Positions 1-64,000 of a stretch of DNA of 64,000 nucleotides are shown in pieces. Origin of the DNA: Paramacrobiotus metropolitanus. Lineage: Eukaryota; Tardigrada; Eutardigrada; Parachela; Macrobiotidae. Position numbers and translations under genes: made by a program. Each line of letters opens with the position of its first letter. Positions within the stretch are counted from its first letter, which is position 1. The notes below the pieces were generated by a model that made no database searches, was not told the DNA's origin, and saw only the letters and a list, made by a program, of their open reading frames with translations. The DNA is taken from the NCBI RefSeq assembly GCF_019649055.1, contig NW_026570333.1, positions 124,001 to 188,000 on the forward strand, in the 5' to 3' direction.

Positions 1-1
1 T

Positions 2-2323
2 GTTAAAGTTCTGACGTCTGAAGATACGGTTGCTTCGCTGACGGGAGACGTTATTAAGGCGTTACGTGATAAACATCCAGATCCACCAGCGGATCTGGAT
101 ACAACGGTCTGTGACGTTCAACCTGTTGCTCACAATGTGTCTCCGAATGAGATTCTTGTCGCTGTTAAATCTTTTCCTGCAGGCTCATCAGCGGGACCTG
201 ATGGTCTTCGCCCGCAGCATTTGAAGGAGATGGTGAGTGTGCCTGGAGAAACAGGGGAGTCCTTACTGTCGGCCCTGTCCAAACTGGCCAACCTAGCTCT
301 ATCCGGAAACATCCCTGCGGCGGCCAAGAGAGTGTTCTTTGGTGGAATGTTGACGCCTCTATTAAAGAAAAACGGAGGTATTCGTCCCATAGCTTGCGGT
401 TGCACATTGCGGCGGATATTTGGAAAAGTTATCAGCCGATGCGTTCAAGATGAGATAGGAGAACTATTTCGTCCCGTGCAGCTCGGTTACGGTACTCGTG
501 GAGGTGCAGAAGCGGCCGTACATGCTGCTCGTAAATTTGTACGGGATGACTGTTCTGAAGTACAGGTTGTGTTAAAACTTGATTTTGCTAACGCTTTTAA
601 CACGGTCCGCAGAGATGTGATGTTGAAGAAAGTGGCGGAAGTTCTTCCTCAATATTATGCGTTTATCTCCGCGGCATACAGCACACCGTCGTCATTGTTT
701 TGTGGAGACCAAATTATTGCCTCTGCCCATGGTATCCAGCAAGGGGATCCACTTGGCCCGTTACTGTTTTGTTTGATCTCGGCTAATTTGTCCAGAGAAT
801 TACAGTCCGAATTAAACATCTGGTTTTTGGATGACGGCACGTGCGGCGGGGATCCGGATACCGTTTTGGGAGATTTCATGACTATATTGGAAAAAGCACG
901 CACACTCGGCTTGCAGTTGAATTTGTCGAAATGCGAGCTGCACGTTTTTGGTGGCACTGAATCGGAGTGGAAAGAAGTCATTGAAAGTTTTCACTCTATT
1001 TCACCTGAGATTCTGCTGGTTTCGTCGGAGCAGCTGGACCTCCTTGGTGCACCACTTACTGATTTGGCGATTGGGCGAGTGTTAGATGGAAAGATTGGTC
1101 AGATACGACGTCTGACTGATCTGCTCGGTGTGTTGCCAGCGCATCAGTCATTGTTCCTTTTGAAGAACAGCCTTTCGCTGCCGAGATTGTTGTTTACTCT
1201 TAGGTGCGCCCCGTGTTGGAAGTGTCCAGATAAACTGCGCCTGTTTGACGATACCGTGAGGAGAAAAGCGGAAGAAATTACGAATGTAGAAATGTCCGAC
1301 ACCGTGTGGCGACAAGCGATTTTACCTGATCGCCTTGGAGGAATCGGCCTTTGTAGGGCGGAGGATGTAGCGTTGCCTGCATATCTATCTTCGTGTTATG
1401 CTACGGATCCTCTGGTCTGTGAGATTGTCCCGGATACTGGTCAAAGCCTTAGAGAAAATGTGGTTAAGGTTTATCAGGAGAAACTTGGAGAAGACCCACC
1501 GCCTATGCCGAGCCGTCGTTTCCAGTCAGCGTGGACCGGTGTGATGTACGACAAAATGCGCCGTCTCTTAGTGGACAATGCCGACGTTATCGCTAAAGCT
1601 TGCTTGTTGGCCCTGTCTACAAAAGAGTCTTCTGCATGGTTGTCGGCGCTGCCTGTGTCCAGTTTAGGAAACCTTCTTGATGATGTTAGTTTACGAGTAG
1701 CTGTGGCTTTACGCTTAGGTGCTTTTATATGTAATGAGCACATATGCCGTTGTGGCGAAATGGTTGACAGGTACGGTCATCATGGCCTTTGCTGTAAGAA
1801 AAGTGCAGGACGAATCCGGCGCCACAGCGCGCTCAACAACATAATTCAGCGGGCGTGTGGATCTGCGAAAGTATCCGCCATTTTGGAACCTCCCGGACTT
1901 GATAGGGAAACTGGAAAACGACCAGATGGCATGACCCTGTATCCTTGGCAATATGGAAAACCTTTAGTATGGGATGTCACTGTAGCTGACACGCTAGCGG
2001 CAACATATATTGGCCAAACTTCTGACCACCCTGGCGCTGCCGCGGAAGCCGCTGAGATTCGAAAACTGGGAAAATATGAGAAGTTGAGGGATCGATTCAT
2101 TGTACAGCCTTTTGCTTTCGAAACTATGGGATCCTGTGGACCAAGCACTAGTGGTTTTATCTCGGATCTGGCCAAACGTATTCGGGAGCAGACTGGAGAA
2201 AGCCGTGCGAAGCAGTTTTTGTTGCAGCGTTGCAGTTTAGAAATACAACGGGGCAACGCTGCCTGTGTTCTTGGTACAGTCGAGTGCAGTCGCAATCTCG
2301 ATGAACTGTTTTCGCTTTTCTAG
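2..2323 (+). CDS. R2-type non-LTR retrotransposon polyprotein, 5' part outside window
   Basis: The frame is open from the first bases of the window to a TAG at 2321-2323, so the N-terminus lies outside; the first possible internal start (GTG, 137) is not needed. Visible order: the SAGPDGLRPQHL entry motif; RT motif A with catalytic Asp (KLDFANAFN); motif B (GIQQGDPLGPLLF); motif C as FLDD, the catalytic Asp pair; a Cys/His knuckle (CRCGEMVDRYGHHGLCC) followed by RRHSALN; then a PD-(D/E)xK-like endonuclease core, RPDG followed by VWDVTV. RT, then a Cys-His finger, then a restriction-like endonuclease is the order known in R2/NeSL-like elements, which reverse-transcribe at a nicked chromosomal target. 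There are no internal stops or frameshifts, so this copy may be young. The clade assignment is inference; an RT with a restriction-like endonuclease is well supported. Confidence 0.85.
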   Translation, partial: VKVLTSEDTVASLTGDVIKALRDKHPDPPADLDTTVCDVQPVAHNVSPNEILVAVKSFPAGSSAGPDGLRPQHLKEMVSVPGETGESLLSALSKLANLALSGNIPAAAKRVFFGGMLTPLLKKNGGIRPIACGCTLRRIFGKVISRCVQDEIGELFRPVQLGYGTRGGAEAAVHAARKFVRDDCSEVQVVLKLDFANAFNTVRRDVMLKKVAEVLPQYYAFISAAYSTPSSLFCGDQIIASAHGIQQGDPLGPLLFCLISANLSRELQSELNIWFLDDGTCGGDPDTVLGDFMTILEKARTLGLQLNLSKCELHVFGGTESEWKEVIESFHSISPEILLVSSEQLDLLGAPLTDLAIGRVLDGKIGQIRRLTDLLGVLPAHQSLFLLKNSLSLPRLLFTLRCAPCWKCPDKLRLFDDTVRRKAEEITNVEMSDTVWRQAILPDRLGGIGLCRAEDVALPAYLSSCYATDPLVCEIVPDTGQSLRENVVKVYQEKLGEDPPPMPSRRFQSAWTGVMYDKMRRLLVDNADVIAKACLLALSTKESSAWLSALPVSSLGNLLDDVSLRVAVALRLGAFICNEHICRCGEMVDRYGHHGLCCKKSAGRIRRHSALNNIIQRACGSAKVSAILEPPGLDRETGKRPDGMTLYPWQYGKPLVWDVTVADTLAATYIGQTSDHPGAAAEAAEIRKLGKYEKLRDRFIVQPFAFETMGSCGPSTSGFISDLAKRIREQTGESRAKQFLLQRCSLEIQRGNAACVLGTVECSRNLDELFSLF

Positions 2324-4558
2324 AGGTTTACTTTCCTAATTATTACTGATATCTTTTAAATAGGTATTGCAGGTTCTAAAGGAACTATTATTTGAATACA
2401 TATGCTTGAATACATCTTAAAGCACACTGATATCGCCGTTGAAACACTGAAACGTTAAAAATTACTGATGTACAGTACTATTTTCAGTTTTTTATTGTAC
2501 TGTGTAGTAGTTTGTATTAAACCGGAACCAGCCTATACAGCATTCGTTCCAGGGACCTGTACGTACTCAGTACAAATGACAATTTCTAACTAAGAATAAA
2601 ATAATAATATATTATTATCTCTGTGTGAACCAGTACACTTCGCTGTGCAGTACAATACACTTCGTTGTATCAAACTGTTCCCAGAATATGCAGTGTTCTG
2701 ATAAGAATGTACTGCCGGCGGTGACTGCTTTCGAACAGCCGGCCTGTAATAAAATGCACATCCAATATGGACATGCGTCATCCATTCTAGGAACAACCGC
2801 ATCTTTGGCACAAACAATTCGGAATGGTGTTATCATTAGCCAGGTCGCCTGTGATAAAACTGCTGTAATAAGGGCTAATTTTTACACACGTAGAATGGAA
2901 TTCTTGGAAGAAATTCGTATTTCGATACAAAAATTAAATATACCGGTAACCTGGTTTTCGATGAAGGTCTGTATTATCCGAATGTTTACTTATGCTAGCG
3001 AATAAACACTATGAAAAGTGACTAAACTAAACAATGTTGTATTACTGTACAAGATCAAAGTTTATACGTCCGGTGCCGCTCACAGTGCCGAGTCTGTCGA
3101 CGTTCGTGCACTATACTCACTTCTACGAGTACATTGATTTCGGATCGTCTATATTGTTTAGAACCTTCAACCAGGCTCAAAATCCCCAGCCGGAATTGGG
3201 CTGCGTGCTCCGAGTCCAGTTAAATTGAAAACGGACATTCGCCATGCTAAATTATTGTTTAAGGAAACGCCATGGCGCGCTTTTTCTTACGGTTTCATTT
3301 AGTAAATACTTGCCTTAACGAGCCTCGTATCTTAACTGCCTTATCCTGTCACTAGCTACAAGCCTACATGTAGTAGCTAGTGTTAGTGTTAGCAGTCGGA
3401 GGCACCAAAATTAATGGTAATTCACGCATTTAAGGGGTCTCAAGCAGAAGTATCCTCTGCGTGAACGTACCTGGTTTATTCATTAAGTTTCAACTTATAA
3501 CGTAAGCATTTATTGATTTATTAGGTTAAGCAAGACTGGAAGTACCGAACGAACATTCGGCTGTGCTGCCTAGTGCGTACTTGGGTTTACGTATGTTATT
3601 ATTATATTAAGTAATTTTAATTCATTGTGGTGTTGTGAACGCGGCGTCTGAGCTATACGATAGCTCACGAGTCAGTAAGCTCACGGTATAAGCTACACGA
3701 TATTCAGCGCCGTGTAGGCGTGTCACGCGTGTGTAAAGCAAAACAGCTGATTCAGTCAGTGACGGTCACAGTCAGTCAAACATGCAGTACGACTGTACGA
3801 GCTACGGCTGCATCATTCACCGCGCACTGAAACACAGCTGTATCTGTACAGATAGTACTGTATATCTCGTAACTTAAGTCAGTTAGGTGTAAGTACGCTT
3901 TTAGCCTTTCTGATCCTGCTGGCTTTTTATCAATTTTATGCATGATTTTGATGGCGTCCTGTGAATTTTGTTTCCATAATCCTGAAAGCCGTAAAAACTA
4001 ATAGCTAAATATCGCATTTGTTTATTTATTCCCTAGCAGGGTCTAGCTGCATGTGCAGTCCTAGAGTCCCCCCTCCAAATGCTGATGTTATAAGCCATAA
4101 GCGATTACTTTTGACAATTTTTCAGTAGACATATTTTCCTGTTTATTACAGTACTCAGAGTACTCTGTCATTGGAATGATAGCGTACGTTATCCTCGAGT
4201 AGCTAATTGACAATATCGCATTCTTTTCCTGATGATAAGGAACGGGTAATGGCGCATTAAGGCTGTGAGAGCACCAGAATGTGGCCATCAGTTTTCTAAT
4301 GCGCCGTGTGATTCGTCATAAGCAGTCTTCTGTGGAGTTGCCTGGCCCATTTGCAGTGCTTTCTCAGCTTGATGGTGCATTTTTGTCAACGGATTGTGCA
4401 TATTGCTGATTGCTTGCAGTCTGTGACACACTCTGCGCACAACTTTCATGATCCCTCTGTGCAAACTGCATCTGCAAGCCTAAGTTAAAGTCTCTCACGG
4501 TCTGTGTGGATTGCTGATGCGGGGTTCCCCACGCTGCCATCCCCACAATTCTTGATCA
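2324..4558 (+). other. intergenic, no gene recognised
   Basis: The first part is presumably the 3' untranslated tail of the retrotransposon; its end could not be fixed because no flanking target duplication was found. A 126-codon open frame at 2625-3005 has no recognisable domain and no good start. The rest is mixed sequence with short palindromes but no convincing exon. Confidence 0.5.
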
Positions 4559-7500
4559 ATGGCCAACCTGGCGTTCCACTGTCGTGACTGCCAGTTAGAC
4601 TTCGACTCTCGCTTCCCGGTAACGTTGCACCGTGGAGTGCAATTCAGTTTGTCGCAATTGCAGCGAATTTATCTTATAGGATGGCAGCTGCCCGGAATGC
4701 TACAGTGCGGACGCTGTGGAGAAGCGTCCCGTCGTTGCTCAGGGAAATCCTGCGCAGCCCATCGGTCTGGCATCTCAGTTAACTATCTCGTGTCCAGCGC
4801 AACAGTGAGCCCTACAAATAAATTTATTGTAGGCGCTCCTGGAACACGACCGTCATCAGCTGCTCCCGTTCCAAGGCAGCCCGATATTCCCGTGAGTTGC
4901 ACAGTTTATTCTCTGGAACCAGCATCCAAAGCGAGACTACCGTACAAAATTCGCTTTCTTGCAGCCGACAATCTTCCCGAATGTGCCACGTCCCAGTATC
5001 CGTCCCCCCACGGGAATGGGTCTTGGTAGTGCTCCCGCGCGGTTTCCCCCAGCTCCTCGCGGTCCCCCAGCAGCGCCTCGTGTCAAGGTGGGTACCACCC
5101 GCCGAAATTAATTTTTTTGCAGCGTGACTGAGCATTTACGGATGCATTGCACAGGCTCCGAAAGCTTCGCGAATGCGCGCCCCGGGAGCGGTGCCCGGGC
5201 CGTTGCCGTCGCGGGTGTTCGTGAACAGTGTGGTGGCGCCGGCCCCCGGTATGCTGCAGCAGGATCCGGCGTTAGGGGGCGCGCGTGTACTGGCCAAACA
5301 GCTTCTGGACACCGCAGGCAAGAAAAATCATATTACAGAGCAAATCAAACTTTTTCTATCGGCTCGATTTTTTGCATTTCGTTCTACCGTAGATTAGATT
5401 TATTAGCGTTAAAAAGAGAGGTAATCAGGTAGGTAATCACGTAATTAAAATATGATGGTAGAAATGGTTTTCTTCTCGTATAGCTTTCGTGATTTTTTAA
5501 CCGCTTATTAACTGTTAATTTCTGAGAATCATTCCACGAACGAGGAGTTCAGTGCGTTGTGGTATTTCGTCCTTGCAGTGCTAGGCACAGGCCGACCCGA
5601 CGCCGTGGCGCAGTTCTTCACGGCCACCGATCAGCTGGGCGCGGAGGTGCTGGCCACGTTGACGGTGTGCAGCAATCCCATTACGCTGACGGCGTACGCC
5701 AACCTCCTCGTAAGAAACGCTCTCTGTGATGATCGACCGCCTCGCAGACTGTGTGATGATGTGTGTGTTTCCAGCAAAATGCCGCACAGATTATGGATAC
5801 CATCAAACAGCAAGCGGAAGAAAGGTAACGCCATGTAGAAATCTGGACGGTGCTGACGTACTTATTGTATATTCTTATGGATCCAGTTTTTTGACAGTAA
5901 CAAAAACACGGAGCTCTTTGTGCGGTTGTCTAAAATTATTCTTTGCATGGCATGTTTTTGTTCATCCGAGTAATTAATCCGAGCTGTATGGTGTTTTACC
6001 GGTAGACTGAAAGCGCTGAATATGAACGTGACGCTACACGAAGCCGCGTTCGGACGGAAACCCGCCCAGAACCTCCCGAACTATCCATCCAGCAGCGGTG
6101 CCCATTTCCCCCATCCGCAACTAATCACCACGTGGGTGATCTGCCCGCGCTTGTCTTCGTTGACGTTGCAAAGTGAAGTTGTCGGTGTTGTTGTTTAAGC
6201 AGGACGTTGATGGTGAAGAAGCTGCCGCCGCACGCCAAAGAGCACCATCTGTACGGGTACTTTGTGCAGTTCTGCACGCCCGTCTCCGCCATCCAGACCA
6301 TCCGTATCGCCCGCAACCGCCAGACACGCGAATGCCGCGGCTTCGCCGTGATGGAGTTCGCCGGGGCGGACGCGGTGCAGCGCATCTGCAGCCGCAAAGT
6401 GCACGCCATCCACATGCCGGGCGCGCCGGACGGGAGCGGGGTGTGGGTGTACTCGGTGCAGGTGGAACCGTTCGATCGGGTCGGTAAAAAAGCATCAAGA
6501 CAACTAGCTTCCCCTTAAATTAATCTGCATTTATTTTACTGATCGGCGTAGACTATAATCGATTTACTCTGCTTAAAAAGGCCGTAAAGAATGATTTGTT
6601 TTGCGCGTGTTGATTTATTTTGCTGTTTTTGGATTGCTTTATTTGCGTTACTGTATTCCTTTATGAATCTGGCGAGGTGTTCGCCATCAGAAAATTTAAA
6701 TATCTTCCAAATAAATAACATGAATTGCATTTTGTAGTTATTTGAACCGTTTATACTGGAATGTTTACTGTTTAGATTGAAGATTAAGTATTTTGAAAAA
6801 AATTTCTAACTTTCATGCTTTCTGGAGTGTGAACACGTTGGGATAAATTGAATCTCCATATTAGAGAAGAATTTATAATGCTGTTTTGATTTTGCTTTAG
6901 CCATAGTTTTTGCCTTGCAGACGGTGCAGCAGAAGAAAGCCCTGAAGAATCTCGAGTACGCATTGTTCGTCCGCGGTCTGTCGTCGTTTATGCAGGAAGA
7001 CGACTTCTCACGGCTGGTATCGGAAAAGTACGGACGAGTGAGTATGAAGTTCGGTATTTTTTCCTCGTGTGTTCTTTTTTATAATCAGACATTCTATGAT
7101 AAATGCAGGTAAAAGACCTGTTCTTCCAAGCGGATTATTCCTCTCCGAGCACGAAGAATGCCTACGCCAAGATCACCTTCGAAGATCCGGAAATGAACCG
7201 GCAGTTACTCGACCTGGGGACCATCGAGATTAACGGGCGACAGGTGAGGCCAGTTCGTTCAAAACTGGGTAGTTTATTGTACTGTCATCTACTATTTGGA
7301 GCGAAAATTATCTTTCTCTGAAGGAAAACGGATGTTGATTCAGTTTACGATTTAGCGTTTAACCAATCGCGGGTAACGATACATTATAATATATATTTTG
7401 CTCGTGTAGTTGCAATGTCAGCCATGCGCCGATCCTCGAAAACATGGGAAACCGGCGGCATCGGGGAGAAACACGGCGCAGAGCGATCGCATCGAGGAAC

Positions 7501-7958
7501 CGGATACGGCGGGGAACAAGCCAGTGGCGGATGATGATGACCGGGGCAAATGCATTGTATGTCGTGTAATGTGATGATCAGTACGTAGTAAAACTAGTGC
7601 GCACTACCGTAGCCAGATCCTTTTTAATGGAGATATCTTACCAGGCTACTGGAAAATTTTTTGGATGGTCTAGACAATTTTATACTTTTTTTGGTTTGAT
7701 TTTATGAGATGCAAGTTGGTTTGGAATCGAAGCACCGGACATACAATCTTATTATATGCGTTAAAACGAAGCAGCGACTTTTCTGTTTGTACATGGCAAT
7801 GTGAATGTGTGTAGGTGTGCTCGGATGAGGATATCCGCATCCTCTTCATCCCCTGTAACCACATCTGCGTGTGCCAGGCCTGCTCGGAGAACATGGAGGA
7901 ATGCCCGTACTGCCGCGAACCGATCACACAGAAAAATGTCGTCTACGTCGTGCAATAA
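4559..7958 (+). CDS. two-RRM, C-terminal RING protein (12 exons)
   Basis: Exons read as 4559-4618, 4706-4804, 4965-5087, 5155-5317, 5579-5709, 5775-5824, 6006-6131, 6203-6479 (or 6483), 6921 (or 6907)-7037, 7109-7243, 7410-7556 and 7815-7958, about 523 residues with closing phases. Domains in order: N-terminal Cys pairs (HCRDC, then CGRC and more Cys) like a zinc ribbon; a Pro-rich stretch about 54-100; RRM1 about 251-343 with RNP1 CRGFAVMEF; RRM2 about 344-427 with RNP2 LFVRGL; an acidic linker; and a C3HC4 RING about 475-520 (CIVC, PCNH, CVCQAC, CPYC) close to the C-terminal RINGs of MEX3/IAP-type ubiquitin ligases. Likely an RNA-binding E3 ligase; substrate unknown. The intron after 5317 starts with GC (CAG|GCAAGA). 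The exon 8/9 junction has two frame-compatible choices. The exact family is not recognised. Confidence 0.8.
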
Positions 7959-9349
7959 CTGTCATACGACTGTAAATGGAGTTTACTCAGATTGTGCGAT
8001 CTTGCATGCTTTTTGTGTATTGTATTGTAGTAAAGTATGCTGTCATGGCTAATGTTCACTAAATTCCTTTTATTTTTTTCTGTTTGTTTTACTGCTTTTG
8101 TAATTTTCCAGTTACTGCCTTACCTGTAATAGCTTAATTAGCTTTCGAATTGTTTTATGAATGCCTGTATTACGTGCCTGTTTGTACAGCGGTGAAGTTG
8201 TGTAAAATACATTTATCAAAAGTGCAATAGACGTCGTTAACCGCAGTCGAAACCCTTTAAATTAGTGTATTCGTCTGCATACCAGAAGAATATGAACGTA
8301 CAACTACACGCTGTAAGAAAGGGATTATTATGCACCGCAGCGATCACCCCAGGCGCACTTTACAACCGGTGTACTACGAGCATTATTATCATCATCTGCT
8401 ATTGCATTCCTTGCACAAAATTACGGAGTGCATCGCACGGGCTCTTAATAACGTTACAAAAAATAGCACCTACATTATGAATCATCCACGTTTTCACACT
8501 GTAGTTAATTCTGATAACCGTGACCTTTGTCGCAGCTATCGTACATAATAATGTGCTTTAATATTCGAGTTTTTATAGCGTATTTAAGGACACGAAGAAA
8601 ACTCAATGGCATGTCTGACAACCCGAAATTGCTGCTGATGATAGAGTGGGTTGTATATCTGTCCTTAATCCTCGCCAGCCTGTTTCCAGGAATACGGTAA
8701 CCTTGCTAATTAGTACTCGTAGTTACTAGTAACTAGTGCTGGTTCGAAAATATATCGGCGCACAATACTGGATTTAATTGCCGGCTACTGTGGCACAAGG
8801 AAAAGGAAAAATACGCTGGCATTTTCGACATATTTGCTGAAGGTATACCCGATTGTATTGCGCCGCGGCAAATCCAGCTGGATTGGTGCTGTTACCATCA
8901 ATTATTTATGATTATCGTTAGCCAAAATGACCTCCGTTATTTAAGGATTTATTATTAAGCATATTACACACGGGTTATTGGGCATGATTACACGTTGCAG
9001 CAACGCAGCACCGGCAAAAACCACCCTGGATCCGCGGCGCCGTAAACAGCTGTTAGAAAATTAAGCAGTGCCCCATCTGCTCATTATCTTCGGGTTCTGA
9101 TTATGCTGGATACTTAATGGCAACTGGAGAAAATCCCGGTAAAACAACCGCCAAGCAGTTCCTGCTACCGATATATAAATTGCGATGTACGGCGTATTAT
9201 AACGTTTATTTACCACAAAACGATGATATTAAGGAAAATAGTCAGGTACATGATAGTAGGTACCCAGTTCGTGTCCGTTCACGGGAACTGCCGTTTACGC
9301 ACACTGCCCAGCACTTGTTTGCATTGTTTTTTGACATTCTATTACCATC
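7959..9349 (+). other. intergenic, no gene recognised
   Basis: 3' flank of the RING gene and 5' flank of the small secreted protein. An ATATATAAAT stretch at 9171-9180, about 180 bases before the ATG at 9350, could be a TATA element, but no transcription start can be fixed. No other coding signal was seen. Confidence 0.4.
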
Positions 9350-9748
9350 ATGGTCATGCTCGTATTGTGGTCGCTTATCGCCATCCTTCTCGTTATCTCT
9401 GCAGCATCCGCATCCCGAATTCCCGGTGGTGTTAGCGGGGACGCCATCCACGCGTCCAAGGTGGTTAATTCGACGCTGGAAGGCGAAACGCGGAGGACGG
9501 ACCGCGGAAGACGCTTCGTACCCAACACGTACAACCATGTCACCGGCCGGACCTGGATTCTGAACCGCCCTGGACAACCTGTTAAGAAGCCCGCTAAAAG
9601 CCGGTCACGCCACTGGTTCGTCGCCTTGGTGGGCGCTTCAGTGCGGTTGCAATCTTCTCAAACGCCGGGCCACGTAACCAAACGGCCCGTCGTCACAACG
9701 AAGTCATCCGGACGAACCGGACCCGAGGGAAACTGGTTTCTAGGTTGA
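9350..9748 (+). CDS. small secreted basic protein, unrecognised
   Basis: A 132-codon single-exon frame begins with ATG. It opens with a textbook signal peptide: a short start, a hydrophobic core (about residues 3-19, rich in Leu, Ile and Val) and small residues (AASAS) for cleavage near residue 22. The mature part is basic, with Arg/Lys clusters (ETRRTDRGRR, KKPAKSRSR), one predicted N-glycosylation site (NST) and no Cys. It does not look like a neuropeptide precursor: dibasic sites exist but no repeated peptide sits between them. Two upstream in-frame starts on other frames give weaker alternatives. No family was recognised; the signal peptide is the main reason to believe it. Confidence 0.5.
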   Translation: MVMLVLWSLIAILLVISAASASRIPGGVSGDAIHASKVVNSTLEGETRRTDRGRRFVPNTYNHVTGRTWILNRPGQPVKKPAKSRSRHWFVALVGASVRLQSSQTPGHVTKRPVVTTKSSGRTGPEGNWFLG

Positions 9749-11105
9749 AGTGACGCAAATGTGACAGATGATATGTTATCATGGTGTTGCCTCTCTCCGG
9801 GTGGTGGCTGTGTCGTGTATCTGGAAGCTCGTTTAGGTTATCCAAGTAACAATCACTGCAACTGTTGTCGGGTGGTGTTGCAATTGACTAACCTGGATTA
9901 AATCATGAAGCCTCCATTCACGTAATCACAATCAATAATTGTAAAGCAAATTAAGACAGCTTCAAGCGTCATGGTAATTTTGTTTCTTTCTGACTGCTGA
10001 GAAAGTTTTCTTTAGATTCATGGTAAAGCAACTCCTGAAAATTTGGTTCCAAACTGTCTCTCGCAGTTACTTTATAATTCGAAGCATGTGTTTTTCATAA
10101 CATATTGTAAACTAACAAGCAAAATGTACACTTTCATAGCAAAATGTATATGGCAGCGAGAACTTAGGATGCATGGGTTTTTTTGACGAATTTAATTCGC
10201 CATACCTCAGCAATCAAATGTCATGACCTACGCGTGCATCGCGCGTGAAACCGATTTTGGGGTCAAGGTGTAGGAATCATTTCGCGATAGTATGATTTAC
10301 TTTGATCAGTTCAATGTGCTTAACTTCATGGTACAACAATTGAATCAATAACAGCCAAAAAACATCATTCCCATTCTGCTTCCTGGAAAGAAGAAACACA
10401 TGCTTTTTCTCTACGGTATCGCTAAATGTTCCCCGAACAGAGATCGTATTCCCATGCTGTATTCGTTAAGAGATGGCATACTTATACGTACAGTAAAACT
10501 TACACGATATTCGAGTACTAATACAACGCTTTAATAAAATGTTTTCGGAGTGCACGAAAGCGGTAGCTGCAAGGGATACATGCTGAACTGGTACCAGATA
10601 CCGCGGCAATTCCCGCTACAAATGGTTCTTCCGTAACCTGACCAGAAAACGCTGCACCAGAGCACGTTAAAATTATCTGTCCGTAAAGAGGCAATGAGCG
10701 TTGACAAACGGTTCCGGCCGGTTTCATAAGCGTTTACGGCATACGACTTTACCAGTGCGAACCATCTGGCTAGAGAAGATCACAAAATTCTGTTTAGTAA
10801 GCAGCGAAACGGCAAGTATTTTTTTAGACATAGAACGGTACTCGTATATGCAGTATATTTTGATGGCAGTGCCGGTAACAATAAAGCTGCACTTGATCGT
10901 TTTATTAGCAGTGTCAGTCGATGGTTGCCTGAACGAATTTTATTTCCGCAAAATGTCCCAGCCGCACTGAACACCCACCAACAAAAGCATACCGCATTTA
11001 TCACATGAGCCCTGAAAATCACTACTACATTCCCAAGGCAGTCATACAGCGCAGAATCACATTAACGAAGAAATGCTCAAACTATGGACCAACGGACCAT
11101 CGATG
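9749..11105 (+). other. intergenic with a retroelement scrap
   Basis: Downstream flank shared by the secreted-protein gene and the oxidoreductase gene, which converge here. It holds one short R2-type 3' fragment (separate entry). Nothing else was recognised. Confidence 0.4.
10395..10465 (-). mobile_element. 3'-end scrap of the R2-type element
   Basis: On the minus strand the frame reads IQHGNTISVRGTFSDTVEK, matching the IQRGNAVSVLGTFSEMVEK end of the copy at 56.8 kb. Flanking frames are broken, so it is a relic of the C-terminus only. Confidence 0.6.
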
Positions 11106-14100
11106 TTAGTCGTATTTGAGTCCGGTTTCTTTGCAGATGCGCTCCATCAGCTGCGCACTGCGGCTGCTGTCCTCAAATGTCATCCATGGGTTTTCAATCT
11201 GGCCTGTAAGGAAAATATTCGTAAATATAATACGTCTCGTAACGTCTGGCTTCAAGATTGAGCGTCATCGGTTCGATTCCTACCTGTAGGTTGGGTAACT
11301 TTTATCTCATAAAATCAAACCGAAAAAAGTATAATATTTTAAAAATTAACAAAAAGATTTTCCAGCAGCCCGTTGGAGTTTGGCTACTGCAGTTGCAATA
11401 ATAATAATACTAACTAATGGTTTTCGCGTTGCGGATATTTTCGTATCTGTAATATGGATTCGCGACCGGACTCTAGAGACACGGTGTTCTTCGCGTTGTT
11501 CCACATGACCAAAACTTTTCAAAAACTGGTTACGTGATAATGAGTGTTTTTAAACAAACTAATACACACATGTTGAAGAAACATTATGAAGCTTTCTAAC
11601 GTGGAACACGAGTAGAAAACGTCGAAGTAGGAACTGAATTATCACATGTTATCAGTAATTGGTGACCCTCCCGCTTCTGGAACCTACGGCGAAATAATGA
11701 GTAAAAAGAAAATCTTGAAAAAAGAATGAACATTTTAAGAAAGTTATTTTCAGTTCAACGGGTTTGCTTCAAACGTTCAAGTTCGGAAATTATGCGTGGT
11801 AATGCTATGAGAGTACTGTTGCAGACTGCGCAGTCCCTTCTCATGTCAATTGGGACAAATTCTTTATGACGTGATTGTGCATACGGAGTTGCGCTCGTTT
11901 ATGTGCATATCGAAAAGCAGATCTCTTAGAAGGTTCTTTTAGGTTTTTTTCCTTTGAAAAAATTTTCTTCCCTTGCAAAAATTGTTCCCCGGAATAAAAA
12001 CCATACCCAGAACCTCTTACGAAAAAATAGTAACCCGAGGTCATTAATTAATTGGTAAAAGACGACATTTATCAAAATTCCTTTACCGCTAAGGATACAC
12101 TGGCGGGCTTCTTCGGCCTGATAGGCCAGCCCGACGGAGTTGGTGTAGTTGGTCTTGAAGCGCGGATCGGCGGCGGGCAGGGGGAACAGCCGGGTCTGCT
12201 GGTTAACGCGCAGTTCCGTGGGGGCGATGAACGTGCCGGGTAGCTGTCAAAACATCGCACATAAACGATAAATAATTTATAATAATTAGTTTACAGATAA
12301 TTGACATCCATGGACATTTTATTTTGTTACAGCTTAAATCTCATGGGCTGAACTGCAGAGTTTAAAATTCCTCTCCATAAAATGCCATGCGTCAATTTAT
12401 TACCGTTATATTACTTATTATTAAATATTTTAGTATGACAATTGAATCCTTTAATTGGCAAATTATTTAATAGACACATTAGTTACCTCCATTTCGCCGG
12501 TGGTGCCGACGATTTTGGCGGTGCTGTCCAGTTTCATGGACATGGACACCATAAATTGGGCCATTGCGCCGCTGGCGTACTGCAGAATCACCGCCGTCGT
12601 ATCGTCAGCGCCTGCACAAACAGTCACCGATTTTATGTAATCTTAGAGACTAACAAAATTAAAGAAATTAATTAAAAAAATTATAAAATTGCTCAAAAGT
12701 ACAAAATTGTTTTTTATAATTTTTTTAAAGTTTATCCGCAGTTCTTTTAGGGAGCTGATTTAATCAAAAGCCTGCTGCGCCTGTAAACACTAAAAAAATG
12801 ATTCAAAACTGAAAGTCGGATTGAATCAAAACTAAAAGTCGGTTACCGGCACAATTTAAATTCAATTCAACTGTACATTTCCAAATTCAGCAATTCAAAA
12901 TTTAAAAATTATTTTAAACACTACACTCTCCCATGTCTGAATACAAGTACTAACAAGAAAGCGAAACTGCCATAAAATAAAAACACATAAAATGATAATG
13001 CGAAAAAAATCCCAAAATGAAAACTTGCGAGAAATGACGGTAGTTGTACCGGTGGAGTTGAAGAGGGCAGAGGCTTTGACAGAGACGGGCTTCTCGCTGC
13101 CGAAGACGAGATTGGCCAGCTGGACGGCGTAGCAGCCGACGTTGAAGAGAATCCCGCCGCCCATGTCCCGCTCGGTCAGATTCGGCACACTGCGCCGGGC
13201 GAAGCCGTAGTTGCACGTCAGCAGCCTCACCTCCCCGATCGTCTGCTGGGCCAGCTCCTCCTTCAGCTGTTTATACGCCGGGAAGCAACGGCTCCATATG
13301 CCCTAACACCATCCACAGATCAGCAACTACGCAACGGCTGATTAATAATTCTACATTTAATTCCTTTGTGCATAAGTTCCTTTTAATTACAACATGTCAA
13401 ACTGTGAGCACCACGTACGACCAACTAAATTGTATTATAAAAATAAAATTGTATAATAAAATAATACAAAGCGCATAATTTATGCGAGCCAATTTTTTTT
13501 AAATGAAGTACTTACGATTGGTTAGATTCCTACGTACGTATTTAAAAATTTTTTAATTAATTTCTAATAATTTTCTACTGCAGTTAGCTGTACTTGATTA
13601 TTTTGTATAAAAAATAATTCGGAAAACGGATTCGTAATAGGTAGATAATAATAATCTTTATTATTTTTGTACTTTCTAATCAACTTTTAATTAAGTTTGT
13701 GATGTTTTCATGTACAAATTGTACACTAATATTTTTTAAAGGTCTTCCCATGAAATATTTCTTCATATTTAACATCGTCAGAGCTTTAAAAATACTGCTA
13801 ACCTCCATGAGATATTTGCCTTGTTTTCGGGCCAACTCAATCAGCTGCTGCGTGTCGTCCAGATGCAGCGTTAGGGGCTTCTCGCACAGGACGTGTTTGT
13901 TGTTATTCAGCATCACTTCACACAGGCGCCGGTGGCTGGTGTTAATCACACCAACGTATACGATATCTGTCAAAACATAGCAAAAGTCGCAGGCAATAAA
14001 ACTGGATAAATTAGTCAGCCAGTGTTTATTCACGAAGACACGATGATTTATTTTCTGCCGACAGAATTAGGCTTACACTGTTTTTTAAACTGTTTCTCAA

Positions 14101-14761
14101 CCCGAAAATTTTCCTCACTCCTAATAATTATTTTGGTGGTCTTTCCATGTAGAAATTATTATCAATTTTATCCTTAAACTTGGATTCGTTAAACAATAAT
14201 TCGCAAAATTAAAAAAAAATATATAAAAAACTTTCATTTTTCAAATAAAATAGTTTTCAAATAAAATGAACCTTTAAATAAAATATTTTCCTAACAAATA
14301 AATAAATATTTTTAACTGCTCCAAATAAAATATTTTTATTTGAAGAAAAAAAATTGGATGCGTCTGGGCTTGAAGAATCTCTAACGCTGAACAACGTTAC
14401 TTTACCAGATTCAAAAAAGCACGAATTCTTGTGGTCCCCCGCGGACACAAACCAACCCCGATCACCTACCGATTTCGGGATCAAACGCCAGCTCCTCGTA
14501 CGATCCGTATGGTCGCGCGATGTCGAAACGGCCGGCGAACTCCACGGCACGCGCAGCATCCCGCGCCGCCACCGCCACCACCTAGACCGTCACAGTGAGG
14601 CTAAATCAGTCAGCTGCGCTTCGCTAGTCTTCACTCCGCACGACAGCGTCGGACGAGTGCGGGGTGTTTTACCTGGTGGTGCTCCGCAGGAGGGAGCGCA
14701 GGGCGGCGACGAAATCATTGCAGATGCGGCCGCAGCCCGCGATACCCCAGCGCAGACGCAT
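11106..14761 (-). CDS. DHDH: trans-1,2-dihydrobenzene-1,2-diol dehydrogenase-like, GFO/IDH/MocA family
   Basis: Seven exons (minus strand): 14761-14673, 14581-14470, 13966-13803, 13302-13050, 12611-12487, 12243-12087 and 11203-11106, about 332 codons, the usual length of vertebrate DHDH. Exon 1 gives the N-terminal Rossmann motif ([10 protein letters not shown]). Exon 2 has VVAVAARD and GSYEEL. Exon 3 carries CEKP with the catalytic-type Lys. Exon 4 has WSRCFPAY and a GCY Tyr where DHDH has its second catalytic residue; exon 5 has [10 protein letters not shown]; exons 6-7 give the C-terminal substrate side. Known role: NADP-dependent oxidation of dihydrodiols or sugars in cytosol. All junctions close except exon 1 (ends phase 2) to exon 2 (starts phase 0), see findings. 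The last intron (about 880 bp) holds a retroelement scrap. Confidence 0.85.
11770..11870 (+). mobile_element. 3'-end scrap of the R2-type element inside a DHDH intron
   Basis: The frame reads [10 protein letters not shown] and, after a shift, VNWDKFF, matching the [12 protein letters not shown] ... VNWDKFF end of the copy at 49.2 kb. It lies in the last intron of the oxidoreductase gene, opposite in orientation to that gene. Confidence 0.65.
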
Positions 14762-15552
14762 CCCGACGGAATTCTTAATCCACAAACTGCAGTGGAGCCA
14801 AGGGCTGACAGGGTACTCCCGATGGAAACTGGCTGAATACGGCGGCCTACACGGGATAAATGTTTAATAAAGCCACCGTCAGGTAAATGCACGTAAACCG
14901 TTTACGTTTACGGTTGAAACGGAGAAATTATTCCGACCAGTAGGTTTGTGTTGTGGAGAAAAGCAAACACGCTTATCAGCTGCTGATAGCGACGGCAGGG
15001 ATCACAACTGACAGCCGCATGGCGGCCCGCCGTTAGCCGCGGGTGGGCGGTTACTTATTACTAGTAGTTGGCTGCCCCGGGTGGTTGCCCGTCCACGTCT
15101 GTAGTGACTCTGTACTGGCGGCTGGTCTTGCAGTCTGGCGTTTAGCCACTTTTCCGGTCGTTTTCGAAGTGGTTTGATCTTCAGTTGTTTTGACGACAGA
15201 AACAAAATTGGAAATTAAAAAATTTGGTTTTTTTAAATTTATTTTCCGAATACGTGGTCTGTTAAGAACAAAGATAATAAATGCATTGGTGTATTAGCGG
15301 TTACAGGTAGTCTGATAGTGATATAATCCGAAATATGGTCTGCTATATTTACTTGTAATACCACTCTCCTTTGTAAGTAAGTTTCCCTACCTAAAACTAT
15401 TTAAATATTAATGCTAAAAATTTAATTTTCCTTCCAGACCGAATGCTTGAAGCCTGGTTTGGCTTTCGAACGATTTCATTTTAAGCCTGAAATGTAAAAC
15501 TGAGTCTACAGATTGTAATAATTCAAGCACAAGATAAATATTCGTATATTAA
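14762..15552 (+). other. intergenic, upstream of the oxidoreductase gene
   Basis: No coding exon was recognised. Promoter elements for the minus-strand oxidoreductase should lie here, but none is distinctive. Confidence 0.35.
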
Positions 15553-16230
15553 CAGCGAAGTGTAACTCGGTACATGCACGAAAACTTTAGCTTTCGCGCA
15601 CTCTTTCATGCATGGCTGTATGATATTGCGTAGTTTTATGGCGTTTTGTGACTTTGTGTATCCAGATTATTTTTAGGCTTAAAAAAGGGTCAAACCATAT
15701 GCGCGCGCAACATCCGGTTGGGAAGTTGTCACTGTAAGAAAAATTGGCTCGTTCAGAAAGCCCAAACACAGTTGCAAATCGGGTATATCAAACGTCTCAT
15801 CAACCAATCTTTTTCAGATTTGGCACGTAAGCACAATTCAACGCACGTAAGTACTGCATGAAGCTCGTTCTTTAATACAGCGAACCACAGGTGCACCACT
15901 TCCTTTAACTTAGAAAATAAAGTTTAAATTTTTAAGTTCATTTTAAAATTGTAACGAAATGCTATTGCGAAGTACGTAGTACCGCAGCACCGCCTTAATG
16001 CGTTTAAAAGTTTTGAGATTTTCGTACAGTCATAACGACACAACCAAATGCTGGGCGGCAAGCGATTTTCATGTCAGTGTATACGACTTATAAATCAGTA
16101 ATAATGTCGCGTACGAATCATTTGGCTACACGATGTCCGAAACAAATGCCAAAAATTTTTATAGTGTACGAAAGCAGATGTTTCCCTTCGTGTGGACATG
16201 TATTTGACACCATGTACCGGGCCATTTCCT
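15553..16230. mobile_element. degenerate TTAA-flanked non-autonomous element
   Basis: Flanked by TTAA at 15549-15552 and 16231-16234. The left end reads GAAGTG...CTCGGTACATG; the right end, reversed, reads AGGAAATGGCCCGGTACATGG. Both resemble the terminus of the cleaner copy at 42689-43154. Internal stretches (tcattttaaaa, catttggctac) are also shared. TTAA duplication is the hallmark of piggyBac-type transposition. There is no coding capacity. Confidence 0.55.
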
Positions 16231-16809
16231 TTAAACCTGTAGCACAGCAAAAATATCTGCGACGCTTTGCAGTCCTGGCCAAATGATCGAGGCCCCTGTT
16301 TCAACCGGTATTTACTTTATTTGGCAATAGCCGTCCAAAATTCACAACGATAATCGGTATTTAATATTCGGTAATCGATATTATGACCATATGAAATGTT
16401 GACTTCTGCTGCTTGATTGCCCTGTGTCTTTTTCACAAGACACAGGGCAAAAGTTGATTTGCCTGGTCTGAATACCCACTGACCCAGTATGCAAGTACTA
16501 GTATCTGGCTTTTCAGTTTTAGTGGCTCGGTGGAAGGACAGTCCACATTATTATGTTTCACTAAGGGTACTCAAACATCCTTTACGAATGGCTCTATAAC
16601 TTAGAGGCCAGATCCTTTAACTTTTGGCTCCGCCTCTGCACTACCATTGGACGAAAGGCTCTATAATTTTCCTCTCTTTAACTTAAAGTCCTTTAACTTA
16701 AAGTACCAAAATCGTTACTTTTCGGTATAGGGCCAGCTGAGGTGGAAATCGCTAGTGCAAACTGAAACGGATCCTGCATCTACAGTGGATCTACAACGGA
16801 TCCTGCATC

Positions 16810-18419
16810 TTAACTCTTCCTGGTAGTCACCGTCCAATTTCAATGCTGAATCCGATTTCTAAAATTTTCGAGCGTTGTCTGTCGGAAATAATACGAGATC
16901 ATTTACAAAAAAATTGTGCATTAGGTGATCATCAGTTTGCTTATCGTCGCAACAGGTCTACTGAACTGGAAATTTTTTATTTTGTGAAAACAGTGTCTGA
17001 TTTTATTGATAACGGAATTGAAGTTGCCGCCATTTTTCTTGATTGTTCTAAAGCCTTTGACAAATGTGATCACCAAAGTCTTATTACCTCACTTATAAAT
17101 CTGAATATTTCCAGCACGGTGGTCCATTTAATCTTTGATTATTTGAAGAATCGAAAGCAGTGCGTTTCTGTTGGCGAATATTTTTCGATAATTTTGAAAG
17201 TAACAAGTGGTATGCCACAAGGGTCCAATTTAGGGCCGCTGTTGTTTATTTGCCTTTTAAACGAAGTGCCCTTTATACTAATTAATGGCAGTATTGTCCT
17301 GATTTTCGCCGATGACATCGTTTTGCTACGCCCGTTAACTGCTATTGACAGCTGTGAACTTCTTCAGGTTGATCTTAATTGTTTGTCCAAATGGGCATCA
17401 TCTAAAGGCCTTGTGTTTAACGCTGATAAATCAGTTTACGTGCATTTTTCAAAAAAGCGGTCTCTAAGTTACAAAACTGACTTTTTTCTTAATGATACGT
17501 TTTGCGAGAAAGTAAAGCATTTGGGCGTCGAAATCGACCGTGAGCTATCGTTTAAATTTCATGCTGATAGTCTTGCTATGAAGTGCAAAAAAAGAATTTG
17601 GTACATTAACTCCTTGTTTCGTTTCCGCGACTCTGGAGCGCGCATGATGCTATTCAAATCGCTTGTTTTTCCCCTTTTGGATTATTGTGGGCCGGCTGTT
17701 TTTTCATTGCAAAAAAGTGCAAAGATAAAGTAGAGCATTGCATTGAGAAATTTGTTGCATCCATTCGTCTTGGTAACGATACTTCCGACTCGTCTCCGTT
17801 TGAAAGAACTTAAATTGGACGGTTACAGAATAAGAACAGCGAAAAAACTTTTGATTTTGTTTATAAATTGGTATTTGGTCTAATTCCTTTAGGCGACAAA
17901 TTTCTTTCAAAACAAACTGTGTCTGCCGCCTTGTCTGAATCTGTTTCAGGAAACACCTGTCTCCGTCGCCTTGAACGCCATTATCTCCCTCTGTCCAGCA
18001 CCTACGACTGTATGTGGCATAACCGCTATTCCTGTTGCCGGCTCCTTCAGTGAAAAACTTACTTCTTTATGGAACGAAGTATCCCTCCCCTCTGCCTCAT
18101 ACAAGTCTGTCGGAACTTTTCGCAACTCTTTAGAAAATATTAAATGGGAAGATCTAAATTGGTCCAAAAGTTCTTACACTTGTGAACTGCTTTATTTGCA
18201 ATATACAACTCTACCATGTTTTAGCTTTTGTTTTTATTATTATTGTTCTTTTAAGCTGTATCTTTTTCCTTCTGTCATGTTCAGTTCTCACTTCGCTTGT
18301 TACTGTTGTTGTTAATCCATCATGCATTCCATGTGTGTAACTTGTTGTTTGTCCACTGCTGTTAAGGGGTATGACCCCGTTGCACGAAGACATTAAATTC
18401 ATCATTATTATTATTATTT
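16810..18419 (+). mobile_element. 5'-truncated CR1/jockey-like LINE
   Basis: Sequence from the RT fingers (RPISML at about 16831) to an ATT-repeat 3' tail at 18403-18419. The endonuclease and N-terminal RT are missing, as expected from incomplete reverse transcription. Downstream of the main frame the sequence continues in other frames (SFSEKLTSLWNEVSLPSASY, the usual LINE C-terminus), so the copy is dead. Confidence 0.8.
16843..17733 (+). pseudogene. LINE reverse transcriptase, partial and frameshifted
   Basis: The frame of 296 codons keeps RT motif A (IFLDCSKAFD), B (GMPQGSNLGPLLF), C (FADD, the catalytic Asp pair) and the thumb-proximal HLGVEID and PLLDYCGPA motifs. It starts inside the domain (first Met at 16843, frame open before it) and stops at 17731-17733. 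Homology goes on in shifted frames as far as about 18215, so at least two frameshifts separate it from an intact C-terminus. This FADD-type RT is of the APE-endonuclease LINE kind and is unrelated in detail to the FLDD RT at the window start. Confidence 0.85.
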
Positions 18420-18421
18420 AT

Positions 18422-18505
18422 TGGACTTCATAAATGTGGTTACAAATAGCCACCCGTATGCATAGCTGCTATCGGCTTTAAGTGTAACCACATTTATGAA
18501 GTCCA
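18422..18505. repeat. inverted repeat, 23-bp perfect arms
   Basis: Arms 18422-18444 and 18483-18505 are exact reverse complements around a 38-base loop. It lies directly after the LINE tail, within the host inverted-repeat element. Confidence 0.8.
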
Positions 18506-18967
18506 TTGTAATGTGCAGGTATCTTTTGAAATTTGTTTCCAATGGTTTTAGACTTTCTGTTCTTTTGTGAAGTGGGATGCGTAAACACCCATTCAAACGT
18601 ATTTTATCATTAACCGATTTAGAGAAGTATGATTGGTTAGTGAGAGTTAAAGAGAAATCGCATCTATAACTTATAGAGCCGTTCGTAAAGGATGTTTGAG
18701 TACCCTTACTATTGAGTCATTGACGAATGACAATCATACAGTTTTGTTTCACTAAACTCTTTGATGTGTCAGCCTATATTTATCGAATGTTACGGTACGA
18801 GTAACGGCTGGGGAGAAACTGCAATCAGGTGTACATCGTCATCTGCACCACCGCATGATCTGTACTTCAGCATAAATTCTGCACAAAATTCAGCATAAAT
18901 GTTTTTGTACCCTGCCTGGCAATAGTCCGCGAGTATTAAGCTGGGCAACTACAACCTCAACTGTTTC

Positions 18968-21027
18968 ATGGCTTCTTCGGCAGCGCTACCGCCGTTTCGG
19001 CGGATGTTGACGGCAGCGGATGGATGCTCATTCGGCTACCAGAACACGGTGGTGGTGCAGAATGCCAGCGACCCTAATACTTATTGGTTGGGATACATTC
19101 AGGATATCTCCCTTGGCGGCAATTATATTCAGGTGGGGTTTGACGCGCAGCGGATGGATGCGTGCTGGATGGACGCCAGCCGCGTGTGGCTGCCGCTGTT
19201 TCCGGGAGATAGGCGTTCCGCGCACCACTGGTTCGGTGAGGCGCCGGTGCAGGTGGCGCTGCGGGACGAGTACGGCGGACCTTTTTGCTTCCGAGCGGCG
19301 ACTGTGCGGGGCAGCGTTTGGAACAAACACAGCAGCATGTGTTGTGTCACTACGCCTTCCACGGCGGTTGGAGTTGCCGCGGGTTTCGAAGTGGTCGACC
19401 GTTGTCAGGTCGTCGCGGAATTACCATCGGCCGATGCTGCTCGCGCCAACACCGGTAGTGACTTCCACTATGCCAAGCACGTCATCCCATTTTCCGGGGC
19501 GGCATCCGTGCTGCACGACCCGGCCGACCGATTCCGCCTCGTTCAGCATCTCAGTGGCGCTTTGAACAGTCACGCACAGCTGAGGGTGCTGTACGACAGT
19601 TGCCGCTCCCATCTGCGCATTGGGACGGAATGCTGCACGTTCATCGTCGTTTGCGCCCCGACGGAGGTTATGACGGCCGAGTGGATGACCGCCACGTTGT
19701 TGCGAGCGATGCAGCAGGCATGCTTAGACCAGGCGGGGCTCATCCCGGCCCTGACTATTCCAGCGTTCACGGAGCAGTGGCGTCCGGGTGGCACAAAGAA
19801 GGCCCGGCGCGAGAATGTTCAAGGTTAGTGGGGCGACAGTTAAAACATGATTACCGTTTTTATGTTGCCACTGTAGTTGCGGGTACTTTGCGTTTGTACT
19901 CGTATTTCGGTCAGTTTGCATGCTGTGCACGTTCTCATGAAAATCTTTGGCTGATCGGCATAGTTTCATGAGCGAAATTTTCATTATCCAAAGTAAAAAC
20001 GACCATTTTGAGAAGCGAGAACGAAGCTGCCGTTTAAAAGTTAGGACTTTAAGACAACGTGGGAGACTAATTCATTAAACCTAGACGTACGCAAAGTGAC
20101 CGAATTATGAGAGAAATTACGCGAACAACAAATTAGTTCTTACACCAGCCGCTCCAGAAGGCGACGACTGTGGTCATCTAACGCCTGCCCTGTGGACGTC
20201 GATCCTTCGGCACTTGGACATCCAGACACAGACTGTCAAAAGGTCAGCGGCCAATAATCGTCACACATATCTTTGGCAAATGGCGCTAAACCTTGTATGT
20301 AACTTGCGACAGGGTGTGCCCCTTGTGGCAGCAGATCCTCAGCGACCCTCGCAACACGGATCATATCATCTTCCGCTGCCAGTCCTGCAGCTACGGTAAC
20401 GCTGCGATCCAATGCGGTAATAAACGAGACCACGCCGCACTGCAGTTATTAACCCGCTCCCTCAGCGCCACCACGAAAAGCCTCACGATCATCGGACCGC
20501 GGCACGACTGCGCCGTATCGGACGTTTGCCACCAGTTCTTCTGCATCTGGAAGCCCCACGTACCACTGCTCATCCTGCGCGACTTTTACCTGCATTTCGG
20601 CGGCTGGACCGGGCTGGAGCATTATTATGCCATTGAAGCCATTAAATTTCACCACGTTACCCAGCGGATCCTGGTCCGCAACTGGACGATGTGCGATCTG
20701 TTCGGCCGCGCCATGCACAGCTTGTTTTGCGTAAGCCTCGGTGGGGCTCTGCCGTTGGCGGAGTAGCAGTTGATGGCCCCGCTGAACACGTCGGCAACCG
20801 CACTGACGATCGACCGGATGCAGATCACGCTGGGCAATGTGGATTTCCACTGCGACAGAGACGACCCGGACGTCCTGACCAGCCGTTTCATGTGGGCCGT
20901 CAACGCGAAGTGTCCGCCGGTCAGCGATGAGCTGTACGCCAAAGTGGTGCAGGTGCACCAGCGCTGGGTGCAGAGTCTGGTCTATCCCGAACAGTGGTAC
21001 GGCATTGGAAAATATTTTACTGTGTAA
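18968..21027 (+). CDS. F-box protein of an expanded family (4 exons)
   Basis: Exons 18968-19823, 20149-20242, 20313-20730 and 20770-21027 splice in frame to 541 residues. Residues about 1-110 include NTVVVQN, YWLGYIQDIS and IQVGFDAQRMDA; this segment resembles the N-terminus of the gene at 62.2 kb. The F-box spans the exon 2/3 junction (about 293-325): LTPALWTSILRHLD, then TVKRVCPLWQQIL, the usual Leu-Pro-like start, hydrophobic core and Val-Cys-x-x-Trp end. F-boxes bind Skp1 in SCF ubiquitin ligases; the C-terminal part would select the substrate, but shows no WD40 or obvious LRR. The start is the first Met, after an in-frame gap. A cytosolic or nuclear role is inferred. Confidence 0.8.
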
Positions 21028-22427
21028 GTACCCGCCGAAAGGAGCACCGTACAGACTTGCGCCGGTAGTTTTAACTAATTAACTTAACGTTGTAACTCGA
21101 CAGCAGTTACATTTTACTGTGTAAGTACCCACCAAAATGGGCACTGTACCAGTGTACAGACTTTGCTTTCCATGGAAACGTATTGGTAATCTGTATACTT
21201 TATGAGTTGCGTTTCATAAGAGGAAATTTTCTGGTAAAGAAAACTACCGTTTCTGGAAACCTTGTTGTGTTTAGAGGCTTTAGAAATCAGGATACGATAC
21301 ATAAGGGGAGTAATTTATGAGAATCAGCCGCATACGCAAAGTGACCGAAATACGAGAATTAACGACGTATACCCTGCACATACAGCATAAAATGTAAATG
21401 TACTGAAAATTCAGTAGATTATTCAGTATGAGACTATAACAATCAAAACACTACTCGTCTACTGTATTATTGCTCATATTGCTTAACTAGTCTAATTATG
21501 TTGCTTCCTTCATATTAAGATGCAGTTCGTACTCACTGCCCGCAGACTACGGATAATCAGCCTTTGCGACCCGTGCAGGTTACAGACAATTCTACGAGTC
21601 ATTTTATCGGACTTGACATGTTACTTATAACTTGTAAGTCTCGCCTTTTTATTTTGCAGCTGAATTTTATCTTGGCATAATAATTATTATAACCGTATTA
21701 TGAGAGCTTGACCGTGCACGTGCTGTAAATCGCATGCACATTCTCCGTTACTGTGCATGTACAAGTACGGTACATGTGGAGTACAAATTGGTAAAGAATT
21801 AATGTGGATGTAACAAGGGTGGGGACTGCGGAGTGTGGATATAACCAGCTTAATTATATAATACAAGCCGCGTTGTCAGTACGATAAACTGAAATACAGC
21901 AATGTCTGCTTGACATTTGTGCAATACATAAACATGGTTTCATGATAAACAAGCACACCGTGTAACCAGAAATTACACAACACAAAGTAGCAAGAAAAAC
22001 TCGCTACTTTATCAGAAAAAAACTGGTCTTGTGCTTGTTGCCGATACCGTATTAGATAACATGTTACTTTGTACGTGGTAGCGCAGAAATAATATGTTTG
22101 TTTGATTTGTATTACAAACGCGCGAGTACGGCTTTGCGGATTCTTTCCAGTTTCGGATCGGATATTCTAGCATCGGATATTTTAAAATATTTTTTTTTCT
22201 GGGAAATATGACGGGTCTTGTCAGAGGCTATCTTTTCCTACAGGTAGCTGTTTCACAGCAAATGCTAGTTGATTAGGACATCAAAAGCGGAAGACTTCAT
22301 ATTGAAATCATTCCTACTTTTGTACTGAATTTACTATATTTTATGTGTGTTAATATTTTAATATTGTGCCATACAATTCGTGTGTTATTTTATATATCGA
22401 ATATATTATCGTGGTGTGATTGTGCAG
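21028..22427 (+). other. intergenic, contains unplaced 5' exon(s)
   Basis: The bases after 21027 partly repeat: the phrase ttttactgtgtaagtaccc at the end of the F-box gene recurs at 21113-21130, a short local duplication. The 5' exon(s) of the next gene probably lie here, but could not be chosen. Confidence 0.4.
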
Positions 22428-23936
22428 ACCATATGGATTGTGGAGATTACCGGGCGACCGTATCTGGATGGTCCGGTTGCGTCGTTCTCCGGGCCGAGTT
22501 ACGGCGGCTTTGTGGCCAATCCCAGTTATTTCCGGCTAAATTACAACGGATCCCGTCCGGCTTATTCTAACGGGTTGGTACAAATTAGGCTGTGCATAAG
22601 ACAATTTATAACATTTAATCCATGCAGTTATATAATTGATACGTACTGACCAATTAAGTGAAGTATACTTAATTCACTAATGTAGTTTTACATAATGCCG
22701 AAACTACAAAATTTACTACACAATCACGCGATCAGAACTATGAATGTACGCTTGTAGTTACTACGAACCAACGGGACCGGAAGAGGAAGACGACTATTAC
22801 GGGAATGATAATATGCGCAATTACAACCGGGACTCGCCTAGGCGATACCAAAGGTACCGAACGAATTTTTTATTAAGTTCACATTTATAGCAAATTTTTG
22901 ATTGTCGCACTCCCTGTACACTTAAAAATCCTTGATTTCCGTCTTCCATTGCCAAATTGTAATTTTTTTGATTTTTGTAGAAAACAATGTATGTATATAC
23001 ACTGCAAATAAAACGTCCCGCCGCGGGCCGATATTTCGGGTGTGAGAAGCGCATGTGCAGTTCTTATATGGCGTATGCTGCACATTTGACGTACATGGTA
23101 TCAAATTAATAGGTAAAAAACGTTAAAAATATGTCCTGGCCCTTTTTTGTAGCCGCAACAAGCCGCGATACGACGCCGATTACGATTGGCTGCGGGAGCG
23201 CTTCAACAAATACTACCGGAATAAATTTCGCCGGCCTCGCTGCCAACATCATCATTCGGACGATGAGGACGACGGACTGGACGGTTTCTTCCGGTTCTTC
23301 TTGTGCAACGAGTACTGGACAACGACGACACCGGCGCCGGAAGAGGATTCCACTGTGGCCGATACGACGACAGCGGCGCCGGTAGAGAGCACGACGGCCG
23401 TTGAAACCGGTAAAATGACCGACGCATCACCGTAAAATGCATAAAAAATTAAGGAAAAAACAAGCATTCGTATTAATAACAAATGGACATACGAATAAAC
23501 AAAAGACCTTAAAAACATAACACTGAAAAATAAAAGAGAAACAAATTTTATATAAAACCTATTTGAATAAATTTTTAAGTGATTTTTAAATAAATTGTTA
23601 AAATAAATTCATAATAAAACAAATAAACTATTAAAATAAATTCCTAATAAAACAAATAAATTATCAAAATAAATTGATAACAAAGTAAATATATCATTAA
23701 AATAAATGTTAATAAAAAAAATCTGAAGGTTGCATTTATTGGATTGGTTTGCTGCAGGAATCATCAGAGCTAAAGAGATCTACCTGGACAACGGTCGCTG
23801 GTGGATCCACGATGAATTCTTTAACGGGAAGCATTATCTCGTCTTCCGCGATACCAAGAATCCCACTGTCAACAGCAACGATAACCGGGTGGCTTTTCAG
23901 GAAGGCATGGGCACCAAGAATACGCTGACGGCGTAG
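22428..23936 (+). CDS. acidic, Thr-rich protein, 5' exon not found (4 exons seen)
   Basis: Exons 22428-22573, 22758-22853, 23153-23409 and 23758-23936 join with matching phases (2, 2, 1) to 225 codons plus stop. Each boundary has AG acceptor and GT donor. The chain shows a Gly/Tyr/Pro region (GPSYGGF), an acidic Tyr patch (GPEEEDDYY), a basic WLRERFNKYYRNKFRR segment, HHHSDDEDD, and a Thr/Pro/Ala linker (TTTTPAPEE ... ESTTAVET) of the mucin-like kind often O-glycosylated in secreted proteins. The C-terminal exon is Trp/Tyr/Phe-containing and soluble. No family was recognised. The missing first exon may hold a signal peptide; that is a guess. Confidence 0.6.
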
Positions 23937-24978
23937 ACGACCTTTTCCGGTTTAACCTCATTCGGCAATCTGGACTATCAGTGCATGACGTGTACACTGG
24001 AAAATCCTCATTGATTGTATATAAATCGGTTAATAAATAATCATCCGTATTTCGGTTTTCCGCTATAATGCTCTGTTAGTATTTCAGCAGCCGGCTTGCA
24101 TTAATTGTGGTAGCACGTGAGCTGCGGTGAGGATTATGGATATTCTGATTAAATATTCGCGTGATAATAAATACTGCAGCGGTGATCTTAACGTCACCAA
24201 ACATTTAATAAATAATCAGCGCATAATTTTTTTAACGCGACATATTGTTATATGGTTGTCGTTAGTCGTTACATTTCGAAAATTTAATGAAACCCACTTT
24301 TTGACCGGTACAGTTGAATACATCACGCAATCAGTTTTAAAAATTCAATTAACTGATTTTAAAAATCAGCGTATATTTTAAAAATCAACTGCTGTATCGA
24401 TATGTTTAGAGTGCTCATCCCGTTGTAATTATCAAATACGGGAAAAAAATATTGCTGTGGTAAAACATCCCTAATGCGAGCTTTGATTCGGATGTCGGAG
24501 AATTTAATATCAGAAAGTCGAATTAATGCTTTATACCGCGCAGATGACATATGCAGAGCGAAACTGCCATTTTAGAATATGCGCTTAATAATTCTGTAAC
24601 AACCGTCACTCTTATCCATAATCCATTCAGCATCTATAATCCACTGAGATGAAATGCGCCGTCGGCGACATCACGGCTTCAGGATCAATGCCGTGCGCTC
24701 AATCAGACTGAAAGCCGGTTGATCATTTGACATTCCCCGTGCTGATTTATTGTCCTGCGCCTACACCATATATTAAATATTCTATACATCGCCTACGCCA
24801 TAGCACTGGCTTATATGTAAAAAGGCCCATACAGTTACCGACTATCTGCAACTTATTCAGTCGCACAGGCATCGAGCGCTGCCGACAAAATATACTTGTA
24901 ATTCCAGGGCGCTATAGCTATTCGTTAAAAAGGTGCATTTAGCCGCTCGCTGATTGGTTGCCGCTCAGAGTGGACAGC
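23937..24978 (+). other. intergenic, no gene recognised
   Basis: An AATAAATAATC stretch near 24030 may be the poly(A) signal of the gene ending at 23936. No exon was recognised before the GPCR. Confidence 0.4.
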
Positions 24979-26004
24979 ATGTCTCTAGCCAATAACACCA
25001 CGGTCATCCTCAACCCCGACCCGGATGTGGCACCGCTCTGGGAAATGTGCTTCATCTCCATCATCACCAGCGTGGCGATCCTGGCGAATTTCACGCTAAT
25101 CTGCGCGTTCATTTTCGACCGGCGCGCCCGCACCCCGTTCAACTACTACCTGATCAACCTGGCCGTGTCGGATTTCCTCGTCGGCGCCATGGGCATGACG
25201 AACTACGGGATCTACACGTACTACAGCTACTGGCCTTTAGGCTACAGCCGTTGCACCGTGTGGCTGTACTTCGACTTCCTCAGCACCAGTTTAACACTGC
25301 AGACCTTAGCGATAATCTCCGTGGACCGATTATGGGCTGTGACCTTTCCGGTATCCTACCGGCGCCATCACACCCCGCGGAAGGCGTGGCTAGCCATCGG
25401 CTTCACGTGGACGCTCAGCCACGTGTTAATCGTCCCGTCGCTGACGTACTACCGTTTATATATCGGGATTAATGAAAATCCCCGGGATTGCTACTGGGAT
25501 CCGTTTATTGCGCCGCGTTACGCCAGTCCGTTTTACGTCATCGCCACGGTGTTCTGGACGCCGATGATCCTGACGATTGTATCGTATATTGTGACCACCT
25601 GGCAGATTCGTCGAAAGCGTTTATTCCGGGCCCGGATTCAGGAGGGGGTCGTCCCGAATACGAAGGAGATTCTGCGCCGGCAGAAGGACCGGCAGATCTA
25701 TTTTTTATTGAGTTTGCTGTTGTGTGCGTTGGTGGTGATGTGGACGCCGTATTTCTGCTATGAGGCGCTGTCGATGAGTACCGGGTACTATGATTTTGAT
25801 TTCTTTACGATTACGTACTGGATGGCGTACTGCTTGTCGGCGGTGAATCCGTTTCTGTTTAACTGGGGGAGTCCGGAGATGAAGGGGGCGTTGCGGCGGT
25901 TGGTGCGGTGTTGTGGACGCCGGCTGCATCTTAGTACCGTGGCGCCGTCGATTGAATTGCGGACCGGGGAGATGGTGTCGCGGACCGCGTCGACGAAGCG
26001 CTAG
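24979..26004 (+). CDS. rhodopsin-like GPCR, amine/muscarinic style
   Basis: Single exon, 341 residues from ATG at 24979. Seven hydrophobic segments at about 26-46, 60-80, 95-118, 138-158, 186-206, 245-265 and 275-297. Motifs: LAVSDFLVG in TM2 (the conserved Asp); a Cys before TM3 and one in the second extracellular loop for the usual disulfide; DRLWAV in place of DRY (Asp-Arg kept); MWTPYF for CWxPF in TM6; NPFLF for NPxxY in TM7. Two N-terminal Asn glycosylation sites (NNT, NFT). The third loop is moderately long and basic (RRKRLFRARI). A C-tail of about 40 residues has CC for possible palmitoylation. It is nearest in style to biogenic-amine receptors, but the ligand is unknown; the TM3 ligand Asp is not clear. 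Confidence 0.85.
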   Translation: MSLANNTTVILNPDPDVAPLWEMCFISIITSVAILANFTLICAFIFDRRARTPFNYYLINLAVSDFLVGAMGMTNYGIYTYYSYWPLGYSRCTVWLYFDFLSTSLTLQTLAIISVDRLWAVTFPVSYRRHHTPRKAWLAIGFTWTLSHVLIVPSLTYYRLYIGINENPRDCYWDPFIAPRYASPFYVIATVFWTPMILTIVSYIVTTWQIRRKRLFRARIQEGVVPNTKEILRRQKDRQIYFLLSLLLCALVVMWTPYFCYEALSMSTGYYDFDFFTITYWMAYCLSAVNPFLFNWGSPEMKGALRRLVRCCGRRLHLSTVAPSIELRTGEMVSRTASTKR

Positions 26005-27379
26005 ACATACGAAATTTGGCGAGCACCATAGTTTAAAACTTCTATGCTTCGCTGGAACCGGCTTATTGATTTTATGATTCAGTTTCTGAACTCCAAAACG
26101 ACTGTTCGATTTCACTTCGTTAGCCTTACGTCGGACAGACTTACAACGTCTGTTATTTAATTTATTTTTTGCTGCCACCTAGTTTCCAAATATTTATGCA
26201 ACTGCTGCTGCTTCATCGAATTTTGGGTATTGTGCCGCTTTATTCGTCTATTTTATTCCAGTATATACCGCGTAGTGCTTTGACACCAATCTCGGTGTAT
26301 TGTTGTTCGCATACAGTTTACGGCAATAACGAGTTTCCGTTGTTTACCCCAGCAGTTTTTCCGAAACATTTGGTGAGCGCATACGTTGGTGGGTTGCTAT
26401 TCACTGACGCACACAGTTGCATGTGTATGAACAAAAGTCCACAGTAATATTAACGGAAACCTAGGCCACCATGGAAGTCCTCCATATAAAAATATTTTCG
26501 GCTTAAACTATGCTATCGTGACACGTCTCGTTCAGTTGAACGATGAAAAGAGTTTTTGTCAAAGAGTCACGTGGCCACTGCTGCTTTCAGCTGCATCCAG
26601 AATTCGGCGAGTTTTACACGAGATCACATTCAATAGCCGGATGTGCCCCCACGCGAAAAAATTCTGGTAACCGGCTCACTAGGCAATCTGCGGACGACTT
26701 CTCTGTTCGCAACCAGTGCTGGCGAATTTATGCGCGTTGGATGTGCTCCTGCTGCACGGTGTTTGTTGATTTTATTACTCAGTTCCACCTTTTGTTTACC
26801 CAACAATCCATATTCTTTACATTAATGGCAAATGCATTTCTAGCTTTGCGCATGCCAAGTTGTAACTCCTTCCAGAGAATTTTAAAATGCCGATTCTATC
26901 ATTCTACTATACTTTCTTACAGTTCTCCTCTTAGGATTAGCGTTGGCTCGGAGAAGACGCTGCGAAATGACTAGCCGCTAAAGTTTTACTGTATTCAAAT
27001 ATTCAGTACTAATAATATTCAAAATGAGGATATTCGTATACTTATTTCAGCACTGCAAGCGTTCTTAACGAATTAGTCGGCATAGATGGCGAAAGCGAAC
27101 CGCTGCACTGGGTAATCCACAAAGATTATAGGTTATTACGTGGGTGGACAAGGGATTCCTTGTGATTCCGGTCCGTTGAATGTAATATACAGAAAGAACA
27201 ATTCATTTTCATACGGGGATCTGCAAGTTTCGCGGTGAGACCGCCATAGTCCGTACAGCGTGCTGGTATGCAGCAGCAACCTGGTAGAATGGCAAATAAC
27301 ACAGCTCGTGCCTCGTGGGTGGAACGAGGCAACCCTTGCATCCGAACCAAATGAATGCCACCTGTGTGGATACCCGCTG

Positions 27380-27490
27380 CATAGTGCATAGATAATATCT
27401 ATGCTTAGATAATATCTATATAATAGATAATATCTATAGATAATATAATATCTATAGTGCATAGATAATATCTACAGATAATATCTACTT
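27380..27490. repeat. AT-rich self-complementary tract
   Basis: Repeats of the block GATAATATCTAT, which is close to its own reverse complement, occur about eight times in 110 bases, so the tract can fold in many registers. Confidence 0.8.
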
Positions 27491-27519
27491 AATATTATTA
27501 AATTCATATACAGAAAACA

Positions 27520-27576
27520 GCAAAAGAAAACAGCGGTACAGACCCGTGTTAGCTGTGTACCGCTATTTTCTTTTGC
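27520..27576. repeat. hairpin, 21-bp arms
   Basis: Arms 27520-27540 and 27556-27576 are reverse complements with one mismatch (AACAG against CTATT) and a 15-base loop. Confidence 0.75.
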
Positions 27577-28467
27577 GTAGATTGTTTAGGTATCTTGTTA
27601 ATCTGATACGCACGCAGGTGTATTGTCGTCAACTGGCGGGTACGAAGATCTTCAGCTTACCGGCTAGTTGTGGTACTCGTCCGCCAACATTGGATAATAC
27701 GCAGCTGATATCGATTGTACATTGGTACAGCGGAGATGGCTATTATATCTTGAAACAGGTTACTATGATTTCCAGCGTATTATCCTATACGGACCGCGCC
27801 TTCGACAACCCCGCGTCATGCTTGCAATAACTGCCTTGCTAAGCGGATTACTATTCTACCTGGTACATCCGATTATCCAGTGTTCCGGTAATCTACAGTC
27901 TCTTCTCCATCATAAGAAAAATGAATATAATAATCCTGCCCGGTCCATTATTGCCGCTATGACGTCGATGTTCATGAGGCGCAGAAAAGTAAAAACCGTA
28001 ACTATCTCTGCACGGTCAGATTAGAAACAGCAGGATCAGCTTCCCATAAAATGCTGCTACGCAGTACGCACATGGCCAGCCGGTCTGCAATCGCAGTCGC
28101 AACGGTCAACTGATTACTTTAGCGGCAAATACGCGCGAACAGTTGTGCAATTAACAGTTTATTTAACACCGATCAAGTAACGTCATTTTTCTACAACTTT
28201 ATTTGAGTACAGGATTTACAATCATTCTGGACTGAGCGGCCAACGCAAACATACAGGCAGTTGAACACCCCATAGGTACATTCTGCAGCAAAGATTATGT
28301 TAGACACACTTCCTCATTGCTTATTTTCAAATCCAGAGCGTGGTGTAAAAATTGTCTGCGCAAAAAATTACGATCTACAACAATCTACCGTAATGCAAAT
28401 GCCACCATCAAGATGTGGTGAGAACTGGCGAGTGGCGCGACATTTCCTTAATACGTGAGCACCGGCG

Positions 28468-31400
28468 TTAGTCGAGCGTTACCAGCCAGAATGTCTCCAT
28501 CTGCTCTTTGCCTTTCATGGATATCATGCCGCGGCTCTGCAGGCGCACGGCGGATTGGTCCAGCAGGGCGGCTGTGGAGCGGCTCACGTGGATCCGATTC
28601 GGCATCCCGTACAGACAGACGCGCGACGCTGTATTGACCGTATCGCCAAATCTGCAAGACGTACGGTTAAACGGTTAGACGAAAAGTGTAACTATTAATA
28701 AAGCCGACCTTGATCCGCTGACATTAAAATGGCGATAAATTGAGACTTACAAACAGTATCGTAGCCGGCGAAATCCCACAACGCCGGCCGCACAGGAACC
28801 TGCCGACGAAACAAGCGTATAACCAGTACACATTACACTTTACCATTTAAGGAATGCCAGCAAATCCGTTCACATGCACTACGGCATTTGATTCTAAAAC
28901 GTGTTTTAACTGTCTTATTTTGTTCTATGTTATGCTACAAAATAAAATTATTTATGTGTCTGACACAGGCCAGGCTGTCATTCGATCTTTTTAAAATTTT
29001 GCTGTAGAAAATGCATAAGTACGAAGTTACGTATATCAACTGAACCAAAAGCAGACTCATAGTACAGTAGTTTCCATAAGAACATTGGATCAAATCGGAA
29101 ATCCATCTCTAAAACCTGAAATTCACGATAATACTAGGTTTTGCCAACCTGAATGAACGCCGCACTGCAGTGCGACATGATGAGCAAAATTCCGCCTGAC
29201 GGTCTGCAACATCCGCGTGGACAGTTCCACGATGACGAAGGCATGCCGGTCACCATTACGCACCGGCAGACCACTCACCACCTGTTGCACAACCATTTTT
29301 TATCACAAAATCAAAACCTGTTCAACAGAAGTAACGCATCATGTACCAAGTACGAATCGTCCACGGCCTCCACTTTATACACATCATCCAGGTAGGACGC
29401 CGTGATGCGGTCCAGGACAGCTTCCGATTCGCCCACACTGCTGATCAGCTCGTCCGGTGTGCGGTGCTGCGCTAGTAGCGAGAGGCCACATAACTGGGCG
29501 AATAATATCGTCACGTTGTCGAATAGTTCTGGTGTGACACTCTCGCCGGAGCGAATCCGATTGGCTATCCAGCTAAAGAGGAGGCAGTGCCGATTGCATA
29601 AAGACACTTGCAAAAATCTCTTCGAGTCAGCGAAAAACAAGCAAACAAAGGTTTTCTTTTAAGCAAATCTTTAGTTCGAATGTGGCATAACAGTGTTCAC
29701 GCTATTGCATCAGTCGTGGAATATGGACTTACAGATCCACAAAGCCACTGCACTACAATACTCAACATTTAATAGAGTACGGTGTCGACAAAGTGTTGAT
29801 CTAGTAAACTTTTTAATAGCAACTTTATTATGAATTTATGGTTGCAAGATGACCACGCAGGACAGTAAACATACCGCGGCAAAAATTGCGCGATAATTCT
29901 ATCGCAGCGTTCCATTTCCTCGGCTAGGTATTTCGTCCGGACGGCCACTTCGTTCTCCAGTTCCCTGGCATAGTCGGCCAACCGCTGCTGAATGCGATCC
30001 ACCAACTTAACCCCGCTCTTCCGTATGGAAAACACTGGGGAGATGTCCGCTAACGCTGAGCGTACAGTTTTCGCTGTGGTATTATAGGCTAGACACGATC
30101 GGATCAAAGTTTCGTAGGCTTGTAGCGGTACACTTCCCGTAAACTGTATTTCACTGGTACTTTCTGTAATCAGCACAAAATGTTCTTGCTATGAGAACTG
30201 GCATGACTAAAGCCTAACGTTTTCGTAGGGTTTTAATCTGTTAAATGTAACCTAATTAAATTATTTTCAATGTTTTATGGATCCTATAATTATTTTATTT
30301 TAACATTTTTGTATTTTGACTGTACCATTTATTTATTTTTTAAATATATGTTTATTTATTAATTGTTCCTCATTAATAGTTTTAGCTGCAGGGATAACTA
30401 ATGTCACATAATACCAATCGTTGACCTTTCTGGGAAATCTCCTGTCTGCTGAGGATTTCATATAAGATAATCCCGGTGGCGTGTATATCGTGCTTCTGGA
30501 CGATCTTGGCGGTGGGATGCTCGATGGTGTCGGCGCGATGGCGGACGTACACGACATCCGGTGACTGCCGCACCGCATTCTGCAGGCGGACATTGACCAG
30601 CCCGCCGATCTTCAGCGTGAAGAAATTGTCTAGATGGCAGGCATAACCGGACAGATCACCATGATATTCCAACGACGAGGCATGGATAAACTGCAGACCC
30701 TGTAATTGGCAAGCCAGCCAACACGTTTGATCTTTTCCTTTCCGGAGTTAATTACACTGACATCGCCTTCGTAAAAGAAATTACCTCGAGGAAATCCAGG
30801 ATTAGTGACGCGGTGAGGGAAAAATCCCAGTTGATCGGCGAATGGAAGAGATTATACAGGCAGCCGCGCTCCAGGGCTTCCGAGACAACGCTGAGAGCGG
30901 ATTTCTTATCCGCCGGCAGGACGGTTAAGCCGATGGTGCGGACTATATTCTCGTGGCTGATGTAACGTAGCTACACATTTTACAATTTTTATGCAATTTT
31001 TTAGAAATAGCATATATGTAATTGTTCTACTCAAAATATTTATTGAACAAATTTCTAAAATTTTCCATAAAATCTTATAATTTTTAAAGAAGATGTATTT
31101 TGAAGAAAGAAGAATTTAGAATTTCTTCATAACTATTTCATAAGTTTCGTATAATTTTATTTTTTTTAGTTTTTATCTGCGTTTTTAAAGCATCTTTTCA
31201 TATGATTTATTTATGTTTTTATCGCACAAGCGCTGCGCAATGATGGTGTACCTTATTTAAATAGGGCATAAAGAAGCGGTTCGATCCAATTTCCGCCAAG
31301 TGTAGTTCATGATCGGCTACGGCAACAATCTCCACAATAACCGACGTGTCGTGGTATTTTGCTGCCAACTGATTGGTACTCTACATTATACACAGTTCTG

Positions 31401-34400
31401 TGAATTTCCAGAATAGATTGCGTCGCCGGTGTCTGAATTATAGTACCATGTACTGTCTCTTGGAGAACCCACTAACAGCACTTTTCGCCACTACACTATT
31501 GGTGGCCGTTGTTGTGGACCGAGACATGGACGGTTCCAGTGTGATCGCTGATTCGTCCAGCATCCACCAGGTGTTTTCTTGTCTTTGCACGTTACGCTTG
31601 ATTATCCTGTACAAAAAGCTTGATTATCCTTTTTATTCTGTTAGGCAAAAGCGTAAAATACTCTTGCACCTTATGTATACAACGATACCGGTGACGATCG
31701 CGAACACTGCGGCCATTGTGGAACCGACAACGGTACCGATGTACGCTTTGTCACCTGCAACGACGCAGTGATTTCCAGGCAATGAGAAAGTAGAATTACT
31801 TTCGGTCATACAGTACCTCGGCGACAGGCCAGTTTTTCGTTACGGTAGCCGCAGAACGGTTCGTTGGGCGGGGGCCAGGTGCGGTTGGACCAGGATGTTA
31901 GATTCTGCAGCTGCGTCAGACGGGAGCGATTCGCCGGTTTGTAGAGGAAGTTCTGAAGAATTATCAAAAATCGGTTACATACTGTACTAAAAACGGTTTT
32001 CTCAGAGAACCTGTTAAAGCCGTTTTTTTTGCGGCTGAGATGTCGCACGATAAAAACCGGTTTATCTGCACTGTGAACATGATAAAAACGGTTTCAACAG
32101 CTTTCACTGAGAAAACCGTTTTCGTGTGCCTCTTTTGTCGCACGATAAAAATCCATCACATAATAAAAATGATTTCTGCAGCTTTCATTAAGAAACCTTT
32201 TTTTCGCGCGACATGTATCGCACTGATTCTGACACGCTTGCGCTTTTTATGAACACTTAACTAGTTGCTTGCGCTCAAAATGCTAGTTGGGCCAAATATT
32301 TTCATAAATTGTGCCTTTACGCTTTGCAGAATAATTTACGAGTTCTAGTTACCACTTGACTGCCAGCTGCGTCAAAGCGAAAAAAATATGAATCGAGTTG
32401 ACGTTCGCCATAGTTATCGATGTACACCGTCCCCAAGGGACTCTCGAAGGCCCGATCGTACATGCGTTGTGCCAGAGCGGAACCAGAAACGAGATCTGTA
32501 CCATTGGTTGCCAACCAGTCTGAAAGAATCTGGCAAAAAGATGAATGGTGAAAGTAATTATACACCAATTAGGCGTCCTTTGTACGCTGAATATATACCT
32601 CGGCTACAGCAGACACCGCACCATACGGGCTCGCCAAACTTTGGTAAGGCTGAAATACATATATCCGAGATAGTAGGCGGAATGTGTATCACATTCATTA
32701 CTAGGAATTTCCGACCTGCTGTAGAATGTCGTATGAGAAGTTGAAATCACGTCGTGTTCGCTCCAAAATATCCATACCCAGTTGCGTGTTGGGAGGGTAG
32801 AAATAGTCGCCCGTGCGGAACACCAGTAACGACTGGAAGGCCTGTTGTGCAGCCTGAAATGGTATTATTGGTGTCGCTGCTCCCATTAAGAATTCTGGAT
32901 GATATTGGGTGTAAACGTGCCGTGTTTTACCGTATCGTCATCGTCGGCATACTTCCAGTGCATTTTCCCGTAGACAATCTCGTTCTTCATCGGCTCGATA
33001 CCGAAATATACCTGCACTCATGTTTAATACAAATATAATACTGCAATCAGAGCATAAACTAAAATATATTTTACCAGTTACATTGATTTAATTTTTTTAC
33101 TGCAGAGTATCATAAAAGCCACTCTAGAAAAATAGCTTAGCTTACGTATTCTCCGTTGGTCATATCCATCGTGTATGCAGCCACCTAATTAATTAAACGT
33201 TTATTCTTAACAAAGTGCGTTTTAACGCATAAAACCTTTTACCATAAACTTCCTTAGATATCGCGCATGTCCGAAATACATGATCACTAAAATAAAAACC
33301 CAGTTGACAGCTACTACTAGTAATACTGTAGAACGGTCGTTTTTTTGACAAATCCTGTACTTCGTGTGGCGTTGCGCAAGCCAGCCAATAAACCGCTGAA
33401 ATCATATCCCGGTTCGGATGCGTTGATCTTCCACTTTAGCGGCTCCACCCCGGAACGCTGCGTCGCATCCTGGGCGATACGGTCCGCCACCGACCGGTAG
33501 AAATCCGTCGAGCTGAGGTCCACGACCATGGCGAACGTCGTCCAGTTGAAGGTGTCCAGGGTGTGGAGGAAGAACTGCGAGATGGCGGGAAAGTTTAGAC
33601 GTCCCATAGATATCCAATGGGGATTGCGTGTTCGGTTGCGGATAGCCGGAGTGGCCGCTATGCTGTCCATAATTACGATTGGCACAGGTTAGTTACGACT
33701 GGCGAGCGACGCCAAAAGGCGGGTGTGGTATGGTACTTACAGGGAAATGTACAGGAAATCCCACTGTTCGATTAAATAACTCAGATCGGATAAAATTATC
33801 CCATCTGTAATTGGATTACGCACCAGGTTAAAGGGCATAGTATTATAGCGTCTGCAGATGGAGATTCATCGAATGACATGTTTATATAGTTAAATATGGG
33901 CCTAAATGGCAACGCAGTGATTATTTATTTCCCGCTAACAGTTAAGTCGGTTACCCAAGCAGTATGATTAGAACAGCTTGCATACGAGTATTAACCCTAC
34001 AGATACTCAATACAGCACCGACTGCCAAGTTACAGAAATTCCAAATCACTGAATAATGTAACCATAAGGCATGGTAATGAGTTTACAGTGTTCAGTGCGA
34101 GAAGTTTTCCAAGCAGAATTTTCTCCCGAAAGCTTGTTTCTGTGTTATTAGAAGCCGCATATCAAACGAAACAGGTGACCCCTGACACCGCATAATCTGG
34201 ACGAAAAGTTAAGCGCCACGTTTATTTAATTAGCCAACACAGTACTTGTATGGTTACGTCAACACTTCTACTGATAATACAATTATTTTTATTCGTCGAC
34301 TCTAGTCCAATAGATCCTATCAATAAGCGCGTAGTTGACTAGTAAGAATCCTCATCCGTCTACAGCCAGTATTACAGAGGTTCTTATTCGCAGATTAATA

Positions 34401-34760
34401 AAAATTCAGTCGACATGGAAACTACGTACTGGGTATCAATAGGACGCTGAGAATCTGCGGCGTCCGTTGACGGTAGTACCACTCCGCAACCTGGCGCCCC
34501 GTGTACTCATTCATGGCATTGGGCACATAATCGTCATACACATAGGTCAACGTGCCGTTGACCCTCCCAGAATAGCGACTATTCATCTCATCCACGGCTA
34601 CACTAGCCGCCGGACCCAGGTAGGCCAACTGGGCATAGTTCGTCGGCAGCCGACTACCGAACGCCACAAACTCCACATTAATAGCAGCGGCGACAGCAGT
34701 CAAGCAAGCGACGCTAACCAGTAAAACAGCGCGCCAAGTCATCACAGTTTGTCGATCCAT
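28468..34760 (-). CDS. receptor guanylyl cyclase (19 exons), degenerate metal site
   Basis: Exons run 34760-34426, 33851-33741, 33662-33361, 33286-33243, 33184-33146, 33011-32931, 32853-32716, 32529-32353, 31952-31817, 31754-31670, 31606-31447, 31368-31252, 30970-30785, 30699-30426, 30163-29875, 29572-29347, 29281-29149, 28799-28751 and 28651-28468. All phases close, giving 1021 residues. Signal peptide about 1-26; ANF-receptor ectodomain to about 450 (AYTMDMTNGEY, GTVYIDNYGER, WPPPNEPFCGY); one TM about 461-481; kinase-homology domain about 545-790 (HENIV, HGDLS without a catalytic HRD Asp, IGGL for DFG); coiled coil about 780-825; cyclase about 826-1021 with VVSGLPVRNGDRHA and RYCLFGDTVNTASR. 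Glu893 and the Cys of RYCLFGD fit GTP use. Asp of the SDIVGF motif is Gln851; Asp897 is kept. Activity is therefore doubtful. Confidence 0.9.
31990..32122. repeat. inverted repeats within a cyclase intron
   Basis: aaaacggttttctcag (31990-32005) is repeated inverted at 32107-32122. The phrase gtcgcacgataaaaa also occurs twice (32042 and 32147). All lie in the intron between exons 8 and 9 of the receptor cyclase gene. Confidence 0.65.
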
Positions 34761-36177
34761 ACATCAGCCACACAGCAACAAACATGCAGCACGAGATGTG
34801 TTCCCACTGCTCCGGTTTATATCTGTACTCGTCCATTTACAAAATCACCAGCTCCAGCAGAAAATATGTCTCTACATGGATAGCAGATATTTCCGGTTGT
34901 GAAGGTCATATAACAGAAACGAACTGAAGGAAGGACGAGTTTAGGCTGCAGCAGCTGATGCGCCATGCGTACTGGTAACTCCAGTCTAATTAGAATTGTC
35001 GGAAATTAAGGGCCACGCTGCATCATGCTGGCATCAGTGGCATGTGCCCGTTCCATACGCTTACGCAGGCGTACGCTGACTAAAATAATTAAATTTCAAA
35101 CATTAGCCGTTTTAATTAAGGTTATGGCTATCGTTAAATATTTCACTAACTGAAGCAGTACGGTATCGAAAATAGCAAGCCATAACCCTTGTGGAATTGA
35201 TGAAATGATGACCGCCTGATCATATAACCTGCTTCCAATGGTTCTATAGTGAATACTGTTTAATTACGTCTGATAGCGGTATGTGTACATACCGACCTTT
35301 AGCCATGGAAACCGGCGGACTGCATCCGCAATCTTCCTGCTAATTCTGCACGCCAACGGCGGAGATTTGTAGGTTTTCTTTCTAGGCGGATTAAGTACGC
35401 GCGGTGCCGAGGCCATACCATCAGGCTAAGTCGGCTTCTAGATGAGCGCATCAGGGCTTTTCTCGTTAAGCAGCCGCACCCCACAGATGTGGCCATGTGG
35501 GTGTTGTCGGTGAGGAAAGTCCGGCGCTGTGAGGTGCGACAAGATATCCCCTCGATCATGCACAACGAACGGAGATTTCGACGTCATGCTGCGTTCTGCA
35601 GACGTAGGTACTCGTCTCGTACATGCGCATCGAGTTGCCATTTGCAACAGTTGTTTCCATTATTTTGTCAAACACACAGAATCACTTTGAGCGGCGAAGT
35701 AGCGACGCAGTAGCTGTGATAAGCTTAAATTATACTGTTTCGTAACCGTAGTACAGTGCTTTAATAGGTTATTCACATTAGCATCGGTTAAACGCATAAC
35801 TGCGCAATGTTTAACATTGTTAATTTCAGTTAGTGTAAATATGCGCTCGCATATTGGCACATGTGCTGGCGGATGCCGATTAAAGTATTACGCAATTCAT
35901 CATGTCAACCTACTGTAGTCAATCCGAAACACTGTTTAGGTTAATCAGTGTACTCTGTAGTTAATCTGTGCCGACCCACATCACAATGTCGCGCGTACAG
36001 TAATACTGACGTTGCCGTTCCTCAAATACTTCATGCTGAAAGATTTGCAAGATTAGCCTGATCTGTACGGTAGTGTCTGGCACGAGCCTATACCGGTTAC
36101 GTATAATTATCACAGATATCATGTTACTCGTATCACAGTTGTTGCCGATGACTAAGATTGGATTGGATTCGTGTTAA
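34761..36177 (+). other. intergenic, upstream of the receptor cyclase
   Basis: No exon recognised on either strand. The cyclase promoter should lie at the left end of this stretch. Confidence 0.35.
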
Positions 36178-36340
36178 AGGATGTGCCTCGGTACATGGTA
36201 CCAAATTCGTGTACATGCACGCAAGTATTTACTTTCGCGCACTTCCAAACACCTTTTTTGCACACTTTTTTCTGCATTCTTTGACCACTGATTGGTACAG
36301 CCAAATATTTACGAAATACTGTGATTCTATAGCCAAATGA
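36178..36340. mobile_element. one end of a TTAA-type element
   Basis: After TTAA at 36174-36177 the sequence reads AGGATGTGCCTCGGTACATGG, then TACCAAATTCGTG, as at the ends of the 42.7-kb copy; the ACTTTCGCGCACTTCCAAACAC stretch is also shared with it. The far end was not found, so this is a partial copy. Confidence 0.5.
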
Positions 36341-36353
36341 ATTGCTTATTTTG

Positions 36354-36509
36354 TATAATAATGTGTATGATGATGATTACTTTATTTGCATAACAAATTT
36401 AGTCCAAATTTTGTATTATGTATTTAGTATTTATAATAATGTGTATGATGATGATTACTTTATTTGCATAACAAATTTAGTCCAAATTTTGCATTATTTA
36501 GTATTGTAT
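36354..36509. repeat. tandem duplication, 78-bp period
   Basis: The unit starting ataataatgtgtatgatg at 36355 recurs at 36433, nearly unchanged for about 65 bases (through tagtccaaattttg). Confidence 0.85.
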
Positions 36510-36689
36510 TTTGCATTTAAGTCTTATTATGAACCGATCTCCTTTTCAGTTTTGCATGTAAGGAGAATTCTGTTGTGGGGCACTATTGCACATACGTAAT
36601 ACATCTTCCCTGCACTGCGCTAAATAAGCCTGCATATACACCTTCACAATGATGCCGCATGCTGCAAATGATAGCACGTCCATTCGCCG

Positions 36690-36990
36690 AGCGACAATTT
36701 GCTGCCCGACATGTTATTGACTTACACAACTCTCTGGCCGACAAATTGCTGACCGACAATTCGCTTTTCTGCTAAATTGTTGACCGACGTTTTATTGAAA
36801 TAATAATAATAATAATAATTGGAAGTTTTATAGAAATAATAATTGAAATAATACTGACCGACAACTGGCTTTTCGGTTCGATACGGTGGTTTTTGAGTTT
36901 TCTTGTTGCTTTTTTAAGGTTTCTTAGGTTTTTTAGGGTTCATAGGTTTCTTAGATTTCTTAGGTTTCTTTGGTTTTTTGGGTTTCTCAA
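36690..36990. repeat. degenerate GACCGACAA repeats, AAT run and TTTCTTAGG run
   Basis: Several copies of a GACCGACAATT-like word lie at 36690-36860, with an AAT run at 36803-36821. From 36900 to 36985 the nonamer TTTCTTAGG and variants recur. The same nonamer appears on the other strand at 46.85 kb and in the 55-kb array. Confidence 0.7.
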
Positions 36991-37619
36991 GTCAGCAAAA
37001 TGTCGTCAGCACGGTGTCGGTGTTCACGAAAAGTCGTTCAGCGATTAGTCGTTTCAACAAACTGTCGGGTCATCATTTCGTAGTTTCAGCTGCTCGGTCT
37101 CGTGACAAATGCTATAAAGTACTGCTTGTTTTGCAGCACAAGTCGTTCGTTCGTGGCTTCGTGCCGGCTTATACTCATTGTTGTTTGAAGAACATTATCA
37201 CACTGAAGTATACAGATACAGTACAACTCATACGAGTACATGCTGGCGTGCCTGGACTCAAGAACTTCAGCTCTTTGTGCATATTATTCCGCACAGAGTT
37301 ACTCATTCCAACAGTCTTACTACGGTTAAACAATTTACAAAGTGCGTGTGACACCGTGTCAACTAAAACCATCCCCGGCAATCTTATAACACTGCCCGCG
37401 GTAAAAAACCACCAGGAAAGCCGGTCCCATCTAATCAGACGCCTTAAATACAATTGGGGGCGCAAAATTCTCAAAAACCCTTGTATCGAGCAACGCACAA
37501 CACAACGGTTTTCTTGTGTGATTAAAGCGTGCGTCGGTTTCATCATTGAAGTTTCGGGCAGCTGGCGGACTGGTCTGGCGGTCCGACGTAAACTATAATA
37601 ATTACCAAAATTCTGCTTC

Positions 37620-38516
37620 TTACTCCCGTAGAACCATAATAAACAGTGTCGGATCCAGGAGCCCCTGCGCCGCCCACGTCATATCCAAGACCAAATCAAT
37701 CACCGCGTACACCGCCGCATCTATCCCCACCCAATCCTGCATAATCCACCAGATCAGCTCCGGGATCCAGGAGAACAGCAGACTCCCGGTCAGCACCATC
37801 AGCACCCGGAAGGTCTTTCCGTCCGTCACCGACTGCCGCGCCACCTTCGTACTATCCCGTCGTAAAAAGCGTTTGGCCTGTTTCCGCTTCCACGCAATCC
37901 ACGGATACAGCGCCACGATGCTGACAATGGGCACCACGAAGAGGACCGCGAAGACCGCGGTCTCCCAGATCTGCACGGGGATGCTTTGCGCCGGGGAATA
38001 GTCCGTCATATCTATTAAACACGTGTCGTGCTCGTTGAGGCGGTAGATGCGGTAGATGAACAACGGTCCCGCACACACGTGGACAAACAGCCACGTGACC
38101 GCACACGAGCCAACAGCTAATCGCAGCGAATGCTGGAGACGGTGGTAGCTGAAGGGATGGACCACCGCCCAGACGCGGTTGAGGGTGATGAGTAAATGCG
38201 CGTTGGTGAGAATGGCAAATAGCATCCAGTTCACGTAGGAATAGACGATACACGGCGTAAAGGTCAAATGCCCGGGGAACATTTTGTCGAAAAAATCAAA
38301 AGGGATGTCCAGGAGATTAACCAGGATGTTGGAGAGGAAGACATGTGCGAGGTACACGCTGAATAAGACGGAATAGCGCGCCCGTGTACGGTAGAGAACG
38401 CGAAGAGCCATGACGTTCAAGACGATGGTTAACAGCAGCAGTATCCCAAACACGATTCCCACGACGGTTTGTGCGTACGGTGGGAATGACGGCTGTAATC
38501 GCGTGGTGTTGTTCAT
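37620..38516 (-). CDS. NRxWAV-type rhodopsin-like GPCR with no C-tail
   Basis: Single exon, 298 residues from the ATG at 38516 (MNNTT, an N-glycosylation site); upstream frame is open but has no better Met. Seven hydrophobic segments. Motifs: NLLDIPFDF at the TM2 position, LNRVWAVVHPFSY in place of DRY and following residues, WIPELIW in TM6, LLDPTLF for NPxxY in TM7. The chain ends seven or eight residues after that motif, so helix 8 and the cytoplasmic tail are absent. It shares DMTDYSP, PVQIWET, RTFR-type loop motifs and the TM7 ending with the four paralogues at 45-59 kb, but is much more divergent, and lies on the other strand. Ligand unknown. Confidence 0.8.
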   Translation of the reverse strand: MNNTTRLQPSFPPYAQTVVGIVFGILLLLTIVLNVMALRVLYRTRARYSVLFSVYLAHVFLSNILVNLLDIPFDFFDKMFPGHLTFTPCIVYSYVNWMLFAILTNAHLLITLNRVWAVVHPFSYHRLQHSLRLAVGSCAVTWLFVHVCAGPLFIYRIYRLNEHDTCLIDMTDYSPAQSIPVQIWETAVFAVLFVVPIVSIVALYPWIAWKRKQAKRFLRRDSTKVARQSVTDGKTFRVLMVLTGSLLFSWIPELIWWIMQDWVGIDAAVYAVIDLVLDMTWAAQGLLDPTLFIMVLRE

Positions 38517-41500
38517 GATCTCGATAATGAGAATACCAATAGCAGCATAACATCTTGGGCACGGACCAAGGATTCCACTTGCATAATTAAAACAGAGCAC
38601 TGCAATGGCTGGTACTCGGTGCTGTTTATCATCTTGAGAATGATATAATTACTTATACAACAACTGGAAATTCCATAACAGCATTATTTCTAAATTTGCC
38701 AACAAGAGGATTTAGTTTAAGCAGGAAGATGCCAAATCAGATGGCAGAAGGAGGAATCAGGCAGTTGAGAACGTGATGAAGTCATGAAGTTACTGCTAGT
38801 GATGGAATTTTTATATTCAGCTATCCGTTCCAAGTAGCATTAGCCAAATAGGCATGATAATAAAATCCGTCTTCAGTAGAGCGTAATAATTACACCGCTT
38901 CTTTCACCTCAAGCACTCATCGAAACGGCACACGACACGCAGCATTCCTAATGATCTCCCTGCTGGTGGTGACTTTTTTAGTGGAATGTTTGCAGCTAAT
39001 CCATATCTGGTTGGGATATCCGTTGGCGCTTGTATCCGTGTATGGCGTAGAGGTGAAAACTGCACTCTAATCGGCTGGAAGGTGAACATCCTCGGATTGA
39101 CGAGCTACAGCCAACAACACGCACCTGACGGCGCTAATTAACCACCGTCGGGAGTCAAGTCAACCTGGTATACTGTGGTGTCCTGTTGTCAGCCGGTACC
39201 GTATGGGATGAGAAACGATCGCACGGTGTTTCCAACCGTCGACAACTTCCTGGAATTTGACAAGATAATTGCCACCATTATCTAGTCCATAACTCACCCT
39301 ACAGCGCAGTCCCGGTTATCTACCGACTACCGCTAACGCCGATCTGTTGTCCGTGGTAAACAATCTCCATGGTAAATGCGTAATGGCGTACATCCATTGT
39401 ACACATAATACCGTATGCCTACGTAGAAAACTGGCTTCTGATTATTAGGAAAATACGCGCGAAGATTCTAAAATGCGAAAAATTACTTGTACTGATACAG
39501 CTCAAAATTACCATTTTTCAACAATCTGCTTTGCGCATTGGAGCCAGTAAATCAAGTTTTTATTCTTTATTGTAAACACCTGATGTCATTATTTACTGTA
39601 GGTTACCCTACAGACGTTCATACTGCGGTGTGGCTCGAAACGAACAATTTTAGCGCCGCTAAGAAAAAAAAATAAATATTTTTAGGTAAACTTACCTGCT
39701 GCTGCCTGTGGCATAGTGCACCGTGGTATACAAAGCAGCTCGAGTCAGATTTCCCAGATTTTGCTGTTATAGTCTTAGCCTGTTCGTGAAACGGGTGTGT
39801 GTTATAACTTTATAAGTACATTTTGTCAGCGTTACAAGCGCATAACCACAGTATACCGGCTTCGGGTTTCCCGGTTTGTACATCGATATTAAAGCGGAAG
39901 TAATGCCTGTCTAATCCATTTAGCATGATGTGGTTATTTGGTCTGACAAGATTACCATGAGCGTAGCACTGAATGCAGGAAGTGGCCGTGCTCGTTCTCA
40001 GTTTGGTTTATCCCTTCTTACGAGCAAAAGGAGCTTAACCGCGCGTCGTTCTTAAACTGGGCGTGTAGTACAGTGTTTTCTCGCTCCCGCTACATAATCG
40101 CAGTTGTAGGTGCACTGACCTTATGTGTCTCTCTAATCTACACAGCCAGACGGCTCATGATCAGTAGTCAACAGCAGGTTGGTCGGATTTACTTGATGCA
40201 GTGGAAAAAGGTAACATTAAACCGGCCGGATGGTTCACATTCGGTACGTTTTTAATATAGGCAATTGCCATCAAAACAACAAAAAGATTCCCACTCTTTT
40301 CTCAACCCTTCACAACCATTACCTTTCACTCCGCGTACTACCTTTCATTTCGTTCGCAATCTCCACAGCTGTTTGCTTTAAAATTATCCTGATCCAACGT
40401 TTGTAAATGTTTCGTGAAATGATGCTGCTATTTGCAGTAAAATACAGCGCAAATGGCCATTTATGTTGTCGCAGCAGTCCGCCATCAGTTCATGGTGATA
40501 GAATCCAGGAATTTCGGTGTGTTTACGTAATCCTTTTGGATTTTGTAAAATAATGGTGTTGGAAATAAATCGCAAAGTTTTATCCCACTTTGCTCATATA
40601 AAAGCGTGAAAAGACAAAAAAAAACCGAAACGTGGCGAGCGGTGTGATTGGCACGCTGGGCAGTGTCCGCGAAACGTAGTGCACGAAGGCCACATTTTTC
40701 ACTCGCATCATCCGTTATCGGGGTAACAAAATTCCAAAATGTTTTAATGCATTCAGGTGTATCAAAAGTCTCATTTTAAACCGATCTTCTTCAAATTTGG
40801 CACGTAAATGCACATAACCATGAAGATCGTTCTTACACCGATCCAAACTTCAACGATATTTTTCGAATTTTAAAATAAATGTTTATGTTTTTGAAATTCA
40901 TTTTAAAATTTGGATAACATGCCTGCACACCATGGATCTTAAAATACTGTCTCCTTTTACTTAGCAACGTTTTCTGCCGTCTAAGCTATGCTATACAAGA
41001 GTATCAGTGAACAAAAACTCATAACATCATCCCCGTTCGGCTGTATTAAAGGCAAAGTACATATCTTTCTCGACAGTTCTTTAAAGAATTCCTTCGTCAA
41101 TGGTCCCCATGTAACCGTCGTTTCGAACGCCAGCGGTAAAGCTGTGTAACGGATGAGCTACGTAACGGTCTAATGATGTACTTCCTTTATACACCAATGT
41201 AACACCATTATAGGGACAGAGACACGCCCCAAATGCAGACCAATCCAGGTGCCACGATTCCGTGCCAACTGGCCACGCACCCCGTTATACCGAGATGGCG
41301 AGATATTTACAAACAATTGTAGCAAATCAATGCCGGAGGGCACAATACACCGCATCAACAACAAAGTTAGCAGCCGCACTTTCCAACGGCTACAATGTCG
41401 CCGTAGGCCAAGAAATGCCGCAGAGTTCTGCTCTGTTTCGCCGCGAAGGAAACAGCGAATAGTATGTCATTTGTACGATATTACAGCTGGTGTGTAGCAC

Positions 41501-41524
41501 ATTTTTAATAATATCGTTTCCAGT
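38517..41524 (+). other. intergenic, mostly unrecognised
   Basis: Holds an R2-type scrap at 41050-41165. Sequence at 40700-40930 (gtctcattttaaaccgatctt, gaaattcattttaaaa) is related to the interior of the TTAA-type elements, so a decayed copy is likely. A hydrophobic open stretch at 40073-40213 followed by a GT was considered, but has no Met start. Confidence 0.4.
41050..41165 (-). mobile_element. internally deleted R2-type 3' scrap
   Basis: The minus strand reads LPLAFETTVTWGPLTKEF and FKELSRKI, matching the 56.8-kb copy. Compared with that copy the next part is missing: the text jumps from CGAGAAAGATATGTACTTTG directly to the 3' tail, joined at a few shared bases (aagat). Confidence 0.65.
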
Positions 41525-42192
41525 ATGACTGCCTTACTTCTTACACTGACGGTGTGCATTTACGGAGCCGTGGTAAGTTAAAAAGGAAACGAGCGCCGGA
41601 AATTCTACTGCAGCGATTATGCTCGAGTCGGCACGACGAGTATCTCAGCTGAAACGGCTAACTCAGCGCTTTTAGGGAGCTTTGTATCCGTTGGATTATT
41701 GAATGTGTTCCACTGCAGATGGCAGCACCGTCACCACGTGCTCCCTCCATTACCCCTCATACCGCCCTGGAGGACGGTCACAATGTCACCATGGTGGTGA
41801 TCCCTCACGGTCAGTCCTACACGGTGCTGTGTGCCCCATCAAAACCGGCAGTTACGACCACTGCCACATCCGCAGGACGCCGGCGTCACCGGCGCAGGGC
41901 CGTGCGCAACCAACCCCGCCTTTCCAGTGCCACTAGTACCGCTCTCCCCGCTAATAATTCCACCAGCGATCCCCGTCCCATCGTTATCCTGGAAAAGGCC
42001 ATGTATACGAAAGCCCGCTGCCCAACCACGGATGCAATGAATGATGTGCAAAGAGTGTGTGCATTCGGCGACAGCAGCTGTGTGATCCGCGCCAATGATA
42101 CAGCAACGCAAGCCGGTTGTCGACAGCGGCCACTGACGCTGAAATACGCGTGTGACGTGCTCACGATCCATCCTAGTAAGTCAACAAAATAA
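41525..42192 (+). CDS. small secreted Cys-containing protein, weakly SUEL-lectin-like
   Basis: Exon 1 (41525-41572) encodes a short Met-Thr-Ala-(Leu)3 hydrophobic leader of 16 residues and ends at GTG|GTAAGT. Exon 2 (41719-42192) follows an AG in the same phase. The mature chain has a basic segment (RRRHRRRAVR), Asn-linked sites (NVT, NNST, NDT) and six or so Cys. The C-terminal third, with IVILEKAMY, ARCPTT, RVCAFGDSSCVIRAND and LTLKYAC, follows the spacing of SUEL/galactose-binding lectin domains but is shorter and lacks some consensus residues. A strong donor (CCTA|GTAAGTC) precedes the stop by about 20 bases, so the gene may continue in exons not seen. Function is not claimed. Confidence 0.5.
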
Positions 42193-42688
42193 CCACGGGT
42201 TGCATCGTAATAACACCATGTTGGTGAGCTATGTAATAGCTGTGTAATGTGTATAAGGGTAAGCAGCGTCAGACGAAATGTCTCCCCGTGATAACACGCA
42301 TCATCTACGAAAAATGCGGGTACCGATGTGCAGCAGCACAGAATTACTCTACTAGATTATCTCGTGCATGGCAAACAAAGCGCTGACGGTTAACCGACGT
42401 ATCTCGATAATTAATCCGGCTTGCATGCAAATTATAACGGGGTTTTCGCTGTTTCAGTGGTCTCGTACGGGATGATCGTTAACAACATGTTCGACTGAGG
42501 AACCGCAGAGCCGGGTCCCTAACGACGTCTCCACAGGGATTCTTGTGTTATTGCACATAGCACAAAATTTCTTCTTTCCATTAGACTGTCTTGAACTGCC
42601 TTTCGCTGTAGAATTAAGCTAATTGAATTCTCCGCAACCAGTACTCAACGTTGGATTTACATGACAATTACGTAGTGCTGTGAATTAA
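42193..42688 (+). other. intergenic; block repeated at 51.2 kb
   Basis: The block at 42459-42510 (tctcgtacgggatgat ... gttcgactgaggaac) recurs, diverged, at 51238-51285. No coding sense was found for it. Confidence 0.5.
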
Positions 42689-43154
42689 GGGAAGTGGGCC
42701 GGTACACGGTACCAAATTCAGACTCCAGATTTTCATGATTTTTTTAAATTTTAAAATGAAGTTTAAAGTTTTTGAAATTCATTTTAAACTTCGAAAAACA
42801 TGCTAGAACAGTGGATCGGTGTAAAAACGATCTTCATGGCCAGGTGCACTTACGTGCACAATTTGAAAGAGATCGGTCCATAATGAGACTTTGGATACAC
42901 CGGAATGCGTTTAAACTTTTTTGAATTTTCTAACAGCCATAACTTCCGAACCGGATGTTGCGCGCACAAACGGTTTTCACGCCAGTGTATACAAATCATC
43001 TGGCTACAGAATGTCATAAAACGAAACAAAAATGTGTTTGGGAGTGCGCGAAAGTGAACTGTTCGTGCATCGAATTTGCCAATTTGGTACCATGTACCGA
43101 ATTTGGTACAGTACCATTTGGTACCACGAATTTGGTACCATACACCCACTTCCC
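42689..43154. mobile_element. 466-bp piggyBac-like non-autonomous element
   Basis: Flanked on both sides by TTAA (42685-42688 and 43155-43158). Both ends start with GGGAAGTGGG in inverted orientation, then GGTACCAAATTC. Inner right end carries four GGTACC-type half-palindromes. No open frame of interest. Confidence 0.8.
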
Positions 43155-44330
43155 TTAAGTCGTTCCGTGCTCATCGACTCAGACATCGAGCCGTGCTCAT
43201 GCTCTTATGTCGAAAAAATTCACAGTTATACTGGAGGCGGAACCAAAAGTTGTCGTTCTTGTCAGTTTGTGACTGAAAGTCCAGACTGTAGTGTGGTGCC
43301 GTGTCCGCGTCGCACCGGGAATTTGCGAGCCTTCACACAACATAACCTTCTGATGCAACATGCTGCGCTGTGAGCAATGTGCTAAAACGTGACGCAATCT
43401 TGGCCGACGGCTGCTATGAACTTAAGAATGATATTGCCAGATAGCATAAGACCACTGATGGTTCATGGTGGTCAATGACCTTTACTGACTAACAATCGCA
43501 GACATGACGCTGCCCAACCGTTCTGCTAACGTTGACCTTTATGTAAACTTAGTCAGACTAACAGTGCAACAACATCGAGGATGAGAAAACATTCCAGAAA
43601 AACACTTTCCAAGACCCGATATTCCATAGCTGCTACAGTAGCCATGCATGATGACACCAGTTCATTCACAAGAAGGTCTTCTCCCTCAAGTACTCAACAG
43701 TGATTTCTAATCCAAAAATTTGAAAGATAAGACAACACGCTTTCAGTTCAAAAGCATTCACAGACAAACCATGAGACAACATTTTATTGACTTTTACCGA
43801 AAGATTAAAATACCAGTACAGTTACGACGTTACGAACTGGCTGATGCTTGTCTGACCACTTCCATCCGTTGCAAACCACACCACAGTTTGCCTGTCCATA
43901 CAAATGGCGCTTCTACCAGTCAACTCGCGACAATATAATGGATCGGAATGAAGCCAAACTGGGCTGTTATCCAGCCTGCAATCCGCCATGCTGATTAGCC
44001 CAATTTAGCTACTCGTTTATTTACTGGTTTGTTCGTTGCGGGTACTTGACATTACAGTTCTGTAATGGCCGGTCAACAGAGCAGTACAATTAACAATACT
44101 CTTCCATACATAATGTGCGTGCTAGCGATCATTCATGGCATACACAACAACAATAACATTTCCCCATGGCGGAGCCTCCTTCGTGTAATGGGTGCCGGGT
44201 ACGGCGAAACGCATCCACATGACTTCCCCGCGTCATTGTCATCCAGCTCTCTCAGCCAGCGGTGACTGAATGTGTCCATCGATTCGAATAGGAAATCAAC
44301 TGAGAGCCTCACTAAAATTATCGCGTAATC
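43155..44330 (+). other. intergenic; right part shared with 51.6 kb
   Basis: From about 43935 on (tggatcggaatgaagccaaactgg, tgattagcccaatttag, gttgcggg) the sequence is homologous to 51630-51800, showing that the GPCR duplication unit extends about 0.9 kb upstream of the coding frame. Confidence 0.6.
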
Positions 44331-44360
44331 GCAGCCAACGGCAGTCGACCGGTATAATGT
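44331..44360 (+). promoter_or_regulatory. conserved upstream block, GPCR copy 1
   Basis: GCAGCCAACGGCAGTCGACC then GGTATAATGT. It recurs with small changes about 0.4-0.6 kb before each of the four coding frames (also 47561, 52030 and 58098). Conservation outside coding sequence may be due to recent duplication or function. Confidence 0.4.
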
Positions 44361-44892
44361 TATTCTAGAATATACTTACAGTTACTGTATCTATGCCGGA
44401 AGGAAGCATGCTGACTTTAAAGGTACACCAAGGGGATTTCCGCGGGCAGCTGCGTACATTATGGTGATTAGTTAGGCAAGGGAAAGCACTGCCGTTTATG
44501 CGCAGTATCCTGTATTTCAGATAGAGATTCTCAAACGCTGTAGCCATCTTGTTCTTGGTGTACGGGGAATAGTTGTGGGATTATTGTTTCTCGGTGACGC
44601 ATTATGTGGCGCACAAAGTGAATTTTGCATGAATGACCGATTTAATTTATTCTGCGACCGCGGACTCAAAGGTACACGACGGATTCGCTGCCGATTCCCG
44701 CTAATTTATATGATGCGAGTGTATTATTTTTGATTAATGACCTTAATACTTATTGCACCATGAGTTTTCCCAGAAGTGCACGTTTTATGCAGGCGTATAG
44801 GTAAAGGCACTTGTTGAAATGAAAAAAGAGTTTGTCTTCGCCCGTTCGTCCGGGAATACAAAATTTACTGGATGAACAGATTTTACGCAGCG

Positions 44893-45813
44893 ATGAACAA
44901 CTCTACATTGACGGAACTGGAATTCAACAGAACCGAGGCTGCGCACGATCCCGTCAACGGACGCGCCATGCTCACTGTCTATATCATCATTCTCACCTTA
45001 ACCGTGGTAACCAACGCCACAGCCCTCATTATCCTGTACCGCACGAAAAGCAGCGGCTATTCTGCTGCTTTCGGGATCTATCTCATCCATCTCTTCACCA
45101 TGAACATCCTGTCAAATCTTCTGGACATTCCGCTGGATATTGCGGAGAAAGTGTATAGCGTCCGCTTCACGGCGGCCCACTGCGCCCTGTACACCTACGT
45201 CAATTGGGCGCTGATGGCCGTTTTGGTGTACTCGCATCTGGCCATCACTCTCAACCGCCTGTGGGCGGTGCTGCATCCGCACAGCTACCGACAGCGCCAC
45301 ACCCTGCAGCTGGCCGTTGGAATTTGCTGCCTGATCTGGATCGTCGTGCATCTGTGCGCCGTACCGTTATTCGCGTATCGACTAACCCACCAATCAGAGA
45401 ACGACGTGTGTCTGCTGGATATGACGGATTATTCGTCGGATCTCAGCGTCCCCGTGCAAATCTGGGAGACGGTGATTTTTTGTCCTCCTGTTTTTGCTGC
45501 CGACACTGGCGATTGTGCTGCTGTATCCGCTGATTGAAGGGATACGCCAACGCGCCCGGCGTCGTGTGTGGCAATTGTTAACGGATCGCTGTATGGGCGG
45601 AAGAAGGTGGTGGCAGATCCGCGGACGTTCCGCATGCTGCTGGCGCTGACGGTGAGCTTGTTGTGCGCATGGATGCCGCAGTTGATCTGGTCGATATTGG
45701 AGGACTGGATCATCCTGGATTTCGTCACGATGGCCACCGTGGATTTGGTGCTGGATTGTACGTGGACGGCACAGGCTTTGCTGGATCCCATTATGTTCAT
45801 TGCCGTGTTTTAA
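44893..45813 (+). pseudogene. GPCR cluster copy 1, two frame lesions
   Basis: Aligned with the three intact copies the Met is at 44893 (MNNSTLTEL). The frame reads normally through TM1-TM5 (NLLDIPLDI, LNRLWAVLHPHSYRQRH, DMTDYSSDL). At 45476-45481 there are six T where the others have five. The shifted frame hits TGA at 45535-45537. A further GT inserted in gtcgtgtgtgg near 45565 restores the original frame, which then runs cleanly through TM6-TM7 to LLDPIMFIAVF and TAA. The two insertions add three bases, but the stop lies between them. Either a young pseudogene, or assembly error at simple runs. Confidence 0.75.
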
Positions 45814-46849
45814 GGCTGTGTATTTTGTAGAGACGTTTGCGCTTGTCAGGCCGTATTCGCGTAATAACAAACCCGGTGTTTTCTCTATCCTATTAAACGT
45901 ATTTTTAACTGCATTTGTGAACTTAGATGCTAGAAGTTACGTGAAGCCCTGCGTTAACAATTTCGTTGGAGATACTTTAGCAGCATCGGTTCATTATAAA
46001 ACTGTACAAACGGTATCGACCAGTGGCCAGATACATTTCCCACATAGAGCGATATTTACCAGATAGAGCGAAACTAATGCTGCTTTGATGCAGCTGGAAC
46101 TGTAGTCACTGTATGAGTATTGTGTATATAATGCGCGTGTCACCTATGATTTGAATTTAACAGCACCCGAATAACCACAGGATCCGCATGGTTTAACCTC
46201 TTTCCGGTTATTATCGGCCTGCTGCACGATTTCTCCGCGTCATTATCCACCAGTTCCTTGTGACTGCGGTCAATCTTGAATGTGTGCACTGCAGCGTATA
46301 AGAAAGCAGTTGATTGTGAGATGCAGCGCAGCGGAATTATTCACCGCCGTCGTAGTCAGTCGATCGGTATAATTGATTTCCAGAAAAGTGCCGAACTGGC
46401 ATGTGACAGTGATCGTTGTTAAAGAGCTGGTTTAGCGGAGACGAGACCACGTCCGCGGAACAGCTCGTAGGTCACGACTCACGATCGGTATAACCAAACA
46501 CAACACCCGGACGTCTCACGCTCTGTTGCTTTATCAAGTAGGGAAGCCCAGTAAAGTGAGCAAACGGACTCTCACTAGTCACAAATAAAATCAAATATGC
46601 CAGTCTATTTCAAGGCATCACATTCTGTTAAACACTAATACTTCGATTTTCTCAATTTGCTCACTTTGAGTAAACGGTTTTATATATTGCTCACCCGTGA
46701 CCACCCATGTGGCGCGCTACATGATTCTTGTATCTGGTCTACAGTTTTAACTCATTTCATTGCAGTACGCAAGGGACTATTTTATTAACTTACAAAATGC
46801 CCCTTTTTTCGTAAGACAAGGATACGTCACAGATCAAAAACAGTTCATC
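45814..46849 (+). other. intergenic; contains a partial upstream block
   Basis: A block at 46170-46380 (including cagtcgatcggtataat at 46356-46372) resembles the upstream region of copies 1 and 3 but no receptor frame follows directly, suggesting a leftover of duplication or the distal upstream region of copy 2. Confidence 0.45.
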
Positions 46850-47100
46850 TAAGAAACCTAAGAAAAAAAAACCTAAGAAACCTAAGAAACCTAAGAACCC
46901 TAAGAAACCTAAGAATAACCTAAGAATAACCTAAGAAACCTAAGAAACCTAAGAAACCTAGGAAACCACCGCTAATATAAAACAGTAATCTGTTTGACTT
47001 AAGAAAGAAACCCTAAGAACCTAAGAAATCACCGCTAATATAAAACAGTAACCTTATTGACCTAAGAAAGAAACCCTAAGAACCTAAGAAACCAACCGTT
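46850..47100. repeat. CCTAAGAAA array plus a 64-bp unit
   Basis: Runs of CCTAAGAAA (complement of TTTCTTAGG) fill 46850-46970. Then a unit of about 64 bases (accgctaatataaaacagta ... ctaagaaac) repeats about two and a half times to 47100. Confidence 0.85.
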
Positions 47101-47560
47101 AATGTAGAACGGTAACTTGAATAACTTAATCACGTGATCTTGGATCCACGTGATCTACGTATTGTTCGACTCCCCATCAGCGTGGTCCTGTATTTAAATT
47201 ACGCATTGCACCGGAATGATGATGCCGTCGCTATCATCCACACCCACCACGCTGACTAGATAAATTTATCCTGGTTTTCTTGGTTCTCCAACGCCAGCAT
47301 GTGACATCATGACCGGTTAGCCGAACCGTCGATAATAGCATTCTTCAAATAATGTGAATGTTAGCTAGGGTAAAGCTCGAAATAACAGTATTTCCTACGT
47401 TCTGAGCTGCTTCCTGTCATCCGTGCCGTTTACGCCGAAAGCACGTCCACATGATCGCCCCGCGTCAGTACCTACCCAGTCTGCAGTTTGTTGAAAATGT
47501 TCCCATTGAATAGGGTGGCAAATCAACCGGGATGCGGCCAGCAGAAATTACTGAACATTT

Positions 47561-47580
47561 GCAGTCATCGGCACTCGGCC
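47561..47580 (+). promoter_or_regulatory. conserved upstream block, GPCR copy 2
   Basis: GCAGTCATCGGCACTCGGCC, 382 bases before the ATG at 47943. It matches copy 4 best (preceded in both by ttactg.acatt). Confidence 0.35.
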
Positions 47581-47942
47581 GTGATAACGTGTCCCAGGAA
47601 CACATTTATTTCATTACTTTTCTTCGCCAGCAGCAATTTAGCACTGTCGCATCAACGGGAAACCGGATTCAACGGCGTCCATTATGCCGATTAGGTATGC
47701 GCTTGACAGCATCCCAGTTACTCAGTTTGCTGCATCTCTGGTTGGCACAATCCATCCATTTAACCAGTGCGGTTCCTTTTCGTGGAGCACTTAATAGCCA
47801 ATCTCTAACACAGGATTAAATTATTCGTGCACTACCTGCATAATCCCTTGCAAACTGAAATTCTGCTTCCAATTGGAAAATAGTGTCCTCGATCGGTGTT
47901 ATTAGAAGCCTTCTGGACTTCGAAGGAAACATTTCCTTAGGA

Positions 47943-48851
47943 ATGGACAACGCTACCATGACGGCATTCAACCGTACAGCTGCCCATACCTCATTCAGTG
48001 GCCAGACCATACTCGCTGTGTATATCGCCATTCTCACCTTAATCATCGCCAGCAACGCCACAGCGCTCGTTATCCTCCACCGCACGAAAAGTAACGGCTA
48101 TTCCGCTGCTTTCTCTTTCTACCTCGTCCATCTCTTCACCATGAACATCCTGACGAATTTGCTGGACATTCCGCTGGATATTGCGGAGAAAGTGTATAGC
48201 GCCCGTTTAACCACGGTTGTGTGCGTCCTGTACAGCTACGTCAACTGGGTGTTGGTATCTGTTTTAGTGTACTCGCATCTGGCCATCACGCTCAACCGCC
48301 TGTGGGCGGTGCTGCATCCGCACAGCTACCGACAGCGCCACACTCTGCGGCTGGCCGTTGGAATTTGCTGTCTGATCTGGATCGTCGTGCATCTGTGCGT
48401 CGTACCGTTATTCGCATACCGACTTACCCACCAATCAGAGAACGATGTGTGTCTTCTGGATATGACAAATTATTCGCCGGGTTTCAGCCTACGCGTGCAA
48501 ACCTGGGAAACGTCGATTTTTGTCCTCCTGTTTTTGCTGCCGACGCTGGCGATTGTGCTGCTGTACCCGCTGATTGAAGGGCTACGCCAACGCGCCCGCC
48601 GTCGTGTGGCGATTAATAACGAGTCGCTGTATGGACGGAAAAAGATGGTGGCGGACCCGCGAACGTTCCGTATGCTGCTGGCGCTGACGGTGAGCCTTCT
48701 GTGTGCATGGTTGCCGCAATTAATTTGGTTGTTGCTAAAGGGCTGGGTGGCGCTGGATCGTGCTACGAAGGACATGGTAGATTTGGTGCTGGATTTTACT
48801 TGGACAGTGCAGGCTTTGCTGGACCCGGTTATGTTCATTGCTGCGTTTTAG
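47943..48851 (+). CDS. NRxWAV-type GPCR, cluster copy 2
   Basis: Single exon, 302 residues from ATG 47943; an open extension back to 47883 begins with GTG and is not favoured. N-glycosylation sites at the start (NAT, NRT). TM1 ends SNATALVIL; NLLDIPLDI marks TM2; LNRLWAVLHPHSYRQRH follows TM3 (Asn in place of the DRY Asp, Arg kept); WLPQLIW in TM6; LLDPVMFIAAF ends TM7 and the protein. It differs from the other copies most in TM3 (VVCVLYSYVNWVLVS), the loop DMTNYSPGFSLRVQTWET, and TM6-7 (KGWVALDRATKDM). The frame is intact. The ligand is unknown. Confidence 0.85.
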   Translation: MDNATMTAFNRTAAHTSFSGQTILAVYIAILTLIIASNATALVILHRTKSNGYSAAFSFYLVHLFTMNILTNLLDIPLDIAEKVYSARLTTVVCVLYSYVNWVLVSVLVYSHLAITLNRLWAVLHPHSYRQRHTLRLAVGICCLIWIVVHLCVVPLFAYRLTHQSENDVCLLDMTNYSPGFSLRVQTWETSIFVLLFLLPTLAIVLLYPLIEGLRQRARRRVAINNESLYGRKKMVADPRTFRMLLALTVSLLCAWLPQLIWLLLKGWVALDRATKDMVDLVLDFTWTVQALLDPVMFIAAF

Positions 48852-49244
48852 TAAGCCGTGTGCGACGAATTTATGTAATAGGAATAAGCTTAGAAAACAT
48901 ATCGGTAAAATAAAGCGGCTTGGTCCTTTACCTGCGACCGTGGTACAATTATTTGTGCATCATCCGAAAATGTTGGCCAACCTTATCTTAGCTGAAAGAT
49001 AGCAACTGTAGTACTGTAGTACTGAATACGACAGGAGACAGTCACCTTTTACTAGCTATGCTGTACAGGAAAAATAGCGACAAGGAACACGCACTACAAC
49101 GTTTCGGTGGCATCGTATTATTAAGGAAGTCCATTGCGGAAACCCGGCTTCTATTTTGTTGCACAGAATTAGATGAGTTATTCGTATCAGTAGATTTTAT
49201 TTTTCAATATGTACAGCAACGAGCACCACTCAGTCTAATACAAT
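48852..49244 (+). other. intergenic
   Basis: 3' flank of copy 2, no feature recognised until the retroelement fragment. Confidence 0.4.
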
Positions 49245-49745
49245 CAAATGAAGAATTTGTCCCAGTTAACACGAGAAGGGACTGTGCTTAATATGCTCAT
49301 AGCATTACCCCGCATAATCTCCAAACTTAAACGTTGAAACAAAAAACAAGTGGAACGACTCTCGCCTGTTCGCATAAACAGTTTCTTACCGATCTCTTTC
49401 AACAAAACAATTGTGCCATTACAGTATGTGCCAAATGCCTCGCATGTAATGGGAACAAAATGACAACGATCAGTAAGCGACTGGTACTTCCCCATCTTGA
49501 CAGTGAATGCCAGTTCGGCGGCGGCGCCCGCACACTTCGAGGTTGTGTCAATATACGAATCCGCCATCGTGTCTCTGCATGTCACGTCCCAGACTAGCGG
49601 TTGTCCACGGTACCACTTCCATCGCGTAGCCCCATCCGGCCGCTTTTCGTTTTCACGCAAAAATCCCACAGGCTCAGGATACGATTCAATGCCGGCATTG
49701 CAAAAAGTTCGCAAAATAATATCGTTAATACCGTTATTCGTATTT
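49245..49745 (-). mobile_element. R2-type 3' fragment, endonuclease region still open
   Basis: On the minus strand from about 49745 to a TAA near 49245 the frame is open (about 165 codons): INDIILRTFCNAGI, EPVGF, KRPDGATRW, PLVWDVTCRDT, then GESRSTCFLFQRLSLEIMRG and NAMSIL. This is the endonuclease-like C-terminus of the element at the window start, a different subfamily (EIMRGNAM rather than EIQRGNA). 5'-truncated. Confidence 0.8.
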
Positions 49746-50727
49746 TACATGTTCTAGTTAATGATTAATACGAAGCATTTTCGTTTGAAAACCGAGCTAT
49801 GCATGTATCAGTATAAGAATGCGATTACAGCAAGCGAAAAAGCTAGTCTTAAAGCATGCAGAGCTCACTTAGCCTTTCCGCTTCGCCAGTTATACCCATA
49901 ACTGACGCCGCACTGCTTCGGTGTATCTCCAGTGAGAGACGCTGTCGGAAAAATTCGTGCGAGCCTTTTTCTCGTTTAAGGGTAGTTTAGCTGAAGTGTG
50001 AAAGGCAGTGCTTGTACCAGTTTGGTATTACAAAGACCTGAAAACCTATTCCAGAATCCTCGTGTATATCCAGGATCTTTTACCGATACGGGACGAACTA
50101 AGCGTCTATCAAACTGCTTTAGCTCGACCAACATACCGATGTTTCTTCGAGTAACGGCATTGGTGACCTTGTACACCAACACGCTATTAGGGAATTTTAG
50201 ATTTTACATGGTTCAGGCTCCGTCCACTAGAAACTACTGCGTCACATAAACAGTACGTTACCAGATTGAACAGCGTTTAAAATGCTTGTACGGATGCACA
50301 CTTGCAGTGACGTACAGCTGAAAAATAAATCGAGTCGAGAGTGCCGAGAGCGTGACCCACCTGCTCTCGGGGAGGCGGTTAGAGCACATAAAAAAGATCC
50401 ACAGGCAGCATGCGCTGGCTTGTTGCTCAGCCATACGGCTGAGCCGTTGCACAGATCCACGCAAGGCAGATAGTTTTTACGCGTCAGCCAACGACGTTAG
50501 GTTACGGCGCCTTACGTCGCGAACGGACGTAAATCGACCCGTAACGCCAACTTCTACCCGCAAGTCGAACTGGACGGAACTTGTTTTGTGAAATCTAAAA
50601 TTCGCTATTATGTGTAGATTGCGTGTGCTGCGTACGTACGTGCTGTGACACGTGTTGTTTGTTATATTGTTACGTATGACTTGCTGCAGCAGACTGCAGA
50701 CTGCAAAGACTGCAGCAGTACACCGGG
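49746..50727 (+). other. unrecognised stretch
   Basis: A minus-strand open frame at 49976-50182 (VELKQFDRRLVRPVSVKDPG) could be a transposon scrap but was not matched to a family. Nothing else was recognised. Confidence 0.3.
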
Positions 50728-50850
50728 GAAGCACGCTCGTACGAATTTCTGCGACAGCGTTTGTCCATCGACATTCAACGGGGAAATGCGGCTTCAGTGC
50801 CTGGCGCGATGGAAGGGCTGGATAAACTAAACGAAATTTTTCTGTTATAG
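50728..50850 (+). mobile_element. R2-type 3' fragment
   Basis: The frame reads EARSYEFLRQRLSIDIQRGN, then AASVPGAMEGLDKLNEIFLL and TAG, the last 40 codons of the family, closest to the copy ending at 56177. Confidence 0.75.
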
Positions 50851-52029
50851 TCCAATCTGTTTCTTTTCATGTTTACGCATTGCGTTTATGATTTGACCAA
50901 TAAAGTCCCCGTAACTTGCTGTTCACCTGACGTATTCGATCACTTAATTCTATTAGCGATTCTCGTTGCATGTTCAGTGGGTTTGAGTCTTGACTTGAGA
51001 AGACTGTCAAGTCGGCATTCACCAGAAAGTTGATGTGACCTTCTTATAGAACAAACTTCGTTCTGTTTTGTTGATTATTAATCAGTGATTAAACATTTGG
51101 GAAGCTTCTGAGTGTTGGGTTTTGGAGGAGCAGCAGATGACTTTGCAGAGGACGTGGTTTCTAAAAGCCTGTTTTTAATAGCAAATTTCCTTTGGCAACA
51201 AAAGCTTGCTTTGCTAAAATTCGATTTGGTGTTCTGGTGGTATCGTACGGGATGACCATTTACAACCTGGTCGACTGAGGAACGTGGGAACCGAATGTAC
51301 AGCCGGTAACAGCAGGTAAAATCGAAAAGAACAATTTATTGATATTGACGGTAATCTGCTTTTTAACGGCTAATCAAATGGCATTTTTGAACGGTAAATG
51401 CAAACAACGAAGGCAAAAGCTTACATCGGCTATACCGATACCGACAGTAAAGGTAAAGTTGACAAAACGAGCTGCAATGGCAAAAGCCAAGGGGCGGCAA
51501 AGGGCAAGTTGGCCATCCGGGAATTTGGGAGCGTCACAGACTCACGGGAATCTAATCATACACTGCCACATGCACCGCAATCTGGGTATATCACGGATGA
51601 CCGGCTGATTTGAAATACTAATGAGGTAATGGGCCGGAATGAGGCCAAGCTGTCCTGTCATCCAGCATGCAATCCGTTAATCTGATTAGCCCAATTTAGT
51701 CACACGCGTTTACTGGTTGCTCCGTTGCGGGACATGTGATATGACGGTTCTTTCACGCCCGGTCGACACAGCGGTATATTTCCAATTGGTATATAATGTG
51801 TGTGCTAACCACCATTCAGGCCAGTACAAAACATCGGCAAAAATAACAAATCTCGTGATTTAACCTGCTTCTTGTAATCGGCACGGGGTACGCTTGAAAA
51901 CGCACCCTCAGGATTTCCCACATGTGTTAACCAGTTCTCGAAGCAAACCGTGGCTGAATGTGTCCGTTCAATCCAAATCAGAAATCGGCCGAGATCCTCA
52001 CTATAGGTAGTGGATGTTATTGAGTAATC
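50851..52029 (+). other. intergenic; duplicated GPCR upstream region
   Basis: Contains the 51238-51285 block (copy of 42.46 kb) and 51630-51820 (copy of 43.93 kb). A 71-codon ATG frame at 51398-51613 (KGKVDKTSCNGKSQGAAKGK, hydrophilic) lies between them; it has no known domain and I do not call it a gene. Confidence 0.45.
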
Positions 52030-52060
52030 GCAGCCATCGGCAGTCGACCGGTATAATGTT
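52030..52060 (+). promoter_or_regulatory. conserved upstream block, GPCR copy 3
   Basis: GCAGCCATCGGCAGTCGACC, then GGTATAATGTT, 466 bases before ATG 52496; nearly identical to the copy 1 block. Confidence 0.4.
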
Positions 52061-52495
52061 TCACAGGAATGTGCTCATTAGTCATTAGTATTACTTAGCT
52101 GCGCCGGAAGGAAACACGGTGACTTTATTGACGTATCCCGGAAAAACTGGATGCAGCCCGCGCTTCATTATTCCGATTAGTGGTGCAGGGGAAAGCACGG
52201 CCAGTTTACGCAGTATGCCGCATCACTGACAGAGTCGGAGCGCAGCTAATCGCATTCTTGCACATTGCCAACTGTGCTTGCTGCCGTATGGGTGATATTC
52301 GTGGGGTAATGCTTCTTGAATCGTAATTCCACTGCCGACGCTCTGGGACGCTTTTCGGAGTAAATGACTGGAAAAAAACGGTTTTATCTTGTGACTACAA
52401 TAGACGACGGATTCGCTGCTGATTTCCATTGATTTTGTCATAAATTCTGATGATATTCTAGACAGAAATTTCAAGACAGACAGTCTTACGCAGCA

Positions 52496-53410
52496 ATGAC
52501 TAACGCTACAATGTCGGAACCGGAATTCAACCGTACCGGTGATGAAAACGGTCCCGTCAACGGACGCGTCATGTTCATTGCCTATCTCATCATTCTCATC
52601 TTAATCGTGATATCCAATGCCACGGCCTTGATCATTCTGTATCGCTCAAAGAACGGCTACTCCCCCGCTTTCAGTATTTACCTCTTCCATCTCTTCACCA
52701 TGAACATCCTGACAAATTTGCTGGACATTCCGCTGGATATTGCCGACAAAGCGTACAGCGGCAGTTTAACCGCCGCCCAATGCGCCTTCTACACCTACGT
52801 CAACTGGGCGCTGATGGCCGTTTTGGTGTACTCGCATCTGGCCATAACTCTCAACCGCCTGTGGGCGGTGCTGCATCCGCACAGCTACCGACAGCGCCAC
52901 ACTCTGCGGCTGGCCGTTGGAATTTGCTGTCTGATCTGGATCGTCGTGCATCTGTGCGTCGTACCGTTATTCGCGTACCGACTTACCCACCAATCAGAGA
53001 ATGACGTCTGCCTGCTGGATATGACGGATTATTCAGCGGATTTCAGCGTACCCGTGCAAATCTGGGAGACGGTGATTTTTGTCCTCTTGTTTTTGCTGCC
53101 GACGCTGGCGATTGTCTTGTCTTGTCCGCTGATTGAAGGGTTACGCCAGCGCGCCCGCGGCCGCGTGGCGACCATTAACGGATCGCTGTATGGGCGGAAA
53201 AAGATCGTGGTTGATCCGAGAACCTTCCGGGTGCTGCTGGCGCTGACGGTGAGCTTGTTGTGCGCATGGATGCCGCAGTTGATCTGGTCGATGTTGGAGG
53301 ACTGGATTATCCTGGATTCCGTCACGATGGCCACCGTGGATTTGGTGCTGGATTACACGTGGACGGCGCAGGCCTTGCTGGATCCCATTATGTTTATTGC
53401 TGTGTTTTAA
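52496..53410 (+). CDS. NRxWAV-type GPCR, cluster copy 3
   Basis: Single exon, 304 residues, intact. N-terminal NAT and NRT glycosylation sites; TM1 SNATALIILYR; TM2 NLLDIPLDI; Cys before TM3 in AAQCAFYTYVNW, with a partner Cys in NDVCLLDMTDYS for the conserved disulfide; LNRLWAVLHPHSYRQRH; a third loop with RQRARGRV and DPRTFR; TM6 CAWMPQLIW; TM7 LLDPIMFIAVF then stop. It is closest to copy 1 over the whole length and upstream, so 1 and 3 are the youngest pair. Helix 8 and the C-tail are missing. Coupling and ligand cannot be read. Confidence 0.87.
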   Translation: MTNATMSEPEFNRTGDENGPVNGRVMFIAYLIILILIVISNATALIILYRSKNGYSPAFSIYLFHLFTMNILTNLLDIPLDIADKAYSGSLTAAQCAFYTYVNWALMAVLVYSHLAITLNRLWAVLHPHSYRQRHTLRLAVGICCLIWIVVHLCVVPLFAYRLTHQSENDVCLLDMTDYSADFSVPVQIWETVIFVLLFLLPTLAIVLSCPLIEGLRQRARGRVATINGSLYGRKKIVVDPRTFRVLLALTVSLLCAWMPQLIWSMLEDWIILDSVTMATVDLVLDYTWTAQALLDPIMFIAVF

Positions 53411-54924
53411 CAGGCCGTTGCGTGGGGATCATTGCCATAGAAAGATTTGTTCTATTAAGAAAGTAACCTTTATTTGGTCAACATGTTCTTTGTTTTCGAA
53501 AACAAACAAATGCTTCAAGCCCAAGATTCGGGTGTCCTTATCTCCCAATGTTGTTCATCCCAAAAAACGATTTTTATTTTTTCCCTTAAGTTTCTGTGCG
53601 ACAATACAGCAGTGCACTGATGTACACGTATAAAACTGAGTTTTCACATTGTTTGCATGCTCAGTTCGTAACTGCATCGGGATGAAACCGATACCCTTTC
53701 GACAATAAGCGGCAACTGCGGATAATGTCGACAACTTGATAGCTCTACATTAGGAAATTGGCCGAAGATGCGCAACCGGTCCGCTCATTCTGTCCCTGTC
53801 GAAATCTCGCATTCGGCGCGTGACGCGGGGACTGAGTGGGTAGCCAGATTTAGCCGAATTAACAGGAGGGTGAATTACTCCGATTCTGCATGTGACACTG
53901 ACGGCTGCTGTAGCACGCTTTCGTTGAATAGCTCATGGGGTCTAGCGAAACGGATACCCATGACTCATGAGTTTCGAATAACATCGAATATGCTAGGCTA
54001 GTCAAGTCACCAATAGGCAATATGTGTACAGTACAATCAATATATTGTAACGGCAGCCGGTTTGACTGCTGTTCTAGTGGGTTGGCTAATCGACCTTACC
54101 ACGATCTGTCGCCTGTTAGTGTGGGAAAGGCTGGCACGGTCGGCAGCGATGCTGACCGGCAGCTGGCTACCGTTTACGTGGGTAACAACGGCGAGAGATA
54201 CACCCAACACCAGGTCATCGCAAGTGCTTATTAGCAAGTACCACGTAGCAAGATTCAGCGAGCAAAGCAAGCTGAGGGGCAAGGACGCATAAGCGTGGAG
54301 CAAGAAGCGCGGAAGGCGCGGAGCAAGATTGGCATCAAGACTAATTTCAATATGTTTCTGACCGTGAGATGCGGTCGGGAAAATGTAGGAAAATAAGGAT
54401 TCTGGTCTCCATAACACAACAACCAACAATCAGTAGAGAAATACAGTTAACACTCCTACTGGCGGTACAGTGTAATGTCTATCGCTACAATATCGCTTGA
54501 CGCTTGTGGTACTGGTGGTTACTAAGTTACTGTATGATGTTATTAGATTACCTTGCTCTCAAAATAGGGTCAGCCAAGTTTACCTTTGCCTTTTCTTGCA
54601 TTTACTACCTAATACCTATCCTTTGCCTTTTCTTGCTTTTAGCGCCTTTCCACTTTCCAATTTCCACTTACAGTTAGCCTTTTTCAACTGAACCTTTACC
54701 TGTGCCTTTTGCCGTCGAGAAAACCTCACCGTCTTAATCACCCTTCCCAAAAAAGCGTTTGAAATAACCTTTAGCGCGAATTTCGCATCCTGTACCTAGT
54801 CACTTCCCTTAAGTAGATCGTTGCTTTCGTTATGAATATACAGTGTTTTTATTGTATGCTGTTATGCGTTTTTTTCTCTTAATGGCACCGGCAGCTGTAC
54901 ACATTATATGTAAAACTGCACCTG
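53411..54924 (+). other. intergenic, no gene recognised
   Basis: Several 70-80 codon frames without domain or good context (for example 53768-54001). CTTTGCCTTTTCTTG words repeat at 54580-54670. A CACTTCCCTTAA at 54801-54812 could be a lone TTAA-element end. Confidence 0.35.
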
Positions 54925-55031
54925 TGGAACGTTTCGTACCAAAGAAAAAAAGTGAATCGTTTTTTCGCTCCTTGTAGTCACAGTAGACATCTGTATACAT
55001 GCTGTAGATACCCTGTAGACCTATCGGTAGT

Positions 55032-55640
55032 CACCTGGTTTCTTAGGATGTATACAGCGTGTCTACAACGGTGTCTACAGGTTGTCTACGGATGTCTACC
55101 GCTGTATACAGGCAGCCCTTCTTAGGTTCAGCTCGATACTCTGCCTGTATACACCGGTAGTCACCTGTAGACAGCCCGTAGACACCACTGTAGACATACT
55201 GTAGTCACCTGGTTTCTTAGGCTTTTTTTGGATGTCTACAGGGTGTCTACCGGTTGTCTACAGATGTCTACCGGTGTATACAGGCAGGCCTTCTTAGGTT
55301 CAGCTGGATGTTCTGCTGTATACATCTGTAGACGCACTGTAGTAAACACCCCTGTAGACATACTGTAGTCACCTGGTTTCTTAGGTTTCTTAGGTTTTCT
55401 TAGGATGTATACAGGTTGTCTACAGGCTGTCTACAGGTTGTCTACGGATGTCTACCGCTGTATACAGGTAGCCCTTCTTAGGATCAGCTTGATACTCTGC
55501 CTGTATACACCGGTAGTCACTTGTAGACATCCCGTAGACACCACTATAGACATACTGTAGTCACCTGGTTTCTTAGGTTTTCTTAGGATGTATACAGGCT
55601 GTCTACAGGGTGTCTACAGGTCGACGGATACGCTCATCAT
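55032..55640. repeat. array of 160-190-bp self-complementary units
   Basis: The marker CACCTGGTTTCTTAGG starts near 55032, 55207, 55370 and 55562, giving three units of about 175, 163 and 192 bp and part of a fourth. Each unit has TGTCTAC words in its first half (tgtctacaggttgtctac) and GTAGACA words in its second half, so each can fold on itself. TTCTTAGGTTCAGCT sits in the middle. Confidence 0.85.
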
Positions 55641-55734
55641 GGTCTTTCCTGTACCTTCTCCGCCGGCAGACACCCAAGACATGGTGGCCTTAACAGTATC
55701 GTATGTCGGGCTTTTGTATCAGCCGGAATCCCAG

Positions 55735-56177
55735 CTAAACTTGAACCCCGAGGCACTTCCCACACCAGCGAACGACGCCCCGATGGCTGCACAACGTTCG
55801 CCTGGCAGCGAGGAATGTGCTTGGCATGGGATGTCACCTGCGTGGATACTGTTGCCGCTTCCCACATCAAATCTACTTCGGCAATTGCGGGATCGGCCGC
55901 GTTGCAGGCTGAAGAGAAGAAGTCTAGGTTCTATTCTTATTTAAACGGCCGCTATATATTCACACCTATCGCTTTTGAAACTATGGGCCCGTGGGGACCA
56001 GCGGCCATTGCCATCATAAAAGAACTGGGGAAAAGATTACGTTCTCATTCAGGAGAAGCCCGTTCGCACGAATTTCTTCGACAACGTTTGTCCATAGAGA
56101 TACAGCGTGGTAATGCGGTTTCTGTTTTGGGCACGGTGGAGAAAGCCGAAATGTTTAACGAGCTGTTGTTTTTGTAA
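55735..56177 (+). mobile_element. R2-type 3' fragment, open to its stop
   Basis: Frame with RRPDGCTTFAWQRG, LAWDVTCVDTVAASHI, AFETMGPWGP, GEARSHEFLRQRLSIEIQRG and NAVSVLGT, stop at 56175-56177. It is the endonuclease-like C-terminus without the RT, and lies inside the inverted-repeat-bounded structure. Confidence 0.8.
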
Positions 56178-56784
56178 CTGTTTCTCTAACACGTGTTTAA
56201 GTGATGGTTTGAAATAAATTGCTATCATGCACCAGCACGTTATCACGAGATGGTGTGATTTGCAAATTTATGTATCGAGGTAAGACGGAAGTGGTGACTA
56301 CGTAAAACAGTAAATTCCGAAATTTTGTCAATATTTGAATACGTGGGTGATCCGTTATTAAAAATGTACAGTCTACAGGTTGTCTGCAGATGACTACAGT
56401 GACTACAAGAAGGAAAAAAACGTTCCAGTTTTTTTCTTTGGTACGAAACGTTCCATATATAAAAACTGACACTGTGCTGGCAACCTTTTGAAGAAGTATA
56501 CAGCTGACCAAACACTTCGAAGCAGCTTATTAGTTGTGCCACGTTTTCTGCGACATCTGCCAGTTGTTATCGTTTGCCAGTTGCCAGAGCCTCCAAGTTT
56601 TGTTGCTCGCCATGCCTCTTGCAATGCCACTGGCGGGTGCCAGTGCCACATTATAATTATTGCCCAGATTAGTGACATCTGTAAATGATAATTAGTACAA
56701 AAGTTTTTTTTTTGTAGGACAACTTTACTTAAAGTGTTGGGAAATGTAATACAAGAGTATCAGTTAACAAAAGAGAACATGACA

Positions 56785-57327
56785 TCATTTCCGTTCAGCC
56801 AAATGAAAGGCAAAGTACACATCTTCCTTCTCTACCATTTCACTAAATGTACCGAGAACAGAAACTGCATTTCCTCTCTGAATCTCAATACCAATTTTTT
56901 GGCGTAAAAACTCTCCTGAGCGGGGGTTGCCTGTACTGTCGATAATCTTTCTCGATAGTTCCTTGAAGAATTTCTTCGTCAGTGGACCGAATGTACCAGT
57001 GGTTTCGAACGCCAGCGGTTGGACGATGTAACGGTCTGCCAGCCCGCTATACTTTCCTAACTTCCGGTTTTCCCGTATTTCCGCTGCACTACCCGGCACT
57101 CTGGACGTCTGTGCGATGTACGTTTGGGCAAATGTGTCCGCCACGGTTACATCCCACACCAGCGGCTTTCCATTTTTCCAAGGAAAGGCTGTCACACCGT
57201 CGGGCCGCTTTCCATCGGCTCTATCTAGACCCGCCCGGCTCGAGTGACGATGGCACTTTTGCCGAACTGAGCGCCCAAAAGTGAGAATGGTCGAGATGAG
57301 ATACTGTACAATAGTACACATACACAT
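56785..57327 (-). mobile_element. R2-type 3' fragment, open frame
   Basis: Minus-strand frame of 180 codons. From about 57245: GLDRADGKRPDGVTAFPW, PLVWDVTVADTFAQTYIAQT, RKLGKYSGLADRY, AFETTGTFGPLTKKFFKELS, QKIGIEIQRGNAVSVLGT. It converges with the copy ending at 56177. The first 25 or so residues (MCMCTIVQY) are probably not part of the element. Confidence 0.8.
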
Positions 57328-58097
57328 TCACTATGAATACTTCCATAATTTACGTCGGTTTGTCAAAGCAACTGATATATAACACAACGCCTGTACATAC
57401 ATACAAGGCGTAAAATGCGGATACGGGCAAACGCAATACTCTGATTTGGTACACCTGTACAAATAGAATATCTGTTCATTTCCTTATCTTCATTGTCCCT
57501 CATGTTGATTTTTCATGTTATTCTTCCCTTTCATCCCCTCTTATGAATAAAAATGTTTATTTAGCTACACCCCTGTTTCTCTACATTGTAGATAATTATA
57601 GAATAATAGGTAGCCCTACCTATGACACAGGCTACCGACATTTTCAACGCAATGGCAAGGACTTCTTTGCCGGGTATGCCGCGGCACTTGAAAATACTAA
57701 TTACACGTATTTCGTTCAATAGGCCAGAAACAGTCGACAAAATTCTGGCTCGATATTTACCCGGTATGTCTTATTTCTAGCCTGTAACAACGTCTGCGTC
57801 GCCGTGTCGCATATGGAACTTAAGGGGCGCCGCGCTGACACAGCATTTTAAATTAGGCGGCATGCGTACCTTCTCCGCAATGGTTCAGCAATGGACCTCT
57901 TGTTGCTTTCCACGAACGACCCGCAAGCGTCGCTGTGTATTTATAATACCTCTCAGACCGGAATGACGCGCTATAGACACTATTTGCAACAACATGATTC
58001 TGTGTGATTCAGCCCGCTATGAACGACGACTATAGTTCGCTTTCCAGGCGCAGGCGTGGCACCCAGCAGAAAATCAGCCGAAAATTACTGGACATTC
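57328..58097 (+). other. intergenic
   Basis: Nothing recognised until the conserved upstream block of GPCR copy 4. Confidence 0.35.
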
Positions 58098-58120
58098 GCA
58101 GCCATCGGCACTCCGTCGGG
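58098..58120 (+). promoter_or_regulatory. conserved upstream block, GPCR copy 4
   Basis: GCAGCCATCGGCACTCCGTC, 564 bases before ATG 58662. Downstream similarity to copy 2 continues (ccattattccgattaggt at 58231 against ccattatgccgattaggt at 47679). Confidence 0.35.
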
Positions 58121-58661
58121 AATCCCGGGATAATGTTGCGAAGGAATATGTACATGTTTATAACTTTTCTCTGCCGGAAGGAAGTACTTTGTTTTTAGCG
58201 GCACATCAGGAGGAAACTGGATTCGGTCGGGTCCATTATTCCGATTAGGTGTGCTCCTCTAAGCATTTTTATGTCAGCCAGCTCAGTGCCTCTGTGGTCG
58301 ACACGATAGAACGAGTGTCCGCTCGTCGCGCAACCCTCTATACTCGCCTATGTGAAATGCGCATTAGACCGTTATACGTTGTTGGTTTATATCCGTTTAC
58401 TTTTTTTAATTAACAATTTTAATTTTTTTTTTAACACAATATTCTCTGCCCGTAAACTATTGTCATTCGAAGTGCGAGCACGACATTCAGTGAGGCGCAT
58501 GTGACGAGTAACCGGCTGTCAGGGTGCAGAATCCAGATTGAAAGGACCGATTTTATCTCATTTATTTCCAGGTAAACCGCAGGCTGTCGTAAATTAAAAA
58601 AGACAGTCTACGCACGACATAGCGGGAGATAGCTGGGCTTTAACCAAACTTTTGCACAGCA

Positions 58662-59570
58662 ATGAATAACACTACCACGACGAATTTCAACCGCATAACT
58701 GATCATACCTCATTCAACGACCGAACCATCCTGGCTGTGTATGTTGTCATACTCACATTAATCATCGCCATCAACACCGCGGCGCTGGTTATCCTGTACC
58801 GCACGAAAAGAAACGGCTATTCCGCTGCCTTCAGTTTCTACCTCGTCCATCTGTTCATCATGAACATCCTGACGAATTTGCTGGACATTCCGCTGGATAT
58901 TGCGGAGAAAGCGTACAGCGCCTGCTTGACCGCCACCCAATGCGCCTTCTACACCTACGTCAATTGGGCGCTGATGGCCGTTTTGGTGTACTCGCATCTG
59001 GCCATCACTCTCAACCGCCTGTGGGCGGTGCTGCATCCGCACAGCTACCGACAGCGCCACACTCTGCGGCTGGCCGTTGGAATTTGCTGCTTGATCTGGA
59101 TCGTCGTGCATCTGTGCGTCGTACCGTTATTCGCGTATCGACTAACCCACCAATCAGAGAACGACGTGTGTCTGCTGGATATGACGGATTATTCGTCGGA
59201 TCTCAGCGTCCCCGTGCAAATCTGGGGGACTGTCGTTTTTGTCGTGCTGTTTTTGCTGCTGACGCTGGCGATTGTGCTGCTGTACCCGTTGATTGAGGGG
59301 ATACGCCAACGTGCCCGCCGTCGTGTGGCAATCACCAGCGGGTCGTCGCTGTATGGCCGCAAGATGGTGGCGGATCCGCGGACCTTTCGGATGCTGCTGG
59401 CGTTGACGGTGAGTCTGTTGTGTGCATGGATGCCGCAGTTGATCTGGTTGTTGCTGGAAGACTGGATCACGCTGGATCCCGTCACCCAGGACTTGGTGGA
59501 TTTGGTGCTGGATTATACATGGACGGTGCAGGCTTTACTGGATCCCATTATGTTTATTGCTGTGTTTTAA
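58662..59570 (+). CDS. NRxWAV-type GPCR, cluster copy 4
   Basis: Single exon, 302 residues, intact, ATG 58662 (MNNTTTTNFNR). TM1 has AINTAALVILYRTK instead of SNATAL; TM2 NLLDIPLDI; ATQCAFYTYVNW before LNRLWAVLHPHSYRQRH; DMTDYSSDLSVPVQIWGT; third loop RQRARRRV, SGSSLYGRK, DPRTFR; TM6 CAWMPQLIW; TM7 LLDPIMFIAVF then stop. Its N-terminal half is nearest copy 2 (HTSFNDRTILAVY) while its second extracellular loop is nearest copy 1 (MTDYSSDLSVPVQIW), a mosaic that suggests gene conversion. No cytoplasmic tail. Confidence 0.87.
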   Translation: MNNTTTTNFNRITDHTSFNDRTILAVYVVILTLIIAINTAALVILYRTKRNGYSAAFSFYLVHLFIMNILTNLLDIPLDIAEKAYSACLTATQCAFYTYVNWALMAVLVYSHLAITLNRLWAVLHPHSYRQRHTLRLAVGICCLIWIVVHLCVVPLFAYRLTHQSENDVCLLDMTDYSSDLSVPVQIWGTVVFVVLFLLLTLAIVLLYPLIEGIRQRARRRVAITSGSSLYGRKMVADPRTFRMLLALTVSLLCAWMPQLIWLLLEDWITLDPVTQDLVDLVLDYTWTVQALLDPIMFIAVF

Positions 59571-60077
59571 TACAGAGTTTGCGACTGATGGTGATTTGAT
59601 GGTGACCTATGGTGACTGTGGGTCTGTTGCCTGTTGGTGACCCATAGTGTACAACGTTGAGGGGCCCCTTCGTAGATCCATCGGGTAAATTACACCGATG
59701 TCGCACAATCCGATCCGAAGTAGTGAGTTGATCCCAAGTAGGAACGCAACAGCGTGAAGATAAGATGACGGTTAGTTGACGTGTGCCGATGGCGAAATTG
59801 CTCAGCAGACCTCGCCGCGGCAAGAAGATCAACATTATGATTGTGTCATGCATTATCTCTCGGCAGTACGCAGTAATATGCAAAGCTTATTAGACGTACC
59901 ACATTTGTTACTAGAAAGAAAACAAAGGTTACTGTCGTAACGGAACGAACCGTTTTATCTCACTGATAGTTTGCCTGATACTGATCTGGTTGTTCTGTGG
60001 CTTTGCGCCTTGTGCAGGACGCGCTCTGAGCGCGTCTAAGCTACGGCAATTCATTGACGGGGTACATTCTTAGCGTA
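59571..60077 (+). other. intergenic
   Basis: The words GATGGTGA/TGGTGACC repeat at 59586-59640. No gene recognised. Confidence 0.4.
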
Positions 60078-60954
60078 CAGAGGGTGATTTCGCAATATGC
60101 TTCCACTTTATTCATAAATTTATTATAATCTCCGCCGCATAGACTTTATTTTAATATTTGCTCTATCTGAAAGCCCTTCTTGGGCCACGATAAAAAATTT
60201 TGGCGATAAACGTAACACCTTGCGGTTTTTTAACTTTCCAAAATTTCATCCAATTTTCGGAATTTTCGGATCCTTTAAACTCGTAGCAGATCTTTCTTCG
60301 CTAGCCCGTATAATAAAGATAAACTAATGCTGCGTCGATTAAATTGATGTAGGGCAAATTTCGCTGGTTCAGAATTTGGCAAATCGGGGACCACGAGAAG
60401 CACGCTGTTCTGCCTGTTTATTTGACAGTGCATGTACTTTGCCTTTTTTACGTACTTTCGCTTCAAGATTACGATGAATAATCTTCGATATCGTGTACTG
60501 GGATGTCCTAAATTTCCTTGCCAACTGTCTCTGAGACGGTGGATTCGGTATTAAGATAGCCCTCTTGACGTCGGCGATGAGGGACTTTGTGGGAACTTTG
60601 GGCGGGCACTGATTTCCTAGGCGTTTTACAGGCGAACTATTCCCTTCGCTCTCGGCCCCATATAGTTTCAAAAGCTTATTTATCCTAGTATGAGAAATAA
60701 CGATCCCTTTGCTCATCAAACGCTCGGCGATTTTTCTGTGGCTTTTACAAATTGTTAATAACGCCAGCACACGGCACCTTGTTCTTCAATCGGTTTTTCA
60801 TGCCATGTTGATCGCTCGAACTCCACAAATCATTTTGAACAATTAGGCACACTTTGTCCCACAAGACTGTTTAGCAACCAACTAAAAAGAATAGAAAGGG
60901 AAATTTTTGGGAATTTTTTCCCGTGCTGGAAGCATATTGCGAAATCACCCTCTG
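60078..60954 (-). mobile_element. 877-bp mariner/Tc1-type deletion derivative
   Basis: Perfect 28-bp terminal inverted repeats at 60078-60105 and 60927-60954 (outer end CAGAGGGTGATTTCGC), flanked by TA at 60076-60077 and 60955-60956, the expected target duplication. A full mariner is about 1.3 kb; this one keeps only the DNA-binding part of a transposase frame (next entry). Confidence 0.9.
60369..60770 (-). pseudogene. mariner-type transposase, DNA-binding half only
   Basis: Minus-strand frame of about 133 codons without an ATG at its beginning (a Met comes at MSKGIVIS). It shows two helix-turn-helix-like segments: KIAERLMSKGIVISHTRINK and SQRQLARKFRTSQYTISKII, then RKKGKVHALSNKQAEQR, which matches the segment linking the paired-type DNA-binding domain to the catalytic domain in mariner transposases. 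The DD(E/D) catalytic domain is absent: the frame stops at 60369 and the left inverted repeat follows 264 bases later. It cannot catalyse transposition itself; it could only be moved in trans. Confidence 0.75.
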
Positions 60955-62161
60955 TACATGGACTTACAGTTGTTTAACGGAGTGTGGTGTCATGACTAGC
61001 CGTACGAGTACTGTACTCTCGACTCACGATGTCTCCGTTTTGTATGGTCTTTCCATGCAACACTATACTGACGTCACGGAATTCATTGGGTTCGGTCTTT
61101 TAGGCTTAATGAACCGTCTGAACAGCTTGAACCCTTCCTTGAGTACTCCAGTAATCGACATCAGACGGTTCTTTGGTAAACCAAAGAACCGTCTGATTCT
61201 TTCACTTAAAACCCCCACTTTGACTTTTGTTTTGATTTAAATTTTAGATTATTTTTCGGAACTCCTTTCGACATTACGAAAATAAATTCATTATTGTCGC
61301 CGTGGAAAGAAACTGAAAATTTAGGCTGCGAAATCTCACGGAAAAAACTGAACCGTTACTGTTCCACGCGCTCGAAAACCGATCGTTAGCCGTTAATTTG
61401 ACGGGTATTACTGCCAATCACGCTTATTGGCGGATTTATGTTCACCGGATTCAGCGAGTGTTTTGAACCGCGTACAGTGCATGACTGGTTATACTTTACA
61501 AAACCGGGACATATTGAACCGAGAGTACAGTATCGTATTTGCTGCCCTTCGTGAATAGGGATATCAGGATATGTGTAGTGCCAAATTGTACCCGGCTTGG
61601 CTACTTTCTTAACAGTCAGTCAATCTACTGAAATGACGCATTCATTTCCTGCTGCTCAGAAAGTACTGCCCAACCTTGGCTGGAAGACCCATCTAACTGT
61701 ATTCAAATTACGATAGGCGACAGTCAGCGATCACTGGGTAATGGGTATCAATCTTGTCGTCTTTGTAGTTTGTACTGAGTGAACGTTGCGAAACGGAAGT
61801 GGTCAGTTGCTAGGTGAAAGCGGTGCGCTTACATTACTAGTATCAAGCGCGCCGGGTGACGAGTCACAGTTTCACAGGTCATGTACGAGTATGTGAATCA
61901 TGAATGCATCTGGTACAATGCACGTGTGATTTCCCCGTTGAAATTTCCTCTGAGTGGAGGGTGCCAGTACCGTATACCTTATCTTTGGAACTTCTTGCTG
62001 CGCTCCGTATGATGATTATACTCGTAAAACTATCAGACTGAATGAATTTAGGATTTATCTGTAAATTTTGCTGAACCACTGGCCCGTAGGATTACCTGAG
62101 CCGTGAGCGCAGTACGTGCCTGTTTACGTTTTTGTACTGTGCATCTGGCGCACAGCCGAGA
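60955..62161 (+). other. intergenic with a short hairpin
   Basis: Only the hairpin at 61160-61197 stood out; the region upstream of 62162 should contain the promoter of the F-box-family relative. Confidence 0.4.
61160..61197. repeat. hairpin, 17-bp perfect arms, 4-base loop
   Basis: Arms 61160-61176 and 61181-61197 (ccaaagaaccgtctgat) around TAAA. The word gaaccgtctga also occurs 50 bases earlier at 61111. Confidence 0.85.
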
Positions 62162-63880
62162 ATGAATCTTTATGGAGAAAAGCGTTTGGAATCCCGTCTC
62201 GATGAACCCGTACACCGGTGGAACTCGGTGAATGTGCTGACGGCCAGCGGTCTCCTACAACACGGTGACGTGATGGACGTGGCGAAGAACGGTGTGGTTA
62301 TGGATTTTCACAGCAGCGGACAGCGAGCTCACTTCGTCAGCTACGACAACCTCTTCGACGCGGCCACTGAGCCGTCTCGGCTCTTTCGCTGGCAGCACGA
62401 ATTAAAGCGGAATCCCGCACTGCTGGAGAAGAACAGTGTGCAGGTGCTGTGGCGCTCGCATCGGGGTGCGGCGTGGCTGTGGTATCCCGCGCAATCCTGC
62501 AGCGTTGTGTCTGGGAATTCCGGTCCTTTGGTGACATCGTTCTGGTGCTGGCTGCCGTCGAATGGGACGGTCGCCAGCAAACGGCACTGTTCACCGCTGA
62601 TCAAGTGCGCTGCCCGCCGTCCGAGCAGGATCTGGCCCAACGAGCACTGAAGGAGGGATTCTTCGTCTGGCGGGAATATCGACTGTCGGGTGATTTGGTT
62701 TCGACTGTCTCTTTTCTGGCATCGGATCATTTTCGTCAGTGCTTGCAACGCTCCACGAATGTTGGCTTTCATTCGGTGCGTAGCGACACACTCAAGTATG
62801 TGCAGCGCAAGCACGCGGCACCCCTGACAGACGACGATGTGGTACGTATGAAGTGCACTTTTAACTTACAAGTAAAGAATTTGTCCCAGTTAACACGAGA
62901 AGGGACTGCGCACAATACACTCATAGCATTACCACGCATAATCTCCAAACTTGAACGCTGAAACAGAAAACAAATGGAACGACTCTCGCCTGTTCTCATA
63001 AACAGTTTTTTACCGATCTCCTTTAACAAGTTGATTACAAGTTGACACTTACAAGTTGACAGATGAATTTCCTGTTTACACTGCTTGCTGCATACAGTTA
63101 TAATTATACAAATTAACCGATTATTAAACACATTATAATTATACTTTGTCGGATAACGACTACGAGTAAACTGAACAGTTTACAAACCACCCCGTATTCC
63201 TGATTACGGACTGCGTCCAGACTGTAAGGGCGTGTAAAAATAAAAACAGGAACTGCACCATATTCCGGCGAGTGCTCAGCTCGTAATGTTCCGTATAATT
63301 ATTTTTACGTTTTATTCCCCCACGGTCCGCAATGCCTTTACGCACCCGTGTGTCGCACTCAGCCGCACAGCGGAGGATGGCACAGCGGACGATGTCACCC
63401 GGGTCTTCGGCGCCGTTAGCGGTCTGCTGCACTGCATGGATCGGACGACGCGGCGCGTGATTCTGGAGCGAACGGATGCGAAGAACCGGGCCAGTGTGCT
63501 GGGGCTTTTTCAAGGACTGCTGGAGAACATCCACATTCAGCAACTCATCGTCCATCGTGTGCAGTTCGCTTGGGATGACCGTATCGACGACAATGGAAGG
63601 ACCTGGCTGATACCGCGTCTCGCCAGGACCTTGCCGTTGTTGGCGCCCTACTGCCATCACGTTCGGCTGCGCCGGTGTGAACTTTACTGCGAGCCGGACG
63701 GCGGCAGAAAATGCATGGTCGTGATGATTCCGCAGGCTGTGTTGCAGCTGGATGCGGTGGATATTGAGGCAAAATTCTGGGAGATTTATGAGACCAATGT
63801 GTCCATGGGGAACGTGAACCGGGAGGCAATGGCCGAGTGGATGCGTATCGGATCCAAGAAACGACCCTGGGAAGTGGCTG
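62162..63880 (+). pseudogene. frame-broken relative of the 19-kb F-box gene, 3' end beyond window
   Basis: From ATG 62162: WNSVNVL, LLQHGDVMDVAKNGVVMDF, RAHFVSYDNLF and VQVLWRSHRGAAWLWYPA, aligning with NTVVVQN, YWLGYIQDISLGGNYIQVGF and ALRDEYGG of the 19-kb gene. Near 62487-62496 the expected frame jumps by one base; after it the homologous-looking frame (ILQRCVWEFRSFGD, VRCPPSEQDLAQRALKEGF) runs to a donor at 62841|GTACGT. The next exon (from 63363) is open to at least 63880: VTRVFGAVSGLLHCMD, LLENIHIQQLIVHRVQF, IEAKFWEIYETN. Between them no F-box exon was found, and upstream phase 0 does not meet downstream phase 2. A probable pseudogene unless the base at 62490 is an error. Confidence 0.6.
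62874..63046 (-). mobile_element. R2-type 3' fragment with a 10-bp target duplication
   Basis: Minus-strand text reads [37 protein letters not shown]. It is nearly identical to the end of the 49.2-kb copy, then stops abruptly. ACTTACAAGT lies on both sides (62864-62873 and 63047-63056), as expected for target-primed insertion of a severely 5'-truncated copy in an intron. Confidence 0.8.
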
Positions 63881-63955
63881 AGGTCACACTTATCAATTCT
63901 ATCCGTTCAGGCAGCTTTAAATTCAGATCCTTTAAATTCAGATTACTGTGCTTAA

Positions 63956-64000
63956 AGGAACTAACCCGATACATGGCACCAAATTCGTGTATCTGCGCGA
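63956..64000. mobile_element. start of another TTAA-type element, cut by window end
   Basis: TTAA at 63952-63955, then AGGAACTAACCCGATACATG and GCACCAAATTCGTG, as at the ends of the 42.7-kb and 36.2-kb copies. Confidence 0.55.

Follow-up and report, generated by a model that had tools for sequence, protein, structure and literature searches.

A tardigrade receptor guanylyl cyclase gene that probably encodes a beta-like half-site subunit, and complementary losses of active-site residues among its paralogues

Class III cyclases assemble a catalytic site from two faces of the dimer. The two metal-binding aspartates (Asp1 and Asp2) and an arginine (the A-face Arg) will be referred to here as face A, and the residues Glu, Cys, Asn, Arg, and Lys as face B, both names being coined in this work. 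For human soluble guanylyl cyclase (sGC), the excerpt of the structure paper assigns to the alpha subunit the residues Asp486 and Asp530 (metals) and Arg574, and to the beta subunit Glu473 and Cys541 (guanine), Asn548 (ribose), and Arg552 and Lys593 (triphosphate), and it relates the inactivity of sGC homodimers to the sharing out of key residues between the subunits (PMC3591389). In human sGC alpha1 face A is whole (Asp, Asp, Arg), whereas in its face B Asn is replaced by Thr and Arg by Lys. The membrane adenylyl cyclases also form one site from two domains, C1 and C2, to which the alpha-like and beta-like conditions, respectively, are comparable (excerpt of PMC3591389); their two halves are part of one polypeptide (excerpt of PMC1435932), whereas in the case considered here they would be encoded by separate genes. 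Of the receptor cyclases, those of mammals are described as homodimers, and ODR-1 and DAF-11 of Caenorhabditis elegans as obligate heterodimers in which each protein gives catalytic residues to one site (excerpts of PMC5225109). Several C. elegans receptor cyclases are without GTP-binding or Mg-coordinating residues and have been proposed to be obligate heterodimers, although formal proof in native cells is awaited according to the same source (excerpt of PMC8045692). With regard to tardigrades, an EST set was found to be without homologues of the nematode-specific cyclases (excerpt of PMC1435932), and the eclosion-hormone receptor, which is a guanylyl cyclase, is listed as present (excerpt of PMC6660194). 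No account of a receptor-cyclase expansion or of a half-site split in tardigrades was found in the open-access literature, which is weak evidence of absence. The half-site principle has a precedent in ODR-1/DAF-11, a likeness that we take at the level of subunits sharing one site and not residue by residue; the scale and the two-way split described below are, as far as we have searched, new.

The window analyzed in this work is a stretch of 64,000 nucleotides from Paramacrobiotus metropolitanus, and it contains a gene for a receptor guanylyl cyclase in which every exon join is of the GT/AG type and in phase, with no internal stops. The exon joins of the cyclase region were reproduced by a scripted spliced alignment to human ANPR1. 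An earlier sequence-only reading of this DNA had also reported in-phase joins without a stop, but it counted 19 exons and 1021 residues, where our model has one more exon and a longer protein. The gene and its parts are as follows.

28468 to 34760, minus strand: receptor guanylyl cyclase gene, 20 exons, 1042 residues (gene model, Pfam)
31817 to 34760, minus strand: exons 1-10, signal peptide (hydrophobic stretch 11-29) and extracellular ligand-binding region (gene model, PF01094)
31670 to 31754, minus strand: exon 11, most of the transmembrane helix (hydrophobic stretch 484-502; gene model)
30426 to 31380, minus strand: exons 13-15, most of the kinase-homology domain (PF07714 at residues 588-751)
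29875 to 30163, minus strand: exon 16, end of the kinase-homology domain and VDRIQQRLADYARELENEVAVRTKYLAEEMERCDRIIAQFLP, which we take to be the dimerisation linker (gene model)
29347 to 29572, minus strand: exon 17, N-terminal part of the cyclase domain, with Asp1 lost and Glu and Asp2 kept (spliced alignment)
29149 to 29281, minus strand: exon 18, cyclase domain (gene model, spliced alignment)
28751 to 28799, minus strand: exon 19, contains Cys981 (gene model)
28468 to 28651, minus strand: exon 20, Asn988, Arg992, Lys1028, and the stop codon (gene model)

The Pfam matches in the encoded protein follow the order ANF_receptor (PF01094, residues 136-411), kinase-homology (PF07714), and Guanylate_cyc (residues 860-1039), the last of these scoring 144.5 bits against a cut-off of 21.9. 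The second of the two hydrophobic stretches is located between the ANF_receptor and kinase-homology matches, and the protein thus shows the architecture of a receptor guanylyl cyclase with a single transmembrane helix. The best matches of its cyclase domain among solved structures are human ANPR1 and guanylyl cyclase C (E values of 2.8e-41 and 7.2e-41, respectively), whose cyclase domains, unlike that of the window gene, carry both faces whole. The sGC proteins, in contrast to this protein with its signal peptide, ANF_receptor domain, and transmembrane helix, are cytosolic and carry a haem NO-binding domain (excerpts of PMC1435932 and PMC5225109), which was not found in the window-gene protein in a Pfam search with E values up to 0.001. 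Membership in the soluble cyclases is rejected on the basis of this domain make-up, and the window gene, although it may work like beta1, is not a member of the sGC beta group.

The columns of the catalytic site were placed by aligning human sequences to the window gene. The exon at 29572-29347 (minus strand) reads ...NVTILFAQLCGLSLLAQ..., and its column for Gln872 is occupied by Asp in human ANPR1 (FSDIVGF). The residues of the site, all read from the alignment to human cyclases, are:

29494 to 29496, minus strand: Gln872 codon (CAG), replacing the metal-binding Asp1 (Asp486 of sGC alpha1)
29368 to 29370, minus strand: Glu914, guanine-specifying, kept (Glu473 of sGC beta1)
29356 to 29358, minus strand: Asp918, the second metal-binding Asp (Asp2), kept, as it is in sGC beta1
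29165 to 29167, minus strand: Gln960 codon, replacing the A-face Arg (Arg574 of sGC alpha1; the Arg of LRIGIH)
28753 to 28755, minus strand: Cys981, guanine-binding, kept
28633 to 28635, minus strand: Asn988, kept
28621 to 28623, minus strand: Arg992, kept
28513 to 28515, minus strand: Lys1028, kept

Face A of the window gene is thus made up of Gln872, Asp918, and Gln960, and face B (Glu914, Cys981, Asn988, Arg992, and Lys1028) is whole. The complete catalytic set that each subunit of a homodimeric receptor cyclase carries is lacking, as both Asp1 and the A-face Arg are replaced by Gln. The pattern found is that of a beta-type site: the window gene reads QDQ on face A and ECNRK on face B, against GDT and ECNRK in human sGC beta1, which has likewise lost Asp1 (to Gly) and the A-face Arg (to Thr) and kept Asp2 and face B. 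An extra acidic residue precedes Asp2 in the window gene (VDDSY). The sequence-only reading had proposed the change of Asp1 to Gln, and the alignment to ANPR1 confirms the CAG at 29496-29494 (its Gln851 is our Gln872); the residues that it listed as kept, viz. Asp2, Glu, Cys, and the Asn and Arg of NTASR, are all present. However, it described one lost residue in one gene, whereas the A-face Arg of the same half-site, which it missed, is also gone, and the gene is one member of a clade that shares the loss, within a very large family. A single-base error at Gln872 is rejected, because at least two bases must change to convert an Asp codon into CAG and because Gln is common to the clade.

The family was sampled from the P. 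metropolitanus assembly (533 contigs, 169,799,020 bases). Searches with three queries gave at least 200, 164, and 189 exon matches, these numbers being lower bounds because each search scored 150 candidates, and the receptor cyclase family is larger than the set of loci read here. We fetched 200 cyclase stretches and spliced each of them with our own profile aligner. Three were dropped before any counts were made (L065, which is adenylyl-cyclase-like; L108, which did not give a cyclase model; and L181, which is the same gene as L076), and 198 loci including the window gene were kept, of which 180 can be read at all four of Asp1, Asp2, Asn, and Arg and are referred to as fully readable, the other 18 being unreadable in at least one of these positions. 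The sample is not random: loci L001-L140 came from the match lists of the first two queries, L141-L160 were added since their Asp1 exon was absent from those lists and are rich in changes of Asp to Glu, and L161-L200 were taken mainly from an alpha-like query; therefore, the fractions of loss given below provide no estimate for the whole genome. Two matches that are apparent copies, one on C116 (of the C153 locus) and one on C474 (of the C65 locus), were left out. Some of the near-identical loci in the sample may be alleles or recent copies, and the 180 fully readable loci reduce to 138 when clusters are represented by one row each at below 80% identity. The domain models of 195 of the 198 loci contained no stop (those of L078, L174, and L195 did), although a stop-free domain model is no proof of an intact gene, since the aligner may place an intron over a stop.

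Asp1 was found to be changed in 60 of the 196 loci readable at this position, to 12 different residues, and the idea that the loss is confined to a single gene is rejected on this count. The replacements were Glu (14 loci), Gln (12), Ser (10), Ala (8), Gly (5), Tyr and His (3 each), and Lys, Leu, Thr, Cys, and Arg (once each). The 12 loci with Gln include the nearest relatives of the window gene. Asp2 was changed in 17 of 196 readable loci and kept in the other 179. The loci with Glu at Asp1 (L143-L151, L154, L155, L159, L190, and, separately, L017) mostly read MFTEIGGF or LFTEIGGF, and most of them cluster together in the tree described below; the replacement by Glu is conservative and might leave metal binding in place, and it represents a case distinct from the Gln clade.

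The 180 fully readable loci consist of 66 that have lost a metal-binding Asp (Asp-lost), 16 that have lost the Asn and/or Arg of face B (alpha-like), none that have lost both, and 98 that have lost neither. This is the complementary form of catalytic loss expected of obligate heterodimers of the ODR-1/DAF-11 type. For comparison, 27 receptor cyclases are given for C. elegans (excerpt of PMC5225109), whereas the loci read here include at least 66 of the Asp-lost and at least 16 of the alpha-like kind. The Asp-lost loci keep face B, with Asn, Arg, and Glu present in 66 of 66, Cys in 65 of 66, and Lys in all 63 that could be read. Conversely, Asp1, Asp2, and the A-face Arg are present in all 16 alpha-like loci, as are the Glu and Cys of face B. 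Hence, Asp2 stays in most Asp-lost loci and Glu and Cys stay in the alpha-like loci, as in human beta1 and alpha1, respectively. The Asn column of the 16 alpha-like loci contains Thr (5), Gln (3), Val, Leu, and Ser (2 each), Ala (1), and Asn (1), and their face-B Arg column contains Lys (13), Arg (2), and Gln (1). The combination of Asn to Thr and Arg to Lys that characterizes human sGC alpha1 is present in five of them (L092, L166, L167, L168, and L171). Three of these, L166, L167, and L168 (on C79 and C163, with the motif TVTIANKM), are nearly identical and represent either recent copies or uncollapsed alleles. The gene of L076, an alpha-like locus, gave matches to ANF_receptor, kinase-homology, and Guanylate_cyc when read as L181; the rough exon model contains internal stops, which we have taken as splicing errors of the model, and on this basis at least one of the alpha-like genes has the appearance of a full receptor.

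Two residues that were not used in defining the classes lean the same way as the split. Of the 66 Asp-lost loci, 37 have a changed A-face Arg, as do 22 of the 98 complete loci (Lys in every case) and none of the 16 alpha-like loci; as this Arg is still present in 29 of 66 Asp-lost loci, its loss is not strictly tied to that of Asp. For the B-face Lys, changes are seen in 3 of the 11 alpha-like loci that could be read there, compared to 0 of 63 Asp-lost and 0 of 84 complete loci. Among the 41 columns with a conservation of 90% or more in the complete genes, the largest drops in the Asp-lost set were at Asp1 (from 1.00 to 0.14) and Asp2 (from 1.00 to 0.77), with no drop at Asn, Arg, or Lys, and in the alpha-like set at Asn, Arg, and their neighbours in the same two loops; the drops at Asp1, Asp2, Asn, and Arg themselves arise by construction, as these residues define the classes. 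The 66 Asp-lost loci have a median pairwise identity of 42%, and only 14 of their 196 columns are invariant, among them those for the Glu, Asn, Arg, and Lys of face B.

No locus in the sample breaks the mutual exclusion of the two kinds of loss, although in formal terms its support is no more than moderate. Fisher's test over the 180 loci gave p = 0.0006 with kinship ignored. One of the 16 alpha-like loci, L102, is assigned to this class solely by a change of Asn to Ser and is uncertain, being on a long branch; when it is dropped and changes of Asp to Glu are not counted, the numbers become 52 and 15 of 179, with none in both (p = 0.006). With one row per cluster, the value was 0.006 for 138 rows (below 80% identity), 0.12 for 77 rows (below 60%), and 0.18 for 35 rows (below 50%). 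In a tree-aware test with seven supported pairs, which are too few for significance, loss of the A-face Arg accompanied Asp loss in a mean of 1.7 pairs and ran against it in 0.0, and the alpha-like loss accompanied Asp loss in 0.0 pairs and ran against it in 0.3. The constraint on face B in the Asp-lost loci is a stronger argument than the exclusion test, because Glu, Asn, Arg, and Lys are invariant in these loci, while Asn, Arg, and Lys vary in the alpha-like ones.

A quick maximum-likelihood tree was constructed with the eight site columns removed, in which long branches make the deep joins unsure. The window gene was placed in it among the receptor cyclases and not with sGC, whose branches are long, and it grouped with L001, L002, L003, and L142, all of which have Gln at Asp1 (support of 95-97). 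Three groups of alpha-like loci had support of 97-99, one comprised of L047, L054, L076, L075, and L081, another of L092, L171, and L182 together with two unreadable rows, and the third of L166, L167, L168, and L170. On this tree the Asp-lost state requires 16 changes and the alpha-like state six (sGC rows not counted), and the well-supported branches alone force eight and two changes, respectively (sGC rows counted). The branch of the window gene is 0.56-0.60 changes per column in length, against a median of 0.18. Selection was examined in pairs of loci of the same class with more than 60% identity, leaving out L060, L195, and pairs with fewer than 100 shared columns. In every pair compared (67 in the Asp-lost class, 361 in the complete class, and 28 in the alpha-like class), the nonsynonymous proportion was lower than the synonymous. 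For pairs with finite dS and dN above 0.01, the median dN/dS was 0.145 in the Asp-lost (34 pairs, highest value 0.224) and 0.091 in the complete class (141 pairs); the alpha-like median was 0.178 (six pairs), with dS saturated in most pairs of this class. Saturation of dS in the comparisons of the window gene with L001, L002, and L003 confines the measurement of selection to its Asp-lost relatives, among which L001 and L003, from its own clade, gave a dN of 0.114 and a dS of 0.947. These results show that purifying selection acts on the related Asp-lost genes.

Based upon these observations, the window gene is likely, with a probability of roughly 0.7, to encode a beta-like half-site subunit of a heterodimeric receptor guanylyl cyclase. 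With face A partly lost (Asp1 and Arg changed to Gln, Asp2 kept) and face B whole, its homodimer should be inactive, but together with a partner whose face A is whole the receptor should make cGMP. An alpha-like paralogue, whose face B is lost, or a complete one would fill this role; both Asps, Asn, and Arg are kept in 98 of the 180 loci, which may also work as homodimers, so that an alpha-like partner is not a requirement. From sequence, we infer the pairing, one-site catalysis, ligand sensing, expression, and cGMP output of this receptor. The presence of many such receptors beside a smaller mirror-image set suggests mixed pairs rather than broken genes.

The sequence-only reading had left the choice between a partner subunit and a decoy. 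A decoy or dominant-negative receptor would bind ligand, or pair with active cyclases, in such a way that the pair yields no cGMP, and the loss of Asp1 and the A-face Arg, with the expected inactivity of the homodimer, is compatible with this, as is the presence of an extracellular domain and a linker. However, face B need not be intact in a decoy, but every one of the 66 Asp-lost loci keeps the Asn and Arg, while 12 different replacements of Asp1 occur in the family. The Asn and Arg columns vary in the alpha-like loci and so are not fixed by the fold alone, and with a face-A partner the window subunit would complete a site and not block one. Since a dead decoy has no clear reason to keep the opposite half-site alone, this part of the earlier proposal is disfavoured and we consider it unlikely, whereas the partner alternative gains from the retained Asn and Arg and from the mirror-image loss in all 16 alpha-like loci.

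That the window receptor is instead an active homodimer with an altered metal site, in which Asp2, water, or a nearby acid such as Asp917 holds the metal, is in our view quite improbable. Asp2 is kept in this gene and in the large majority of the readable loci, the acidic residue in front of it (VDDSY) might be of use, and 14 of the 60 changes of Asp1 are to Glu, a possible metal ligand; but Gln, Ala, Gly, Tyr, Lys, Leu, and Arg are poor metal ligands at this column, and the A-face Arg of the window gene is also lost. Further, the human sGC catalytic domains are inactive as alpha or as beta homodimers (excerpt of PMC3591389), and the beta1 pattern is the same as that seen here. The least probable of the explanations, and a very improbable one, is relaxed selection, by which the window gene would be drifting toward a pseudogene in a fast-duplicating family. 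Its long branch and the many duplicates in the family would fit with such drift, but the gene has 20 open exons with GT/AG splice sites, the domain models are stop-free in 195 of 198 loci (with the aligner able to route an intron round a stop), all 67 Asp-lost pairs have a lower nonsynonymous than synonymous proportion of differences, and the 14 columns that are invariant in the Asp-lost set include those for the face-B Glu, Asn, Arg, and Lys. Pseudogene status is rejected for the window gene on its open frame and on the purifying selection seen in its Asp-lost relatives.

To our knowledge, little is known of the chemosensory receptors of tardigrades. By analogy with insect olfaction, the split may reflect a receptor-cyclase sense in which a few shared alpha-like co-receptors serve dozens of diverging beta-like tuning receptors and cGMP is made by mixed pairs alone, the two-part site having arisen several times within the receptor cyclases in repetition of the soluble cyclase; we put this forward tentatively, as a proposal with somewhat less than even chances. 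If it is true, one tardigrade genome would encode a large repertoire of two-part receptor enzymes with combinatorial pairing, constituting a candidate sensory system for these animals, and the active site itself would limit which receptor cyclases can pair. The family would then also provide a repeated natural test of homodimeric enzymes turning into obligate heterodimers, in which the residues of the two faces predict the class of the partner.

The window contains a number of other open frames. A reverse transcriptase frame is present at 16756-17733 (plus strand; RVT_1, Pfam E value of 1e-27) and is probably part of a mobile element. Frames for G protein-coupled receptors (GPCRs) of the rhodopsin family flank the cyclase gene at 37620-38648 (minus strand) and 24985-26004 (plus strand). 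Four further frames of this family, which look similar as judged by eye, are found on the plus strand at 44818-45537, 47859-48851, 52454-53410, and 58644-59570, the one at 44818 being shorter than the other three, and the three of these four that were checked gave a 7tm_1 match in Pfam. This row of GPCR frames in one orientation is a probable local tandem expansion.
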